From positions 62,001 to 126,000 of the forward strand of contig NZ_FMBC01000006.1 in the NCBI RefSeq assembly GCF_900094795.1: 64,000 nucleotides of DNA, given 5' to 3'. A program made the translations under genes and the position numbers. The DNA comes from Kosakonia oryziphila. GTDB lineage: Bacteria; Pseudomonadota; Gammaproteobacteria; Enterobacterales; Enterobacteriaceae. Position 1 is the first letter of the stretch, and every line of letters begins with the position of its first letter. The notes beneath the pieces were generated by a model. The model was not told where the DNA came from. It searched no databases and saw only the letters and a program-made list of their open reading frames with translations. Shown here in pieces: positions 1 through 64,000 of the stretch.

Positions 1-1
1 G

Positions 2-355
2 CTGAAGCTGGGCACCGAAGTGGTGGTCGATCAGCAAAAAACCATTTCTGCGCTACTGGGTGCGTCACCGGGCGCTTCTACCGCTGCGCCGATTACGCTG
101 AACGTTATCAAGAAAATGTTCCCGCAGCAGTTCAGCTCAGCGGAATGGCAGAGCAAAATCCGTGAAATCGTTCCGAGCTACGGCCAGCAGATGAATGGCA
201 ACGTGGCGCTGACACAGAAAGTATGGGATGACACCGCCGCAACGCTGCAACTGGCGAAACCTCCGGTGATTCAGATGCAAGAGAGTGCAACGCCGGAAGC
301 TAAACCGGTAGCGCCAAACATGGAAAATACGCCGCAACACGACATGGCGCTGTGA
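2..355 (+). CDS. mqo: Malate:quinone oxidoreductase, C-terminal part (5' truncated by window)
   Basis: The reading frame is open from the window edge and ends at TGA 353-355, so only the last ~117 residues are present. The segment GTEVVVDQ...SALLGASPGAS is the characteristic C-terminal region of the FAD-dependent membrane-associated Mqo, which oxidises malate to oxaloacetate and reduces quinone in the TCA cycle. The C-terminal tail after about residue 85 (QMQESATPEAKPVAP) is a low-complexity extension like that of the E. coli enzyme. A strong terminator follows 37 bases downstream. The identity is secure although the FAD-binding N-terminus lies outside the window. Confidence 0.9.
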   Translation: MKLGTEVVVDQQKTISALLGASPGASTAAPITLNVIKKMFPQQFSSAEWQSKIREIVPSYGQQMNGNVALTQKVWDDTAATLQLAKPPVIQMQESATPEAKPVAPNMENTPQHDMAL

Positions 356-391
356 TTAATCTTTATATAGATTGACATTTTTCTGCCGGTC

Positions 392-425
392 AAACGCCTG
401 ATGTATATCATCAGGCGTTTTGTAT
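392..425 (+). terminator. Rho-independent terminator after mqo
   Basis: A perfect 12-bp stem (392-403 with 409-420) closes a 5-nt TATAT loop and ends in a short U-rich tail. It ends the mqo transcript. The next gene is convergent and ends at 541. Confidence 0.85.
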
Positions 426-540
426 TTCAGGGGCTAATGGGGCCGCACGTGGTGATCAATTGCATGGGGCCTTTTACCATTTTCCGGGCTTGTGCCAGAT
501 CGGCCGGGCGTGACAGTGAAAACGCATTCGGCCGGTCATT

Positions 541-2277
541 CTATTTTGCCAGCCGTCGATACAACGTGCTGCGCGCAATGCCGAGTTTTTTCGCCGCAAG
601 ACTCATATTCCCTTGTGCTTGTGCAATGGCGCTCTGTTCGTCGCTGGACCCTTGCGGCGCTGGCGCAACGCGGATTTCGCCGGGCAGGTCGGCGAGCTTG
701 ATCTGATCGCCATCTTCTGCCAGCGCCATTAATACCCGTAGCTGGCTTAACAACTGACGCACATTGCCTGGCCATGGCCGATGCGCTAGCGTGCTCACTA
801 CCTCATTGCTTAACGTTAAACCACGGCTGGCAGCGCCCAGTTCGTGCCATAATTTCTGGATAAACCCCTCTTTATGCTGCCATTCACGCAGGGGCGGAAT
901 GCGCAGGTGAAACTCCTGAATGCGGTACAGCAGATCCTCGCGGAACGTGCCAGCCTGCACCCGTGCGGCCAGATCCTGATGCGTTGCACAGATCAAAGCA
1001 AAATGTACATCCCAACTGGTATTGGCACCCAGAGGCGTCACTTTTTTCTCCTGCAACACGCGCAACAGGCGGGTTTGCAGCGCCAGCGGCATATCACCGA
1101 TTTCATCAAGAAACAGCACACCGCCATCCGCTTCGCGGCATTTGCCGATATACCCTTTCGGGCTGGCGCCGGTAAAGGCGCCGGGAACATAGCCGAACAG
1201 CTCTGATTCAATCAGATGTTCGGGTAACGCGGCACAGTTGATGGCGACGAAATTTCCCGTATGCCACTGGCTGCGGCTGTACAGTTCGCGCGCCAGATAC
1301 TCTTTGCCACAGCCGGTTTCACCGGTAATACATAACGCAATCCCGGCATTCACAATGCGCAGCGCTTTCTCTTTTTCGATACCGTGATGATCTGTCTGCT
1401 GCACATTGGAGCGTCCGCTAAAACGGCGGGCTGGCAGCGTCTGGCGAGCATAGAAACGCTGATGATTACCGGTTTCCAGCACCGTTTCACCGGCGCGCAG
1501 CTCAAGGCCGGGAAACAACGCATCCAGCTCAAGTGCGCCAAAATGACCGCTGGTCAGAGCGAAAGCATCCATCGCCAGCTTATTGGCGCCGAGCAGTGTG
1601 CGATCGTCAAAAATCAGCAGCAATTCCTGCGCGGTGCCGAGGATTTTTTCATCATGGTGCAGGCTTAATAGCCAGCGATTAGCGCCCAGAGCGCTGGTGG
1701 CCCAGGCGTGCTCTATCTGGCATATCGTGCGGCGGATCAATGTGGCTGCATCGTGGCGCGGCGCCAGGGCCGGGGTGGAAAGATCAAGCACCCCGGCAAC
1801 CTGGCCGTCAGGACGAAATACCGGCGCGGCTGAGCAGAACAACCCGGCGTTACGGCTCAGATAGTGTTCGCCGCCTGCCACTTCACAATGCTGCTGGAGC
1901 GCCAGCGCGGTACCGATAGCATTAGTGCCGCGCGCATGTTCGCCCCACAGATTGCCGGGCGAAAGCGCATAACGCTGCGCTTTATGCAGAAAATCGCTGT
2001 TGCCATGCGTCTCCAGCACCAGGCCGCTCGCGTCTGACATCACCATAATCGACGGGTGTTTGTTCAGTTCAGGTCGCAGCCGCGTCAGCAGAGGTGCCAC
2101 CAGGTGTTTCACCCAGCCATTTTCCGCACGCGCATCTTTCAGCATCGCGTTAGCCACCCACGGCTGGGCGTCATCATCCCGTGTCAACCCATAGTTGAGG
2201 CTACGTTGCCACGAATCCTGCAACTGGCAAGGCAGACCGGAACGGGTTGTTGGCAAAGCGTCTACGCGCGTTGGCAT
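541..2277 (-). CDS. Sigma54-dependent activator, AcoR/GAF type
   Basis: Bacterial enhancer-binding protein of 578 residues. It has an N-terminal GAF-like sensor region, a central AAA+ domain with Walker A GETGCGKE, the sigma54-contact loop GAFTGA and Walker B FLDEIGD, and a C-terminal Fis-type helix-turn-helix ending in ARSTLYRRL. I start at ATG 2277 (MPTRVDAL) because GGAG lies just upstream; an in-frame start at 2349 lacks such support. Domain order matches AcoR-type activators of acetoin or alcohol catabolism. It is divergent from the aldehyde dehydrogenase gene, whose upstream region has a -24/-12 promoter, so it very likely activates that operon. The effector cannot be read from the sequence. 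Confidence 0.85.
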   Translation of the reverse strand: MPTRVDALPTTRSGLPCQLQDSWQRSLNYGLTRDDDAQPWVANAMLKDARAENGWVKHLVAPLLTRLRPELNKHPSIMVMSDASGLVLETHGNSDFLHKAQRYALSPGNLWGEHARGTNAIGTALALQQHCEVAGGEHYLSRNAGLFCSAAPVFRPDGQVAGVLDLSTPALAPRHDAATLIRRTICQIEHAWATSALGANRWLLSLHHDEKILGTAQELLLIFDDRTLLGANKLAMDAFALTSGHFGALELDALFPGLELRAGETVLETGNHQRFYARQTLPARRFSGRSNVQQTDHHGIEKEKALRIVNAGIALCITGETGCGKEYLARELYSRSQWHTGNFVAINCAALPEHLIESELFGYVPGAFTGASPKGYIGKCREADGGVLFLDEIGDMPLALQTRLLRVLQEKKVTPLGANTSWDVHFALICATHQDLAARVQAGTFREDLLYRIQEFHLRIPPLREWQHKEGFIQKLWHELGAASRGLTLSNEVVSTLAHRPWPGNVRQLLSQLRVLMALAEDGDQIKLADLPGEIRVAPAPQGSSDEQSAIAQAQGNMSLAAKKLGIARSTLYRRLAK

Positions 2278-2329
2278 GTTACTCTCCGGCAATTGCAATG
2301 TTACATTTATGTAGCATAAGAGTGTCTCG

Positions 2330-2350
2330 TGTGTAGCGATGTGCGACACA
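2330..2350. promoter_or_regulatory. Imperfect 21-bp dyad, candidate activator site (UAS)
   Basis: The arms read TGTGTaGC and GCgACACA about a central 5-bp spacer; 7 of 8 bases per arm are symmetric. The dyad lies about 118 bp upstream of the -24 element at 2468. That is a usual enhancer distance for a sigma54 activator, and the AcoR-type gene starts 53 bp away. The binding protein is inferred. Confidence 0.5.
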
Positions 2351-2467
2351 ATTCCTGCATTCGCTGCACCTCATTTTTTGCCGTTTTGTACGTCAGATCG
2401 TTAAACTTTCCTGTTACTCATTGTTTTTAAAAAATAAAACCTGTTTATCCTTATGATGCCAGCAATC

Positions 2468-2484
2468 TGGCATAAGAAGTGCTT
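2468..2484 (+). promoter_or_regulatory. Sigma54 -24/-12 promoter of the aldehyde/alcohol dehydrogenase operon
   Basis: TGGCATAAGAAGTGCTT keeps the invariant GG and GC separated by exactly 10 bases, as sigma54 promoters require. It sits 66 bp before the aldehyde dehydrogenase start and opposite a sigma54 activator gene. Confidence 0.65.
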
Positions 2485-2549
2485 ATGTTCCTCTGTCCGC
2501 TTTGGCGCGAGACGCCTCACCTGTACCGATAATAAAAGAGGAACATCTG

Positions 2550-4070
2550 ATGAAATATGCTCACCCTGGCCTTGATGGCGCAAAAGTCTCTTTTAAACAG
2601 CGTTATGGCAATTATATCGACGGAAAATTTGTAGACCCGGTAGAGGGCGGCTGGTTTACCAATACCTCGCCGGTAACCGGACAGGTGATTGCCGAATTCC
2701 CGCGTTCGGGCGCGGTGGATATAGAGAGGGCTCTGGATGCAGCGCATGCTGCTGCCGACGCCTGGGGAAAAACCAGCGCGCAGGAACGTTCGAATGTGCT
2801 GCTGGCGATTGCAGACTGCATTGAAGCCAATCTGGAAGTTCTGGCGTTAACAGAAACATGGGATAACGGGAAACCCATTCGCGAAACGATGGGGGCGGAT
2901 ATTCCGCTGGCGGTCGATCATTTTCGTTACTTTGCCGGTTGCATTCGGGCGCAGGAGGGGACAGCCGCTGAAATCGACAGTAATACGGTGGCTTATCATA
3001 TCTATGAACCGCTCGGCGTGGTCGGGCAGATCATTCCGTGGAACTTCCCGTTGTTGATGGCGGCCTGGAAACTGGCACCTGCGCTGGCTGCGGGTAACTG
3101 CGTGGTGCTGAAACCTGCGGAGCAAACGCCGCTTGGCATTTGCGTGCTGATGGAGTTGATTGGCGATCTGCTGCCAAAAGGCGTGCTCAACGTGGTTCAT
3201 GGCTTTGGTTCGGAAGCGGGCGAACCGCTGGCTCGTAGCAAACGCATTGAGAAAATTGCGTTTACCGGCTCGACACCGATTGGCCGTCACATCCTCTCCT
3301 GCGCGGCGGAAAACATTATCCCCAGCACCGTCGAACTGGGCGGTAAATCACCCAATATTTACTTTGAAGATGTGCTCAATGGCGATGCTGAATTTATCGA
3401 TAAAGCCGTCGAAGGCGTCGTGCTTGGCTTCTTTAACCAGGGCGAAGTCTGTACCTGTCCGTCACGCGTGCTGGTGCAGGAGTCCATCTATCCGCAGTTC
3501 GTGGAAAAAGTGCTCGCGCGCATGGAAAACATCCGCAAAGGCGACCCCTTTGATACCGAGACGATGATTGGTGCTCAGGCTTCGCAGGAGCAGTACGACA
3601 AAATCCTTTCCTATATCAACATTGCCCGCGAAGAGGGGGGCGAAATCATCACCGGCGGCGAGCTTATCAGGCACGGTGATGCGCTGCAAAACGGCTTCTA
3701 TATTCAGCCGACATTGATTAAAGGCCACAACGGCATGCGCTGTTTCCAGGAGGAAATTTTTGGGCCGGTGCTCGGGATCACCACTTTCAAAGATGAGGCT
3801 GAAGCGCTGCGTATTGCTAACGATACCGAATTCGGCCTTGGCGCCGGGCTGTGGACGCTGGATATCAACCGCGCATGGCGCATGGGGCGCGGCATCAAAG
3901 CCGGGCGCGTGTGGACCAACTGCTACCACCTCTATCCGGCACATGCTGCTTTCGGTGGCTACAAAAATTCGGGCGTTGGGCGAGAAACGCACAAGCTGGC
4001 GCTGAGTCATTATCAGCAGATTAAAAACCTGCTGGTCAGCTACAGCGGAACGCCGCTGGGTCTGTATTAA
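2550..4070 (+). CDS. aldB: Aldehyde dehydrogenase (AldB/ExaC/AcoD family)
   Basis: A 506-residue NAD(P)-dependent aldehyde dehydrogenase, the usual family length. Visible motifs are FTGSTPIG (cofactor fold), ELGGKSPN with the general base Glu262, and [10 protein letters not shown] with catalytic Cys301. The start is ATG 2550, preceded by AAGAGGAA; an upstream in-frame start at 2502 has no ribosome site. The family oxidises acetaldehyde and related short aldehydes in the cytoplasm. It is followed 27 bp later by an alcohol dehydrogenase, so the pair probably converts an alcohol through the aldehyde to the acid. Control by the divergent sigma54 activator is inferred from promoter architecture. 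aldB, exaC and acoD are hard to separate by eye. Confidence 0.88.
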
Positions 4071-4097
4071 TCAATCTCATCAGGATGAGGCAATGCT

Positions 4098-5129
4098 ATG
4101 CAACTGAAAACGATGAAAGCGGCAGTGGTTAAAGCATTCGGGCAACCGCTGGTGATTGAAGAAGTCATGGTACCTGCGGTGGCAGCGGGCAAAATTCTGG
4201 TTAAGATCGCGGCGACCGGCATTTGCCATACCGATTTGCATGCCGCAGAAGGCGACTGGCCGGTGAAACCGAATCCACCGTTCATTCCCGGTCACGAAGG
4301 TGTTGGTCATGTGGTCGCGGTGGGGCCGGGCGTGACACATGTAAAAGAGGGCGATCGGGTTGGCGTGCCGTGGCTTTATTCTGCCTGCGGGCACTGCGAA
4401 CACTGCCTGAGCGGTTGGGAGACATTGTGCCATGGGCAACAGAATTCCGGTTATTCGGTAAACGGTACTTTTGCTGAGTATTGTCTGGCGGACGCTAACT
4501 ATGTCGGTCTTCTGCCGGATAACGTCGATTTCCATGCGATTGCGCCAATCCTCTGCGCCGGGGTAACGGTTTACAAAGGGCTGAAGATGACGGAAGCCCG
4601 CGCCGGTGAATGGGTGGTGATCTCCGGTATCGGCGGTCTTGGTCATCTGGCGATCCAGTATGCCGTAGCGATGGGGATGAATGTGGCGGCGGTAGACATT
4701 GACGATGACAAGCTCGAATTTGCCCGTCGGCTTGGCGCATCGGTGGTGGTCAATGGGCGGGAAGAGGATCCCGGCAAGCGCTTCCACGCTGAGTTTGGCG
4801 GCGCGCACGGCGTGCTGGTCACGGCGGTGTCACCAAAAGCGTTTGAGCAGGCAACCACTATGATGCGCCGTGGCGGAACGATGGTGCTGAACGGGCTGCC
4901 GCCGGGCAAATTCGACCTCTCGATCTTTGATATGGTGCTGGATGGCATCACCGTGCGCGGCTCAATTGTTGGGACGCGCAAAGATCTGCAAGAGGCGCTG
5001 GATTTTGCCGGTCGCAATAAAGTGCATGCGGAAATTGCCGTTGAACCGCTGGAGAATATCAACGGCATCTTTGATCGGATGCGCGCCGGGAAAATAACCG
5101 GCCGTATTGTGGTGGATATGTCGTTGTGA
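4098..5129 (+). CDS. adhP: Zinc-dependent alcohol dehydrogenase, AdhP-like
   Basis: A 343-residue medium-chain dehydrogenase. The catalytic zinc site shows as GICHTD (Cys43) and GHEGVG (His66-Glu67). The structural zinc cluster is [16 protein letters not shown]. The NAD fold follows as [14 protein letters not shown]. Of the nearby ATGs, 4098 is best placed behind AGGATGAGG. It interconverts primary alcohols and aldehydes. Together with the preceding aldehyde dehydrogenase it forms a two-gene operon closed by a terminator at 5165. It is clearly diverged from E. coli AdhP, so orthology is uncertain and the symbol is a family label. Confidence 0.82.
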
Positions 5130-5164
5130 TTGCGTGGTGATAAAAAACGGGGCTCCGGGCTAAT

Positions 5165-5196
5165 GCTGGTCACTTAAGGTGACCAGCAACCTTTTT
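5165..5196 (+). terminator. Terminator after the adh operon
   Basis: A 9-bp perfect stem (GCTGGTCAC, 5165-5173, with 5179-5187) with a 5-nt loop is followed within 5 nt by TTTTT. It closes the sigma54-type operon. Confidence 0.85.
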
Positions 5197-5365
5197 ATCC
5201 GGATACTTTTTGCATTTTGCTCTCACCTCTCGCGGGTAACTTCGCTCCCGTCTCATGGGCAACAATTGCAGCGTAGACGCCTCGGTCGCATTGAAGCGCA
5301 AATCGCCACTCTTGAGCAGCGCCGCGCACAGTTGCTCGCCGCCTTGAGTCACAGCGACGAGCAAT

Positions 5366-5393
5366 AACAAACCACGCCGTAACGTGGTTTGTT
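5366..5393. terminator. Symmetric hairpin next to the GAPDH stop
   Basis: An 11-bp perfect inverted repeat (5366-5376 with 5383-5393) lies 13 bases beyond the GAPDH stop codon. It could end the minus-strand transcript, but the U-tract on that strand is weak. Confidence 0.5.
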
Positions 5394-5405
5394 GGGGGCG
5401 ATGTA

Positions 5406-6416
5406 TTATAAACCGCGCTGCGCCATCAGTTTCGTGAGATCCACCAGCCGGTTGGAGAAGCCCCACTCGTTATCGTACCAGGCGAGGATTTTCACCAGGT
5501 TGCCGCCAATCACCAGCGTCGACAGGCCGTCGATGATGGAAGATCGCGGATCGCCCTGATAATCACTGGAAACCAGCGGCTCATCGCTATAGCCAAGAAT
5601 GCCTTTTAACGGCCCGTTTGCGGCGGCTTTGCGGAAAGCGTCATTCACTTCTTCTACAGTCACATCGCGTTTCAGCGTTACCGTCAAGTCGACGATCGAC
5701 ACCACCGGTACCGGTACGCGTAGTGAATAACCGGTCAGTCGGCCGTCCAGTTCCGGGATCACTTTGCCGAGCGCTTTCGCCGCGCCGCTGGAGTAAGGCA
5801 CGATGGAAAGCGCTGCGGCACGCGCGCCGCGTAGATCTTTTTCCGGCTGGTCGTGCAGCGCCTGGCTGTTGGTGTAAGCGTGGGTGGTGTTCATCAACCC
5901 GTGTTCAATACCAAAGTTCTGGTGCAGTACCTGTGCGGCAGGCGCAAGACCGTTGGTGGTACAACTGCCGTTGCTGACCACGAAGTGACGTGTCGGATCG
6001 TACTGCGTATCGTTAACGCCGAGCACGATAGTCAGGTCATCATTTTTCCCCGGCGCGGAGATAATCACCCGTTTTGCGCCGCCGTGGCTAATATGCACCG
6101 CCGCTTTTTCGCGATCGGTAAAGAATCCGGTGGCTTCAATCACAATTTCCACACCGACATCGCGCCACGGAATGTTCGCCGGATCGCGTTCACTGAAGAC
6201 GCGTACCGCGTTGCCATCGACAAACAACTGGCCTTCACCTGCTTCAACCGGAACCGGCAATGTGCCGAGCAGCGAATCGTGTTTCAGCAGATGGGCGAGG
6301 GTTTTGCTGTCCGTTAGATCATTGATGGCGACGATTTGAACCTCTGTGTTACCGAGCGCGGCGCGCAGTACGTTGCGCCCGATCCTGCCAAAACCGTTAA
6401 TGCCGACCTTAACCAT
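5406..6416 (-). CDS. gap: Type I glyceraldehyde-3-phosphate dehydrogenase, paralogue
   Basis: A 336-residue GAPDH. GINGFGRIGRN binds the nucleotide, catalytic Cys152 lies in GSCTTN, the paired His is in NTTHAYTN, and WYDNEWG is near the C-terminus. The start is ATG 6416 behind AAGGAG, not the upstream in-frame start at 6449. Most GAPDHs, including E. coli GapA, read SCTTNC; here the second Cys is Gly (SCTTNG). The INDLTD segment resembles Bacillus GapA-type enzymes more than E. coli GapA, so this is probably a second, specialised copy and not the housekeeping gene. It converts glyceraldehyde-3-phosphate to 1,3-bisphosphoglycerate. A GlxA-type regulator lies 78 bp upstream on the same strand. 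Confidence 0.88.
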   Translation of the reverse strand: MVKVGINGFGRIGRNVLRAALGNTEVQIVAINDLTDSKTLAHLLKHDSLLGTLPVPVEAGEGQLFVDGNAVRVFSERDPANIPWRDVGVEIVIEATGFFTDREKAAVHISHGGAKRVIISAPGKNDDLTIVLGVNDTQYDPTRHFVVSNGSCTTNGLAPAAQVLHQNFGIEHGLMNTTHAYTNSQALHDQPEKDLRGARAAALSIVPYSSGAAKALGKVIPELDGRLTGYSLRVPVPVVSIVDLTVTLKRDVTVEEVNDAFRKAAANGPLKGILGYSDEPLVSSDYQGDPRSSIIDGLSTLVIGGNLVKILAWYDNEWGFSNRLVDLTKLMAQRGL

Positions 6417-6494
6417 GATTGACTCCTTCTTTTTCGTGTCTGAAGTCACTTTAGGTCGGCAGCGTTTTGGCGTAAAGGACGAATAAGGATCACT

Positions 6495-7475
6495 TTACGC
6501 CATTTTGCGGCAATGGAAACGCTGGCGATACTCTCCGGGGGTAAGGTGCAACTGACGCTCAAAGATGCGGCGTAAGTTGATGCTGTTGCCGAAACCCGTA
6601 GCGGCTGCCACACTCTCCAGTGTTTCGCGGGTTTGTTCCAGGCGATGTCGTGCAGCGGCAAGCCGCGCTTCGGCAACATAACGCGCCGGAGGAACGCCGG
6701 TTTCTCGGGTAAAGACGCGGGTGAAATTGCGCGGGCTCATCGCCACACGTTCGGCAAGTTTTTCGACTGAGAGATCGGCAGTCAGGTTTTTCAGGATCCA
6801 GCTTTGTAACTCACTGACAGGCCCGATACTCTCCGCCTGTTGCAGATGATAGCGGCTAAACTGCAACTGGCCGCCGGGACGACGCAAGTACATCACCAGA
6901 TCCTGCGCGACGTCGCGGGCGAGGGTGAAACCATAATCCTCTTCGACCAGCGCCAGCGTCAGATCAAACCCGGAACTGACGCCGCCGGAAGTCCATATCG
7001 GCCCATCCTGAATATAGAGAGGGCCACTTTCTACCTGGACCATGGGGAAGCGTGACTGCATGATCTCGAGCAGCCGCCAGTGGGTAGTGGCACGCCGACC
7101 GTCAAGCAACCCGGTTTCCGCCAGCAGCATCGCGCCGCCGCAGATAGAAGCCACTCTGTCGGCATGGGGAGCGGCGAGACGCAGCCAGTCAACGACAGCG
7201 GTGCCTTCCTCTTCATTAGTTCCGCGCCCGGTGATCATAATGGTATCCCACGGCTCACGCGGGTCCAGTTCCGGTAGACGGAAATCGGCCAGCAGATTCA
7301 GGCCAGACTGGCCGTGGATCACCTGGTGTGGCTGCGTGGTAGCAATGCTCACCCGGTAACGCGGCTGTTGGGTTTCATCCACATGCAGGCGATTGGCCTG
7401 CATCAGAATGTCGGCAATACCGGCAGCTTCGAACAACATGCTGCCATCGGGAACGATAATCAGGAATCTCTTCAT
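6495..7475 (-). CDS. GlxA-family transcriptional regulator (DJ-1/PfpI + AraC HTH)
   Basis: A 326-residue protein. Residues ~1-190 form a class I amidotransferase-like (DJ-1/PfpI) domain with the nucleophile-elbow sequence ICGGAMLLAE. The C-terminal ~100 residues form an AraC-type double HTH containing MSPRNFTRVF and GFGNSINLRRIF. In this family the N-terminal domain senses a ligand. The start codon ATG 7473-7475 follows the family alignment (MKRFLIIVPDG). It lies directly upstream of the GAPDH paralogue on the same strand, so the two may be cotranscribed or the regulator may act on it; neither is shown. Confidence 0.85.
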   Translation of the reverse strand: MKRFLIIVPDGSMLFEAAGIADILMQANRLHVDETQQPRYRVSIATTQPHQVIHGQSGLNLLADFRLPELDPREPWDTIMITGRGTNEEEGTAVVDWLRLAAPHADRVASICGGAMLLAETGLLDGRRATTHWRLLEIMQSRFPMVQVESGPLYIQDGPIWTSGGVSSGFDLTLALVEEDYGFTLARDVAQDLVMYLRRPGGQLQFSRYHLQQAESIGPVSELQSWILKNLTADLSVEKLAERVAMSPRNFTRVFTRETGVPPARYVAEARLAAARHRLEQTRETLESVAAATGFGNSINLRRIFERQLHLTPGEYRQRFHCRKMA

Positions 7476-7653
7476 GTCCTGAAAAGTACGCTTGCCACAT
7501 TATATGTCAAGATGCGGATAGGATTTTAAGCGTAAGAGCTGGCTTTGATCCAAATCTGAAAGACTGTAAATGAGAAGCAAACGAATTTCCAAATCGCTAC
7601 TATAACTACAGTACAGGATTTTTATCGGTCGCATATCACGCGAGGATTCATCC

Positions 7654-7863
7654 ATGACAATAGCAAAGGCGTATAACTTAAAGCAGGCTTATCAAATGAT
7701 TACCTCTGGCAAGCAGACGGAGGTGGAGTTGGCATTTGATGTCGATGCCGATGACTTTTTCATGCTTTCTGCGAATTATGGCGACAGCGGTGCAAAAATA
7801 ACCCGCCATAATAATCATTTTGTGCTCACGATCGATCAAGAAGAAACGTCAGCATCTGACTGA
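7654..7863 (+). CDS. Small uncharacterised acidic protein
   Basis: A 69-residue cytoplasmic protein with no signal peptide or membrane segment. Its centre is acidic (FDVDADDFFML) and it ends in ETSASD. AGGA lies 8 bases before the ATG, and CTATAAC near 7602 is a plausible -10 element. I recall a similar enterobacterial small-protein family (possibly DUF1869) but cannot verify it. It stands alone; the next hairpin terminator on this strand is at 8087. Function is unknown. Confidence 0.65.
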   Translation: MTIAKAYNLKQAYQMITSGKQTEVELAFDVDADDFFMLSANYGDSGAKITRHNNHFVLTIDQEETSASD

Positions 7864-8155
7864 CTTTTAATCATATTTTTTTTGGTGGCTATTTTGGGCG
7901 ACGGGCATAACGGTGCCGCCCTGGTACTTATTTTTCCTGAAATCCTGCCGTCATCTCTGCGTTATATTCCTGCCGTTTAATGGCGTAAGCGTGCCCCGAA
8001 GCGTACTTCTCGCAGTGTCTGGCATCATCGGTTGTTACTCTTTGATCGTGGAGCGCGGTCAGCAAAACTCGTTATCAACTGTTTCCCCCGGTATTTCCGC
8101 CGGGATTTTTTTACTCCAGGATGAAAGTGACGCTGTCACAAAATAAAGCGGCAGG
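7864..8155. other. Gene-free stretch ending in a plus-strand terminator
   Basis: There is no convincing coding frame. A CCCGG/CCGGG stem (8087-8091 with 8100-8104) is followed by seven Ts (8106-8112), a good rho-independent terminator on the plus strand. It is over 220 bases beyond the small gene's stop, so it either ends a long 3' UTR or marks the 3' end of an unannotated small RNA. Confidence 0.5.
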
Positions 8156-8187
8156 CATAAAAAACCTGCGGGTTTGATCCCGCAGGT
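8156..8187 (-). terminator. Terminator after katG
   Basis: On the minus strand the stem ACCTGCGGG (8187-8179) pairs with 8172-8164 around a 6-nt loop and runs into TTTTTT. It begins 22 bases after the katG stop. Confidence 0.85.
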
Positions 8188-8209
8188 GTGTTATTTGCCG
8201 CAGCACGGT

Positions 8210-11093
<2,884 letters not shown>

Positions 11094-11122
11094 TTGACAG
11101 ATAATTGCCTGGTCAGTAGTTT
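11094..11122 (+). promoter_or_regulatory. Candidate sigma70 promoter of marR-emrAB
   Basis: TTGACA (11094-11099), a 17-bp spacer, then TAGTTT (11117-11122). The -10 element overlaps the inner edge of the left arm of the palindrome, so binding there would block RNA polymerase. Confidence 0.45.
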
Positions 11123-11146
11123 CATTTGCAATTACTGACCAGGCAA
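11105..11146. promoter_or_regulatory. Perfect 14-bp palindromic operator upstream of marR
   Basis: TTGCCTGGTCAGTA (11105-11118) and its exact reverse complement (11133-11146) flank a 14-bp spacer, ending 5 bases before the marR start. Position and symmetry fit autorepression by the MarR protein encoded immediately downstream. The long spacer suggests two dimers or two half-turn contacts. Confidence 0.7.
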
Positions 11147-11151
11147 ACATC

Positions 11152-11607
11152 ATGACAGACACGACAGATACCCCCATTCCCAAACTGCATCTTGGTTTAC
11201 TGATTCATCTGGCGAACCAGTTTAAAGACCAGCTCATCAGCCAGTATTTTTCGTCGACGGACATCACTGCCGCCCAGTTCAAAGTGCTGATCAGTATCTA
11301 CAAAGGCTTTAACAGCCCGATAGAAGTGAGCAAAAACTTGCTGATGGATGCGGGGGCAATGAGCCGCATGCTGGAACGGATGGCGAAACGCGATCTGATC
11401 GTGCGCAACACCAATCCGCAGGATAAACGCCAGGTTATCCTGGCACTGACCGAAAAAGGGCAGCAGATTTGCGAACGTTTCCAGAATGAGGCGCTGGCCT
11501 CGATTCTCAGTTCGCTGACCTGCCGCCTGACACATGACGAGTCCCGATTGCTGGTCGATTTATTGATAAAAATGTTGCCGGAAGAGGCAACCCGCCCACA
11601 TCGCTAA
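11152..11607 (+). CDS. MarR-family transcriptional regulator
   Basis: A 151-residue winged-helix regulator. The DNA-binding part runs from about residue 50 (VSKNLLMDAGAMSRMLERM) to the wing (NPQDKRQVILALTEKG), which holds the conserved D-R pair of MarR proteins. It is the first gene of an operon with emrA- and emrB-like pump genes 22 bp and 10 bp downstream, the same order as mprA-emrAB. Its ribosome site is weak because the operator palindrome occupies the leader. It probably represses the operon until a toxic substrate binds it. It is a paralogue-type cassette, so I give no symbol. Confidence 0.85.
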   Translation: MTDTTDTPIPKLHLGLLIHLANQFKDQLISQYFSSTDITAAQFKVLISIYKGFNSPIEVSKNLLMDAGAMSRMLERMAKRDLIVRNTNPQDKRQVILALTEKGQQICERFQNEALASILSSLTCRLTHDESRLLVDLLIKMLPEEATRPHR

Positions 11608-11629
11608 GCTGTCCAATAAGGTATTCACG

Positions 11630-12808
11630 ATGCAAACTTCATCTGCACAAGCCGAACGCGCGCCGGGCAAACGTAAGCGCAACTTCGCTATTCTGTTCCT
11701 CATCTTGCTGGCGATCGCCGCAGGATGTCTGGCCTGGTACTTTTTGTATGCCCGCTATTACGAAACGACCGATGACGCCTACGTCAATGCCAACCTGGTA
11801 ACGCTGACCCCGCAAATTGCCGGTACTGTCACGCAGGTTGCGGTTGATGAAGGCGATTACGTAGAAAAAGGGCAGCCACTGGTGCTACTCGATCCGAGCG
11901 ATACGGAAATCGCCCTGCAACAGGCGGAAGCCAACCTTGCCAGCACTGTGCGCCAGGTGCGCGGGCTTTACAGCACCGCCGATAACTATCGCGCGCAGGT
12001 TGAAGCGAAACAGGTGGCGCTGCAAACCGCGCAAAATGATTATGCGCGTCGGCAAAAGATCTTCGCCAGCGGAGCGATTGCTGCTGAAGATCTGGCGCAT
12101 TACCGCGATGCGGTGACTACTGCGAAAAGCGATTTGGCGGCGGCGCAACAGGCGTTAACCACCAATCTGGCGATGGTCGATGACACGGTTATCGACAGCC
12201 ACCCGGAAATCAAAAGCGCGGTCGCCACCCTGCGCCAGCGCTATCTCGACAATGCCCGTAGTACCATTGTTGCGCCGGTGAGCGGCTTTGTTGCCAAACG
12301 CGCGGTGCAGCTTGGCATGCGGGTTGATTCCGGCACGACGTTGATGTCGATTGTGCCGCTGGATCAGGTCTGGGTGGATGCCAACTTTAAAGAGAGCCAG
12401 ATGGAGACGATGCGACTGGGGCAGAAAGTGACGCTGACCGCCGATCTCTATGGCGATAACGTCGAATACCACGGGGTGATTGAGAGCCTTGGCATTGGTA
12501 CCGGCAGCGCCTTCTCGTTGCTACCCGCGCAGAATGCCAGTGGTAACTGGATCAAAATTGTCCAGCGTCTGCCGGTGCGCATCACGCTCGATCCGCACGA
12601 TATACAGAAACATCCGCTGCGCGTGGGGCTGTCAATGTTTGCCCGCGTGGATATCCATGATACGGATGGTCACCTGCTGCCACAGCAAACTGTTGCCGCA
12701 CCGCGCTTTACCACCGATGTGTACCAGAACGCGCTGCAAAATGCCGATCAACTGGTGGCGAAAATTCTTCATGACAACAGCCAGGCGGTAGCGTCCAGCG
12801 CCCGTTAA
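11630..12808 (+). CDS. EmrA-like membrane fusion protein (HlyD family)
   Basis: A 392-residue periplasmic adaptor. A basic N-terminus precedes one membrane anchor (~residues 20-42). Next comes the biotinyl-lipoyl half-motif (TTDDAYVNANLVTLTPQIAG), a long coiled-coil hairpin rich in Ala and Gln (~95-190), then the second lipoyl half and beta-barrel (VAPVSGFV). It would couple the inner-membrane MFS pump encoded next to an outer-membrane TolC channel. It lies 22 bp after marR and 10 bp before the pump gene, in one operon. It is typical in length; the exported compound is not predictable. Confidence 0.88.
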   Translation: MQTSSAQAERAPGKRKRNFAILFLILLAIAAGCLAWYFLYARYYETTDDAYVNANLVTLTPQIAGTVTQVAVDEGDYVEKGQPLVLLDPSDTEIALQQAEANLASTVRQVRGLYSTADNYRAQVEAKQVALQTAQNDYARRQKIFASGAIAAEDLAHYRDAVTTAKSDLAAAQQALTTNLAMVDDTVIDSHPEIKSAVATLRQRYLDNARSTIVAPVSGFVAKRAVQLGMRVDSGTTLMSIVPLDQVWVDANFKESQMETMRLGQKVTLTADLYGDNVEYHGVIESLGIGTGSAFSLLPAQNASGNWIKIVQRLPVRITLDPHDIQKHPLRVGLSMFARVDIHDTDGHLLPQQTVAAPRFTTDVYQNALQNADQLVAKILHDNSQAVASSAR

Positions 12809-12818
12809 GAGAGACGTT

Positions 12819-14357
12819 ATGCAAGATAAGTCGGCGTTTACGCCTCCCAGCCTGCTGCTGGCGACGATTGCGTTGTCGCTGGCAACATTTATGCAGGTGC
12901 TGGATACCACTATCGCCAACGTGGCGCTGCCGACCATCGCCGGTAATCTCGGCGTTAGCTCGGATCAGGGCACCTGGGTGATCACCTCGTTTGCGGTGTG
13001 TAACGCCATTGCGCTGCCACTAACTGGCTGGTTCACCCGCCGCTTCGGTCAGCTTAAGCTGTTTGTCGGTTCGGTGGCGCTCTTTACCCTGACCTCGTTC
13101 CTCTGCGGCTTCGCCCACAGCATGACCGAGTTGATTATTTTCCGCGCCCTGCAAGGCTTTTTCGCCGGGCCGATGTTCCCAATGTGCCAGACGCTATTAC
13201 TGGTCATTTTCCCGACCAGCAAACGCAGCATGGCGCTGGCCCTGCTGTCGATGGTGACCGTTGTGGCGCCGATTGTCGGCCCGATCACTGGCGGCTGGAT
13301 CACTGATAACTACTCGTGGCCGTGGATCTTTTATATCAACGTGCCGATCGGGATTTTCGCCGCCATTACCGTCTGGAGCCAGCTTCGCGCCAGGGAAGAG
13401 ACTACCACCACTGCGCCGATTGATTATATTGGCATTGTGTTGCTGGTTCTCGGCGTTGGGCTGTTGCAGGTGGTGCTCGACAAAGGCAACGATCTTGACT
13501 GGTTCAACGCGCCGGAAATCATCGTCATGTCTGTTATTTCCGCGATTGCGCTGGTCTCGTTTGTGATTTGGGAACTGGGGGAAAACCACCCGATTGTGAA
13601 CCTGCGGCTGTTTAAGGATCGTAACTTCGCGATCGGTACGGCAACGCTGACGCTCGGCTATGCGGCGTTTTTTGCCATCAACATTATTCTGCCGCAGTGG
13701 CTGCAAACCCAGATGGGCTACACCGCCATCTGGGCCGGGCTGGCCGCTGCGCCGATGGGTTTTTTGCCACTGTTGCTGACGCCGTTTATCGGCCGCTATG
13801 CGCACAAAGTGGATCTGCGATTCCTCGCCACGCTGTCGTTTCTGACGATGGGCATATCGTGTTTACTTCGTGCTCAGTTCAATACCAGCGTCGATTTTCG
13901 CACTATTGCCGAAGTGCAGATGTTTATGGGCATCGGTGTGGCCTTCTTCTTTATGCCGATCACCACCATTGTGCTATCGAATTTGAATGGTGTTGAAGTG
14001 GCGGAAGGCTCCGGGCTGGCGACCTTTTTCCGCGTGCTCGGCGGTTCTTTCGCCTCGTCGCTCACCACCTGGATTTGGTCGCGGCGTGAGGTTTACCACC
14101 ATGCTAACCTCACCGAGAGCGTTACTACTTATAACCCTGCGGCAATGAACTACCTGCATAAGATGGGTGGTGTAACGCAGCAGCACCTTGCAGCAGTGGA
14201 TAAAACCATCGAGCAACAGGCCTATATGATGTCGACCATCGACTATTTCTGGCTGCTGGGCTGGGGTTTTATGGGGCTAATGGTGTTGATTTGGTTTGCC
14301 CGTCCGCCGTTTGTGCGTTCCGGTGTGTCTGGTGCGCCGCCCGCAGCAGGACATTAA
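12819..14357 (+). CDS. EmrB-like multidrug efflux MFS transporter (DHA2, 14 TM)
   Basis: A 512-residue integral membrane protein with about 14 hydrophobic segments. DHA2 hallmarks are visible: LDTTIANVALPTIAG in the first helix, GWFTRRFGQ in the motif A loop, and GPITGGWITDNYSWPWIFYIN in motif C and the following loop. It exports hydrophobic toxicants by proton antiport and works with the EmrA-like adaptor. GAGAG precedes the ATG, and the gene is 10 bp from emrA. No terminator is obvious at its end; a dispersed repeat follows at once. Confidence 0.88.
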   Translation: MQDKSAFTPPSLLLATIALSLATFMQVLDTTIANVALPTIAGNLGVSSDQGTWVITSFAVCNAIALPLTGWFTRRFGQLKLFVGSVALFTLTSFLCGFAHSMTELIIFRALQGFFAGPMFPMCQTLLLVIFPTSKRSMALALLSMVTVVAPIVGPITGGWITDNYSWPWIFYINVPIGIFAAITVWSQLRAREETTTTAPIDYIGIVLLVLGVGLLQVVLDKGNDLDWFNAPEIIVMSVISAIALVSFVIWELGENHPIVNLRLFKDRNFAIGTATLTLGYAAFFAINIILPQWLQTQMGYTAIWAGLAAAPMGFLPLLLTPFIGRYAHKVDLRFLATLSFLTMGISCLLRAQFNTSVDFRTIAEVQMFMGIGVAFFFMPITTIVLSNLNGVEVAEGSGLATFFRVLGGSFASSLTTWIWSRREVYHHANLTESVTTYNPAAMNYLHKMGGVTQQHLAAVDKTIEQQAYMMSTIDYFWLLGWGFMGLMVLIWFARPPFVRSGVSGAPPAAGH

Positions 14358-14360
14358 TAC

Positions 14361-14487
14361 AGATACCCAAAATAATTCGAGTTGCAGGACAAAACGCGTT
14401 TCCGTTTTGAGCAGTGCTTGCGCAGGGCCAGAGGTCCGAGTCTGAATAAAAAGCCAGCACGTGTAACCTGAAGTATGACGGGAATAA
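14361..14487 (+). repeat. Dispersed intergenic repeat, copy 2
   Basis: It begins ATACCCAAAATAATTCGAG and ends CTGAAGTATGACGGGAATAA, the ends of a well-known enterobacterial intergenic repeat. Its last ~45 bases match 10944-10988. The tail GGGAATAAG supplies the only purine-rich stretch before the ATG at 14489. Confidence 0.6.
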
Positions 14488-14488
14488 G

Positions 14489-15733
14489 ATGAGATACGCT
14501 ATGGCACCCGTGTTATCCGGCAGTGATGGTCGTTTATTGCAGCACCGTTCTTTTGTCGCGTTCTGGCTGTCGCGAACCAGTTCCAGCTTTGGTTTTCAGA
14601 TGTTATCCATCATTGTCGGCTGGCAGATCTATTCCCGGACGCAAAGCGCCTTCTGGCTGGGGATGATTGGTCTGGTGCAGTTTGTTCCTTCGGTCACGCT
14701 GGCACTGCCTGCCGGGCATATCGCTGACCAGTTTGATCGGCGCCGCGTGGTGCTGATAGGACAAATTTGCGAATGGCTGGCGATTGCGGTGCTGGCCTGG
14801 CTGACGTGGCAAGGCGATGCCAGCGTCTGGGTGATCCTGCTGCTGATTTTTATTATCGCCTGCGCCAAAACTGTTGAATCACCGTCGATGATTTCGATGC
14901 TGCCAGCTCTGGTTCCGGCCTCGATTTTACCCCGCGCCACCGCTGCCAATGCGGTTTCCGGCCAGGCTGCGCAGATTGTCGGCCCGGCGTTGGGCGGTTT
15001 TCTCTATGCGGCGGGCGCGGAGGTGGTGTATACCGCCACGGCGGGGTTGTATCTGATGTCGTTGTTGCTGGTCGCCACATTGCGCTATGAACAGGCGCAG
15101 CCGAGACGCACACCCGCCACGCTTTCATCACTGTTCGCCGGGGTGAATTTCATCCGCAAACGCCCGGATGTGCTGGGGGTGATCTCTCTCGATCTGTTTG
15201 CCGTGTTATTGGGTGGGGCGACGGCGCTGCTGCCTATTTTCGCTCATGATGTGTTGCATACCGGGCCGCTGGGATTGGGTTTGCGCAGCGCGCCTGCGGT
15301 TGGGGCGCTGCTGGTGGGCTTCTGGCTCAGCCACCGTTCACTTACGCGCAACGTCGGAATGATCATGTTTATCAGCGTGACCGGGTTTGGCGTGGCGACG
15401 CTGATCTTTGCGTTTTCAAACCTGATGTGGCTGTCACTGCTGGCGCTGTTCGCCCTCGGTGGCTGCGATATGGTGAGCATGGTGATCCGCGGTTCGCTGG
15501 TGCAACTGGATACGCCGGATGAGATGCGCGGGCGGGTCAATGCGGTTAACTCGATCTTTATCAACACCTCAAATCAGCTTGGCGAATTTGAATCCGGGAT
15601 GCTCGCCGCGTGGCTCGGAGCTGTGCCCGCTGCGGCGCTGGGTGGTATTGGCACGCTGCTGGTGGTGGCGCTGTGGATGAAGATGTTCCCCGGACTTAGG
15701 CATCGTCAGCGGCTGGAGAGCAGTACAGCTTAA
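14489..15733 (+). CDS. MFS transporter, EntS/MFS_3 type
   Basis: A 414-residue membrane protein with 10-12 hydrophobic segments and the MFS loop GHIADQFDRRRV between helices 2 and 3. WLSRTSSSFGFQMLSIIVGWQIY at the start and FRSAPAVGALLVG-like segments later resemble the EntS/MFS_3 exporters, a family including the enterobactin exporter. The start may be 14489 or, 12 bases later, the second Met (MAPVL). It follows emrB by 131 bp of repeat sequence and is probably an independent unit. The substrate is unknown. Confidence 0.75.
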   Translation: MRYAMAPVLSGSDGRLLQHRSFVAFWLSRTSSSFGFQMLSIIVGWQIYSRTQSAFWLGMIGLVQFVPSVTLALPAGHIADQFDRRRVVLIGQICEWLAIAVLAWLTWQGDASVWVILLLIFIIACAKTVESPSMISMLPALVPASILPRATAANAVSGQAAQIVGPALGGFLYAAGAEVVYTATAGLYLMSLLLVATLRYEQAQPRRTPATLSSLFAGVNFIRKRPDVLGVISLDLFAVLLGGATALLPIFAHDVLHTGPLGLGLRSAPAVGALLVGFWLSHRSLTRNVGMIMFISVTGFGVATLIFAFSNLMWLSLLALFALGGCDMVSMVIRGSLVQLDTPDEMRGRVNAVNSIFINTSNQLGEFESGMLAAWLGAVPAAALGGIGTLLVVALWMKMFPGLRHRQRLESSTA

Positions 15734-15861
15734 CCGCTGGTGCGGGGGGAAGACCGGAAAGCGCCCGGCGGCGAAGCTGATTAATTTTGACGGGATTGGC
15801 CACGCGCCGCAGAGAGAAGAAGGGGGGCGTTTTGATCATGCGGGAGTCCCTTCGTGAATAG

Positions 15862-16197
15862 TCAGTGTAACAGTTGTTGTTTACGTGCCTGAATGCGCCC
15901 CTTCACCTGCAACTTTTCATATAACTGTTTCAGATGCCATTTGACGGTTTCCACAGAGCTCCCCAGTGCGCTGGCGATTTGTTTGTTGGAATGGCCATCG
16001 GCAATTAAGCGCAATGTTTGCTGTTCGCGCTCCGTTAACCGCAGGCTTGCAGTTGCGGGAGCGGGCAGCATCGCGCCCAATTGGCTAAGTAGCGTACGGA
16101 TGACCATATTCTGCGTGGGCTGCTTATTCAGGTGAGCCAGCCACAAGGCAAGATCCGGGCCGAGGTCTTGTAAACTGCGTCGAAGATTTTTCGCCAC
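15862..16197 (-). CDS. Short LuxR-type HTH protein, possibly a remnant of a MalT-like regulator
   Basis: A 111-residue protein whose C-terminal half is a clear LuxR/GerE helix-turn-helix (LTEREQQTLRLIADGHSNKQI, then VETVKWHLKQLYEKL). The N-terminal ~45 residues resemble the end of the long helical region of MalT/LAL regulators, which are normally ~900 residues. No sensor or receiver domain is present. The start is a GTG 30 bp after the antiporter stop with no clear ribosome site. Either it is a stand-alone DNA-binding module or the tail of a deleted large regulator. I favour a remnant, but the frame is intact. Confidence 0.55.
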   Translation of the reverse strand: MAKNLRRSLQDLGPDLALWLAHLNKQPTQNMVIRTLLSQLGAMLPAPATASLRLTEREQQTLRLIADGHSNKQIASALGSSVETVKWHLKQLYEKLQVKGRIQARKQQLLH

Positions 16198-16226
16198 CGC
16201 GCTTTGCAGTGCTGGTAAGCCCCGCC

Positions 16227-17570
16227 TTAATCCTGCTCCCGCTTGCGGCGCAACGTCAGCAATGGCGTGACCGAGATGCCGTGGATCAGCACGCTGAAAG
16301 TCACTATCGTAATAGCGATATTCGCCAGTTCGCTGGCGCGGACGCTGTCTAACCCGTGCATATACGCATACGCAATATAATTCAGGCTACCGATGCCGCG
16401 GATCCCCAGCCATCCGAGGCTCAGACGATGCAACAGCGACTCTTCCGAATGCCAGGTCAGCAACAGCACCGACAGCGGTCGAATAATGACAAACAGCATG
16501 AAAGCCAACAGCAGGGCGGGCATATCCCAGTGTTGCGCCAGCGTGATGCCCAGAATAATCACCAGCGCCGCCGCAAAGATCCGCTCAACCGTATCGCCAA
16601 AGGAGAGCGCATCGCCAATCACCAACCCCACCGATTTGATCGGGTTATGTTCTTCCAGTCCGTGGCGCGCGTGGGGGTTCACCTGCATTTCCGCCGGTAA
16701 GTCGTGGTCAACTTCTTTCTGGTCCGGATGCCTTTTCTGCACGCTGACTTCGGCGCTACGCAGCCCAACGCCGGCGGCAAACGCAGCAAGAAAACCGGAC
16801 GCGCTGACGGCCATGGCAAAGGAAAAACTGAGACAGATCAGCGACAGCGCGACAAAATCGCTGGGCGCGACTTCGCCCTGAGCATGTCGGGAGCGGGTGG
16901 CGATAAGCCCAATGCTGCGCCCCAGCAAAAAACCGATAGCCAGCCCGCCTACCAGCGCCCAGACCAGATCGATGCTCAGCCAGCTAAGCCACTCATCGGC
17001 GCTGATGCTGCCGCCCGCCCGATGCCAGATCAGCGCCAGCATCAGAAAAGGCAGAGCGGTGCCATCATTCAGCCCGGCTTCGCTGGAGAGGGCGATTCGG
17101 AGTTGGTCGCCATCCCTGGCATCGTTGATGGAGACCAGGCTTGCCAGTACCGGATCGGTTGGTGCGAGGATCGCGGCAAGCGCCAGCGACAGCGGCCAGG
17201 AAAGATCGGCCATGAAATGGGCGGCCAGCATCATTCCCCCGATGGTGAGCAACATGCCAGGCAGCGCCAGTTTGATACCCATCTTCCAGTAAGGCGAGGT
17301 GAGTGGCAGGCGAATTTTTAACCCGGTAATAAAGAGCGAAGCCGCCATAGCGATTTCTGTAACCCGGCTAGTCAACATGGCGTGTGCCGCAATATCAATA
17401 TTGAGGATATTAAATACCCAGGGGCCGCAGGCAATACCCACCAGCAGATAAAGGCCAAAAACCGACACTGGCGCACGGTTTATCCAGCCATAAGAGAGTG
17501 ACATTAATAATAATAAACAGCCAGTTGCTGCCGTCCACGCCCAATATCCCATATCTCTCCACTGTGTCAT
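16227..17570 (-). CDS. Cation:proton antiporter, CPA1/NhaP type
   Basis: A 447-residue membrane protein with about 12 hydrophobic segments. The ion-binding motifs of CPA1 antiporters are present: LAPTDPVLASL and EAGLNDGTALPF. It exchanges Na+ or K+ for protons across the inner membrane. There is no long cytoplasmic regulatory tail. A short LuxR-type frame begins 30 bp downstream. The gene is divergent from the SDR gene at 17750, and the 179-bp interval must hold both promoters. Ion preference cannot be read from the sequence. Confidence 0.85.
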   Translation of the reverse strand: MTQWRDMGYWAWTAATGCLLLLMSLSYGWINRAPVSVFGLYLLVGIACGPWVFNILNIDIAAHAMLTSRVTEIAMAASLFITGLKIRLPLTSPYWKMGIKLALPGMLLTIGGMMLAAHFMADLSWPLSLALAAILAPTDPVLASLVSINDARDGDQLRIALSSEAGLNDGTALPFLMLALIWHRAGGSISADEWLSWLSIDLVWALVGGLAIGFLLGRSIGLIATRSRHAQGEVAPSDFVALSLICLSFSFAMAVSASGFLAAFAAGVGLRSAEVSVQKRHPDQKEVDHDLPAEMQVNPHARHGLEEHNPIKSVGLVIGDALSFGDTVERIFAAALVIILGITLAQHWDMPALLLAFMLFVIIRPLSVLLLTWHSEESLLHRLSLGWLGIRGIGSLNYIAYAYMHGLDSVRASELANIAITIVTFSVLIHGISVTPLLTLRRKREQD

Positions 17571-17749
17571 TTAGCTATTTAAAAGGGTGTAGCCGCTGAA
17601 GAGACTATATTCAAGGATATTGCAAAGCGAGGCGGTAAATTAGGTGTTGTGAACGATAAAATATTATTTTCAGCTTCGTTATTTTCATTCATCGCTATTT
17701 TTGTTCTACCCTTTACGTTCGTGGTAATTAAACATTGAGAGGTAAGTGA

Positions 17750-18658
17750 ATGGATAGCATAAATAACCCGAAGCACACCACAAATCAGACTAATACCGAA
17801 AACTACCCGGTTCCGCCATTTCCACATCAAAAACAGCCGTTCCCCGGCCTTGCCGGGAAAATGGAGCCGCGTCCCGATCACGGTGAAAAAAGCTACCAGG
17901 GCAGCGGTCGGCTGAATGGCCGTAAGGCGCTGATAACTGGTGGTGATTCCGGTATCGGCCGCGCTGTTGCGATTGCCTTTGCCCGCGAAGGTGCCGATGT
18001 GGCCATCAACTACCTGCCAGCGGAAGAGGAGGATGCGCGGGAAGTGATTGCCCTGATCAAAGAAGCCGGACGCAAGGCGGTGGCGATCCCCGGCGATATC
18101 CGCGATGAAACGTTCTGCCAGCAATTAGTGGAACAGGCCAGTGAAGCGTTAGGTGGGCTGGATCTGCTGGTGAATAACGCCGGGCGTCAGCAGTTCTGTG
18201 AATCGATAGAAGATCTGACCACCGAAGCGTTTGATGCCACGTTCAAAACTAATGTCTACGCCATGTTCTGGATCACCAAAGCCGCGCTGAAGAAGATGTC
18301 CCGCGGGGCGGCGATTATTAATACCACCTCCGTTCAGGCGTACGAACCGAGCGAAATACTGCTCGATTATGCCCAGACCAAGGCAGCCATCGCGACGTTT
18401 ACCAAATCCCTTGCCAAACAATTGGGGCCGAAAGGCATCCGTGTGAACGCCGTTGCGCCTGGCCCGTACTGGACGGTGCTGCAATGCTGCGGCGGGCAGC
18501 CGCAGGAAAAAATCGAGCAGTTTGGCGCCTCCGCGCCGCTCGGCCGTCCCGGCCAGCCGGCAGAGATTGCGCCGCTGTATGTCACCCTGGCTTCGTCTGA
18601 AAACAGCTATGCATCAGGCCAGGTCTGGTGTTCTGACGGTGGTACGGGAACCGTGTAA
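17750..18658 (+). CDS. SDR-family oxidoreductase, YghA/YhdF type
   Basis: A 302-residue short-chain dehydrogenase. The ~50-residue N-terminal extension ending [17 protein letters not shown] is typical of the stress-associated YghA group. NAD(P) binding is [12 protein letters not shown], the structural motif is NNAG, and the catalytic residues are Ser (NTTSVQAY) and the Y-x-x-x-K of YAQTKAA. GAGGTAAG lies just before the ATG. In this family the substrate-loop sequence is usually Pro-rich; here it reads [11 protein letters not shown] zinc dehydrogenase gene follows 38 bp later, probably in the same operon. The substrate is unknown. Confidence 0.85.
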
Positions 18659-18696
18659 CGCGCAGCCCTCTTTTATCAACGTCAGGAGAATCGCCT

Positions 18697-19890
18697 GTGA
18701 AAGCATTAACGTATCATGGACCTCATAGCGTCAAAGTTGAGAACGTCGCCGATCCGGGGTTAATCGCGCCGGACGACATCATTCTGCGCGTGACCGCGAC
18801 GGCGATTTGTGGCTCCGATTTGCATCTGTATCGCGGCAAAATTCCGGGTACGCATCATGGCGATATCTTCGGCCATGAGTTTATGGGCGAAGTTGTCGAA
18901 GCCGGGCCGGAAGTGAAAAACGTCAGCAAAGGCGATCGCGTGGTGATCCCGTTTGTGATCGCCTGCGGCGACTGTTTTTTCTGCCAGTTGCAGCAATATT
19001 CGGCCTGTGAAAACACCAACAGCGGACAGGGCGCAGCGCTAAATCGCAAGAGCATTACGCCGCCCGCCGCGCTGTTTGGCTACAGTAGCCTGTACGGCGG
19101 TGTTCCGGGCGGGCAGGCGGAGTATGTCCGTGTGCCGAAAGCCAACACCGGGCCCTTTAAAGTCCCGGACATTCTGCCGGATGAGAAGGTGCTGTTCCTC
19201 TCCGATATTCTGCCGACGGCCTGGCAGGCTATGCTGAATGCCGAAGTGAAACCGGGCTCGCGGGTGGCCATTTACGGTGCCGGGCCGGTGGGGTTGCTGA
19301 CGGCGGCCTGCGCGCGCTTTAAAGGCGCTGAGCAGATTTTTATCATCGATCACAACGATTACCGGCTGGAGTTCGCCCGGCAACGCTATGGCGCTATCCC
19401 GATTAATTTCGATAAAAACGACGATCCCGCTGCGTGGATTATCGAAAATACGCCGGGCAACCGGGGCGTTGATGCGGTGATAGATGCCGTGGGTTTTGAA
19501 GCGAAAGGCAGCATTACGGAAACCGTGCTGAGCACACTCAAAATTGAAGGCAGCAGCGGGAAAGCGCTGCGGCAATGTATCGCTGCGGTGCGGCGTGGCG
19601 GCATCGTCAGCGTGCCTGGCGTTTACGCCGGGTTTATCCACGGCTTTATGTTCGGCGATGCCTTCGATAAAGGGCTGACCTTCAAAATGGGGCAGACGCA
19701 TGTTCATGCCTGGCTGCCGGAATTGCTGGCGCTTGTCGAACAGGGACACCTGACGCCGGAGGAGATTATTACCCATCATTTGCCGCTGGAAGAGGCGGCG
19801 CGCGGGTATGAAATCTTCGAAAAACGCCAGCAAGAGTGCCGCAAAGTGATCCTCGTACCCGGCATGAATGCGGAAAAAGCTACCGTCTGA
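18697..19890 (+). CDS. Zinc-dependent dehydrogenase, FdhA/threonine dehydrogenase-like
   Basis: A 397-residue medium-chain dehydrogenase. The catalytic zinc ligands are in [10 protein letters not shown] and FGHEFMGEV, and the structural zinc cluster is [16 protein letters not shown]. The NAD fold is [13 protein letters not shown]. The insert [13 protein letters not shown]-like stretch ([15 protein letters not shown]) is typical of the group containing glutathione-independent formaldehyde dehydrogenase. It probably oxidises an alcohol or aldehyde adduct in the cytoplasm. It follows the SDR gene by 38 bp and precedes the CinA-like gene by 57 bp, suggesting one operon of three. True formaldehyde activity is not established. 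Confidence 0.82.
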
Positions 19891-19947
19891 TTCTGTGTCA
19901 GACACAGGCGCTGCGGTGTCTGTGCCTTTACTCTGGAGAGCGATTTG

Positions 19948-20454
19948 ATGACTACACCTTCGTTATCTATTGCCAATGAACTGGGGCGGTTGTTAACGGA
20001 AAAGAAGCTGCAACTGGCGACGGCGGAGTCCTGCACCGGCGGGATAATCGCCTCATCGTTGTGTGCGGCGGAAGATACCCCGTCATTCTATGGCAGCGGG
20101 TTTGTAACCTTTACCGACGAAGCCAAGATGATCATGCTTGGTGTCAGTCGTGAAACCCTTACCGCACACACGGCGGTAAGCGAACAGACGGTTATTGAGA
20201 TGGCGGCGGGCGCAGTGCGCCAGTCGCAGGCGCATATCGGTGTTGCGGTCAGCGGCTATGCCGGGCCGGACGGCGGCGAAGATGGCACGCCTGCGGGCAC
20301 GATCTGGTTTGCCTGGCAACTAGCCGACAACAGCGTGCATACCCGGGTGAAACAGTTTACCGGCGACAGCGAAGCGAATATTAAAGAGGCGACCAATTAT
20401 GCCCTCGGCAGATTAATTCGCTTATTAGCCGAATCTGACCAAATGCGGAAATGA
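19948..20454 (+). CDS. CinA-family nicotinamide-nucleotide amidohydrolase (YdeJ/PncC-like)
   Basis: A 168-residue single-domain CinA C-terminal protein. The family core TAESCTGGIIASSL is at ~residues 27-40, GSGFVTFTDEAK follows, and AVSGYAGPDGGEDGTPAGT holds the glycine-rich motif. PncC proteins deamidate NMN in pyridine nucleotide salvage; the E. coli paralogue YdeJ is similar in size but has no proven activity. The ATG at 19948 lies behind GGAGAG; a TTG three bases earlier is less likely. It is probably the last gene of the SDR operon. Confidence 0.8.
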   Translation: MTTPSLSIANELGRLLTEKKLQLATAESCTGGIIASSLCAAEDTPSFYGSGFVTFTDEAKMIMLGVSRETLTAHTAVSEQTVIEMAAGAVRQSQAHIGVAVSGYAGPDGGEDGTPAGTIWFAWQLADNSVHTRVKQFTGDSEANIKEATNYALGRLIRLLAESDQMRK

Positions 20455-20568
20455 GCGCGCTGAAATAAAACAAGCGTAACGAGGAAATAATCTTCCTTGT
20501 GCCGTTTGGTTGTTTTTTGCTTTACCGGGCTATAGTGAAAAGTCTGCGTAAATAATGAGGAGGTAACC

Positions 20569-20646
20569 ATGTTACAGGTTGAAAAAGACGATCCCCATGA
20601 AGCACCGGAATCCGGCGATAAAAAACCCGTTCCGCCCAAAAAATAA
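20569..20646 (+). CDS. 25-residue small protein, unknown function
   Basis: The ATG follows an almost perfect Shine-Dalgarno (GAGGAGGTAACC). The 25-codon frame is highly charged and ends in PVPPKK. A terminator starts 8 bases after the stop, and CTATAGT near 20530, a -10-like element with the upstream C favoured by sigmaS, sits ~35 bases before the SD. This complete small unit makes translation likely. It has no membrane segment or recognised family. Confidence 0.6.
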   Translation: MLQVEKDDPHEAPESGDKKPVPPKK

Positions 20647-20654
20647 CCGTGAAC

Positions 20655-20677
20655 AGGCCACACGCGTGGCCTTTTTT
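20655..20677 (+). terminator. Terminator after the 25-residue gene
   Basis: AGGCCAC (20655-20661) pairs with GTGGCCT (20666-20672) around ACGC, followed by TTTTT. Confidence 0.85.
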
Positions 20678-20736
20678 AACGACATAAGAAAATACCTAAA
20701 TATCTCTGGCTAAGGCAACAATCGCCTGACAATTTG

Positions 20737-20763
20737 GCCGCTATGTTGTAGCGGCTATTTTTA
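20737..20763 (+). terminator. Second plus-strand hairpin terminator
   Basis: GCCGCTA (20737-20743) pairs with TAGCGGC (20749-20755) around a 5-nt loop, then TATTTTTA. It lies 60 bases after the first terminator and 108 bases before the formate dehydrogenase start. It may be a backup terminator or an attenuator. Confidence 0.7.
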
Positions 20764-20792
20764 AACATCATCGATACGTCATGTAAAAACAC

Positions 20793-20841
20793 TCACCGCG
20801 TACAGACGCGGAAGGTGATCTGTTTCCCCGCAGAAGGGAAC
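20793..20841 (+). promoter_or_regulatory. Structured leader before the formate dehydrogenase operon
   Basis: Two consecutive hairpins lie in the ~80 bases before the start: CCGCGT/ACGCGG (20796-20801 with 20806-20811) and TTCCC/GGGAA (20824-20828 with 20836-20840). Outer TCACC/GGTGA bases could extend the first. The enzyme downstream needs molybdopterin, so a cofactor-sensing leader is conceivable, but I could not match it to the Moco riboswitch consensus. Confidence 0.35.
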
Positions 20842-20871
20842 GGACGTAGAGGATGGGTCTGAGGAAGCAAA

Positions 20872-23844
20872 ATGAGCCTGCAAAAATGTACCGTAATTTA
20901 CGACGGCCAGGCCCTTGTTGGCCCGGCGGATATCCCATTGATTGATTTTCTGGATGCCTGCAACAAGACCTTGCCCCATGTCTGCTATCACCCGGCGCTG
21001 GAGCCGCTGCAAACCTGCGATGTCTGTTGGGTGGAACAGGCGGGTAAATTGGTGCGTGGCTGCACGCTGCGCAGCCATGAAGGCCTGGAGATCAACAGCG
21101 CCAACCCGCATGCCAGCGCCGCCCGCGAAGAGGGAATGGATCGCCTGCTGGCGAAACATGAGCTCTACTGCACGGTCTGCGAACATAACACCGGCGACTG
21201 CACGTTGCACAACACTATGGTGGACATGCATCTGCCGATTCAGCGCTATGCGTGGCAGCGTAAACCTTACGTGAAGGACGAATCCAACCCGTTTTACACC
21301 TACGATCCTGATCAGTGCATCCTGTGCGGGCGCTGCGTGGAAGCCTGCCAGAATGTGGAAGTGAACGAAACGCTGAGCATTGATTACACCCAACAACATC
21401 CCCGTGTTTTGTGGGATGGCGGCACGCGGATTGCGGGTTCCAGTTGCGTCAGTTGCGGCCATTGCGTCACGGTTTGCCCCTGTAACGCGCTGCTGGAAAA
21501 AACCATGCAGCCCGATGCCGGGCCGTTTACCTCCATGCCCCAGTCGCTGAAACGCCCGCTAATCGACGTGGTGAAGGCGCTGGAAAATACCATCGGCGCA
21601 GAGATCGTTTCCGGGGTGTCTGTCATCGATACGCAACTGCGCCAGCAGGAGATTAAACGCACCAAAACGGTCTGTACTTACTGCGGCGTGGGATGCAGCT
21701 TTGAGATGTGGACCCGCGACCGTCATCTGCTGAAAGTCCAGCCCGTCACCGACGCGCCCGCCAACGGCATTTCCACCTGCGTGAAGGGGAAATTCGCGTG
21801 GGATTTTATTAACAGCCCGCAGCGGCTGACCACGCCGCTTATCCGCGAAAATGACCGCTTCCGGCCCGCCTCCTGGGAGGAGGCGCTGGATCTGGTCGCT
21901 AAACGGTTGCTGGCGATCCGCGATGAAACGGGGCCGGACAGTATCGGTTTTATTGGTTCCAGCAAAGGCAGTAATGAAGAAGCCTATCTGACGCAAAAAA
22001 TCGCCCGGCTGATTATCGGCACTAATAGCGTCGATAACTCCTCACGTTACTGCCAGAACCCGGCCACTGAAGGGCTGTTTCGCACCGTGGGTTATGGCGG
22101 CGATGCGGGTACTATTGCGGATTTGGCACAGGCGGAGCTGGTGGTGATCGTCGGCAGTAATACCGCAGAAAACCATCCGGTAATTGCCTCACGGCTGAAG
22201 GCCGCGAAAAAACAGCGCGGTCAGCAGTGGCTGGTGGTCGATCCGCGACGCCACGAAATGGCCGAACGCGCCGATCAGCACCTGCGCATTCACCCTGGCA
22301 CCGATCTGGTCTGGGCTTCGGCGATGTCCCGCTACATGTTTGACCACGGTTACGCCGACGAGGCGTTTCTCACTCAGCGCGTTAACAATGTCGAGGCGTA
22401 CCGCCGCTCGCTTGAACCCTTCACCCTCGATTATGCCGCGCAAATTACCGGCATTCAGGAAGCGGATCTGCGCGCGGCGGCGGAGCGGATTGGCCGCGCG
22501 GGCAGCGTCTGCATTATGTGGGCGATGGGGATCACCCAGCACAGCCACGGCGCAGATACCAGCACGGCGCTCTCCAACCTGCTACTGGTGACCGGCAACT
22601 ACGGTCGGCCGGGAACCGGCGGTTATCCGATGCGTGGGCATAACAATGTGCAGGGTGCCAGCGATTTCGGTTGCCTGAAAAATTTCTATCCTGGATATGA
22701 ATCGGTCAGCGATCCGCAGGTGCGCGATAAGTGGGCGCGCGCCTGGGGTGTGGACCCGCAGCGGCTCTCGCTGGAGATAGGCGAAGACAATTTTATGATG
22801 GTCAAACTCGCCAGCAGCGACCAGCTTCGTGCGATGTATGTGATTGGCGAAGAGACGGCTTTTTCCGATGCCGATACCACCAATGTGCATCAGGGGTTTA
22901 GCGAACTGGATTTTCTGGTGGTACAGGATCTGTTTCTCAGCCGTACCGCGCAGTTCGCTGACGTGGTGCTGCCAGGTTGCCCAAGCGTGGAAAAAGAGGG
23001 CTCGTTTGTCAACACTGAGCGGCGCATTCAGCGTTTCTACCCGGTGATGCCACCGCTCGGCGACAGCCGTCCGGACTGGCTGATCCTGACTCAGCTTGCT
23101 GCGCGGATGGGCTTCGACTGGGGATATACCCATCCGGGGCAAATCATGGCCGAGGTGGCAGGCATCGCCGGGAGTTTTGCAGGCGTTAGTTATGAGCGGC
23201 TGGAGGGCTGGAAATCGCAACTCTGGCCGGTGAAGGCGGATGGCAGCAGCACGCCGTTGCTTTATACCGACCAATTCAAAAGCGCGGATGGCCGCGCCAC
23301 GCTCTATCCGGTGAGCTGGCAGCCTCCGGCGGAAGAGGCAGATGCCGACTACGATCTGCTGCTGAATAATGGCCGCATGCTGGAGCATTTTCAGTCCACG
23401 AATCAGAGCGGCAGAGGCGGGCGCACCACCAGCTTATCCCCCGAATGGTATGTCGAAATCAGCCCTGAACTGGCGGCTGGCCGTAACCTGAACACTGGCG
23501 ACTGGGTCAGGCTGAGTTCCCGCCGTGGCGCACTGGAGATCCCGGTGCTGGTCACTGATCGGGTGCAGGGCAAGGTGCTGTTTATCTCGATTCATCAGGG
23601 TAAAGAGGGCATCAATCAGTTGACCGGCGAACATCACGATCCGGCGGTGAATACGCCAGCCTATAAAGAGATCGCCATCCGCCTCGACGCGCTTGACAGA
23701 ACGCCCCATCCCAATCCTTTACCGGAACATAACTTCCGCCACGGTAAGCGTACTCCCATCTCCAGGGTGCCGGTGGAAGAGAAATGGCGTCGTGACGATT
23801 ACCGCGAGCCGCCGGAACATGAACCTCATCCGGAGAAATTTTAA
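20872..23844 (+). CDS. Molybdenum formate dehydrogenase catalytic subunit, ForC/YrhE type
   Basis: A 990-residue protein. The N-terminal 2Fe-2S domain has Cys38, Cys49, Cys52 and Cys64, followed by a Cys/His cluster (HELYCTVCEHNTGDC) and two 4Fe-4S motifs (DQCILCGRCVEAC; SSCVSCGHCVTVCPC). The molybdopterin domain opens with VCTYCGVGCSF. The likely Mo-ligand Cys is in SSRYCQNPATEG, a Cys form rather than selenocysteine. The C-terminal MGD-binding domain runs from about residue 820. This layout matches B. subtilis ForC proteins (YrhE, YjgC), which pair with a DUF1641 partner, as here. It oxidises formate to CO2 in the cytoplasm. It is the first gene of an overlapping four-gene operon; GAGGAAG precedes the ATG. 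Confidence 0.85.
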   Translation: MSLQKCTVIYDGQALVGPADIPLIDFLDACNKTLPHVCYHPALEPLQTCDVCWVEQAGKLVRGCTLRSHEGLEINSANPHASAAREEGMDRLLAKHELYCTVCEHNTGDCTLHNTMVDMHLPIQRYAWQRKPYVKDESNPFYTYDPDQCILCGRCVEACQNVEVNETLSIDYTQQHPRVLWDGGTRIAGSSCVSCGHCVTVCPCNALLEKTMQPDAGPFTSMPQSLKRPLIDVVKALENTIGAEIVSGVSVIDTQLRQQEIKRTKTVCTYCGVGCSFEMWTRDRHLLKVQPVTDAPANGISTCVKGKFAWDFINSPQRLTTPLIRENDRFRPASWEEALDLVAKRLLAIRDETGPDSIGFIGSSKGSNEEAYLTQKIARLIIGTNSVDNSSRYCQNPATEGLFRTVGYGGDAGTIADLAQAELVVIVGSNTAENHPVIASRLKAAKKQRGQQWLVVDPRRHEMAERADQHLRIHPGTDLVWASAMSRYMFDHGYADEAFLTQRVNNVEAYRRSLEPFTLDYAAQITGIQEADLRAAAERIGRAGSVCIMWAMGITQHSHGADTSTALSNLLLVTGNYGRPGTGGYPMRGHNNVQGASDFGCLKNFYPGYESVSDPQVRDKWARAWGVDPQRLSLEIGEDNFMMVKLASSDQLRAMYVIGEETAFSDADTTNVHQGFSELDFLVVQDLFLSRTAQFADVVLPGCPSVEKEGSFVNTERRIQRFYPVMPPLGDSRPDWLILTQLAARMGFDWGYTHPGQIMAEVAGIAGSFAGVSYERLEGWKSQLWPVKADGSSTPLLYTDQFKSADGRATLYPVSWQPPAEEADADYDLLLNNGRMLEHFQSTNQSGRGGRTTSLSPEWYVEISPELAAGRNLNTGDWVRLSSRRGALEIPVLVTDRVQGKVLFISIHQGKEGINQLTGEHHDPAVNTPAYKEIAIRLDALDRTPHPNPLPEHNFRHGKRTPISRVPVEEKWRRDDYREPPEHEPHPEKF

Positions 23845-24323
23845 TGGCGAAATCGATTGAGTATCAGCCGGAACCGGCAAAAATCGGGCCGGACGCCCGA
23901 GAAGAACTGGATCGCCTGCTGGAAACCCTGCACCAGCACGGTGTGCTGCGGTTGCTGAACGATCTGGTCGCGGCGAACAACGAAGTGGCGCAGATCCTCG
24001 TCAACGGCTTGCAGCGGCAGGGCACGCTGAACGCCATTCAGAATATCTCCCTGATGCTGATGGCGCTCTCTTCATTGCCGCCGGATCGCGTCTATAAACT
24101 GGCCTTTGGCCTGCGCGATCTGGCAGAGGCAATAAGCCAGCCAAAAGCCGATGACGAGGAAAAAGCGCCCGGCGTACATGGAGCGTGGAAGATGTTGCAG
24201 GATGACGATCTCTGGCGCGCACTGCGTCCGCTGATCCATGGGCTGGCGGCGTTTTCCCGGCGTATGGAGGAGCCGGTAGACAAGCCGATCTCCGCTTTTA
24301 CCGGTAAGCCCAGCGATGCCTGA
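23844..24323 (+). CDS. DUF1641 protein, ForE-like formate dehydrogenase partner
   Basis: A 159-residue soluble protein. The core LNDLVAANNEVAQILVNGLQ (~residues 38-57) and NISLMLMALSSLPPDRVY are the DUF1641 signature. Its start overlaps the previous stop (TAATG), so translation is coupled. In B. subtilis the DUF1641 partner ForE links the catalytic subunit to menaquinone; that knowledge is from memory of the family. Here it lies between the formate dehydrogenase and a quinol oxidase, which fits the same electron-transfer role. No membrane helix is visible. Confidence 0.78.
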   Translation: MAKSIEYQPEPAKIGPDAREELDRLLETLHQHGVLRLLNDLVAANNEVAQILVNGLQRQGTLNAIQNISLMLMALSSLPPDRVYKLAFGLRDLAEAISQPKADDEEKAPGVHGAWKMLQDDDLWRALRPLIHGLAAFSRRMEEPVDKPISAFTGKPSDA

Positions 24324-25707
24324 TATCAGTCCGGAAACGGCTCTGCTGCTGGCGCGTACGCAATTCGCTTTCACCATCGGCTTCCATATTGTGCTGGCGG
24401 CATTCACTATTGGCCTCGCGCAGTTTCTGATGCTGCTGGAAGGGATGTGGCTTTGGCGCAGGCAGCAGGTCTGGCTCAGCCTGTGGCGCTACTGGAGCAA
24501 AATCTTCGCTCTCAATGTTGCCGTCGGCGTGGTGACTGGCGTGGTGATGGAGTTTGCTTTCGGTACCAACTGGAGCGGGCTGGCGAGCCGGACGGGCGCA
24601 GTGCTCGGGCCGATGCTCTATATGGAAGTGCTGGTGGCGTTCTTCCTTGAAACCGGTTTTATGGGCGTGATGCTGTTCGGCATGGGCAAGGTGCGGCCGT
24701 GGGTCCATCTTATGGCGACCTGCATTGTGGCGCTGGGATCGTTTTTCAGCGCCTTCTGGATCCTCGCGGCGAACTCGTGGATGCAAACACCAGACGGTTT
24801 TGCCATCGGCGCGGATGGCCGTTTTCGCCCCGTGGACTGGTGGGCGGTAATTTTTAACCCGTCGTTTCCGTGGCGGATGGCGCACATGGTAGCGGCCGCG
24901 CTGCTCGGCACCGCCTGTCTGGTCGCAGCCAGTGGCGCATGGCATTTGCTGCGCGATGTGCGTCATCCTGCGGCACGTAAAATGTTCTCTCTCGGTATGT
25001 GGATGCTGGTAGTGATGGCACCGCTGCAAATCGTGCTTGGCGATCTGCATGGCGAAAACACCCGCGATCACCAGCCGGTAAAACTGGCGGCGATGGAAGG
25101 GAGCTGGAATCCGCCGCCGCCGGGTGAAGGCGAGCCGATGCGGCTGTTTGCGCTGCCGGATATGGCCGAACAGCGCAACCATTATGAAGTCGCCATCCCC
25201 GATATCGGTTCACTCTACCTGCGCCATAACCTGAGTGGCACCATTCATAGCCTCAACCAATACCCCACCAACGAACTACCGTGGGTGCCGTTGGTGTTCT
25301 GGTCTTTTCGCCTGATGGTCGGCCTTGGCCTGTTGATGGCCACGGCGGGTATCGCCGGGCTGGTGGTGCGCCTGCGCGGTCGTCTGTGGCGCGCGCGTTG
25401 GTTGCATAAGCTGATGGTGCTGATGGCTCCAGCCGGGTTTATCGCCATGCTGGCGGGGTGGGTGGTAACGGAGGCCGGACGCCAGCCGTGGACGGTATAT
25501 GGCCTGCTGCGCACCGATGAAAGTGCATCGCCGATAGCCCCGGGTTTACTGTTGGGTTCACTGGCGGCTACCGTCACCGTTTATCTGCTGCTGTTCAGCC
25601 TCGGGCTGTGGTTTTTGCTGCGTTTGCTCGCGCACCCGCCGCAGTCGGACGAAGAGAGCGCAATGCCGGAAGTGGCGCAACGTACGGGAAGAGGAGCCGA
25701 TGAATGA
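24316..25707 (+). CDS. cioA: Cytochrome bd-type quinol oxidase subunit I, CIO type (first set)
   Basis: A 463-residue membrane protein, short like cyanide-insensitive oxidases and unlike the ~520-residue E. coli CydA. The N-terminal helix carries a haem-ligand His (FTIGFHIV), the paired acidic site is FFLETGFMG, and GRQPW near residue 395 is the family signature. The Q-loop between the GDLHGENT segment and FWSFRLMVG is short. It starts 8 bases inside the DUF1641 gene. It oxidises quinol and reduces oxygen without proton pumping. Direct operon linkage to a formate dehydrogenase is unusual. Confidence 0.87.
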   Translation: MPDISPETALLLARTQFAFTIGFHIVLAAFTIGLAQFLMLLEGMWLWRRQQVWLSLWRYWSKIFALNVAVGVVTGVVMEFAFGTNWSGLASRTGAVLGPMLYMEVLVAFFLETGFMGVMLFGMGKVRPWVHLMATCIVALGSFFSAFWILAANSWMQTPDGFAIGADGRFRPVDWWAVIFNPSFPWRMAHMVAAALLGTACLVAASGAWHLLRDVRHPAARKMFSLGMWMLVVMAPLQIVLGDLHGENTRDHQPVKLAAMEGSWNPPPPGEGEPMRLFALPDMAEQRNHYEVAIPDIGSLYLRHNLSGTIHSLNQYPTNELPWVPLVFWSFRLMVGLGLLMATAGIAGLVVRLRGRLWRARWLHKLMVLMAPAGFIAMLAGWVVTEAGRQPWTVYGLLRTDESASPIAPGLLLGSLAATVTVYLLLFSLGLWFLLRLLAHPPQSDEESAMPEVAQRTGRGADE

Positions 25708-26687
25708 GTGACGTGTTGGGGTTACCCTGGCTGCAAACACTGTCGGCGGCGGCGCTGGTGCTGAGCGTGTGGATCTACGTGCTGCTTGATGGCACCGATC
25801 TCGGCACCGGTATGCTGTGTGGATTGCAGCGAGATGCCGCTTCCCGCAAGAGGATTAATCTCTCATTGCTGCCGGTGTGGGACGGTAACGAAACCTGGCT
25901 GGTGCTGGCGGCAGGAGGGCTGCTCGGGCTGTTTCCGCTGGCATATGCCATTATTCTCAGCGCGCTGTATGTCCCGGTTTTTGCCATGCTGCTGGCGCTG
26001 GTTGTGCGTGGGATGGCAATTGAGTATCGCCACCACGCCCCGCGCCTGTTCGATACGATGCTGGTGGGCGGCTCGTTACTGGCGAGCCTCGCGCAGGGCA
26101 CTATTGTCGGCTGTCTGATCGAGGGCATTCCGAATGACGGCCAGCAGTTTAACGGCACCGGCGGCGAGTGGTTCAGCCCGTTTCCTCTGTATTGTGCACT
26201 GGCACTGGTGGTTGGTTACTGCCTGATGGGCGCCGGCTGGCTGAACTGGCGCTGCACTGGAGCATTGCAACAGTGGGGCAGACGCGCGATCCCGCCGCTT
26301 GTCGCGCTCGCCGCGTTACTGGTGGCGGGATTACTCTTCTGGACGGGGCAATTACAGGAAACCTGGCGTCGCCATCTGCTGAACCCGTGGCTGTGGCTGC
26401 CGCTACTCAGCGTGGCGGTAATCGCCGCCGCCGGGTTAGGGTTCAGCCTTACGCGGCGCTACGCGTTTATGCCGCTGGCGGCGATCCTCATGCTGGTGAG
26501 CTGCGCGTTGGGCGCGCTGGTGTTTACCCTGTTTCCGTTTATCGTTCCGGTTAATGTGATGATCCACCAGGCGGCCGCGCCGCCAGAAACGCAAAAATTT
26601 CTGCTGATCAGTTTTGCGTTACTGGTGCCCATCACGCTGCTCTATAACAGCTGGGGATTTCGCGTTTTCAGCGGCAAGATTGAGTAA
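25704..26687 (+). CDS. cioB: Cytochrome bd-type quinol oxidase subunit II, CIO type (first set)
   Basis: A 327-residue membrane protein with 8-9 hydrophobic helices. YVLLDGTDLGTGMLCGL and PVWDGNETWLVLAAGGL are the CydB/CioB signatures near the N-terminus. It overlaps subunit I by ATGA, so the two are made together. It forms the heterodimeric oxidase with the preceding product. No DUF2474/CydX-like small subunit follows; only 16 bases separate the stop from the convergent operon. This set therefore lacks the accessory peptide that the second set has. Confidence 0.87.
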   Translation: MSDVLGLPWLQTLSAAALVLSVWIYVLLDGTDLGTGMLCGLQRDAASRKRINLSLLPVWDGNETWLVLAAGGLLGLFPLAYAIILSALYVPVFAMLLALVVRGMAIEYRHHAPRLFDTMLVGGSLLASLAQGTIVGCLIEGIPNDGQQFNGTGGEWFSPFPLYCALALVVGYCLMGAGWLNWRCTGALQQWGRRAIPPLVALAALLVAGLLFWTGQLQETWRRHLLNPWLWLPLLSVAVIAAAGLGFSLTRRYAFMPLAAILMLVSCALGALVFTLFPFIVPVNVMIHQAAAPPETQKFLLISFALLVPITLLYNSWGFRVFSGKIE

Positions 26688-26703
26688 ACCTTCCCGCGTT
26701 GCC

Positions 26704-26832
26704 TTACGCGCGTAGCCCGGCCATTGACATCAGCAGCCTGAGCACAGAGCTGACGAGAAACAGGGCCAGCACGCTGGCAAACCACAGGCCAACAAACCAC
26801 ATGATTTTCGGTGCGATACGTTTAAATGACAT
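26704..26832 (-). CDS. DUF2474/CydX-like small oxidase subunit
   Basis: A 42-residue single-span peptide: basic N-terminus MSFKRIAPK, then the helix IMWFVGLWFASVLALFLVSS. Its ATG overlaps the TGA of the upstream cioB by one base (TGATG). Position, size and the MWFxGLW motif match the small subunits (DUF2474) linked to CIO-type oxidases. It probably stabilises the haems of the second oxidase. Confidence 0.75.
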   Translation of the reverse strand: MSFKRIAPKIMWFVGLWFASVLALFLVSSVLRLLMSMAGLRA

Positions 26833-27842
26833 CAGTGATACCCCGCACCATGCTGAATTTTCCCGCGAAACACATAGTAGCTCCAGAAGGTATAACCCAG
26901 GATCACCGGAATAATCAGCAGTGCGCCAACCAGCATAAAGCCCTGGCTTTGCGGCGGCGCGGCGGCCTGCCACAGCGTGATATCCGGTGGAATAATATGC
27001 GGCCAGATGCTGATGCCCAGCCCGCTAAAGCCGAGGAAAACCAGCCCCAGCGTCAAAACGAACGGCAAAATATGGTATTGCACGTTGCTCAGCGTATGCC
27101 ATAACCAGACGCTGAAGAGGATCACCAGCAGCGGAACCGGGACAAAGAACCAGATATTTGGCCGACTGAACCAGCGTTCGGCGATCGCCGCATGGGAAAG
27201 CGGCGTCCACAGGCTGATCGCGGCCATCGCCACCAGCAGCGCCAGCAACAGCGTTCTGGCGACAACACGCATTTTCTGTTGCAGGTTTCCTTCACTTTTC
27301 ATCACCAACCAACTGGCGCCCAGCAGGGCATAAGTGATAACCAGCCCAATACCGCAGAACAGGTTAAAGGGTGTCAGCCAGTCGAGCGAACCGCCGCTGA
27401 AGGTACGGCCAGTGACGGCAAAACCGTTGATCACCGCGCCGACCACCATGCCCTGCATAAAGGTCGCCAGCAGCGATCCGGCGAGAAAGGACTTATCCCA
27501 GAATGGTTTGTGATTCGGCGTGGCTTTAAAACGAAACTCAAACGCCACACCGCGAAAAATAAGACCGATCAACATTAATGTCAGCGGGATGGCCAGCGCA
27601 TCCGCGATCACCGCATAAGCGAGAGGAAACGCGCCGAAAAGCCCGGCTCCGCCGAGCACCAACCAGGTTTCGTTGCCATCCCATACCGGCGCGACGCTGT
27701 TCACCATAATGTCTCGTTCGCCGCCATCCTGAATTGCCGGGAAGAGAATACCGATGCCCAGATCGAAGCCGTCCATCACGATATACATCAATGTGGCAAA
27801 GACGATAATGACAAACCAGATAAGCGATAAATCGATGCCCAT
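26832..27842 (-). CDS. cioB: Cytochrome bd-type oxidase subunit II, CIO type (second set)
   Basis: A 336-residue membrane protein with MDGFDLGIGILFPA and APVWDGNETWLVLGGAG near the start. It lies between subunit I (TAATG overlap) and the DUF2474 peptide (TGATG overlap), so three genes are translationally coupled. It resembles the first set in fold but the sequences differ widely, so this is not a recent duplication. It forms the oxygen-reducing quinol oxidase with subunit I in the inner membrane. Confidence 0.88.
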   Translation of the reverse strand: MGIDLSLIWFVIIVFATLMYIVMDGFDLGIGILFPAIQDGGERDIMVNSVAPVWDGNETWLVLGGAGLFGAFPLAYAVIADALAIPLTLMLIGLIFRGVAFEFRFKATPNHKPFWDKSFLAGSLLATFMQGMVVGAVINGFAVTGRTFSGGSLDWLTPFNLFCGIGLVITYALLGASWLVMKSEGNLQQKMRVVARTLLLALLVAMAAISLWTPLSHAAIAERWFSRPNIWFFVPVPLLVILFSVWLWHTLSNVQYHILPFVLTLGLVFLGFSGLGISIWPHIIPPDITLWQAAAPPQSQGFMLVGALLIIPVILGYTFWSYYVFRGKIQHGAGYH

Positions 27843-29242
27843 TATTTTTTCTCCTCCGCCTGCAAACGTTCACCCGCCGCGGAGAGCGGGCGCGTCGGTC
27901 TGCCGTCTGTTGCGTGTTCATCCCAGGGCTGCGGCCCTCTCTTAATCAACCGCACCATATAGCTGTAACCGACGCCGAAGACCGAGGTGTACACCACGAT
28001 AAAGGCCAGCAGACTCAGGCTCATCTGTAAGGTGCTGTGCAAGGAAACCGCATCTGCCGTGCGCAGCAGCCCGTAGACAACCCAGGGTTGTCGCCCGACT
28101 TCGGTGGTCACCCAACCGGCAAGAATGGCAATCAACCCCACCGGGCCCATCCACAGTGCGAAGTACAGGAAGGGACGCGATTCATACAGCCGGTGGCGAA
28201 AACGCAACCACAAAGCGGCAACACCGAGCGCAATCATCAATAGCCCCATACCTACCATCAGACGGAATGACCAAAAGACAATGGTGGAGTTGGGCCGATC
28301 CGCTTTCGGAAAATCTTTCAGCGCTGGCACTTGTTCGTGCAGCGAGTGGGTGAGGATCAGACTACCAAGCGAAGGGATTTCCACTGCGTATCGGGTGCGT
28401 TCTTGTTCCATATCCGGCAAGCCAAACAGCAACAACGGCGTGGCTTCGCCGGGCGGATTTTCCCAGTGCCCTTCAATGGCGGCGATCTTCGCTGGCTGAT
28501 GTTTCAGGGTGTTCAGGCCATGCATATCGCCAATAAACGCCTGGAGCGGCGCGACGGCCAGCGCCATCCACATCGCCATTGACAACATTTTGCGGATTGC
28601 GGGTGTGTCATTGCGGTGCAGCAAGTGCCAGGCGGCGGAAGCGCCGACGAAGAGGGCGGTGCTGAGGAAAGCGGCAATGGTCATATGCAGTAAACGGTAT
28701 GGGAACGAAGGGTTAAAAATGACCGCAAACCAGTCGACAGGGATCACCTGACCATTTTCAATGGCGAACCCTTGCGGCGTATGCATCCAGCTATTGGAGG
28801 CAAGGATCCAGAAAGTGGACATCAGCGTGCCCAGCGCCACCATGCAGGTAGCGAAAAAGTGCAGACCCGGCCCCACCTTATTCCAGCCAAACAACATCAC
28901 GCCGAGAAAACCCGCCTCAAGGAAGAAAGCGGTCAGCACCTCGTAGGTGAGTAATGGCCCGGTAATACTGCCAGCAAACTGGGAGAAGCCGCTCCAGTTC
29001 GTACCGAACTGATAAGCCATCACCAGCCCGGAAACCACACCCATGCCGAAGTTGACGGCAAAGATCTTCAGCCAGAAGTGATACATCGCGCGCCAGTCGG
29101 GATTTTTGGTTTTCAGCCATAACCCTTCAAGCACCACCAGATAGCTGGCAAGCCCGATAGTGATGGCGGGAAAAATAATGTGAAACGAGACCGTAAAGGC
29201 GAACTGAAGCCTTGCCAGATGGAATGCATCGAACTCAAACAT
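27842..29242 (-). CDS. cioA: Cytochrome bd-type oxidase subunit I, CIO type (second set)
   Basis: A 466-residue protein with a short Q-loop, as in cyanide-insensitive oxidases. FAFTVSFHIIFPA holds an N-terminal haem-ligand His, FFLEAGFLGVM the acidic pair region, and EVGRQPWVVYGLLRT the C-terminal signature. It is the first gene of the minus-strand cioA-cioB-DUF2474 operon. A 205-bp repeat begins 37 bases upstream of its start, so the promoter is either within those 37 bases or inside or beyond the repeat. Residue-level similarity to the first subunit I is moderate. Confidence 0.88.
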   Translation of the reverse strand: MFEFDAFHLARLQFAFTVSFHIIFPAITIGLASYLVVLEGLWLKTKNPDWRAMYHFWLKIFAVNFGMGVVSGLVMAYQFGTNWSGFSQFAGSITGPLLTYEVLTAFFLEAGFLGVMLFGWNKVGPGLHFFATCMVALGTLMSTFWILASNSWMHTPQGFAIENGQVIPVDWFAVIFNPSFPYRLLHMTIAAFLSTALFVGASAAWHLLHRNDTPAIRKMLSMAMWMALAVAPLQAFIGDMHGLNTLKHQPAKIAAIEGHWENPPGEATPLLLFGLPDMEQERTRYAVEIPSLGSLILTHSLHEQVPALKDFPKADRPNSTIVFWSFRLMVGMGLLMIALGVAALWLRFRHRLYESRPFLYFALWMGPVGLIAILAGWVTTEVGRQPWVVYGLLRTADAVSLHSTLQMSLSLLAFIVVYTSVFGVGYSYMVRLIKRGPQPWDEHATDGRPTRPLSAAGERLQAEEKK

Positions 29243-29279
29243 GCCCGGTTACCCCACAAAAAAACACCCCTAAACTAAG

Positions 29280-29484
29280 AGCCTATCCCATTAGGCTATT
29301 TTATTTGCCATTTTGGTCCTGGGCAGTGCTCACACAAAATGTTATAGCATTTTGAACGCCGCTTGCGGCGGCCCTTTAGGGCGAGCGAAGCGAGTAATCC
29401 TCACGTACTGAGTGTACGCTCCGGTTGTTGCGCGCTGTCCGTGCCCAAACTGGCTGCAACAATATACGCCTACTGGGATAGGCT
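29280..29484. repeat. 205-bp palindromic repeat element, copy 1
   Basis: It has 11-bp perfect terminal inverted repeats (AGCCTATCCCA, 29280-29290; TGGGATAGGCT, 29474-29484) flanked by CTAAG direct repeats (29275-29279 and 29485-29489). Internal hairpins include GCCGC/GCGGC, GCCCT/AGGGC and CGTAC/GTACG. A second copy of equal length lies at 43388. It contains no gene, so it is a MITE-like, non-autonomous element. Confidence 0.8.
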
Positions 29485-29518
29485 CTAAGGGGTGAATACG
29501 ACAGGTTATCAGTAAGTA

Positions 29519-30394
29519 TTATTTCTCTTGCGGTTCTCCGCTACCCAGTTCAGCACCGGTCAGCGGATCAACACGGGGATCGGATTGCGTACGTTCCGCC
29601 ATCGCTTTCACCAGCGCGCGCTGTTTATCGTTGAGTTGTACCGTGGCGAGGCCATCGCCGCCATCCACGGCAGGCTGCGGATCGGCCACGTAGTCGAAGT
29701 TTTCGTCGCTGTTCCAGCTTCCGCGCGGATCGTCGCCCTCGGACATGTTGTAGTACACATTGCTGTACTGTTCGATGGGCGGCAATTTACCTGGCGGAAA
29801 GTTATTACGAATGGAATAGAGCGCTTTCTCGAAGGAGAGTTGATGCGCCGCTTCTCGCGTCATCAGAAAACCCAGCGCATCTTTAACGCCCGGATCGTCC
29901 GTGACATTAATCAGCCGTTCGTAAATAATTTTCGCGCGTGCTTCTGCCGCAATATTGGAGCGCATATCCGCCGTGACTTCGCCAATGGTATCAATATAAG
30001 CCGCCGTCCACGGCACGCCGCCGGAATTCGTCAGGGCCGGGCCGCCGCCATATAACAGTGAAGTAATGTGGCTGTCATTGCCATTGGCGGTTAATGAGCG
30101 ATAAAGTTCCGCTTCATTTTCTGTACCTTCGGCCAGTTCGCCTTTTGCGCCTTTATTCAGCATGCCGACCAGAGTTCCGATAATTTCCAGATGGCTTAAT
30201 TCTTCGGTGGCAATATCCATCAACATCTCTTTGCGGCCACTGTCGTCATCGCCCAGGCCCTGGGTGAAATAACGGCAGGCTGCCGCCAGCTCGCCTTGCG
30301 GGCCGCCGAACTGTTCCAGTAATAGGTTCGCCAGCCCTGGGTTTGGCTCGCTGACGCGTACGGTGTACTGTAGTTGTTTTACGTGTCGAAACAT
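29519..30394 (-). CDS. katN: Manganese catalase KatN
   Basis: A 291-residue ferritin-like di-manganese catalase. The metal-ligand helices carry EELSHLEIIGTL and REAAHQLSFEKAL, with further Glu ligands near residues 35 and 150. The C-terminal tail (PVDPLTGAELG-like) is usual for the family. It decomposes hydrogen peroxide without haem. It is the last gene of yciG-yciF-yciE-katN, the order known in Salmonella, where the operon is RpoS-dependent. The gap to yciE is 21 bp. It is unrelated in fold to KatG at 8.2 kb. Confidence 0.92.
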   Translation of the reverse strand: MFRHVKQLQYTVRVSEPNPGLANLLLEQFGGPQGELAAACRYFTQGLGDDDSGRKEMLMDIATEELSHLEIIGTLVGMLNKGAKGELAEGTENEAELYRSLTANGNDSHITSLLYGGGPALTNSGGVPWTAAYIDTIGEVTADMRSNIAAEARAKIIYERLINVTDDPGVKDALGFLMTREAAHQLSFEKALYSIRNNFPPGKLPPIEQYSNVYYNMSEGDDPRGSWNSDENFDYVADPQPAVDGGDGLATVQLNDKQRALVKAMAERTQSDPRVDPLTGAELGSGEPQEK

Positions 30395-30415
30395 AAATTC
30401 TCCTGATGCTTTAGT

Positions 30416-30922
30416 TTATTTTTTAGCTTCTACACCGGCAGCGGCATCACGAAGTAAAAATTGTTCGGTAACGTCGGGTAAATGATTAAACGCCCATTCA
30501 GCCATCGCTTTCTCTTCGGCAAGAATTTGTTTGAAAATATCGATGCTGGCAATATCATCGACTTTTTCTGCCGCAGAAATTAACGACGTATAACAGGCAA
30601 TTTCAAATTGCTCGAATACGTAACTGCTGATTGAGCCTTTGACAACTTCATCAGAAGAAAACATGCCTCCAACGGCCTGGCCCATAGCACTCATTTTACT
30701 GGTGGCATCTTTCATTAATGATCGATTAATATTGTTGCGGTCGAGAACCTCTTCCAGAAGTTTAATTTGCCCTTGCGTTTCCGTTAAGTGTTGTTCAATT
30801 CTTGCACGCAGATCGGGATAATTATCGATGCGGCTACTCATTGCATTGAGCATCGATTCCGCTTGTTTTTCCATGGCGTGCGCGTCGCGTAACCAGTCAT
30901 GATAATTTTCTTGCGGCGTCAT
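30416..30922 (-). CDS. yciE: YciE, ferritin-like DUF892 protein
   Basis: A 168-residue all-helical protein of the YciE/YciF (DUF892) family. A helical hairpin with DWLRDAHAMEKQAE at the start and ISAAEKVDDIA later supplies the ferritin-like Glu/His residues. Family members bind a di-metal site and respond to osmotic and stationary-phase stress; the reaction is unknown. It lies between yciF (86 bp) and katN (21 bp) on the minus strand, in the Salmonella-like operon. Confidence 0.9.
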   Translation of the reverse strand: MTPQENYHDWLRDAHAMEKQAESMLNAMSSRIDNYPDLRARIEQHLTETQGQIKLLEEVLDRNNINRSLMKDATSKMSAMGQAVGGMFSSDEVVKGSISSYVFEQFEIACYTSLISAAEKVDDIASIDIFKQILAEEKAMAEWAFNHLPDVTEQFLLRDAAAGVEAKK

Positions 30923-31008
30923 AGTACATTCCTCTATTTTGGGGCTGTATTATTGACCCTGAAGAATAATATTATCAGGGATGACATTTGCTGGTTTACT
31001 GGCGGTTA

Positions 31009-31503
31009 TTAGCCTTCGGCTTTCTGGTTAATACTTGAAGTCGCTATTTTGGTAAGTAATGTATCGGTGGTTTTTTCTTCTTCTAACGTTTCGGCAAGTA
31101 ATTGCTGCGCCTTTTTCAGACCTAACTGACTGGCGAGGGTACAAAGCGTACCGTAGGAGGCAATTTCGTAATGTTCGACTTTTTGCGCGGCCGCAATCAG
31201 TCCGGCATCGCGTACGCTGCCTTTCTCCGTGGCTTCAATGGCTTCATTGGCTTCATCAATCAATCCTTCCATCGCGTGACATTTCATGCGCTTAAGTTTG
31301 ATATTGGGCTCGGCTTCTACTAACTGGTCAAGTCGCTCAATCTGCCCCTGGGTTTCTTCATAGTGCTTTTTGAAAGCCTCAGACAGCTCGCTGCTTGAAG
31401 ATTCTCGCGCCAGTTTGGAGAGCGCGCGGGTCAGTTGCTTCTCTGCGCTGTAAATATCAGAGAGAGAATGAATAAATAGATCTGTCAGGGAATTAATCTG
31501 CAT
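31009..31503 (-). CDS. yciF: YciF, ferritin-like DUF892 protein
   Basis: A 164-residue helical protein. LTDLFIHSLSDIYSAEKQLT opens the family domain, and AAQKVEHYEIASYGTL contains the conserved Glu-x-x-His of the ferritin-like metal site. E. coli YciF is a dimer of such bundles. It is paralogous to yciE next door. It follows yciG after 98 bp that hold a strong hairpin (31536-31556), which may reduce read-through from yciG. Confidence 0.92.
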   Translation of the reverse strand: MQINSLTDLFIHSLSDIYSAEKQLTRALSKLARESSSSELSEAFKKHYEETQGQIERLDQLVEAEPNIKLKRMKCHAMEGLIDEANEAIEATEKGSVRDAGLIAAAQKVEHYEIASYGTLCTLASQLGLKKAQQLLAETLEEEKTTDTLLTKIATSSINQKAEG

Positions 31504-31535
31504 AGAGAATTACCTTTCATGCAAGAGAAAATAAT

Positions 31536-31556
31536 GGCGAGCCATGTAGGCTCGCC
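31536..31556 (-). terminator. Intra-operon hairpin between yciG and yciF
   Basis: GGCGAGCC (31536-31543) and its exact complement (31549-31556) close a 5-nt loop. On the minus strand it runs into ATTATTTT, so partial termination after yciG is likely. Confidence 0.6.
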
Positions 31557-31601
31557 GTAAAGTGCTAATTACTAAGATGCTTGAAGCGAGGTGGTAATGA
31601 A

Positions 31602-31784
31602 TCATTCACCTGATTTGCGGCCACCGCCATGGCTATTTTGGCCGCCTTTTTTTCCGGCTTCAGATGCACGCTGCGGATCATTTTTGAAATTACCGCCGCT
31701 GTGTTGACCACCTTTACGACCTGCTTCGGATGCTTTTTCACGATCTTCTGCGAAATTACCAGAACCGCCACGATGTTCAGTCAT
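31602..31784 (-). CDS. yciG: YciG, KGG-repeat stress protein
   Basis: A 60-residue hydrophilic Gly-rich protein with repeated short units (KASEAGRKGGQ, RASEAGKKGGQ), the KGG motif of YciG/con-10-like stress proteins. It is probably disordered. It is the first gene of the yciGFE-katN operon. In enterics the homologue is RpoS-controlled; a candidate promoter lies ~75 bases upstream of the start. Confidence 0.92.
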   Translation of the reverse strand: MTEHRGGSGNFAEDREKASEAGRKGGQHSGGNFKNDPQRASEAGKKGGQNSHGGGRKSGE

Positions 31785-31857
31785 GTTATTTCTCCAGTTT
31801 CGTTGTTTAAAATAAACGACATGTTTTGCATCTCAATGTCGTCGGTGCTCGTGATTA

Positions 31858-31885
31858 AAGTTAGTTGCTATCGAAAATTAGTCAA
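31858..31885 (-). promoter_or_regulatory. Candidate promoter of yciGFE-katN
   Basis: On the minus strand TTGACT (31885-31880), a 16-bp spacer and TAACTT (31863-31858), with C immediately before the -10 as sigmaS favours. Assignment to sigmaS rests on the family, not on this match. Confidence 0.35.
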
Positions 31886-32566
31886 ACCGAAGCGGTAAAA
31901 ATTGATGTGATGAAAAATTAGTCACTTGGTATATATTCTAAAGCCGTTGTGTAAGTTATATATCTTTGCAGATAAAGAGCTTATGGTCATTTTTATAGAT
32001 ATTGAATAATAACTATGGTTACTAAATGGCTAAAATGACGGAGAAATAGCCGAAATAGTGACTTTTGTTTACTCGTTTGCATTGCCCTGAAAAGGATTTA
32101 CATAAATTTTGTTAATTGTTTTAAGACAAATCTTAGAGGAAAGAGAGGCATAGCTGTGATGTGTCGTGCACCTAACATCTTTTTTATGCAGAAAGGAAGA
32201 GTCGAAACGTTAGCAGCAATAAAAAGACCTTCAGGAACAGGAAATCCGGACCGATCCTGAAGGCATGCAAATGCATATTCGCTACCGGAATTAGTCTGCT
32301 AACAATTAAGAAAAACGCTCTCAGAATAGTCCTGGTTAAGATGCGTTAGCACTGAATGTTACTGTTTCTCAGTATGGGTAATCACCCAGGGTGTTGTTTA
32401 ATATATTAATTTTAAACGAATTTAATTGATTTTTGTTGTCTGGTATTTCTGATAAAAGTATTTCCGCCAGGGATGAACGCCATTTTATTGTGCAGATAAA
32501 TTAATAATTCGCGTAAATGCAACCTTCGTTCACACTTAATACCTCCGATGACAAAAGGAGGAATTT
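31886..32566. other. AT-rich gene-free region
   Basis: About 680 bases, clearly richer in A+T than the flanks, without a credible coding frame. The only structure noted is a 9-bp inverted repeat CCTTCAGGA/TCCTGAAGG (32228-32236, 32255-32263) around an 18-nt loop. Shine-Dalgarno GGAGGAAT for the next gene is at its end. Confidence 0.5.
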
Positions 32567-32893
32567 ATGCAAACCGAACATAAAACCTGTAGCGATGCCT
32601 GTTACCAATGCGCCATTGCCTGCGAGCATTGCGCGGCGAGTTGTCTGAATGAAGAGGATATGGCAATGATGCGCAACTGCATCAAGCTGGATCTTCAGTG
32701 CGCGGCGCTCTGTCGGCTGGTGGGGCAGTTTATGGCGCTGGAGAATGAATATCTGCAACCGCTGTGCCGGGTATGTGTGGATATTTGTAAATCCTGCGCT
32801 GAAGAGTGTAGCAGGCACCAGCATGAACACTGCCAGCAGTGCGCGCAGGCGTGTCGAACCTGCGCGCAAGCCTGCCTGCAACTGGCCGCCTGA
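32567..32893 (+). CDS. Cys-rich four-helix-bundle copper-binding protein (Csp3/YhjQ-like)
   Basis: A 108-residue protein with Cys in helical spacing across its whole length (CSDACYQCAIACEHCAASC; CRVCVDICKSCAEEC; CQQCAQACRTCAQAC), plus several His. This pattern is that of the Csp family, in which Cys residues line a four-helix bundle and store Cu(I). There is no signal peptide, so it is a cytosolic Csp3 type. An excellent GGAGGAAT ribosome site precedes the ATG. No copper efflux gene or CueR site is adjacent. The family was once annotated as a ferredoxin, which the spacing does not support. Confidence 0.82.
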   Translation: MQTEHKTCSDACYQCAIACEHCAASCLNEEDMAMMRNCIKLDLQCAALCRLVGQFMALENEYLQPLCRVCVDICKSCAEECSRHQHEHCQQCAQACRTCAQACLQLAA

Positions 32894-32929
32894 TGCGGTA
32901 ATAAGCGCGGTGGCGCTGACCCGGTATTC

Positions 32930-35320
32930 CTATTCCGGCGCAGCGTCGCTGCCTTGCTGTGACGGCCATTTCCAGTTCTGCACTTCCGGCAGATCTTCAC
33001 CGTATTCGCGGACGTAACGATGGTGGGCTGCGATTTTCTCCTGCAACAGATCAAGGATCTCGTCCGCTTTACCTTGCAGCGACGGCACGCGTAATATCGC
33101 TTCCTGCGCCAGATGAAAGCGATCCAGTTCGTTCAGTACCGTCATATCAAACGGCGTGGTTGTAGTGCCTTCCTCCATAAAACCGCGTACGTGAAAGTTG
33201 CGGTGGTTGTTGCGCAGGTAGGTCAAACGGTGGATCAAACTGGGGTAGCCGTGGAAGGCGAAAACGACCGGCTTATCGGCGGTGAAAAGGGCGTCAAACG
33301 CCTCTTCGCTCAGGCCGTGCGGGTGTTGATCGCTGGTCTGTAAAGCCATTAAATCAACCACGTTCACTACCTGAATACGTAACGCTGGCAGGAATTCACG
33401 CAGCAGATCGACCGCCGCGAGTGTCTCCATGGTGGGTACGTCACCGGCACAGGCCATCACCACATCCGGCGTTTCACCTTCCTCAACCGTGCCAGCCCAG
33501 TACCAAATCCCCATTCCGTCCGCACAGTGCTTAGCTGCGCCATCAAGCGTTAGCCATTGTGGCTCAGGCTGTTTCCCGGCGACGATCACATTGATGCGAT
33601 CCCAGGTTTTCAGGCAGTGATCCGCCACGCAAAGCAGCGTGTTGGCATCTGGCGGCAGATAAATGCGCACAATATCGGCTTTCTTGTTGGCAACGTGATC
33701 GATAAAGCCAGGATCCTGATGGCTATAGCCGTTGTGATCCTGGCGCCAGACATGGGACGAGAGCAGGTAATTCAGCGAGGAGATGGGCGCCCGCCACGGC
33801 AATTTTCGGGACACTTTCAGCCACTTGGCATGCTGGTTAAACATCGAATCGACAATATGAATAAAAGCTTCATAGCAATTAAACAGGCCGTGCCGCCCGG
33901 TGAGCAGATACCCTTCCAGCCAGCCCTGACATTGATGTTCGCTGAGAATCTCCATCACCCGACCATCGGGCGCGAGCTGTTCATCCCACGGTTTTTGCGC
34001 CGCCTGCCACGTGCGGCTGGTCACATCAAACACTTTACTCAGACGATTAGATGCCGTTTCATCGGGGCCAAAAAGGCGGAAGTTATCTGCATTTTCCCGG
34101 AAAATGCCTGCCAGATATGCGCCAAGTGCCGCAGTGGATTCCGCCTGGGATTCACCGGGAGATGTCACCTCCACGGCGTAAGGTTGCAGTGCCGGTGTTA
34201 TCAGTTCGCGGCGTAAACGGCCGCCGTTCGCCCATGGCGAAGCGCCCATGCGTTTATCACCGTTGGGTGCCAGCGCGCGCAATTCCGCCTTTAACTGACC
34301 GTTTTCATCAAAGAGATCCTCCGGCTGGTAGCTTTGCATCCAATGTTGCAGGATCTGGCGATGTTCGTCGTTTTCCCGGCATGAAGAAACCGGCACCTGG
34401 TGTGCGCGCCAGAAATCTTCCACCTTTTTGCCGTCCACCGTTTGCGGGCCAGTCCAGCCTTTGGGGCTGCGTAACAAAATGATCGGTCAACGCGGTAAAC
34501 GCTCTGCTGTCTGATGGTTGCGCGCCTGCTGCTGAAAATTCGCAATGTGGTCAAGGGCGTTATCCAGCGCCTGTGCCATATCGCGATGCATTTGTTCCGG
34601 CTCATGGCCGCTAACCAGCAGGGGTTCATACCCGTAGCCGCGAAACAGTTGAAACAGATCGTCATCGCTGGCGCGCCCAAGGATGGTCGGGTTAGCAATC
34701 TTGTAACCATTAAGATGCAAAATCGGTAGTACTGCGCCGTCGCGCACGGCATTGAGGAATTTAATCCCATGCCAGCTTGAGGCCAGCGGGCCGGTTTCCG
34801 CTTCACCATCGCCAATCACGCAGGCGGCAATCAGCGACGGGTTATCAAATACTGCGCCGAACGCATGTGCCAGCGAGTAACCCAGTTCGCCGCCTTCATT
34901 AATGGAACCGGGCGTTTCCGGCGCGGCGTGGCTGGGGATCCCGCCGGGAAAAGAGAACTGACGGAACAATTTTTTCATCCCCTGAGCATCCTGGCTCACC
35001 TGCGGATAAATGTCGCTGTAGGAGCCTTCAAGCCAGGTATTCGCCACCATGCCTGGACCGCCATGCCCTGGGCCGCAGATATAGATCATATCGAGATCGC
35101 GCTGGCGTATAACGCGGTTGAGATGGGCATAAATAAAGTTAAGACCCGGCGTGGTCCCCCAATGTCCCAGCAGGCGCGGCTTGATGTGCTCCGGCTTGAG
35201 GGGTTCGCGCAGTAAAGGGTTATCCATCAGGTAAATTTGTCCAACGGAGAGGTAATTAGCGGCCCGCCAGTAGCGATCGATCAATTTAATGTCATGGTCA
35301 GAAAGGGAAGATGCCGTCAT
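32930..35320 (-). pseudogene. xfp: Phosphoketolase, interrupted by one in-frame TGA
   Basis: A full-length (796-codon) xylulose-5-phosphate/fructose-6-phosphate phosphoketolase frame. The N-terminal part (277 codons) carries [17 protein letters not shown] and the TPP motif [11 protein letters not shown]. Codon 278 is TGA (34487-34489), where the family has Trp (RxRWP). The frame then continues without shift through [10 protein letters not shown] to the C-terminus. One G-to-A change explains it. The enzyme cleaves sugar phosphates to acetyl phosphate. The rest shows no decay, so the lesion is recent, an assembly error, or read through (TGA is followed by C, a leaky context). The start is preceded by AGGAG. 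Confidence 0.85.
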
Positions 35321-35479
35321 GTGTTCTCCTTTTGTGTTGTTGCGGTGAGGTCAGAAGAGGTAACTCCTGTCAACGTTGATTCTCCTTAAGCCTGGCATAG
35401 ATGTTAAGGAGAGGCGTCGGGACGCGGTTTCTGGCCTATGTTGTAAGCTTGATAAATGTTCATCTGGTGGAGAAGGTCA

Positions 35480-35803
35480 ATGGCGAAAACAGTGATGCAG
35501 GAATATCTGGTTCTGGGCGGCGAGCACCATGGCGAAGTCTGGCGCGGCGTTTACCCGGCGCTCTGGTTAACGCTGCCGGATAACGATAAACGCGGCTGGC
35601 AGTTTCATATGCGCGACAGCGGAGAGAAAGTCGAGTTACGCCCGGATGCGCAACTTTTTATTACCGAATGGAAATCACCGCAAGGTTCGATTTGGCTATT
35701 GATTGCCGAAGAAAATTTAACCGAATTTGATGTTGCTGATGAAATTGCCCGTATCTTTCCGCCGCTGCGCCCTCTGGATGGGCCGTCCGAAGATTTCGCC
35801 TGA
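35480..35803 (+). CDS. Uncharacterised 107-residue protein
   Basis: A soluble acidic protein with no signal peptide, helix span or recognised motif. It has many Trp and aromatic residues (VWRGVYPALWLTLPD; ITEWKSPQGSIWLLIAEE), suggesting a compact beta fold. The ATG at 35480 is chosen because GGAGAAGG lies 6 bases upstream; an in-frame start at 35456 has none. It is divergent from the phosphoketolase gene and convergent with the EAL gene. Function is unknown. Confidence 0.7.
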   Translation: MAKTVMQEYLVLGGEHHGEVWRGVYPALWLTLPDNDKRGWQFHMRDSGEKVELRPDAQLFITEWKSPQGSIWLLIAEENLTEFDVADEIARIFPPLRPLDGPSEDFA

Positions 35804-36052
35804 ATCTGATACCGAAAGCGAGCCAGCCTGCCAGGCTTCTGGATGGTGTTCTTCATCTCTGGAGATCGAAACGGCAAGGGGCGGAATAATGAAACACGAT
35901 GAGACGTTGCCCGGCGTGTCTGAAAGCGCCCGGGCGCTGAATTTCGAAGCCGGGTTTCGGCGGCCCTGGCAGCGATAACTTGCAGAAAGAGAGTGCGGAA
36001 CGCGCTCCTTAAGCGCAGCGTTTCGCTGCCACGACTCCAGCATTAAGGCTAT

Positions 36053-37618
36053 TCAGCACACCACATCGTGTGTATCGTCTTTCGGGGTAGTCGGATCATT
36101 AACAGCCACCTTCACTTTGGGTTTTGACAGCAAAATTTTGATCAGATCCTGAAAGTTGACCGGCTTATAGAAGTAGTAACCTTGCAGGAAAGTGATGTTA
36201 TTTTGATTCAGGTAATCAAGTTGTTCTTTCGTTTCGACGCCTTCAGCGACGATGCTTAAAGAGAGTTTGCGTGCCAGATCCAGTACGCAATCTAAAATCC
36301 GCGTCGAGTCCTGTTCGGCATTCACTCTGGCAACGAAACTCTGGTCGATTTTAATGTAATCGATATGCAGATCCTGCAAGTAAGACAGCCCTGAGTAGCC
36401 AGTGCCGAAATCGTCCAGGGCAATAACAAACCCATTTTCATGCAGGGTATTTAGCCGCTGTACAAGATCTTCATCCACGTCTAAGGGCTCACGTTCGGTG
36501 ACTTCAATCACCAGATTGAGCGCAGGATGGTTGAAACTGTGTTTGAATTTCAGACACTCCGCGACAAAATCGGGTGAAGCAATATGGGCTGCGCTGACGT
36601 TAATACCGATGTGAAAACCTTCTGGTAACCTGTGGGCAATGACATTCATATGGGTCACCACCTGCCTCATCAGGCTTTGCGTTAGCGGTATGATCAGATC
36701 TGATTTTTCGGCTAAAGGGATAAATAATGCGGGCGGGATATAACCGGATCGCGGGTGTTTCCAGCGCGCCAGTACCTCGACGCCGCACAGGGTTCCTTCT
36801 CTGCCATTCACCACAGGCTGGTAAAAAGGCACGATCTCGCCGTTGGTGATGGCCCGGCGCAGCGTCTCTGCCGGCGTGGCATTTTTATTCAGGTATTTAA
36901 CCAGTGCGAAGGCCGTTGCGCAGGAGATGAACAGGATGAAAATCAGGATGCCAGGCCCCTGCGAGACGAGCCGGAGCAGGCTAAATAGCGGCGGTTGAGT
37001 GTAAATGATGCTGAAGGGATACGTTTTCGAATCGACCTGTCCGGAAGGGAGAGTGTTTATGTTAAGCGCTGTGATATCCCCCGACAGGCCAATCACATTA
37101 TTCCCGACGCGCAATCTGTAGATAATGCCCTCTAACGGCGCATTCAGCGCCTCGCGAATATGCTGATCGCTGATGGTGACCAGCACGCGGCTTGCGGCAA
37201 ATCGCGTCTGATAGACCATAAAAGGCTGTTCATTTGCTGCGTCCTCTGCTGGCGCGAGAAACAGACGCGAAGCCGACATTTTGGGAATCCGCGCCAGCAG
37301 CCCGCGATTCCCCGGTAGCGATGAGCACCAGATCTCCCCATCTTTAACAATCAGGATTGTGCGCAGGTGGGGTTGCAGGGCGGCCTCAGTACCGAGCTGA
37401 AATTGTCCTTCCGTATCGCATCCTTTAACCGCAATGCCAACGGCGAGACGGGTGGCATGGGAAGCCTCATCAAGAATGTTGTTGATGCTGTTTACCGCGT
37501 AACGGGCTCCCTCCAGGCGGTCTGTCCGGGCGGAGTACCAGAGTTGCAAATTAAGAATAAAAACGCCGGTAATAAAAAGAAGCACTGCCGCGATGAGAGG
37601 AATAAGGGCATTGCGCAT
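36053..37618 (-). CDS. Cyclic-di-GMP phosphodiesterase, CSS-EAL (PdeC type)
   Basis: A 521-residue membrane protein. One N-terminal helix is followed by a periplasmic CSS domain with the motif WCSSLPG, a second helix at ~residues 235-255, and a C-terminal EAL domain. The EAL signature reads EVL (CGVEVLARW), with DDFGTGYS and EGVETKEQ intact, so hydrolysis of c-di-GMP is expected. In this family the periplasmic Cys pair senses redox state. ATG 37618 has AGGA before it; a TTG at 37669 has no ribosome site. It is not in an operon. Confidence 0.85.
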   Translation of the reverse strand: MRNALIPLIAAVLLFITGVFILNLQLWYSARTDRLEGARYAVNSINNILDEASHATRLAVGIAVKGCDTEGQFQLGTEAALQPHLRTILIVKDGEIWCSSLPGNRGLLARIPKMSASRLFLAPAEDAANEQPFMVYQTRFAASRVLVTISDQHIREALNAPLEGIIYRLRVGNNVIGLSGDITALNINTLPSGQVDSKTYPFSIIYTQPPLFSLLRLVSQGPGILIFILFISCATAFALVKYLNKNATPAETLRRAITNGEIVPFYQPVVNGREGTLCGVEVLARWKHPRSGYIPPALFIPLAEKSDLIIPLTQSLMRQVVTHMNVIAHRLPEGFHIGINVSAAHIASPDFVAECLKFKHSFNHPALNLVIEVTEREPLDVDEDLVQRLNTLHENGFVIALDDFGTGYSGLSYLQDLHIDYIKIDQSFVARVNAEQDSTRILDCVLDLARKLSLSIVAEGVETKEQLDYLNQNNITFLQGYYFYKPVNFQDLIKILLSKPKVKVAVNDPTTPKDDTHDVVC

Positions 37619-38135
37619 CGTTTGTCCTGGGCGAATTGGTTGATTTCTCGTATCAAAATGTAAGTACAAAAAGCACGGTTGAGAGAAGCTGAAATCGCCA
37701 GCGCACGGTGTGTATCGTTATGGCTGAAATGGCGTTGCTGTACATTATTACGTTAGTGCGAACGCCAGCCGCCCGTTTACGTCTCTTTTTTTTTGCTGAC
37801 AGCACGACAACGTCGACAATGCATTTTGACTGTGAATAATAGTCTTAACAATTAATATCGGCACATGAAAAATTGCCCGCCAGATCCTGCGTAAATGATA
37901 GGATAGAATTAATGGTAACGCAGATAAGATAATTTCTGAAACATTATAAACGAGCATGATAGCTATTATCATTTCGGGAGTGAGCGTTCATGGAAATGAA
38001 AACCAGCAGATGCTGGGTTTCATTCATTTCTTCTTAATCTGGCGTTAAGACTGGCATAATAAACTATCAATACGATTTTTTTTCATATCGGCAATGCCAG
38101 GCAGATTCATTCACTGATAAAAGGCAAACATAAGC
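37619..38135. other. Gene-free region with a strong hairpin
   Basis: No credible gene in ~515 bases. An imperfect 13-bp stem (37995-38007 with 38012-38024, one mismatch, 4-nt loop) is followed by a T-rich but interrupted tail on the plus strand. A separate run of nine Ts lies at ~37787-37795 without a hairpin. Confidence 0.45.
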
Positions 38136-38825
38136 ATGCATCTGGAACTACACAGCATCGGAAGAGTCGGGTGGCTCCGGGCAGCAGTGCTGGGAGCCAA
38201 TGATGGTATCGTGTCGACGGCCAGCCTTGTTCTCGGGGTTGCGTCTGCGGGAAGTTCTTCCTCCGGGGTGTTGCTGGCGGGTGTTGCCGGGCTGGTCGCA
38301 GGCGCTATGTCTATGGCGACCGGAGAATATGTCTCCGTCTCATCGCAAGCCGATACAGAAAAGGCTGCGATTGCCCAGGAGAAAAGGGAGCTGGCGACGG
38401 ATTATGATGGAGAGGTACAGGAACTGGCTTCACTGTATATGCAACGGGGGCTGGCGCCTTCGCTTGCCCGCGAGGTCGCGGTACAGTTGATGGCAAAGGA
38501 CGCGCTCGATGCTCATGCCCGTGAAGAACTGGGCCTGACGGAGACAAATTCAGCACAGCCGCTACAGGCCGCGATTTTTTCAGCCATCAGCTTTTCTGCC
38601 GGTGCGGTGTTGCCGGTTCTGGTGGCGTGGTTAACTCCGGCACCGCTAGTTTTGCTGTTCATCATCCTTTCCACACTTTTTTCACTGGCGCTGCTCGGCT
38701 ATATCTCCTCGGTCGCAGGCAAAGCGCCACCGGTGAAAGCCATTATTAGAATCACCTTCTGGAGCGCCATGGCGATGGCTTTGTCGATGGGGGCGGGTTC
38801 GCTCGCCGGACAGGCGCTGGCTTAA
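38136..38825 (+). CDS. VIT-family transporter (VIT1/CCC1-like)
   Basis: A 229-residue membrane protein with five hydrophobic segments. LGANDGIVSTASLVLGVASA opens the family domain, and SMATGEYVSVSSQADTEKA is the conserved metal-binding loop after helix 2. VIT1/CCC1 proteins move Fe2+ or Mn2+ by proton antiport. The bacterial role is probably metal efflux or detoxification. It lies 42 bp upstream of a cytochrome b561 gene and may share its transcript. Confidence 0.85.
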   Translation: MHLELHSIGRVGWLRAAVLGANDGIVSTASLVLGVASAGSSSSGVLLAGVAGLVAGAMSMATGEYVSVSSQADTEKAAIAQEKRELATDYDGEVQELASLYMQRGLAPSLAREVAVQLMAKDALDAHAREELGLTETNSAQPLQAAIFSAISFSAGAVLPVLVAWLTPAPLVLLFIILSTLFSLALLGYISSVAGKAPPVKAIIRITFWSAMAMALSMGAGSLAGQALA

Positions 38826-38867
38826 ATAATCGTTTTATTCTCAGGATAGAAAACTCAGGACAGAAAA

Positions 38868-39404
38868 ATGAAGAAATACTCAGGTGGGCAGATAGCATTA
38901 CACTGGCTGGTTTTATTGCTGATCGTTGTCACGTACGCCGCGATGGAATTCAAGGGCATTTTCCCCAAAGATTCTGTCGGTCGTTACTGGATGGCAATAA
39001 CACATTACACTTGTGGTGTCAGTGTGTTTATTCTGATGCTGATCAGAATGGTATTTAGATTTATTTTCCCGGAACCACCGGTTGTTCCCGCTCTGCCACA
39101 ATGGCAAAAACTCAGCGCCACTGTTGTGCATTTTATTTTATATGCACTGTTTATTTTTCTTCCACTTTTGGGAGTGGTGTCGCTCTATTATGGCCAGAAA
39201 GAGTGGAGTTTTCTGTTTATTAACATGCCGGTTGCGGCGGAAAAAAATAGCGTACTGCAACATAGCCTGAAAGAGGTTCATGAATTACTGGCTAATGCAG
39301 GCTATTTTCTCATCGGCTTGCATGCTGCGGCGGCGCTGCTGCACCACTATATACTGCGGGATAATACATTACTGAGAATGATGCCAGGCAAACGCCAGGA
39401 TTAA
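38868..39404 (+). CDS. Cytochrome b561 (CybB family)
   Basis: A 178-residue protein with four transmembrane helices. The haem-ligand His residues are placed as in CybB: IALHWLVLLL in helix 1, THYTCGVSVF in helix 2 and HELLANAGYFLIGLHAAAAL in the C-terminal pair. It transfers electrons from ubiquinol, in some members to superoxide. It is followed by a strong terminator. There are several paralogues in enterics, so no symbol is given. Confidence 0.87.
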   Translation: MKKYSGGQIALHWLVLLLIVVTYAAMEFKGIFPKDSVGRYWMAITHYTCGVSVFILMLIRMVFRFIFPEPPVVPALPQWQKLSATVVHFILYALFIFLPLLGVVSLYYGQKEWSFLFINMPVAAEKNSVLQHSLKEVHELLANAGYFLIGLHAAAALLHHYILRDNTLLRMMPGKRQD

Positions 39405-39426
39405 GCAGGTTTTCCCGGAACGAGAA

Positions 39427-39451
39427 AAGAAGCGACACTCTGTCGCTTCTT
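39427..39451. terminator. Bidirectional terminator between b561 and the cold-shock-domain gene
   Basis: An 11-bp perfect stem (39427-39437 with 39441-39451, loop CTC) with AAGAA and TTCTT ends. It can serve both convergent genes. Confidence 0.75.
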
Positions 39452-39507
39452 ACTCATCACCGGCCAGCGCGTGGTGCCGAAAAAGTTGCCTGAAGGTGGA
39501 GTACTGC

Positions 39508-39984
39508 TCAGACCTTGAGCATTTTTACCGTCGCATCAATATCAATTTCATCTTCCGAGAAAATAGAGGTCGTTCCCTGGAAGGTGGTGATCGCCAGTTT
39601 TTTCACTGAGCGCATTTCACCCGGCCTGGCGGCGGTTTTCGGCCTGATATTTCCCATCAGTAGACCCACAGACAACACGGCATTTTCTTTATCAATGCGG
39701 CTATCAGCAGGGATTTCTTCGCTGTACACCAGATACGTTTTTATCGAAGCAAGCTTGAAACGTTCGCCTGCGATATAGATGTATTTGCTGTCAGGGATGA
39801 CTTTCACCGCGTACGCCGATAACCCCTTGTTATTGGTGGTGGGTTCAAAAGTCACTGCGGCATCTTTTTTAATTAGCTCAGGGTTAGCGACTTTAATCAC
39901 ATGAAAATAACGGTTATCGCCGTTTTCATCTTTGATAAAGCCAAAACCTTTATCTTTAAACCATGTTGTGATCGTTCCGTTCAT
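39508..39984 (-). CDS. Cold-shock-domain protein with unknown C-terminal domain
   Basis: A 158-residue protein. Residues 1-65 are a cold-shock OB fold (TWFKDKGFGFIKDENG resembles the RNP1 motif; YFHVIKV resembles RNP2). Residues ~70-158 form a second domain I do not recognise (KYIYIAGERFKLASIKTYLV...). The two-domain layout distinguishes it from the ~70-residue Csp proteins. It is probably a nucleic-acid binder. It faces an AT-rich islet with toxin-immunity remnants. Confidence 0.7.
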   Translation of the reverse strand: MNGTITTWFKDKGFGFIKDENGDNRYFHVIKVANPELIKKDAAVTFEPTTNNKGLSAYAVKVIPDSKYIYIAGERFKLASIKTYLVYSEEIPADSRIDKENAVLSVGLLMGNIRPKTAARPGEMRSVKKLAITTFQGTTSIFSEDEIDIDATVKMLKV

Positions 39985-40138
39985 CGCTGTACCGCCTGGT
40001 TAATCGTTTATCTACTCAGTTTTTTGCAGCGCGCAGTGTAAAGCACAATGCCTGCTATTGTATAGCTAACTACACTACACTCGGAATGTCATAGTTTGAA
40101 CAAAATCATACCATACGGTTATCTACGCGTCTCTCATC

Positions 40139-40657
40139 ATGCTTTCGGTCGCTGGTTTATGTCAGCTACTGGCAGGCACTGCTGCGATCGGATGGGCCGT
40201 TTTGGGTACGGATGTTTTTCGGGTTAAGCACTTACCCAATAAGCTCGTGAATAATTATACCGTGCCAGTACTGATTATCGGGCTTGCCATCGCAGCAAGT
40301 GCAGCCAGTTCCTCAAGTGATGAAGTGAGAGCACAAAAACTTGGTTTTAAAGACGGTAAAGAGTTTTCCCACGCCCGTGAAAATAACATTACCAATACTG
40401 CCGATTACGCAAAATACCTGGCGGAGCAGAAAGCTAAAGCTAAAGCTGAAGCAAAAGCCGCTCAGGATGCAGCTCTTGCCGCAGCGAAGGAACAAAAGGC
40501 AAAAGAGGAAGAGATTGAATGTATGCGTGGTAATAATCCTGAACGCTATATATTGAAACATGAACGAGAGGATTATGTCTGTGAAAAAGCTGTCGAAGAT
40601 TCTACAAAATACGATTTTAAATGGACTGATGGAGTTGCTGAGGCAAATCTGCTGTAA
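40139..40657 (+). CDS. Uncharacterised membrane protein with Lys/Ala coiled coil
   Basis: A 172-residue protein with two N-terminal hydrophobic segments (~1-22 and 43-58). A soluble part follows with a Lys/Ala/Glu-rich helix (EQKAKAKAEAKAAQDAALAA region, ~98-128), probably a coiled coil. The C-terminal ~45 residues have two Cys. No ribosome site is clear. Base composition is more AT-rich than the core genes, in line with the toxin and immunity genes that follow. Family not recognised. Confidence 0.6.
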   Translation: MLSVAGLCQLLAGTAAIGWAVLGTDVFRVKHLPNKLVNNYTVPVLIIGLAIAASAASSSSDEVRAQKLGFKDGKEFSHARENNITNTADYAKYLAEQKAKAKAEAKAAQDAALAAAKEQKAKEEEIECMRGNNPERYILKHEREDYVCEKAVEDSTKYDFKWTDGVAEANLL

Positions 40658-40702
40658 TACTTGGTATGAGCAAAGCTCCTGTAAAATTTTCTACGTGGGT
40701 GA

Positions 40703-40990
40703 TTGAAGGCGGGGCTTTCAGCCCGCAGTCTTAAAATGACAGAAACTGCTGCGAAGCACATGCAGAACCCCGGTCGCTATGTCCCTTTACAAATTCAGGA
40801 AAAAGCTATCCGTTATGGCAGACGAATGCCTGATCCAAAGAAAAAACCAGAGCTTTTTCGCTATGAGACTGAAATATATAGACTTGTTGAGAACAAACAG
40901 GCTAAAGGAACATATTATTATAAAAAGTATACTCTCGAAGTCCTTGTTCGTGAGAAAGACTGGACAATCAGTCATTTCCAGTATTTTTAG
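40703..40990 (+). pseudogene. Orphan C-terminal tip of a polymorphic toxin
   Basis: The ~80 residues from KMTETAAKHMQNPGRYVP to YKKYTLEVLVREKDWTISHF carry the pattern of the toxin tips of Rhs/CdiA-type polymorphic toxins (KHM..PGRYVP, RMPDP, YTLEVL...HF). No delivery domain precedes it: the frame opens only ~13 codons before. It is therefore a displaced toxin tip or decay product. The cognate-looking immunity gene starts 9 bases after its stop, as in intact toxin loci. Confidence 0.6.
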
Positions 40991-40998
40991 AGGTAATT

Positions 40999-41427
40999 AT
41001 GATTGATATTGAAGTTGGGATACTGAAATTTCAACTGTCACCTTATGAAAGAGAATATGCCGAAGATGACCTATCAGACGACTCGATAAAGACGTTTGTT
41101 GAATATAAGTTGCCAGTATTAACGACACAGTACAGCACTGCATTTACGGTTCCTGAACTTATTGATTTAAAGAAAGAACTTCAATCTTTCTATGGAGGTC
41201 TGATTAAACAGGAACCTCGCCCTGATATTTTTTTTGACAGTTTAGAACGTCATTTTAGTTTACAGTTCAGGCAAGTTGGTCATCATGATACTGCAGAAGT
41301 AAATATTATGATGAAACCAGAAGATAATGCAGACAGCATCAAAGTCACCGACACATTTTATCTTGACCAGAGCTACTTTCCGGCGTTGCTGTCCGGCCTT
41401 GACGAGATGATTAACTGGCAAAACTGA
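40999..41427 (+). CDS. Putative immunity protein (WapI-like)
   Basis: A 142-residue acidic cytosolic protein. LPVLTTQYSTAFTVPELIDLKKEL and the acidic N-terminus resemble immunity proteins of the WapI type; this is a from-memory match. GAGG precedes the ATG and the gene lies 9 bases after the orphan toxin tip. It should neutralise the toxin of that tip, protecting against kin that carry a complete version. It is AT-rich like its neighbour. Confidence 0.55.
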   Translation: MIDIEVGILKFQLSPYEREYAEDDLSDDSIKTFVEYKLPVLTTQYSTAFTVPELIDLKKELQSFYGGLIKQEPRPDIFFDSLERHFSLQFRQVGHHDTAEVNIMMKPEDNADSIKVTDTFYLDQSYFPALLSGLDEMINWQN

Positions 41428-41591
41428 CAGGTGAAGAACTGGCCATTCTCCAGAGGGCCGCGACATATGGTGGTCGGCTGACGCCGGGTACTGAACGGGC
41501 ACCGCGACTGATGCTGCACGCCAGCGAGTTGCATTTTGTTCATCCCATCAGCAACAGGCGGATCACCGCCCGTAATGACAGCCCATTCTGA
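41424..41591 (+). pseudogene. RluA-type pseudouridine synthase C-terminal scrap
   Basis: The last ~55 codons of a frame ending TGA 41589-41591 read RLMLHASELHFVHPISNRR, which matches the C-terminal strand of RluA-family synthases (R-L-x-L-H-x-x-x-L-x-F-x-H-P). No catalytic domain is present and the immunity gene runs into it. It looks like the edge left by a deletion or insertion. Confidence 0.4.
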
Positions 41592-41599
41592 AACGTTAA

Positions 41600-42139
41600 T
41601 TACCACATCAAATCATCGGGCACTTTGAAGTCTGCATACGGATCGTCTTCATTCTGTGCTTCCTGAGTTAGTGTGCTGTGCAGCACAATACTGTTTGCAT
41701 CGCGCTGGGCAATTTTATCGGCAACAGCCGCCGGGATGATGGCGTACTGGCTATCACCGCTGTTGTCGGACACCAGACGAGCAATGGCGAGACGGCCATT
41801 CATTAGCTGCGCCTGAGTCAGTTTATTGACCTCAATTTTTTTAATCACACTATTGTCGGTGAAGTTAAAGCCAATATCGCCTTTCGCTATTGTGATGCGG
41901 TTCATCTCAATAAGCTGCTTGATCTGCGCTTTATACTCTTTCGATAATGCAGCCTGCTTTTGTTGTTCACTGAGCTGCTTATCACGCTCAAGTTGCGCTT
42001 TCTTATTTTCTTCTACCGCTTCTCTGGCCTCACGCGCCTGAACGCGGGACTTTTTCGCCGTTCTCTGGACTTTGGCCATTTTCTTGCTGGTGACTAATCC
42101 AGCTTTTAACATCTGCTCTTGCAAGGTAAGTTTTGTCAT
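41600..42139 (-). CDS. yaiL: YaiL, DUF2058 nucleoprotein/polynucleotide-associated protein
   Basis: A 179-residue hydrophilic protein nearly identical in layout to E. coli YaiL. The N-terminus MTKLTLQEQMLKAGLV leads into a long basic coiled coil (~20-75). The core IAKGDIGFNFTDNSVIKKI follows, and the C-terminus is DDPYADFKVPDDLMW. Function is unknown. It marks conserved chromosome on this side of the AT-rich islet. Confidence 0.93.
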   Translation of the reverse strand: MTKLTLQEQMLKAGLVTSKKMAKVQRTAKKSRVQAREAREAVEENKKAQLERDKQLSEQQKQAALSKEYKAQIKQLIEMNRITIAKGDIGFNFTDNSVIKKIEVNKLTQAQLMNGRLAIARLVSDNSGDSQYAIIPAAVADKIAQRDANSIVLHSTLTQEAQNEDDPYADFKVPDDLMW

Positions 42140-42196
42140 CGTCGCCGTTAAACCCGTTGGTGTGTTAGCGGGATTATAACAGGCAAATAGGGGAAG

Positions 42197-43345
42197 TCAG
42201 TCAAACAACCTGCGTCGTAGGATCCCACTATCAATCGAAGCAACATGGGTCTTGCCGCAAAAAGCCATCGACAAATCGAATTCATTACGAATGATATTTA
42301 GCGCCATTGTGACACCTTCTTCACCCATTGCCCCTAATCCATACAGCATACTGCGCCCGATATAGGTTCCCTTAGCCCCCAGCGCAATTGCCTTCAGCAC
42401 ATCCTGTCCGGAACGTATCCCGCCGTCGAAATGGACTTCAATATCATTGCCCACTGCGGCGGCAATCTCTGGCAATAATGCACTCGATGACGACACCCCA
42501 TCTAGCTGACGGCCGCCGTGATTAGAGACAATGAGCGCATCCGCTCCTGCTGCCACTGCCTGGCGCGCATCCTCCACGTCCATAATGCCCTTCACGATCA
42601 GCTTGCCGCCCCAGCGCAGTTTAATCCACTCAATATCCTGCCAGGAGAGACGCGGATCGAACTGCTGCGCAGTCCACTCCACCATCGCATCAATGTTATT
42701 TACGCCACTGGCGTGACCGATAATATTGCCAAAGTTACGGTTGTGTGTGGCGAGCATTTTGCGACACCAGCGTGGTTTGCTGGCAATATTAAGCAGATTG
42801 CGCAGCGTCATCTTAGGTGGGGTCGAGAGGCCATTTTTGATGTCTTTATGGCGCTGTCCAAACACCTGAAGATCCATGGTGACGACCAGCGCGCCGCAGT
42901 TGGCGGCTTTCGCGCGATCGATAAGATTCGCGACAAACTGGCGATCGCGCATGACGTAGAGCTGGAACCAGAATGGGTGATAATCGGTGGCCTGTGCCAC
43001 GGTTTCAATGGAACAAATGCTCATGGTCGAAAGCGTAAAGGGGATGCCAAACGTTTTCGCTGCACGCGCCGCAAGAATTTCACCGTCGGGATGGATCATG
43101 CCGGTTAACCCCGTGGGGGCAATGGCCACGGGCATTGTAACGGCTTGTCCGAGCATTACGCTGGCCGTGCTGCGGGCGGCAATATCGACTGCCACTCGCT
43201 GACGAAACTCAAGCCGACGTAAATCAGCTTCATTGGCTCGATAGCTATATTCGCTCCAGGAGCCGGCATCCACATAGTCATAAAACATTTTTGGCACCCG
43301 CTTACGCGCCAGTTGCCGTAGATCTTCAATGCAGGTGATGATCAT
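42197..43345 (-). CDS. FMN-dependent alpha-hydroxy-acid dehydrogenase (LldD-like)
   Basis: A 382-residue TIM-barrel flavoenzyme. The signature SNHGGRQLDG contains the catalytic His-Gly-Gly-Arg. PVAIAPTGLTGM and WFQLYVMRDR are FMN/substrate-site segments, and DGGIRSGQDVLKAIALGA binds the FMN phosphate. It resembles E. coli L-lactate dehydrogenase but is clearly diverged, and no lldP or lldR lies nearby. It could oxidise L-lactate, mandelate or a similar 2-hydroxy acid. The 205-bp repeat starts 42 bp upstream of its start. Confidence 0.85.
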   Translation of the reverse strand: MIITCIEDLRQLARKRVPKMFYDYVDAGSWSEYSYRANEADLRRLEFRQRVAVDIAARSTASVMLGQAVTMPVAIAPTGLTGMIHPDGEILAARAAKTFGIPFTLSTMSICSIETVAQATDYHPFWFQLYVMRDRQFVANLIDRAKAANCGALVVTMDLQVFGQRHKDIKNGLSTPPKMTLRNLLNIASKPRWCRKMLATHNRNFGNIIGHASGVNNIDAMVEWTAQQFDPRLSWQDIEWIKLRWGGKLIVKGIMDVEDARQAVAAGADALIVSNHGGRQLDGVSSSSALLPEIAAAVGNDIEVHFDGGIRSGQDVLKAIALGAKGTYIGRSMLYGLGAMGEEGVTMALNIIRNEFDLSMAFCGKTHVASIDSGILRRRLFD

Positions 43346-43387
43346 GTTGGTTATCCAATACTATGTGGCTAAATAACGATGATTTAG

Positions 43388-43592
43388 AGCCTGGCCCATT
43401 AGGCTATTTTATTTGCCATTTTGGCCCAGGGCAGTGCTCACACAAAATGTTATGGCATTTTGAACGCCGCTTGCGGCGGCCCTTTAGGGCGAGCGAAGCG
43501 AGTCATCCTCACGTACTGCGTGTACGCTCCGGTTGTTGCGCGCTGTCTGTGCCCAAACTGGCTGCAACAATATACGCCTACTGGGCCAGGCT
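43388..43592. repeat. 205-bp palindromic repeat element, copy 2
   Basis: Same length and interior as copy 1 (a handful of substitutions). The ends read AGCCTGGCCCA and TGGGCCAGGCT, again perfectly complementary though different from copy 1. Flanking pentamers are TTTAG and CTTAG (4 of 5 match). It separates the LldD-like gene from the monooxygenase gene. Confidence 0.8.
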
Positions 43593-43631
43593 CTTAGCCA
43601 CCGGTGACGATCAGAATACGTAGACTGGAAA

Positions 43632-44882
43632 TTATGATTTAACGTAGTCGGTATAAGCATTCTGCAAAACAATATGATCGGCAATGTATTTAGCGTCGTG
43701 CCATACGCCATAAATAAACGATGATGCACGGTTTACTAAATTGGGCAGGCCGAGAAAATAAATACCGCGTTCGGCGGAAATGCCGCGTTTATGGAATGGC
43801 AGACCTTTTTCGTCAAAGGCATCCACTTGCAGCCAATTGAAATCAAATTTAAAACCCGTCGCCCAGATAATTGTGGTAATTCCCGCAGCGGCAATATCTA
43901 ATTGCGCCAGCGGATTGCGCAGACATTCCGGATCCGGCAGGAGTTCCCAGGCTTGCGGCTCCGGCGGCAGGTTCAGCCCGTTGCGTTCGATCCAGGCATC
44001 TGCATCACGCAGCACATCAAAGTAGGCGTTATCGCCCGCCGCGATATTCTCGGCCAGACCTTCGGCAAAGCTCAGGACACCGTTATTCCAGCCTTTGGTG
44101 ATCCCCACAAGCGTAATACCCATATGCGCCAGGCGACGGAAATCCACGGTTTTACCGCCTTCATAGCCGCTTACCGCAAAGGCAACGTGCTCTTTCTTCG
44201 GCTTTATTTTCACTTCATCCCACAGACCAAGCGCGCCGAGCCACCAGCAGTAATCACGGTCGCGGTAGGAGCGCGGCGGGCGATAATGTTCGCCGACTGA
44301 CAGATAAACATCCCGGCCTGAGTTACGCAGCTCTTCGGCAATTTGCGTACCGGAAGCGCCTGCACCGACCACCAGCACGCCGCCTGCGGGCAGTTGCTGC
44401 GGATTTTTATAGACGGAAGAGTGAATCTGGTGCACTCCTGCGCTTTCTGGCACGATCTGCGGGAATGAGGGTTTCTGAAACGGGCCAGTGGCGGCCACCA
44501 CATTGTTGGCTTCAAATTCACCGGCAGAGGTCACCACTTTGAATCCGCTGCGTCCTGCCAGGCGCACAACCTGATGTACATCAACGCCGGTGCGAACCGG
44601 GGCGTTAATCATCCTGGCATAGTCTTCAAAATATTGCGCCATGCGCTCTTTAGGCGGAAAAGCTTCCTGGGAAATATTGTCGAATTTCAGCGACGGGAAG
44701 CGATCATGCCACGCTGGGCCATTCGCCACCAGCGAATCCCAACGTTCCGAGCGCCAACGTTCAGCGATACGGCTGCGCTCCAGTACGACATGGGGCACAC
44801 CCATTAATGCCAGATGTTCGCTCATGGCAATACCAGCCTGACCTGCACCGACGATTACGGTATTAATTTTTTCTACTGACAT
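43632..44882 (-). CDS. Flavin-containing monooxygenase-like NAD(P)/FAD oxidoreductase
   Basis: A 416-residue protein with two Rossmann motifs: GAGQAGIAMSEHL for FAD near the N-terminus and GAGASGTQIAEEL for NAD(P) at ~residue 172. Between them lies VVAATGPFQKPSFP, close to the FMO fingerprint. ATGFKFDFNWL near the C-terminus completes the FAD-site pattern. Such enzymes (YUCCA/TrkA-like) oxygenate amines, sulfides or ketones. It lies upstream of a plant-interaction-rich region, but its substrate is unknown. It is monocistronic with its own 137-bp downstream gap to the ABC transporter block. Confidence 0.8.
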   Translation of the reverse strand: MSVEKINTVIVGAGQAGIAMSEHLALMGVPHVVLERSRIAERWRSERWDSLVANGPAWHDRFPSLKFDNISQEAFPPKERMAQYFEDYARMINAPVRTGVDVHQVVRLAGRSGFKVVTSAGEFEANNVVAATGPFQKPSFPQIVPESAGVHQIHSSVYKNPQQLPAGGVLVVGAGASGTQIAEELRNSGRDVYLSVGEHYRPPRSYRDRDYCWWLGALGLWDEVKIKPKKEHVAFAVSGYEGGKTVDFRRLAHMGITLVGITKGWNNGVLSFAEGLAENIAAGDNAYFDVLRDADAWIERNGLNLPPEPQAWELLPDPECLRNPLAQLDIAAAGITTIIWATGFKFDFNWLQVDAFDEKGLPFHKRGISAERGIYFLGLPNLVNRASSFIYGVWHDAKYIADHIVLQNAYTDYVKS

Positions 44883-45019
44883 GTTGCATCCCTAAATATA
44901 GGCGACCCTCGATAGTTTTATCGCTAAGCGTAATCGAGTGTCGTATTAATGATAATCAGGTTTCTTAAGGCAGCGCATGGGAAAATCCAGCGCGCCTTCA
45001 TTCACGCATTCACGCTTTA

Positions 45020-45838
45020 TTAATGTCTGGTCTCAACATTTAATATTTTCCCCAGGCCCAAAAACTTATTGGTGATAATTAACAAGGTAGCGGTGACGGT
45101 AATATAAATGACCGACAGGGCTGCCAGTGTCGGGTCAGCAAATTCACGCACATAGTTGTACATCGCCACCGGTAAGGTCTGTGTTGCCTGGGTAGTAATA
45201 AACAACGACGCGGTAAATTCGTTGAAGGAGAGGATCGCGGCAAACAACCAGCCGCCAAACAGGCCTGGTAAAATTAATGGCACGGTGATAGTCCATACCA
45301 CGCGCAACGGCGATGCACCAAGGCTTGCCGCCGCCAGTTCAATGCGCTGCTCAAGGTTTTTTAACGACACATAAACGCTGCGCAACACAAACGGCAGTAT
45401 TAGCACGATGTGGCAGAAAATCACCAACGGATAACCGCGCCCCAGGTTGAGTTGCGACACCAGCATCAACAGCCCCAGGCCAATGGTGAAGTGGGGGATA
45501 AACAGCGGTGACAGCAGAATCCCTTCCAGCACCTGTTTGCACGGAAACGCATAGCGTTCGATAGCTATCGCCAGCGTGGTGCCGATGATTACCGCCAGTG
45601 AAGACGCCCATGCGGTGACAATCAGCCCGGAGTAGAAGCCGTGACGGAAATCATCATAATTCACCGCGCGCTCGAACCAGCGCAGCGACCAGCCTTTCGG
45701 CGGGAAAAACAGCACGGCGGTGCTGCTGAACGAGGAGATAAATACCACGATAGTCGGCAGCATCACAAAGAGCAGAATAGCGGCGACCAGCAGCCGGCCC
45801 GCCAGTACAGTCAGTTTGTCTTTGAGCGAACGGGTCAT
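45020..45838 (-). CDS. ABC transporter permease, PotC-like
   Basis: A 272-residue inner-membrane permease with six helices. The ATPase-contacting EAA motif is ELAAASLGASPLRVVWTITVPLILPG. It belongs to the polyamine/opine/iron group of importers. It follows the PotB-like permease by one base. With the solute-binding protein upstream it forms one operon, but the ATPase gene is 6.3 kb away at 52114. Confidence 0.86.
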   Translation of the reverse strand: MTRSLKDKLTVLAGRLLVAAILLFVMLPTIVVFISSFSSTAVLFFPPKGWSLRWFERAVNYDDFRHGFYSGLIVTAWASSLAVIIGTTLAIAIERYAFPCKQVLEGILLSPLFIPHFTIGLGLLMLVSQLNLGRGYPLVIFCHIVLILPFVLRSVYVSLKNLEQRIELAAASLGASPLRVVWTITVPLILPGLFGGWLFAAILSFNEFTASLFITTQATQTLPVAMYNYVREFADPTLAALSVIYITVTATLLIITNKFLGLGKILNVETRH

Positions 45839-45839
45839 A

Positions 45840-46694
45840 TCAATGCTCTCCCATCGTGTGCAGGAATCGGGTCATGCGTTTGAGCGCCATCAGCAACAGA
45901 ATGGTCAGGATTAAACCGGCGATGCTCAGCGCGGCGGCAAACGGGAAGTTCATCGATGAGAAACCCAGTTGATAGACCATGGTCGCCACGGTGCTGACGC
46001 GTCCGCCGCCAATAAGTTGCGGTGTGGCAAAGGCGCTAAAGGTCCAGGCAAACGCAGTAGTGAGGCTGGAGATAATGCCGGGGATAGACAAGGGGATCGT
46101 CACGGTCAGCAAGGTGCGGATCGGCCCTGCGCCCAGGCTGGCGGCGGCTTTCTCGTAATCCGGGTTGATGTGCGACAACGCAGTCGCCAGCATCAACACC
46201 ATAATTGGCATGGTAACGTGTACCAGTGCCAGAACCACGCCGGTTTGCGTAAACATAAACTGAATCGGCGTTGAGATGACGCCTAACGCCAGCAGCAAAC
46301 TATTAAGGAAGCCGCTGTTACCCAGAACGATAATCCATGAATAGGTGCGCACCACTTCGCCGAGAAACATCGGCGTAATCGCAATAATCAAAATCGCGGA
46401 TTTGATCCACATGGTGCGAGTGCGCACCAGTGCATACGCCAGCGGATAACTCATCAACAGGCCAAAAATAGCGGTTTTCGCGCTCAGTATGACGGTGTTA
46501 ATAAAAGCATCGGCATAGATACTTTTGAACAGGCCTTTGAAGTTCGCCAGCGTAAATCCGCCCACGTCGAGCGAGCCGGGAATATAAGCGCGCACGCTGA
46601 ACTGCATCACCGCGAACATCGCGACAACCAGCCCGACTGCGGCCAGCGTCGCGGGAATAATGAACCAGGGGAAAAATGTCGGTTTTCTCGTCAT
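45840..46694 (-). CDS. ABC transporter permease, PotB-like
   Basis: A 284-residue permease with six hydrophobic segments and the EAA motif YEKAAASLGAGPIRTLLTVTIPL. The start is ATG 46694 (MTRKPTFFP), which has AAGG behind it and a normal N-terminus. An in-frame start at 46763 would overlap the binding-protein stop but adds a non-hydrophobic leader unlike the family. It pairs with the following permease to form the channel. Confidence 0.84.
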   Translation of the reverse strand: MTRKPTFFPWFIIPATLAAVGLVVAMFAVMQFSVRAYIPGSLDVGGFTLANFKGLFKSIYADAFINTVILSAKTAIFGLLMSYPLAYALVRTRTMWIKSAILIIAITPMFLGEVVRTYSWIIVLGNSGFLNSLLLALGVISTPIQFMFTQTGVVLALVHVTMPIMVLMLATALSHINPDYEKAAASLGAGPIRTLLTVTIPLSIPGIISSLTTAFAWTFSAFATPQLIGGGRVSTVATMVYQLGFSSMNFPFAAALSIAGLILTILLLMALKRMTRFLHTMGEH

Positions 46695-46759
46695 AGACCT
46701 TGCTGCCTGATTAATGTGCTGCTGGTAGAACCCGGGCGACCCGCAAGCCGCCCGATAAA

Positions 46760-47791
46760 TCAATGAGACATGATGTTTTCAGAGAACCATTGACGCCACT
46801 CTGCGGTTTTCTCAGCACGCAGTTGCGGATCGGTATTGATGGTGGCATTCCACTGCTCAGGCGTGGTAAGCATGCCTGGCAGTTTCGCCAGTTCAGGATC
46901 GATATGCGCGTTGGTTACCGTTGGACTGCCGTGGTAAATTTTTGCCACTTGCTGCTGAATTTCGGGTTTCAGAGCAATATTCATAAACTTATATGCGAGA
47001 TCGCTATGTTTGGTGCCTTTGTTGATACCAATGGTATCGACGCCTAAAATCGCTCCCTCTTTGGGTATCGCCAGTTTGACGTCCACCCCTTCAGCCATCA
47101 TGTTGTAGGCGTTCATCGACAGCATCACTTGTACCGGGGTTTCGCCGGTGGAGATCAGTTGCTGACTGTTGGCATCGTCGGTATAGAAAGATTTGATATT
47201 TGGGATCAGCGCTTTCAGCTTCGCCTGGCCTTGCTGCCAGTGCGCCGCATCGGCGCCGGAGAGTTTTGCTGCCACCGCAATGATATGGCTCGGATCCCAG
47301 TCCGGCAGCGCCAGTGTGCCTTTCAGTTCAGGCTTCCACAGATCGTTCCAACTGGTAAAGGTTTCGCCTTTGGGTACCAGGTCCGGACGATAGCCGATGG
47401 TGTAAACGTAGCCCCATACGCCGAGGTGATAAGGGCTGACTTTCGCCTGTTGCACGAGGTTTGCGGCGTTCGGGATTTTACTCATATCGAGTTTTTCAAA
47501 CAGGCCAGAGTTAGCGTACAGATAACCCACATGCGCGGTGGTAAAGGTCACATCAGTTTCTGGTGAACCGCCCGCCAGCTTAGCTTTGTTGAGACGATCA
47601 ATGGTACCGCCGGTGACAAACTGCACTTCTACGCCGGTTTCTTTGGTGAACTCTTTGGCAATGGTTTCATCGATCAAATCTTTAAAACCGCCGCCCCAGG
47701 TGCTGACAATCAGCTTGTCAGCGGCCATCGCATTTCCGGCGCTGAGTACACTGGTGGACAACAACGTTAAGGCACAAATCTTACGCAACAT
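46760..47791 (-). CDS. ABC transporter solute-binding protein, PotD-like
   Basis: A 343-residue periplasmic protein. The signal peptide MLRKICALTLLSTSVLSAGN ends at AMA-AD, and the mature N-terminus KLIVSTWGGGFKDLIDE is the PotD/opine-type fold start. The start ATG 47791 is selected by the signal peptide and GGGGAT upstream; longer frames to 48016 are not supported. It captures the substrate for the two permeases downstream. The ligand could be a polyamine, an opine or another organic cation; I cannot tell. It is divergent from the LysR gene. Confidence 0.86.
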   Translation of the reverse strand: MLRKICALTLLSTSVLSAGNAMAADKLIVSTWGGGFKDLIDETIAKEFTKETGVEVQFVTGGTIDRLNKAKLAGGSPETDVTFTTAHVGYLYANSGLFEKLDMSKIPNAANLVQQAKVSPYHLGVWGYVYTIGYRPDLVPKGETFTSWNDLWKPELKGTLALPDWDPSHIIAVAAKLSGADAAHWQQGQAKLKALIPNIKSFYTDDANSQQLISTGETPVQVMLSMNAYNMMAEGVDVKLAIPKEGAILGVDTIGINKGTKHSDLAYKFMNIALKPEIQQQVAKIYHGSPTVTNAHIDPELAKLPGMLTTPEQWNATINTDPQLRAEKTAEWRQWFSENIMSH

Positions 47792-48133
47792 ATTCTTATC
47801 CCCATCGATGAAATGGCTGTGGTAGCAATCTGAAACCCGGCGCGCCAGAACGGTGCAAACGGTGTTCCCTGGTGTGAAATCGATAATGCCGTGGCGAACA
47901 GATTGCGTAAAACAGCCTTTTCCTCGCCGTTGCATCAGAATTTCTGAGGCTAAAAAGGGTGCTGCTTTGCAACGGATTTTCTTAACCAGTGATAAGGCAG
48001 AAGGGAAGAAGATCACAACAAAAGCAGGGGATTATGCTGTTAATTTTCATTTGGCATGATAAATGCATAAAAATTAACACTATTAGAATGACTGGCGCGA
48101 CATGATCGCGTCGGCGATCTTAGGAGAACCTGC
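47792..48133. promoter_or_regulatory. Divergent control region between the binding-protein and LysR genes
   Basis: 342 bases hold both promoters. At 48051-48067 TTGGCATGATAAATGCA matches a sigma54 -24/-12 element with the required GG-N10-GC spacing, directed towards the LysR gene. The same stretch contains GCAT-N5-ATGC (48054-48066), which could instead be a LysR-type dyad. The two readings exclude each other. Confidence 0.4.
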
Positions 48134-49096
48134 ATGCTCAGTCGCATTACCCAGCGTCAGCTGGAATATTTTGTCGCCTCCGGAGAGGCTGGCAGTATCA
48201 TTGGCGCCTCAGAACGTATCCACGTTTCATCACCGTCGATCTCCGCTGCTATCACTCATATCGAATCCGAACTGGGCGTACAGCTTTTTGTTCGCCATCA
48301 CGCGCAGGGCGTTTCGCTTACTGCTATTGGGCATCAGGTTCTGAAAGAGGCGAAGCTCATTCTGGAGCAGATGTTGAATCTTTATACTATCGCCTCGGAA
48401 TCCATGAACAATGTGCGTGGCCCGCTGCGCGTGGGCTGTCTGGATACGCTGGCGCCGATGCTGACCCCTGAACTGGTGTTCGGTTTTGGTCGTGCGTTTC
48501 CCGGCGTGCGCATTACGCTTGTCGAAGGCAACCATGAACAGTTGCTGAAACAGCTACGCACCGCCGATATCGATATCGCCCTGACCTACGATTTAGTCCC
48601 CGCCAGCGATATCGCATTTACCTCACTGGCACAGTTGCCACCCTATGTGATGGTGGGTGAACATCACCCGCTTGCGACACAATCGGCGGTGACCATTCAG
48701 GATCTGGCGACGATGCCAATGGTGTTGCTGGATATGCCATGGAGCCGTGAATATTTCCTTGGCCTGTTTAGCGAGGCGGGCGTGACGCCGAATGTGGTAA
48801 TGCGCTCCAGCAATATGGAAGTGGTGCGCTCGATGGTGGCAAACGGCGTGGGGTTTGGTATCGCCAACGTGCGGCCGAAAGCGCATCTCTCCCAGGATGG
48901 TAAACGCCTGATTCGCGTACGGCTTGCAGGAACGAACAGGGCGATGCAACTCGGTTACGCGACTGCCGCTCACACTCAGCACTCCATGGTGGTTAACGCC
49001 TTTGCTGAGCGCTGCCGCGTTTTTATCTCCGACCAGTATATTCCTGGCATGGCGGCGCCAAGCTATTTCGATCCGCAGGTGGTGCGGGTGGCGTGA
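48134..49096 (+). CDS. LysR-family transcriptional regulator
   Basis: A 320-residue LTTR. The HTH is RQLEYFVASGEAGSIIGASER...SSPSISAAITHIESELG, with the usual linker and a two-lobed effector domain from about residue 92 (LRVGCLDTLAPML). The second residue context differs from the commonest LTTRs (GSIIGASERIHVSSPSIS instead of GSFTRAAERLHVSQPALS). It sits between the transporter operon and the enzyme operon and most likely controls both; the inducer is probably the imported compound or a breakdown product. Confidence 0.88.
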   Translation: MLSRITQRQLEYFVASGEAGSIIGASERIHVSSPSISAAITHIESELGVQLFVRHHAQGVSLTAIGHQVLKEAKLILEQMLNLYTIASESMNNVRGPLRVGCLDTLAPMLTPELVFGFGRAFPGVRITLVEGNHEQLLKQLRTADIDIALTYDLVPASDIAFTSLAQLPPYVMVGEHHPLATQSAVTIQDLATMPMVLLDMPWSREYFLGLFSEAGVTPNVVMRSSNMEVVRSMVANGVGFGIANVRPKAHLSQDGKRLIRVRLAGTNRAMQLGYATAAHTQHSMVVNAFAERCRVFISDQYIPGMAAPSYFDPQVVRVA

Positions 49097-49115
49097 CGCC
49101 GGGCGTGGCGACAGC

Positions 49116-50045
49116 TTAGTAGCCACGCTCCGGGAATACCTGATTGGTCACCGATTCACCGCGTGCGGCGCGCTGAATGTTTTCTGCCACCTGAAGTGCG
49201 GCGCTGGCAGGGATGGCAACCGATGCCAGATGTGGCGTGATCAGCACGTTGTCCATGCGCCATAATGGATCATCTGGTGGCAGTGGTTCGCGGTCAAACA
49301 CGTCCAGCGTGGCTTCAGCAATCTGCCCTGATTGCAGCGCCGCTGTCAGCGCTGCCTGATCGACAATCGCACCGCGCGAAACATTGATAAACGCCGCGCC
49401 AAAGGGGAGGTGGGACAGCCGTTCTGCACTGAGCAACCCAGCCGTGTGCGGTGTGAGCGGCAGCATGACCACCAGAATGTCACTCTGGCTGAGGAAATCA
49501 TTCAGCGACGCCAGCCCACTGCTGCACCTTATGCCGGTCATCACTTTTGGCGAACGCGACCAGCCGCGCACGTCGAATCCTTGTCGTACCAGTTCCTGCG
49601 CCGTATACGCGCCGAGTTCTCCCAATCCCAGTACACCGACACGGATGTCGGAGGGCTTACGTGGATGCAGATAATGCCAGCGTTGTTCACGCTGCGCGTG
49701 CTCAAATGCCGGGATATCTCGCGCGTAGCGCAGCACGGCAAACAGTACATATCCGGCCATCATGCGCGCCATATCAGGGTCGGAGAGCCGAATTATCGGA
49801 ATATCCGGCAGATCGTCGCGTCCCACCAGTGAGTCGACGCCCGCCCCGAGATTCACCAACAGTTTGAGATTGCGGTATGGCGCAAAGAAGCCATGTGGTG
49901 GCTTCCATGTCAGCGCATAGTGCACCTCAGCGGGGTTTTGCACCGTTTCGGCGCGGCAAATTGTCACGCCGGGCAAATGTGGGGCAAGTAACGCTGACCA
50001 CTCTTCGAAGCTGTCGAATTCGCTGTAAAACACTAATGTACTCAT
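49116..50045 (-). CDS. D-2-hydroxyacid dehydrogenase, GhrA-like
   Basis: A 309-residue NAD(P)-dependent dehydrogenase. The nucleotide fold is VGVLGLGELGAYTAQEL. The catalytic Arg is in NVSRGAIVDQ, Glu in DVFDREPLPPDDPLW, and His in ITPHLAS. GhrA-type enzymes reduce glyoxylate, hydroxypyruvate and other 2-oxo acids. Its start overlaps the preceding dehydroquinase-like stop by 4 bases (ATGA). Here it is the last gene of a five-gene operon, probably handling a 2-oxo acid from the degraded substrate. Confidence 0.84.
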   Translation of the reverse strand: MSTLVFYSEFDSFEEWSALLAPHLPGVTICRAETVQNPAEVHYALTWKPPHGFFAPYRNLKLLVNLGAGVDSLVGRDDLPDIPIIRLSDPDMARMMAGYVLFAVLRYARDIPAFEHAQREQRWHYLHPRKPSDIRVGVLGLGELGAYTAQELVRQGFDVRGWSRSPKVMTGIRCSSGLASLNDFLSQSDILVVMLPLTPHTAGLLSAERLSHLPFGAAFINVSRGAIVDQAALTAALQSGQIAEATLDVFDREPLPPDDPLWRMDNVLITPHLASVAIPASAALQVAENIQRAARGESVTNQVFPERGY

Positions 50046-50491
50046 ACAGCGCGCGTTCCCAACAGGTTGACTACCGCATCAATCGCCAGCTCGTAACCGG
50101 CTGCGCCCAGCCCGGCAATGACACCGGTTGCCGCTTTCGACACCAATGAGTGATGGCGGAACGGCTCGCGTTTCCAGATATTGCTCATATGCGTTTCAAT
50201 GATCGGGCCATCAAACATCAGTAACGCATCAAGAATGGGCACCGAACTGTAGGTCAAACCCGCAGCATTGATAATTAATCCCATGGCGTTTTGGCGCGCT
50301 TCCTGAATCCAGCCAACCAGTACACCTTCATGGTTGCTCTGGCGGAAATGCAATATTACCCCGTGTGACGCGGCGCGGCGCTGACAGCGCTCTCCGATGC
50401 TGACAAAACTTTCGCTGCCGTAGGTGCCATTTTTATCCAGCCCATACAAGTTGGCGTTCGGCCCATTGAGAAAATAGATCTGCTGTGACAT
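50042..50491 (-). CDS. Type II dehydroquinase-like protein with altered active site
   Basis: A 149-residue flavodoxin-fold protein aligned to AroQ. NGPNANLYG, QSNHEG, ETHMSNIWKREPFRHHS and AATGVIAGLGAAGYELAI match the family. Two key spots differ. The active-site loop usually contains Arg and Tyr (TREPxxYG); here the Arg position is Asp (LDKNGTYG). The NPGA/THTS segment is NAAGLTYSS. Housekeeping shikimate flux is therefore unlikely; a related dehydration or an inactive fold is possible. Start ATG 50491 follows AGGAG. It lies between a GST and a GhrA-like gene. Confidence 0.72.
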   Translation of the reverse strand: MSQQIYFLNGPNANLYGLDKNGTYGSESFVSIGERCQRRAASHGVILHFRQSNHEGVLVGWIQEARQNAMGLIINAAGLTYSSVPILDALLMFDGPIIETHMSNIWKREPFRHHSLVSKAATGVIAGLGAAGYELAIDAVVNLLGTRAV

Positions 50492-50503
50492 GCACACTCC
50501 TGA

Positions 50504-51115
50504 TTAATACGGACGCGTCGCGGCCATCGCCGGATGCGCATCGAAGACGGCGAACCATGCGGCGGTAAGCGGGTGATCGGCACGCCAGTTGAGTTCGGCA
50601 AAGCGGAAGTCGAGATAACCGAGTGCACAGCCAATGGCAATCAGCCCGATATCGTTGGGATTTTCGCTGAAATCACTGACCTGGCCTTCGATCTCTGACA
50701 GTGCAGCGGCGACTTTTTTTAGCTGCGCGTCAGCCCATTTTTGCCACTGCTTCTCCGGTGGTCGCGCACTGAATTCGTAGCGCGCCAGTAATGCGGCATC
50801 TATCATCCCGTCACCCAGCGCCTGGCGTGCCAGGCTTCTCCAGCGCGCCTCACCCTGTTCCGGGTATAAATTGCCCTTGGCCCGCGCGTTGAGGTATTCA
50901 CAAATTACCCGGCTGTCATAGAGACAGAGTCCGTTCTCGGTGCGCAGCGCTGGCACTTTTGCCAGCGGATTAAACACGGCGATACGTTCGTCGCGTTCGA
51001 TCGGATGGGCGGCAGAGTCCAGCCGTTCCATTTCATCAGCAAGACCCAGTACGGTTGCGCACACCATCACTTTGCGTACATACGCGGACGTGGTGGCAAA
51101 AAAGAGTTGCATCAT
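50504..51115 (-). CDS. Glutathione S-transferase family protein
   Basis: A 203-residue GST. The N-terminal thioredoxin-like domain (MQLFFATTSAYVRKVMVC) has Ser near residue 10 for thiol activation. The cis-Pro loop is NPLAKVPAL, and ENGLCLYDSRVICEYL binds the glutathione gamma-glutamyl group. An all-helical C-terminal domain follows. The ATG at 51115 overlaps the previous stop (TAATG); a second ATG follows at once. In catabolic operons GSTs often act as isomerases. The substrate is unknown. Confidence 0.84.
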   Translation of the reverse strand: MMQLFFATTSAYVRKVMVCATVLGLADEMERLDSAAHPIERDERIAVFNPLAKVPALRTENGLCLYDSRVICEYLNARAKGNLYPEQGEARWRSLARQALGDGMIDAALLARYEFSARPPEKQWQKWADAQLKKVAAALSEIEGQVSDFSENPNDIGLIAIGCALGYLDFRFAELNWRADHPLTAAWFAVFDAHPAMAATRPY

Positions 51116-52107
51116 TAGGCCACCTGTAGCAGCACTTTGCCGATGTTGGCGTTGGCTTCCAGGATACGATGGGCGTCTGCGGCTTGCGCTAACGGTAAGG
51201 TTTGATACAGCGTCGGTGCGATTTTGCCTGCGGCGATCAGCGGCAGCAGATGTTTGCTGATGCACTGCGCCAGCCGCATTTTCTCGGCCGCGCTTTTGGG
51301 GCGCAGGGTCGAAGAGGTCAGGCTCAGTCCCTTACGCATCACCAGTTGCAGATCAAGTTCAATCTTCGCGCCCTGCATAAATGAAAGACTGACATGACGT
51401 CCGCCTGGCGCTAACACACTCAGGTTGCGCGCCACATAATCGCCACCGACATTATCCAGCACCACATCGACACCGCGTCCTTCGGTTGCAGCAAGCACGG
51501 CGGTAACGAAATCTTCGCTGTGGCGATCGATAGCGCGCCATACGCCGAACTGTTGCAGCGCCGATATCTTTTCACCACCGCCAGCCGTCGCAATCACGCG
51601 CGCTCCGCAGGCCTGTGCGCATTGAATAGCAAACGTGCCAACACCGCTGGCCGCACCGTGAATCAGTACGGTTTCACCCGGCTGCAAACGCCCCAGTTCA
51701 AACAGGTTATGCCATACGGTAAATGCCGCTTCCGGCACGCCTGCTGCCTGCGTGAGTGGCAGCGTTTCCGGCACGGATAAACAGAGTTCAGCACGCGCCA
51801 CGCAGTAGTCCGCATAACCGCCACCATTGAGCAGCGCCATAACCGGCGAACCCACAGCGGGGGATTCAACTCCCGCACCCAGCGCCACCACGGTGCCGGA
51901 GACTTCTAACCCCAACACATCTGTTACTCCTGGCGGCAACGGCATACCGTTGCGTTGCAGGATATCGGGGCGATTGACCCCCGCACTGACAATACGAATC
52001 AGCACTTCACCCGCGCCAGGCTGCGGTACAGGACGCTGTACGCGTTCTAACACCTCAGGGCCGCCCGGGCGGCACGCAATCACGGCATTCATCATTTCAG
52101 GTATCAT
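51115..52107 (-). CDS. NAD(P)H:quinone oxidoreductase, zeta-crystallin type MDR
   Basis: A 330-residue medium-chain reductase without zinc ligands. VNRPDILQRNG near the N-terminus and LIHGAASGVGTFAIQCAQACG for NAD(P) binding are the QOR signature. It reduces quinones or alpha,beta-unsaturated carbonyls in the cytoplasm. ATG 52107 has GGATAA upstream. It follows the ATPase gene by 6 bp and overlaps the GST gene, so it is cotranscribed with both. It may reduce an enone intermediate of the locus. Confidence 0.84.
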   Translation of the reverse strand: MIPEMMNAVIACRPGGPEVLERVQRPVPQPGAGEVLIRIVSAGVNRPDILQRNGMPLPPGVTDVLGLEVSGTVVALGAGVESPAVGSPVMALLNGGGYADYCVARAELCLSVPETLPLTQAAGVPEAAFTVWHNLFELGRLQPGETVLIHGAASGVGTFAIQCAQACGARVIATAGGGEKISALQQFGVWRAIDRHSEDFVTAVLAATEGRGVDVVLDNVGGDYVARNLSVLAPGGRHVSLSFMQGAKIELDLQLVMRKGLSLTSSTLRPKSAAEKMRLAQCISKHLLPLIAAGKIAPTLYQTLPLAQAADAHRILEANANIGKVLLQVA

Positions 52108-52113
52108 CGGTGT

Positions 52114-53262
52114 TTATCCCTCGCTTGCCGTGCTAAACGCACACACGCCTTCGTCATCTACATTTACGCCAACCAGGCTACCGACGGGCCAGTGCGTCAG
52201 CGAATTCAGGCCGGACTGGCGTGCAAACAGCGCTGCGCTGCCCAGTGCGGGCACATCAAGATGTACATCGACATGATCGCCCTGAAAGACATGGGCAATA
52301 ACCGTGGCGCTAAACAGTGAATGCGGGCCAAGCGCTGCCAGTTGAATATTTTCCGGACGGACGTAGACATCAAGGCGTTCGCCAATCGTGGCATGTACAC
52401 GCTCTGCTGGCAGACGTAGCACATTACCGCCCAGATTGAGCATCGCAGCGCCATCGCGACCGGCATAGCGCCCCGGCAGAATATTCACATCACCGACAAA
52501 GCCTGCGACAAAGGGATCCTGCGGACGACGATAAATTTCATCCGGCGTACCAATCTGACGTACATGACCTGCCGACATGACCACCACGCGATCGCTCATG
52601 CTCAGCGCTTCACCCTGATCGTGCGTCACGAAGACGGTGGTGACGCCAAGCTTGCGCTGAATCGCTTTCAACTCAACCTGCATTGACAGGCGCAGGTTTT
52701 TGTCCAGCGCGGAGAAAGGTTCATCCAGCAGCAGCACCTTGGGACGAATGACCAGCGCGCGTGCCAGTGCCACACGCTGCTGTTGGCCGCCAGAGAGTTC
52801 ACGTGGCTTGCGGTGGCCGTAACCGGCAAGCTTCACCAGCGCCAGCGCCTGCTCAACGCGTTCAGCAATCTCGGCTTTGGGCACACCGCGCATACGCAGG
52901 CCGTAGCCTACGTTCTTCTCTACCGTCATATGCGGGAACAGTGCGTAGTTCTGGAAGACAATGCCAATTTCACGCTGCCAGGGTGGTATATCGGTAACCA
53001 GATCGCCATCAATAAAGATCTCGCCGCCATCCGCTTCGGCGAAACCCGCCATCAGATTCAGCAGCGTGGTTTTACCGCAGCCTGAAGGGCCGAGCAGCGT
53101 AACAAATTCCCCTTCCTCAATCATCAGGGATATTTTGTGTAAGGCGATGGCGTCGCCAAAGCGTTTTAGTACGCCATCAAGCCGTACGGCAACGTTAGCT
53201 TTGTGTGTGATGGGGAGCAGCGTGTCGGGCTGCGGGAATGTGGTGACTTCTGCACTGACCAT
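52114..53262 (-). CDS. ABC transporter ATPase, PotA-like
   Basis: A 382-residue ATPase. Walker A is GPSGCGKTT, the Q-loop FQNYALFPHM, the signature ELSGGQQQR, Walker B VLLLDEPFSALD, and the switch His is in VTHDQGEA. The C-terminal TOBE domain begins at ~residue 290. It must energise the PotB/PotC-like permeases, though their genes lie 5.4 kb away across the LysR gene. It is the first gene of the operon with the quinone reductase, GST, dehydroquinase-like and GhrA-like enzymes. Confidence 0.88.
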   Translation of the reverse strand: MVSAEVTTFPQPDTLLPITHKANVAVRLDGVLKRFGDAIALHKISLMIEEGEFVTLLGPSGCGKTTLLNLMAGFAEADGGEIFIDGDLVTDIPPWQREIGIVFQNYALFPHMTVEKNVGYGLRMRGVPKAEIAERVEQALALVKLAGYGHRKPRELSGGQQQRVALARALVIRPKVLLLDEPFSALDKNLRLSMQVELKAIQRKLGVTTVFVTHDQGEALSMSDRVVVMSAGHVRQIGTPDEIYRRPQDPFVAGFVGDVNILPGRYAGRDGAAMLNLGGNVLRLPAERVHATIGERLDVYVRPENIQLAALGPHSLFSATVIAHVFQGDHVDVHLDVPALGSAALFARQSGLNSLTHWPVGSLVGVNVDDEGVCAFSTASEG

Positions 53263-53457
53263 GGAATCTCCAGAAACGGGCTATCGAATACTGACCACCA
53301 GCATACGGCGTAAGCGCGCATCACGCGGTTAGTGCTTCCTGAAGCTGGCATTTGGAAAAGTTAAAGCAGTGAAAGGGCTGGGTGGATAAATGAAGGGCGG
53401 CCAGGACGCGCCCTGCATTTACGGTGAAAATTTGTTGGTTTCAGTGTCGCGGCAGCG

Positions 53458-54615
53458 TCATGCTTTTTGGCACATCCACGTAGCAAGACGACGTAGCAGG
53501 GCATCGCAGGCGTCCAGTTGCTCGACAGTGATAAACTCATCTGGTTTATGGCCCTGCGCCATACTGCCCGGCCCACAGACTACGCTGGGGATGCCCGCCT
53601 GATGAAACAACCCGCCTTCCGTACCGAATGCGACGGTACTGAACGCTTCAGAACCGGTTAGATGGGCAAGCAGCCGCGCAGCGGCGCTTTGCGCGGTGGT
53701 GTACAAACCGGGATAACTGCTGATGGGATAAAAGCGGATCGCCGCTTCGCTATTTATGGCGCGCATTTGTGGCAGGAGTTCGCGCTGCGCATAACATTCC
53801 AGTTCCTGGGCCACGTCCTGCGCGTCATCCTGCGGCAACGTGCGTACCTCGAAGTCAAACGTACATTCGGCAGGCACAATATTTAGCGCCCGGCCTCCCC
53901 GGATGATGCCGGTTTGCACGGTGGTAAAGGGCGGATCAAAACGCGCATCCTGATGTTCCGGCGCGGCCAGTCGCTTGCCTATCACCGTAAGGTGGTGGAT
54001 AAGCTTTGCGGCATATTCGATGGCATTTACCCCCTGAGGTGCGTAGGCCGAATGACAGGCGGCGCCTTGTACTTCACAGCGCACGCCGAGCTTGCCTTTG
54101 TGGCCGAGCACAGGTTGCAGTGCGGTGGGTTCGCCAATCAGGCAGATATCGGGCTTTTCCGGGCGACGGGAGAGTTCGTCCAGCAGGGTTCGCACGCCAA
54201 GGCATCCCACTTCCTCATCATAGGAGATTGCCAGATGTAGTGGTTGCACCAGCGGCTGCCTAAGAAAATAGGGTACGGCTGCCAGCATACAGGCGATAAA
54301 GCCTTTCATGTCCGCCGTGCCGCGACCGTACAATTTGCCTTCTCGCTCCGTCAGAGCAAAGGGGGGAACGCTCCAGCTCTGCCCGTCAACGGGCACTACG
54401 TCACTGTGACCCGAAAGCATTATGCCGCCGCTACCCGGCGGGCCAAGCCGGGCATACAGATTCGCTTTGCTGTGCTCGGCGTTGTGAATCAGTTCGCACT
54501 CAACGCCCAGGCCGGTTAAGTAGCGGCGAACAAAATCGATCAACGCCAGATTGGATTCGCGGCTGGTGGTGTTAAACGCCACCAGTTGTTCCAGCAGTTT
54601 GCGACTGCCCATCAT
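53458..54615 (-). CDS. ArgE-like M20 family deacylase
   Basis: A 385-residue metallopeptidase. The metal-ligand motifs are GHSDVVPVD, RGTADMKGF and YDEEVGCLG (catalytic Glu pair), then CLIGEPTAL, and the last His in MAQGHKPDEF. It is closest to N-acetylornithine deacetylase (ArgE) by eye. It would hydrolyse an N-acyl amino acid to the free amine. It is probably not the arginine-pathway argE, since it sits 195 bp upstream of an ABC ATPase operon and 15 bp after a DUF1028 gene. Confidence 0.86.
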   Translation of the reverse strand: MMGSRKLLEQLVAFNTTSRESNLALIDFVRRYLTGLGVECELIHNAEHSKANLYARLGPPGSGGIMLSGHSDVVPVDGQSWSVPPFALTEREGKLYGRGTADMKGFIACMLAAVPYFLRQPLVQPLHLAISYDEEVGCLGVRTLLDELSRRPEKPDICLIGEPTALQPVLGHKGKLGVRCEVQGAACHSAYAPQGVNAIEYAAKLIHHLTVIGKRLAAPEHQDARFDPPFTTVQTGIIRGGRALNIVPAECTFDFEVRTLPQDDAQDVAQELECYAQRELLPQMRAINSEAAIRFYPISSYPGLYTTAQSAAARLLAHLTGSEAFSTVAFGTEGGLFHQAGIPSVVCGPGSMAQGHKPDEFITVEQLDACDALLRRLATWMCQKA

Positions 54616-54630
54616 CGGATCTCCTCGCGG

Positions 54631-55305
54631 TTACTCGTCACCCGGTACACCGTAACCCGGCGCACTGCGGGGATCGATCGCGCGGGTTAAATAGTCCTGT
54701 ATCTGTGGTTTATAGGCGTGCCAGAGCTTGTTAAGTTCCATAATCGGATCGGCGTCGGTCCAGTCGACGCGTAAATCAACAATCGGCCAGACTGGCGAAT
54801 CCACAATCGACAGCGCCGCCGAATGTAGCGGGCCGGCTTCCCCGCCAGCTAGCAGGCCCGCTTGCATCGCGGCAATAAGCCTGTCAGCAAGATGCCCGGA
54901 TTGTTGCTCGAAGGCACTGACCATCGCGGTAATAACATCCGCATTTGCCAGCAGATTACCCGCCGCCACACAGTTCTTCCCGCACAGCGCGTTGTTGACG
55001 CCCAGCGTTTTTTCGCCGCTGTAGAACGCGCTTTCACCGCTGGCGGTCAGCACGGTAACCTGCCGGTACATAAAGTAGTCATCCGTGCCAAGCCCGAACT
55101 GTAGCGCGGTTTCGGCAGCATCGCCGTGCTGTAACCGATCAAGAATACGCGGCCCCAGCGCTGGTAAGGTGATGTTTTGTGTTGATACCGCGCCCACCTT
55201 GCTGCGTAGCCAGGGGCAGCGCGCGCCGACTGCGATGCTGGAAGAGCTGATAGCAATGCCGATCTGGCCGGTTTGTGCGCAGCGTCCGATAATCGATAAC
55301 GTCAT
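54631..55305 (-). CDS. DUF1028 family protein (putative Ntn-hydrolase-like)
   Basis: A 224-residue protein with MTLSIIGRCAQTGQIGIA, VGARCPW and QFGLGTDDYFMYRQVTVL, the DUF1028 pattern. The family is thought to have an Ntn-hydrolase-like fold and often lies next to amidohydrolase and RidA genes; function is unproven. The start is ATG 55305, 4 bases after the RidA stop with AGGAG inside that gene's end. It is between ridA and the deacylase in one operon. Confidence 0.82.
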   Translation of the reverse strand: MTLSIIGRCAQTGQIGIAISSSSIAVGARCPWLRSKVGAVSTQNITLPALGPRILDRLQHGDAAETALQFGLGTDDYFMYRQVTVLTASGESAFYSGEKTLGVNNALCGKNCVAAGNLLANADVITAMVSAFEQQSGHLADRLIAAMQAGLLAGGEAGPLHSAALSIVDSPVWPIVDLRVDWTDADPIMELNKLWHAYKPQIQDYLTRAIDPRSAPGYGVPGDE

Positions 55306-55309
55306 GTTT

Positions 55310-55744
55310 TTATGCTCCTGATTGCGGCGACCATTCGTCCGGGATAACTGCGATAACATCAATTTCCATCAGCCATTGCGGCTGACCAAGCGCAGAAATG
55401 ACCAGCCCGGTTGAGATCGGAAATACCCCTTTCAACCATTTGCCAACCACTTGATAAACCGGCTCGCGGTAGCGGGGGTCGATGATATAAGTGGTTGTCT
55501 TAACGATGTGGGACAGATCGCTGCCCGCTTCTTCCAGCAGTTGTTTAACGTTCTTCATCGCTTGCTCGGCCTGCGCCGCCGGATCGCCAAGCCCCACCAG
55601 GTTGCCTTCGAAATCAGTCCCAATCTGACCGCGAACGTACACGGTATTGCCTGCGCGCACGGCCTGGCAAAGATCGTTATCAAGTGACTGATTTGGGTAA
55701 GTGTCTTTCGTGTTGAATTTGCGAATGCGAGTATGTGTGCTCAT
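55310..55744 (-). CDS. RidA-family (YjgF/YER057c) protein
   Basis: A 144-residue RidA-like protein. GNTVYVRGQIGTD and AAQAEQAMKNVKQLLEEAGS match the family core, and the substrate-binding Arg is in VYVRGQ. RidA enzymes hydrolyse reactive enamine/imine intermediates made by amino acid-degrading enzymes; many subfamily members are specialised for one operon. It has an N-terminal extension of ~15 residues. It is first in a three-gene operon with DUF1028 and the deacylase, so an imine-forming step is likely in the pathway. Confidence 0.86.
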   Translation of the reverse strand: MSTHTRIRKFNTKDTYPNQSLDNDLCQAVRAGNTVYVRGQIGTDFEGNLVGLGDPAAQAEQAMKNVKQLLEEAGSDLSHIVKTTTYIIDPRYREPVYQVVGKWLKGVFPISTGLVISALGQPQWLMEIDVIAVIPDEWSPQSGA

Positions 55745-56308
55745 GTCTGCCTGCCTGGAAATGGATTCCCGGCAAGGTATACATTTTCAGGCACAACAAA
55801 CAAAACAGAATAATCCGAGGCGTTAGTTTAGAAAATGCGAACACCCCTCCAGACCCGCGCCGCTTTGTGATCATAAAACGGTGAATCGTCCCAGCGCGAA
55901 AGGCCCGGTAACGTTCTCCCCACATTTCAATCGCAATCTCGTACAGGCTTGCAGACTTCTGATGAATCTACATGGATATCAGCGTGTTACATTTCCTTAC
56001 CTAAAGCCGCTTTGATGAAATAATAACGTAATTAAATTAATGAAAAGTGAATGAAGTGTTCAGGCATCTGGTTTGCTGTTTATTCCCGCAGACGCCTTTG
56101 TTCAGCTAGTGTTAATTACGCAATTGTGTATCCGAAAAGAGAGCTTGTTAGCTGCCAGCGCTGGATCCCTAAGCTCTGCGAAGTAACAAGCGGTACGAAA
56201 AACTGGCCTTGCTTATAACAAAGCCCTTACATCCAGAAACTAAATAGTAACATCTGGTTATATTTGCGCAGGTAAATTAAATGTCTCACCTTTCTTTGAG
56301 GATTGGTT
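55745..56308. other. Gene-free AT-rich region
   Basis: No credible gene in ~560 bases. It must carry the ridA promoter on the minus strand and the chorismate mutase promoter on the plus strand. Nothing else was recognised. Confidence 0.45.
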
Positions 56309-56842
56309 ATGAAGAACTTCGCATCAACTTTACTCATGTCCGGAAGCGTTTTTGCGGGAGCACCTGCTGTCATTTGTCTTAATGCCCTTTCGTTAATCTT
56401 GACCGAACGAATGCAGATAATGAGAGATGTTGCAGCCTACAAGGCGAAGTATCGTTTACCCGTGGAGGATTTAGCGCGGGAACAAAAAGTGCTGTCGGCG
56501 GCACGGAATACTGCACAAGAGGCCGGGCTGGAACCGCAGTCAGTGGAGCCATTCATCAGCGCGTTGATGACTGCGGGGAAAGCGATACAGCATCGCTATC
56601 TGGCCGACGGATTTACACAACCAGATTTATCTGCCACTCACCGGGATCTTGACGGAATCAGACAGCGTATCAATGAACTGGACAAGCATCTGCTCATGAC
56701 TATCAGCCAGCGGCTTCGCACAGGTGAACTGTCTTATTCAGAGCGGGCCTGGCTGGCTGAGAAAACCGCATCCCCGAATCTGACTGAAGCAGAGAAGGAC
56801 AATCTACTGGACACCATGCGCTTTATTCAGCGTGCCGGGTAA
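56309..56842 (+). CDS. Chorismate mutase, AroQ-gamma type, probably exported
   Basis: A 177-residue protein. The N-terminal ~25 residues are hydrophobic after a Lys (MKNFASTLLMSGSVFAG) and resemble a signal peptide, with no clear cleavage site. The catalytic core follows: LILTERMQIMRDVAAYKAKY, DLAREQKVL and FISALMTAGKAIQHRY, the all-helical AroQ fold with the Arg, Lys and Glu positions kept. The long C-terminal part is typical of the periplasmic gamma class. It converts chorismate to prephenate outside the cytoplasm. The ATG at 56309 follows TTGAGG. It is near a secreted pectinase. Confidence 0.8.
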   Translation: MKNFASTLLMSGSVFAGAPAVICLNALSLILTERMQIMRDVAAYKAKYRLPVEDLAREQKVLSAARNTAQEAGLEPQSVEPFISALMTAGKAIQHRYLADGFTQPDLSATHRDLDGIRQRINELDKHLLMTISQRLRTGELSYSERAWLAEKTASPNLTEAEKDNLLDTMRFIQRAG

Positions 56843-57397
56843 GTAGCAGTTGCTGCGCTGCCAGGCGAGTCAGCATCTGTGCTGGTAAGCCTTTTTGAGC
56901 CACTGATAATTCAGGCCGATTCGATTAACGCTTTGGATACCTGAGCGGTACGGAAGAAATATTCTATCACGGTTATGCAATCCGACAGGGTCGTCTGGCG
57001 GCGATATCAAACCCGATAGTTTAAGCGCTGAAAATTAACGGATTCATCCTTATCTGATTCCCGTTACAGCGCCTCGGTGTTCTCACATGCAAAAAGAATC
57101 GATACGACTTCGTCATATTTTGGTTAACAACCATCTTCAGACTCATATGATATTTTCTTTTTATGTCACTGAAGTCATTTATTAATATACCGTTAACGAT
57201 ATTTAAAGACGTCATTGCAGTAAAGTTTACTTTTATAGAGTTAAATTATATCTAATAAAAATGAGAACATCGGCAGGTAACTCCCGGCTGTGTTTTTACA
57301 GATATTGCAATTCTGTTTACTTTTGTATGTCGCCGGCTAAAAACATCAATGATACCCGGTGATAGTGAAGGCATTAATGACTATTTACGGAGTGAAC
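56843..57397. other. Gene-free AT-rich region
   Basis: About 555 bases with no credible gene; short frames lack ribosome sites. The composition is well below the window's average G+C. GGAGTGAAC before the next gene is the only signal noted. Confidence 0.45.
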
Positions 57398-57775
57398 ATG
57401 GAATCTGAACCGCGTAATTTTATTAACTCTATCGTTAAAAACTTTAAAGAAGCCATTGGGTTGATTAATGTGTTGATGCTGGAACCTGAAGAGCCTGATA
57501 CCTTGCGTTTGCTGCACGTTAAACTGGATGTTATCAAGGCCGGGATTGAACAGGATATTCGCCTGTTAACCAGAGCTAATCTGGACAGTAACGCTATGCT
57601 TTGCCTTTACCCGATACACAATGCAATGAACGCGCTGAATTATTGTCTTGGGATCCTGCGACATATGCCGTTAAATAATCAGTTTTATCATGATTTCGAA
57701 GAGGTTAAACATGCCGTCAATGCCCTTGATGCGATATCAGGTCGGGTCTTTACTAAACCAGGAAACGATGAATAA
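57398..57775 (+). CDS. Uncharacterised helical protein
   Basis: A 125-residue protein, predicted soluble and helical (FKEAIGLINVLMLEPEE; LLHVKLDVIKAGIEQDIRLL; HAVNALDAISGRVF). No motif or family is recognised. ATG 57398 is chosen because GGAGTGAAC precedes it; an in-frame start at 57359 has none. It lies alone in AT-rich sequence upstream of the pectinase gene, which suggests acquired or regulatory function, but nothing shows which. Confidence 0.55.
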   Translation: MESEPRNFINSIVKNFKEAIGLINVLMLEPEEPDTLRLLHVKLDVIKAGIEQDIRLLTRANLDSNAMLCLYPIHNAMNALNYCLGILRHMPLNNQFYHDFEEVKHAVNALDAISGRVFTKPGNDE

Positions 57776-58017
57776 ACACAAACAGATCTCCTTTTATATG
57801 AAAAAAGGAAAGCACAATGAAAAGCCGTACAGTTTGCTAAAGCCAGCGCGATTTAATTTATGTCATGTTCACTGACTGTTGTAAAAATGAAGAGGCGGAA
57901 AATTATATCTTTTTTTTCTCAACAAACATAAACGCTACTTAAACTGAATATGTATTTGCCACATTTTTTATCGCGACGACGCTAAAGTATTTCAACCATT
58001 CTGATATCAGGATCATT

Positions 58018-59358
58018 ATGTTTATTCTTCATTGTAATTTGAAAGTAATAATCTCTGGCATGTTAGCCGTCCTGGTATCAGGGTTCAGCGCGACGCTGTT
58101 GGCCCAGGATAGCCCTGATTTTCCTGAGCCTGCGCTGCCCACCCATATCTGCGCAAGACTGGTTCCCCACCAGGTTTATTCATCAGGAGACGATACCCAA
58201 CGACTTCAGTCGGCTATTGATAACTGCCCACGGGGTGAAGCTTTACAACTCCTTGCTGGTCGTTTCTTCAGTGGGCCTTTGACAATGAAATCTGGCGTTA
58301 CACTCTGGATTTCGCATGGGGCAATGTTGGCAGCAAATCCTGACCCACGTGTTTACGACAAAAATGGGCGTTGTGGAACCCTCGATCATAAGGGGAATGG
58401 TTGTCGGCCCTTTATCCTTTTTAGGAACACCGACGGTGGAGGCATTATCGGGGAGGGGATTATTGATGGGCAGGGCGGTGAGCTGATGAAAGGAGAGAAT
58501 GAATCATGGTGGCAGTTGGCTCGCCGCGCGCAGACGGAAGGCAGGGCGCAGAACGTGCCTCGCTTGGTTGAAATAGACGATGGTTCACATATTCTTTTTC
58601 ACGGTATTACGCTGCGAAATTCCCCAGGATTCCATGTCACCCTGAAAAATGTCCAGGGCGCAATTTTCTGGGGCGTACGTATTGATACGCCTGCAAATGC
58701 CCGTAATACCGATGGCATTGATCCTATTTCGTCGCAGAATATCCTGATAGCTCACAGCTTCATCAGAACCGGTGATGACAATGTTGCGATTAAAGCGGGC
58801 GCTGGTGGGCCCACGCGTCATGTGCTGTTAGTGGACAACCATTTTTATTGGGGACACGGAATGTCCATTGGTAGTGAGACGGTGGGCGGTATCAGCGATA
58901 TTCGTGTGCGTGATTTGACGCTTGATGGTACGACCTCAGGGCTGCGCATCAAAAGTGACAACAGCCGGGGTGGACTTGTCAGCGATATTCGTTACGAAAA
59001 TGTTTGTCTGCGGGGTAATCGTCGGCCGCTCGACTTTGATACGCGATATGATGTGCATGCGAGCGGTAGCAACATTCCTGTTTACCGTGATATCTCCCTG
59101 AGTCATATTTCCGGCGAAACCGGCCAGTTGGTGTTACGCGGTTATGACGCCGTTCATTCTTTGCATTTTGTCCTGGACGGCGTCTATTTCAGCAATGCGG
59201 CTCGCTGGTTAATCGAATCGGCGCAGCTCCGCATAGGCCCTGGCGGCGTCTCGCCTGTTCCGCCGGGAGAAGCACCGCTACAGCAATCGGTTGTTGCTGC
59301 TGATTGCGCAAAAAACTGGAGCCCCTTTCCCGTAACGGATATGCCATCGGTAAAATGA
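58018..59358 (+). CDS. Secreted polygalacturonase, glycoside hydrolase family 28
   Basis: A 446-residue enzyme with a signal peptide (VIISGMLAVLVSGFSATLLA, cleavage after LAQ). The four GH28 motifs are present: NTDG (230-233), GDD (252-254), GHG (279-281) and RIK (310-312), containing the catalytic Asp residues and His. It hydrolyses alpha-1,4-galacturonan of pectin, periplasmic or extracellular. It stands alone and no pectate-uptake genes are nearby. Its presence points to plant-associated life. Confidence 0.92.
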   Translation: MFILHCNLKVIISGMLAVLVSGFSATLLAQDSPDFPEPALPTHICARLVPHQVYSSGDDTQRLQSAIDNCPRGEALQLLAGRFFSGPLTMKSGVTLWISHGAMLAANPDPRVYDKNGRCGTLDHKGNGCRPFILFRNTDGGGIIGEGIIDGQGGELMKGENESWWQLARRAQTEGRAQNVPRLVEIDDGSHILFHGITLRNSPGFHVTLKNVQGAIFWGVRIDTPANARNTDGIDPISSQNILIAHSFIRTGDDNVAIKAGAGGPTRHVLLVDNHFYWGHGMSIGSETVGGISDIRVRDLTLDGTTSGLRIKSDNSRGGLVSDIRYENVCLRGNRRPLDFDTRYDVHASGSNIPVYRDISLSHISGETGQLVLRGYDAVHSLHFVLDGVYFSNAARWLIESAQLRIGPGGVSPVPPGEAPLQQSVVAADCAKNWSPFPVTDMPSVK

Positions 59359-59454
59359 ATAGCGGAGAAGGCGGCCATTTTAATGGCGCGTCAAACCGGA
59401 CACGCCAGGCCGACGATTTCATCCTGAACGGATCACGGAGAAAACCACTCCGCA

Positions 59455-59820
59455 CTATGTTGATTGCTGGCGCACATGCGTACGCTTAGGGTAACCGATA
59501 CTGCGGCGCCACGCGCCCGGTGCCTGGCCATACTGACGCTTGAAGCTGCGGTTGAAGGACTGCTGGGAGTCAAAGCCCAACGCCATTGCCACGTTCAAAA
59601 TCGGCTCGTCGCTGTGGGCTAAGCGCTCGACCGATTTTTGCAGCTTTTGCGCGCGAATATATTCGGCGAGACGATAACCGGTATGTTCTTTAAATATCCG
59701 CTGGAGGTGCCATTTCGAATAACCGGCGCGCCTGGAAACAGTGTCAATGTCCAGACGGCTTTCAAGGTTGTTGTCGATCCAGTCGAGTAAGTCGTGAATA
59801 AAGGCGCCAGTGTTCATCAT
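59455..59820 (-). CDS. rarA: AraC-family activator RarA (MarA/RamA/SoxS group)
   Basis: A 121-residue regulator. Two HTH motifs are typical of the MarA/SoxS/RamA group: DIDTVSRRAGYSKWHLQRIFKEHTG and NVAMALGFDSQQSFNRSFKRQYG, with WHLQRIF as the recognition helix. In Klebsiella the same gene lies divergent to oqxAB and activates it and other efflux genes. The start is ATG 59820 behind GGGGAAAC; an in-frame ATG at 59865 lies inside a palindrome and has no SD. It is divergent from oqxA here too. Confidence 0.85.
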   Translation of the reverse strand: MMNTGAFIHDLLDWIDNNLESRLDIDTVSRRAGYSKWHLQRIFKEHTGYRLAEYIRAQKLQKSVERLAHSDEPILNVAMALGFDSQQSFNRSFKRQYGQAPGAWRRSIGYPKRTHVRQQST

Positions 59821-59842
59821 GTTTCCCCACGCAGGCTTATTA

Positions 59843-59867
59843 AAAAGCATCTTGATCTGTTGCATTT
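59843..59867. promoter_or_regulatory. Palindrome site 3 (weak) near the rarA start
   Basis: AAAAGCAT-N9-TTGCATTT keeps the 8-9-8 layout and one perfect arm of the two stronger sites but has 2 mismatches in the left arm. It lies 23 bases before rarA. Confidence 0.35.
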
Positions 59868-59889
59868 AAAGGTGGCTCGCTTTTGCATT

Positions 59890-59914
59890 AATTGCAAGTT
59901 TTATTGTTGCATTT
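59890..59914. promoter_or_regulatory. Palindrome site 1 in the rarA-oqxA region
   Basis: AATTGCAA-N9-TTGCATTT, one mismatch from perfect symmetry. Arm sequence and 9-bp spacing are the same as site 2, which makes a shared DNA-binding protein likely. Confidence 0.5.
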
Positions 59915-59963
59915 AAATCCCTGTCCGGAACGGGTGATTTACCTCTGACTCAAATAGCACATA

Positions 59964-59988
59964 AAGTGCAACAATTATTCTTGCACTT
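59964..59988. promoter_or_regulatory. Palindrome site 2 overlapping the oqxA promoter
   Basis: AAGTGCAA-N9-TTGCACTT, a perfect 8-bp inverted repeat with 9-bp spacer. The right arm coincides with the -35 hexamer (59981-59986), as expected for a repressor operator. In Klebsiella the Rrf2-type OqxR represses oqxAB; assignment to OqxR is inference. Confidence 0.6.
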
Positions 59989-60009
59989 AATTTAGCGCCT
60001 CCCTACAAT
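59981..60009 (+). promoter_or_regulatory. oqxA: Sigma70 promoter of oqxAB
   Basis: TTGCAC (59981-59986), exactly 17 bp, TACAAT (60004-60009). It lies 143 bp before the oqxA start. It is the best promoter match in the interval. Confidence 0.65.
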
Positions 60010-60050
60010 CGCCGCGATAGTGTATTCGGAACTGTTACAGTTTTGTGGCG

Positions 60051-60146
60051 ATGAACGACACAAATGGCCTTAAGCCAGCCCGGACAAAGGAAGTGGCGCA
60101 GCATCTCCTGCTGCGTCTTGCCCGGCGGCTACAATTAGTGGAATAA
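60051..60146 (+). CDS. Possible 31-residue leader ORF upstream of oqxA
   Basis: An ATG with weak GTGG upstream opens a 31-codon basic frame that stops at 60144-60146, only 5 bases before the oqxA start and overlapping its ribosome site. It would couple or attenuate oqxA translation if made. No known leader peptide is recognised. Confidence 0.3.
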   Translation: MNDTNGLKPARTKEVAQHLLLRLARRLQLVE

Positions 60147-60151
60147 AAATA

Positions 60152-61327
60152 ATGAGCCTGCAAAAACCTTGGGTTAATTTTCATTTGAATGCGCTGGGAG
60201 CAATATTCCTCTCCATACTGCTCGTCGGGTGCGATAACAGTGTCGCGCAAAACGCCGCGCCACAAGCTCCCTCCGTCAGCGCTGCTAATGTGGTAGTGAA
60301 ATCCATTAGTCAGTGGGATAGCTTTAATGGTCGGATTGAAGCGGTGGAAAGTGTTCAGCTTCGCCCCCGCGTCTCCGGCTATATTGATAAAGTGAATTAC
60401 ACCGATGGCCAGGAGGTGAAAAAGGGCGAGGTGCTGTTCACCATTGATGACAGAACCTATCGCGCTGCGCTGGAACAGGCGCAAGCGACGTTGGCGAGAG
60501 CCAAAACGCAGGCCAGCCTGGCGCAAAGTGAGGCTAACCGTACCGATAAATTAATCAATACCAACCTGGTATCCCGAGAAGAGTGGGAGCAGCGCCGTTC
60601 GGCCGCCGCCCAGGCACAGGCCGACATTCGCGCCGCGCAGGCGGCAGTTGACGCCGCGCAACTTAACCTGGATTTCACCAAAGTCACCGCACCTATCGAT
60701 GGCCGCGCCAGCCGCGCGTTGATCACCAGCGGTAACCTGGTCACTGCTGGTGACAGTGCCAGCGTGCTCACCACGCTGGTTTCGCAGAAGACGGTTTATG
60801 TCTACTTCGACGTGGATGAGTCGACCTACCTCCACTATCAAAATCTCGCCCGCAGTGGGCAAGGGGCGTCCAGTAATCACCTGGCGCTACCGGTTGAGAT
60901 TGGTCTTGTTGGCGAGCAGGGCTACCCCCATCAGGGCAAAGTGGATTTTCTTGATAATCAGCTAACGCCGAGTACCGGTACGATCCGTATGCGCGCGCTG
61001 TTGGATAACACGCAGCGTCAGTTCACGCCGGGACTGTTTGCCCGTGTACGTCTACCGGGCAGCGCTGAATTCAAAGCCACGCTTATCGACGACAAAGCGG
61101 TGCTGACCGATCAGGATCGAAAATATGTTTATATCGTTGATAAAGATGGTAAAGCGCAGCGTCGCGATATTACTCAGGGGCGTCTGGCAGACGGTTTACG
61201 CATTGTGCAGCAAGGGTTGAACCCAGGCGATAGAGTCATCGTCGATGGTTTACAAAAAGTGTTTATGCCGGGTATGCCGGTTAACGCGAAAACTGTTGCC
61301 ATGACCGCCAGCACCGCCCTCAACTGA
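60152..61327 (+). CDS. oqxA: RND efflux adaptor OqxA
   Basis: A 391-residue membrane fusion lipoprotein. The lipobox LLVGC gives the lipidated Cys24 or so. Lipoyl, alpha-hairpin (~95-165, TLARAKTQASLAQSEANRT), and beta-barrel regions follow in the usual order. The sequence agrees very closely with Klebsiella OqxA by memory (SVQLRPRVSGYIDKVNY; VDGLQKVFMPGMPVNAK). It links the OqxB pump to TolC for export of quinolones, quinoxalines and other compounds. It is divergent to rarA and 23 bp before oqxB. Confidence 0.93.
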   Translation: MSLQKPWVNFHLNALGAIFLSILLVGCDNSVAQNAAPQAPSVSAANVVVKSISQWDSFNGRIEAVESVQLRPRVSGYIDKVNYTDGQEVKKGEVLFTIDDRTYRAALEQAQATLARAKTQASLAQSEANRTDKLINTNLVSREEWEQRRSAAAQAQADIRAAQAAVDAAQLNLDFTKVTAPIDGRASRALITSGNLVTAGDSASVLTTLVSQKTVYVYFDVDESTYLHYQNLARSGQGASSNHLALPVEIGLVGEQGYPHQGKVDFLDNQLTPSTGTIRMRALLDNTQRQFTPGLFARVRLPGSAEFKATLIDDKAVLTDQDRKYVYIVDKDGKAQRRDITQGRLADGLRIVQQGLNPGDRVIVDGLQKVFMPGMPVNAKTVAMTASTALN

Positions 61328-61350
61328 TCCCTTATCTGAGAATCCGACAC

Positions 61351-64000
61351 ATGGACTTTTCCCGCTTTTTTATCGACAGGCCGATTTTCGCCGCAGTGCT
61401 GTCGATTCTGATTTTTACTACAGGATTAATTGCTATCCCTCTGTTGCCGATCAGCGAATATCCTGACGTCGTGCCGCCAAGTGTACAGGTGCGAGCGGAG
61501 TACCCAGGGGCCAACCCGAAAGTGATTGCAGAGACCGTGGCGACGCCGCTGGAAGAAGCGATCAACGGTGTTGAGAACATGATGTACATGAAATCTGTCG
61601 CAGGCTCCGACGGTGTACTGGTGACCACTGTAACTTTCCGCCCGGGTACCGATCCCGATCAGGCGCAGGTTCAGGTGCAAAACCGGGTATCGCAGGCCGA
61701 GGCGCGTCTGCCGGAAGATGTGCGGCGTTTGGGTATCACCACCCAGAAACAGTCGCCGACACTCACGTTGGTGGTGCATCTGTTTTCGCCCGGCGGTAAA
61801 TACGACTCACTGTATATGCGTAACTACGCCACGCTAAAAGTGAAGGATGAACTGGCGCGTCTGCCAGGCGTTGGCCAAATTCAGATTTTTGGCTCAGGCG
61901 AATACGCTATGCGCATCTGGCTGGATCCCAATAAAGTGGCAGCGCGCGGTCTGACGGCCTCGGATGTGGTGACGGCGATGCAGGAGCAAAACGTACAGGT
62001 TTCCGCCGGGCAGCTTGGCGCCGAGCCGCTGCCGAAAGAGAGCGATTTCCTGATCTCAATTAACGCCCAGGGCCGTCTGCACACGGAAGAGGAGTTTGGC
62101 AATATTATTTTGAAAACGGCACAAGACGGCTCGCTAGTTCGCTTGCGCGACGTGGCGCGTATAGAAATGGGTTCCGGCAGTTATGCGCTGCGCTCCCAGC
62201 TTAACAATAAAGACGCGGTAGGGATCGGTATCTTCCAGTCGCCGGGGGCGAACGCCATCGATTTGTCTAACGCGGTGCGCGCTAAAATGGACGAACTGTC
62301 AAAGCGTTTCCCGGAAGATATGAAATGGGCGGCACCTTACGATCCGACGGTTTTTGTTCGCGATTCCATTCGCGCGGTCGTGCAAACGCTGCTGGAAGCG
62401 GTAGTGCTGGTTGTACTGGTGGTGATCCTGTTTCTGCAAACCTGGCGCGCGTCGATTATTCCGCTGATCGCGGTGCCGGTATCGGTTGTGGGAACGTTCA
62501 GCATTCTCTACCTGCTTGGCTTTTCGCTTAATACCCTCAGTTTGTTCGGGCTGGTGCTGGCTATCGGTATCGTTGTGGACGACGCCATCGTGGTGGTGGA
62601 AAACGTTGAGCGAAATATCGAAGAGGGGCTGTCTCCGCTTGCGGCGGCGCATCAAGCGATGCGTGAAGTGTCCGGGCCGATTATTGCGATTGCACTGGTA
62701 CTGTGCGCGGTATTTGTACCGATGGCGTTTCTCTCGGGAGTAACCGGTCAGTTCTACAAACAGTTTGCGGTGACGATCGCGATTTCAACGGTGATCTCCG
62801 CCATCAACTCGCTGACGCTCTCTCCGGCTCTGGCTGCCTTGCTGTTAAAGCCGCACGGCGCGCCGAAAGATTTTCCTACCAGACTTATCGATCGTCTGTT
62901 CGGTTGGCTTTTCCGTCCGTTTAACCGCTTTTTCCATCGCAGCTCGGACGGCTATCAGGGGCTGGTAGGCAAAACGCTCGGACGACGTGGCGCGGTGTTT
63001 GTTGTTTATGTGCTGCTGCTCTGTGCCGCTGGCGTCATGTTTAAAGCCGTACCCGGCGGATTTATTCCGACCCAGGATAAGCTCTATTTGATTGGCGGCG
63101 TGAAAATGCCGGAAGGTTCTTCACTGGCACGCACCGATGCAGTGATCCGCAAAATGAGCGAAATCGGTATGAATACCGAAGGCGTGGATTATGCGGTCGC
63201 TTTTCCTGGGCTTAATGCGCTGCAATTCACCAATACGCCGAATACCGGGACGGTCTTTTTTGGCCTGAAACCGTTCGACCAGCGTAAACATACTGCGGCG
63301 CAAATTAACGCTGAGATCAACGCTAAGATCGCGCAAATCCAGGAGGGCTTTGGTTTCTCCATTTTACCACCGCCGATTTTAGGGCTGGGTCAGGGTTCAG
63401 GCTATTCGTTGTACATACAGGATCGTGCCGGTCTTGGCTATGGCGCGCTGCAAAATGCGGTGAACACAATGTCCGGCGCGATTATGCAGACGCCGGGGAT
63501 GCATTTCCCTATCTCAACCTACCAGGCTAACGTTCCACAGTTGGATGTACAGGTCGATCGTGATAAGGCGAAAGCGCAGGGCGTGTCGCTGACCGATCTT
63601 TTCGGTACGCTGCAAACCTATCTGGGATCGTCTTATGTGAACGATTTTAACCAGTTTGGACGTACCTGGCGCGTAATGGCGCAGGCCGACGGACCGTTCC
63701 GCGACAGCGTGGAAAATATTGCTAATTTGCGCACCCGTAATAATCAGGGTGAAATGGTGCCGATTGGCAGTATGGTGAAGATCACTACCACGTACGGGCC
63801 AGATCCGGTGATTCGCTACAATGGTTACCCGGCGGCGGATCTCATTGGCGATGCCGATCCTCGCATACTCTCTTCTGCGCAGGCGATGGCGCAACTGGAC
63901 GGGATGTCTAAACAGATATTGCCGAATGGGATGAATATTGAATGGACGGATCTGAGTTACCAGCAGGCCACTCAGGGCAATACGGCGCTGATCGTCTTCC
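61351..64000 (+). CDS. oqxB: RND multidrug efflux pump OqxB (3' truncated by window)
   Basis: The frame opens at ATG 61351 (MDFSRFFIDRP) and is still open at 64000, giving 883 codons of an expected ~1050. AcrB-type features include the first helix and IPLLPISEYPDVVPP, and the central helix stretch holds VLAIGIVVDDAIVVVENVER with the proton-relay Asp pair (DD). The second half begins with KAVPGGFIPTQDKLY. It is the inner-membrane trimer of the OqxAB-TolC pump. No frameshift was seen in the part present. Confidence 0.92.
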   Translation, partial: MDFSRFFIDRPIFAAVLSILIFTTGLIAIPLLPISEYPDVVPPSVQVRAEYPGANPKVIAETVATPLEEAINGVENMMYMKSVAGSDGVLVTTVTFRPGTDPDQAQVQVQNRVSQAEARLPEDVRRLGITTQKQSPTLTLVVHLFSPGGKYDSLYMRNYATLKVKDELARLPGVGQIQIFGSGEYAMRIWLDPNKVAARGLTASDVVTAMQEQNVQVSAGQLGAEPLPKESDFLISINAQGRLHTEEEFGNIILKTAQDGSLVRLRDVARIEMGSGSYALRSQLNNKDAVGIGIFQSPGANAIDLSNAVRAKMDELSKRFPEDMKWAAPYDPTVFVRDSIRAVVQTLLEAVVLVVLVVILFLQTWRASIIPLIAVPVSVVGTFSILYLLGFSLNTLSLFGLVLAIGIVVDDAIVVVENVERNIEEGLSPLAAAHQAMREVSGPIIAIALVLCAVFVPMAFLSGVTGQFYKQFAVTIAISTVISAINSLTLSPALAALLLKPHGAPKDFPTRLIDRLFGWLFRPFNRFFHRSSDGYQGLVGKTLGRRGAVFVVYVLLLCAAGVMFKAVPGGFIPTQDKLYLIGGVKMPEGSSLARTDAVIRKMSEIGMNTEGVDYAVAFPGLNALQFTNTPNTGTVFFGLKPFDQRKHTAAQINAEINAKIAQIQEGFGFSILPPPILGLGQGSGYSLYIQDRAGLGYGALQNAVNTMSGAIMQTPGMHFPISTYQANVPQLDVQVDRDKAKAQGVSLTDLFGTLQTYLGSSYVNDFNQFGRTWRVMAQADGPFRDSVENIANLRTRNNQGEMVPIGSMVKITTTYGPDPVIRYNGYPAADLIGDADPRILSSAQAMAQLDGMSKQILPNGMNIEWTDLSYQQATQGNTALIVF

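Follow-up and report, generated by a model that had tools for sequence, protein, structure and literature searches.

In Bacillus subtilis, the complex of ForC1 and ForE1 has no membrane subunits; it oxidises formate with menaquinone as its quinone, and forCE1 is under general-stress SigB control, as described in the accessible parts of the source (PMC8808070). Fdh-N, by contrast, is oriented towards the periplasm and includes Fe-S and membrane subunits, according to the available excerpt of PMC13397495. FdnGHI and FdoGHI transfer electrons from formate to quinone, as proposed for ForCE, but none of their Fe-S and membrane subunits is encoded in the operon described here. In E. coli, hya and app likewise pair a special dehydrogenase with a special bd oxidase, in the form of two operons, with hydrogen as the donor and a membrane-bound enzyme. 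AppY is the common activator of the hydrogenase 1 operon hya and the cytochrome bd-II operon app, as given in the available text of PMC10057817. The locus analysed here, from Kosakonia oryziphila, differs from hya/app in that its genes overlap in a single operon and its formate enzyme is soluble, and from the B. subtilis forCE operons, which have two genes, in adding a terminal oxidase. Its host is a plant-associated bacterium, and the window (i.e., the whole stretch of 64,000 nucleotides analysed from contig NZ_FMBC01000006.1) contains the following features:

20872-26687, + strand: forC-forE-cioA-cioB operon, four joined genes
20872..23844, + strand: forC-like formate dehydrogenase catalytic subunit, 990 aa (ORF, domains, YjgC/ForC1 match)
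23844..24323, + strand: forE-like partner, remote DUF1641, 159 aa (ForE1/YjgD as top PDB match)
24316..25707, + strand: cioA-like cytochrome bd subunit I with a short Q-loop (family, residues, clade placement)
25704..26687, + strand: cioB-like cytochrome bd subunit II (family match)
26832-29242: ordinary CIO pair beside the operon, the window's second cytochrome bd pair
20740..20871, + strand: upstream stretch with the conserved block GCTATTTTTAAAC...GATACGTCA (alignment of 10 upstream regions)

As the original prediction held, the four genes overlap at every junction, by 1, 8 and 4 bases in order (TAATG, an 8-base overlap, and ATGA); the ORF coordinates and the junction DNA agree on this, and the latter bears out the assignment to a single operon. 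Chance does not explain such tight packing because the overlaps recur across loci: the 1-base forC-forE overlap is shared by 50 of 55 loci, and forE and cioA overlap in 23 of 31, by exactly 8 bases in 15, with the start codon taken in these counts as the Met nearest the start of the window's protein, a rule that leans towards the window. The same 8-base overlap is also found in public annotations of Pantoea piersonii and Rahnella aquatilis. The further claim that the products are made in fixed proportion stands only in part; that is, the overlaps are real, yet they suggest a fixed proportion rather than establish it.

ForC is a full-length homologue of YjgC/ForC1 (residues 7-980 align to 6-973, 1197 bits) and contains [2Fe-2S], His-Cys3 4Fe4S, two further 4Fe4S, molybdopterin Fe4S4 and Mo-bis-PGD domains, with the Fe-S cysteines present. 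The same genome carries fdhD, which encodes a sulfurtransferase required by formate dehydrogenases. The active-site motif is C394-Q395 plus R588-G589-H590 (RYCQNP at 392, MRGHNN at 587), i.e., the CQ/RGH motif used here to recognize ForC, as defined in the accessible parts of PMC8808070. B. subtilis ForCE1 and ForCE2 (YjgCD, YrhED; PDB 8rqz) have the same CQ/RGH and Fe-S motifs together with a ForE homologue, and similarly lack a membrane cytochrome subunit. In ForC, the usual His by the catalytic Cys is Gln (CQ instead of CH), which could be taken to mean that it is a related Mo enzyme with a substrate other than formate. We regard this as highly improbable, given that B. subtilis ForC, also CQ/RGH, does oxidise formate (PMC8808070, accessible parts) and that the Fdh-alpha model TIGR01591 is matched with a score of 793, above its cut-off of 666, while the other models fall below their own cut-offs among the matches listed (25 of 48).

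The small partner is a remote homologue. ForE (159 aa) had no match to Pfam at 0.001 and, at 10, only two weak, unrelated ones; a genome-wide search with PF07849 (DUF1641) placed it solely inside forE (E 1.35), at 12 bits and so below the cut-off of 21. Thus, Kosakonia ForE falls short of the Pfam cut-off for DUF1641, unlike B. subtilis ForE. Its top match in the PDB, however, is ForE1/YjgD, both by phmmer (E 6.9e-4) and by profile search (E 2.7e-11). Judged from sequence, the homology of ForE therefore rests on the ForE1 match and not on Pfam DUF1641; we nevertheless retain the DUF1641 label given originally, despite the missed cut-off, because forE is the sole PF07849 place and both searches lead to ForE1. 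No cofactor motif was seen in ForE, and its AlphaFold model, built from a 43-row alignment, was poor (mean pLDDT of 52). Together, the YjgC/ForC1 alignment, the CQ/RGH motif and the ForE1 match bear out the assignment of the dehydrogenase half to the ForCE type.

The oxidase half matches its families clearly (CioA to PF01654 with 514 bits, CioB to PF02322 with 239 bits, both above cut-off). CioA carries H24, E104, E112, H190, K256, E261, M334, E386 and GRQPW, the haem, proton and quinol roles and the numbering of which we take to be those of E. coli CydA, and has a short Q-loop, with about 10 residues opposite CydA 292-366. These residues and the loop agree with the CIO type originally proposed. 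The forCE-linked oxidase nonetheless belongs to a separate clade (100/100 support; 32 of 43 rows linked to forCE, 11 not), and 17 diagnostic positions, nine of them in the quinol loop (240-308), set this clade against ordinary CIO. The ordinary CioAB next to the operon also consists of subunits I and II and shares the short Q-loop and the haem, proton-path and quinol residues; the clade oxidase, in contrast, is often joined to forCE and has no neighbouring DUF2474 gene. That is, an adjacent small DUF2474 gene was found in 28 of the 36 ordinary loci examined but in none of the 39 clade-only ones, with duplicates counted in, this adjacency being used as a feature of ordinary CIO loci and not taken from a published definition. 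At the sequence level, the clade oxidase is thus distinct from ordinary CIO.

Within the family, the operon is patchy, ForE being present in 10 of the 149 enterobacterial species sampled, but the arrangement was kept in eight of nine other enterobacterial neighbourhoods, the ninth being cut. All nine genomes of the family sample with the clade oxidase also have ForE (co-occurrence was assessed by a Fisher test, which ignores relatedness), and the tenth ForE genome is a frameshifted assembly with cioA pieces after forE. For 26 genomes of the sample that no tree had placed, and that score alone had judged, 34 more oxidase stretches were scored for the 17 clade residues; all of them, including the best match of each genome, had 0 or 1. 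ForC and CioA distances were correlated (r 0.89, n 37, without control for the species tree). In Chimaeribacter (three genomes) and the P. agglomerans group (four), the clade oxidase lies away from forCE, with both in the genome, and the nearest linked relative by ForC was the same as that by CioA in none of these seven decoupled genomes. In K. quasisacchari, most of the unit is gone, from forC to cioB, in what looks like one deletion.

Farther away, cio was absent beside forE in all 11 bare-forCE loci outside Enterobacterales; the oxidases of these genomes fell outside the clade in nine cases, one had no passing match, and the remaining one (Halomonas) had one broken oxidase copy, which was counted neither way. 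Among Pseudomonadaceae, a ForE match was found in three of seven clade-oxidase genomes and none was detected in the other four, while 15 of 18 ForE genomes lacked the clade oxidase (judged by a score gap). Accordingly, the idea that the clade oxidase is linked exclusively to forCE, which had fitted the class, phylum and family samples, was dropped in view of Pseudomonadaceae, and co-occurrence of the two holds in the enterobacterial sample but not there. The coupling in relatives that the original prediction relied on is therefore common but not obligate. Oxidases located elsewhere in relatives, which it had named as counter-evidence, do occur, yet the separated enterobacterial ones belong to the same clade and their genomes retain forCE.

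We consider it likely, from the gene content and residues described above, that the four gene products make up a dedicated cytoplasmic formate:quinone:oxygen respiratory chain. ForC would oxidise formate at a cytoplasmic Mo-bis-PGD centre and pass the electrons along five Fe-S clusters; ForE, together with ForC, would form the quinone site and membrane contact, with quinone being reduced from the cytoplasmic side; and CioAB, as a cytochrome bd of the cyanide-insensitive type, would oxidise quinol at the periplasmic side and reduce O2 to water. Overall, formate would be removed and cytoplasmic protons and O2 consumed, with proton-motive force arising from the oxidase alone. Menaquinone is the quinone of B. 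subtilis ForCE but need not be the one used in Kosakonia. Because the genome has three other bd-type oxidases, quinol from ForCE could go anywhere, and a plausible although less favoured reading is that the two halves share regulation rather than electrons, with ForCE feeding the common quinone pool. The oxidase would then be a general stress CIO placed under the same promoter because the same stress calls for both halves. The frequency of ForE without the clade oxidase fits that reading, as do the clade oxidases found apart from forCE beside yciE-katN-yciF genes (Chimaeribacter) or, without detected ForE, adjoining Mn catalase (two Pseudomonadaceae genomes). However, it does not account for an oxidase that is distinct in its quinol loop and lacks an adjacent DUF2474 gene, nor for the enterobacterial sample having no clade oxidase in a ForE-less genome. 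A stronger form of the dedicated chain, in which ForCE docks on the clade oxidase and hands over quinol locally as a formate-oxidase supercomplex, seems unlikely; if true, the remodelled quinol loop and missing DUF2474 would mark a branch specialised for a dedicated partner.

The CIO type of the oxidase, as predicted from its Q-loop and residues, could also point to a cyanide-and-formate module, in which plant cyanide is hydrolysed by way of formamide, the resulting formate is removed by ForCE, and the cyanide-insensitive oxidase sustains respiration. Many of the 30 plasmid records among the matches listed are plant-derived by their source lines, and cyanide breakdown via formamidase and formate dehydrogenase is discussed for Pseudomonas pseudoalcaligenes in the available text of PMC6368324. 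Another CIO already adjoins the operon, though, and we give this module little credence.

The dedicated chain, for its part, would probably serve in stress or formate detoxification, a role to which both the neighbourhood (Mn catalase and two DUF892 genes) and the B. subtilis precedent point. The conserved block in 20740..20871 is a candidate promoter or operator; no sigma-70-like site upstream of forC was found in 20400-20871. The -10 pattern that we take to be that of sigma-S had 51 matches across the window vs. 64 expected, i.e., chance level, and hence gives no evidence for RpoS control. An upstream formaldehyde dehydrogenase was rejected, this gene being a zinc alcohol dehydrogenase that scores 194 against the model's cut-off of 637. 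In Pantoea stewartii, RcsA strongly represses a "putative formate dehydrogenase oxidoreductase", listed by name and not tied to forC in the available part of PMC4689408.

Searches of one open-access library gave no description of forCE combined with the clade oxidase, and the accessible parts of the literature on Azotobacter, P. pseudoalcaligenes, the Pantoea ICE and Parageobacillus do not describe it. If the chain works, enterobacteria would have a second, cytoplasmic route for respiring formate with oxygen, one that requires four structural genes but none for membrane dehydrogenase subunits. The operon also offers a Gram-negative, genetically tractable setting for how soluble ForCE reaches quinone, and a test case for the dedication of a bd oxidase to a single dehydrogenase. 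Finally, the clade splits off an oxidase branch from what public annotations call cytochrome ubiquinol oxidase subunits, the label that the clade oxidase carries in Pantoea piersonii and Rahnella aquatilis.

The original prediction described four overlapping genes joining a ForC-type formate dehydrogenase and its ForE partner to a bd-type oxidase, and this observation is confirmed: a frame check of the window returned all four open reading frames at the predicted positions, and in the DNA the genes join through TAATG (sharing 1 base), a shared stretch of 8 bases and ATGA. The genome carrying the window is 4.81 Mb in size, and among the named relatives found, Kosakonia arachidis Ah-143 is the closest (97% ForC identity). 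The features of the locus are:

20872-26687, (+): forC, forE, cioA and cioB
26704-26832, (-): small gene for a 42-aa, single-helix DUF2474 protein, directly after cydB of the ordinary pair
26832-29242, opposite orientation to forCE-cioAB and downstream of it: ordinary second bd-type oxidase pair

Past the ordinary pair lie a Mn catalase gene and two DUF892 genes. Our search recovered four bd-type oxidases in the genome (two on the window's contig, one on contig C47 and one, long-form, on contig C73), and fdhD is present. Separately, a possible 25-codon ORF (20570-20647, +) lies between cinA and forC, with a purine-rich, ribosome-site-like stretch before it and a terminator-like hairpin after it.

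CioA can be aligned to bd structures of E. coli, lacks the long Q-loop insertion and conserves the equivalents of H19, E99, E107, H186, K252, E257, M393 and E445, for which we assume the position numbers and roles of E. coli CydA; CioB matches other bd subunits II. The Pfam search of ForE called no family. The identification of ForE is supported by three tests: the PF07849 model, searched against the whole genome, hit a single place, within forE (E 1.35); ForE alone had ForE1/YjgD as its best PDB match (E 6.9e-4); and a 13-relative ForE profile reached the same protein at E 2.7e-11. ForC scored 793 bits on Fdh-alpha TIGR01591 (cut-off 666), and its top solved structure by sequence was B. subtilis YjgC (ForC1, 8rqz; residues 7-980, 1197 bits). 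Since sequence inspection of its N-terminus revealed no twin-arginine signal, ForC is likely cytoplasmic. Its active site reads RYCQNP and MRGHNN; the B. subtilis work gives the CQ/RGH pairing as the defining mark of the ForC group (176 sequences, mainly Firmicutes), the vast majority of which adjoin a DUF1641 gene (PMC8808070).

The predicted interpretation, a complete formate-to-oxygen chain encoded by a coupled operon, mostly stands, although the coupling is frequent rather than obligate. A named search gave 61 loci. In 27 of them cioA comes after forC-forE (two truncated at a contig end, frameshifts in at least two), and 20 had forC-forE with no adjoining cio (9 Enterobacterales, one cut soon past forE, and 11 others). 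Another 11 (Acidobacteria, Staphylococcus, Paenibacillus and others) had forC with no forE matched by the window protein, a diverged forE being found later in three of these, and 3 were cut, weak or deleted. In the family sample, 10 of the 149 species had a ForE match, the single other same-genus species sampled not being among them; among nine other neighbourhoods fetched, forE was followed by cioA and cioB in eight (one frameshifted, one with an interrupted cioB), and the ninth stops at a contig edge. The class sample (369) added four ForE genomes, all with forC-forE and no cio. The same four genes are annotated on plasmids of Pantoea piersonii and Rahnella aquatilis, the second gene as a "DUF1641 domain-containing protein". 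In Kosakonia quasisacchari (L090:4767-5627), which belongs to the 3 cut, weak or deleted loci, ForC residues 1-156 run straight into CioB residues 192-326; apparently a single deletion, spanning roughly forC codon 156 to cioB codon 192, removed most of the operon. The interrupted cioB (genome G096, L020:9139-10497) has its matching pieces ~600 bases apart vs. ~175 expected.

The linked oxidases form a branch of their own. In a first CioA tree of 108 proteins, all 31 forCE-linked proteins fell in one clade with 1 unlinked member; with Pseudomonadaceae included, and nine distant long-branch rows of an intermediate tree left out, the clade comprised 43 rows (32 linked, 11 unlinked; support 100/100), on which linkage switches at least four times. 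At 17 CioA positions one residue occurs in >=90% of the clade and <=10% outside, and nine of these fall in 240-308, around quinol residues K256 and E261 (p 2e-4, the region being picked post hoc). On this scale the 43 clade rows score 14-17 and 90 other rows 0-6, the residues having been selected using the 43 and 40 of the 90.

An oxidase located elsewhere in relatives, which would count against coupling, was found: among 20 genomes with forCE cut or without cio beside it, 6 carried a clade oxidase elsewhere (two Chimaeribacter, four of the Pantoea agglomerans group), 10 had oxidases outside the clade, 2 had none matched at E 1e-60, and 2 had broken copies alone (P. stewartii, 0/10 readable clade residues; Halomonas, 2/6). 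However, the clade oxidases of the family sample all occur in ForE genomes. CioA matched at E 1e-120 in 56 of its 148 genomes; nine hold a clade oxidase by tree, all with ForE, and in the tenth ForE genome, whose assembly is frameshifted, forE is followed by pieces of cioA. The 26 genomes placed by no tree carry 0 or 1 of the 17 residues, as do eight further copies. Among 178 Pseudomonadaceae genomes, ForE occurs in 18, the clade oxidase in 7 and both in 3 (Fisher p 0.02, counting related genomes as independent). These seven oxidases score >=600 bits and carry clade residues; the next best scores 498, five next-best ones checked have none of the residues, and the remainder were classed by score. 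Based on these counts, ForE and the clade oxidase are strongly tied in enterobacteria and weakly in pseudomonads.

ForC and CioA distances correlate across 37 genomes (r 0.89, 0 of 2000 permutations as high, relatedness by species tree not being factored in; linked locus L080 excluded for its short ForC), and between decoupled and linked genomes r is 0.85; the same nearest linked relative by both proteins was found for 0 of 7 decoupled genomes. A ForC tree of 56 chosen rows gave enterobacterial groups similar to those of the CioA tree, with bare-forCE Halomonadaceae and Stutzerimonas/Halopseudomonas outside and Trinickia (bare) among the linked pseudomonads. Therefore, the simplest order of events on this unrooted tree would be the joining of the oxidase onto an older forCE pair.

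The branch also differs in its neighbours. A DUF2474 gene adjoins ordinary CIO at 28 of 36 loci (~19 of 27 independent; three loci duplicate a place already counted, and the model's seeds came from six places) vs. 0 of 39 clade-only loci, forCE-linked included (L247 and L044 probably represent the same place, and L058 extends only ~120 bases past cioB). We take DUF2474 to be, perhaps, a CydX-like third subunit of CIOs, and the protein at 26704-26832 is a possible third oxidase subunit. The clade oxidase may have its small subunit located elsewhere or from another family; one Chimaeribacter locus has an unrelated 48-codon hydrophobic ORF downstream.

Because Pseudomonas and Trinickia also carry forCE and are not known to make any quinone but ubiquinone, ubiquinone is a likely acceptor in this branch. 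By homology, ForC would oxidise formate in the cytoplasm, and by analogy with B. subtilis, quinone would receive the electrons at the ForC-ForE interface; CioAB would then oxidise quinol with O2, charge being translocated at the oxidase only. A 2026 review describes the complex as a hetero-octamer with lipid-filled cavities where ForC meets ForE, and gives ForE the role of passing electrons to the quinone pool (PMC13397495).

The most likely role would be formate removal and respiration under stress, given that the SigB regulon includes B. subtilis forCE1 (PMC8808070), that RpoS promotes katN expression in enterohaemorrhagic E. coli (PMC5363993), and that stress genes repeatedly adjoin several loci of both halves. 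The separate Chimaeribacter clade oxidase adjoins yciE, katN, yciF and an alcohol dehydrogenase gene, and a Mn catalase adjoins the clade oxidase in two of the four ForE-less Pseudomonadaceae genomes (L245:9896-10801, L246:5245-6120), hinting at a wider stress association. Promoter searches upstream of forC, and for a sigma-S -10 pattern across the window, gave nothing backing this role.

Both halves belong to known families; what is new is the joined unit and the distinct oxidase branch. Within the papers listed by searches of one open-access library, mostly at the level of titles, abstracts and excerpts, we found no description of forCE joined to a bd oxidase. Finally, a phosphoketolase-like reading at 32930-35320 (-) may be split: a 277-aa N-terminal XFP piece, the only one searched for family, stops within the domain and is followed on the same strand by a 515-aa frame, likely through a frameshift or assembly error.
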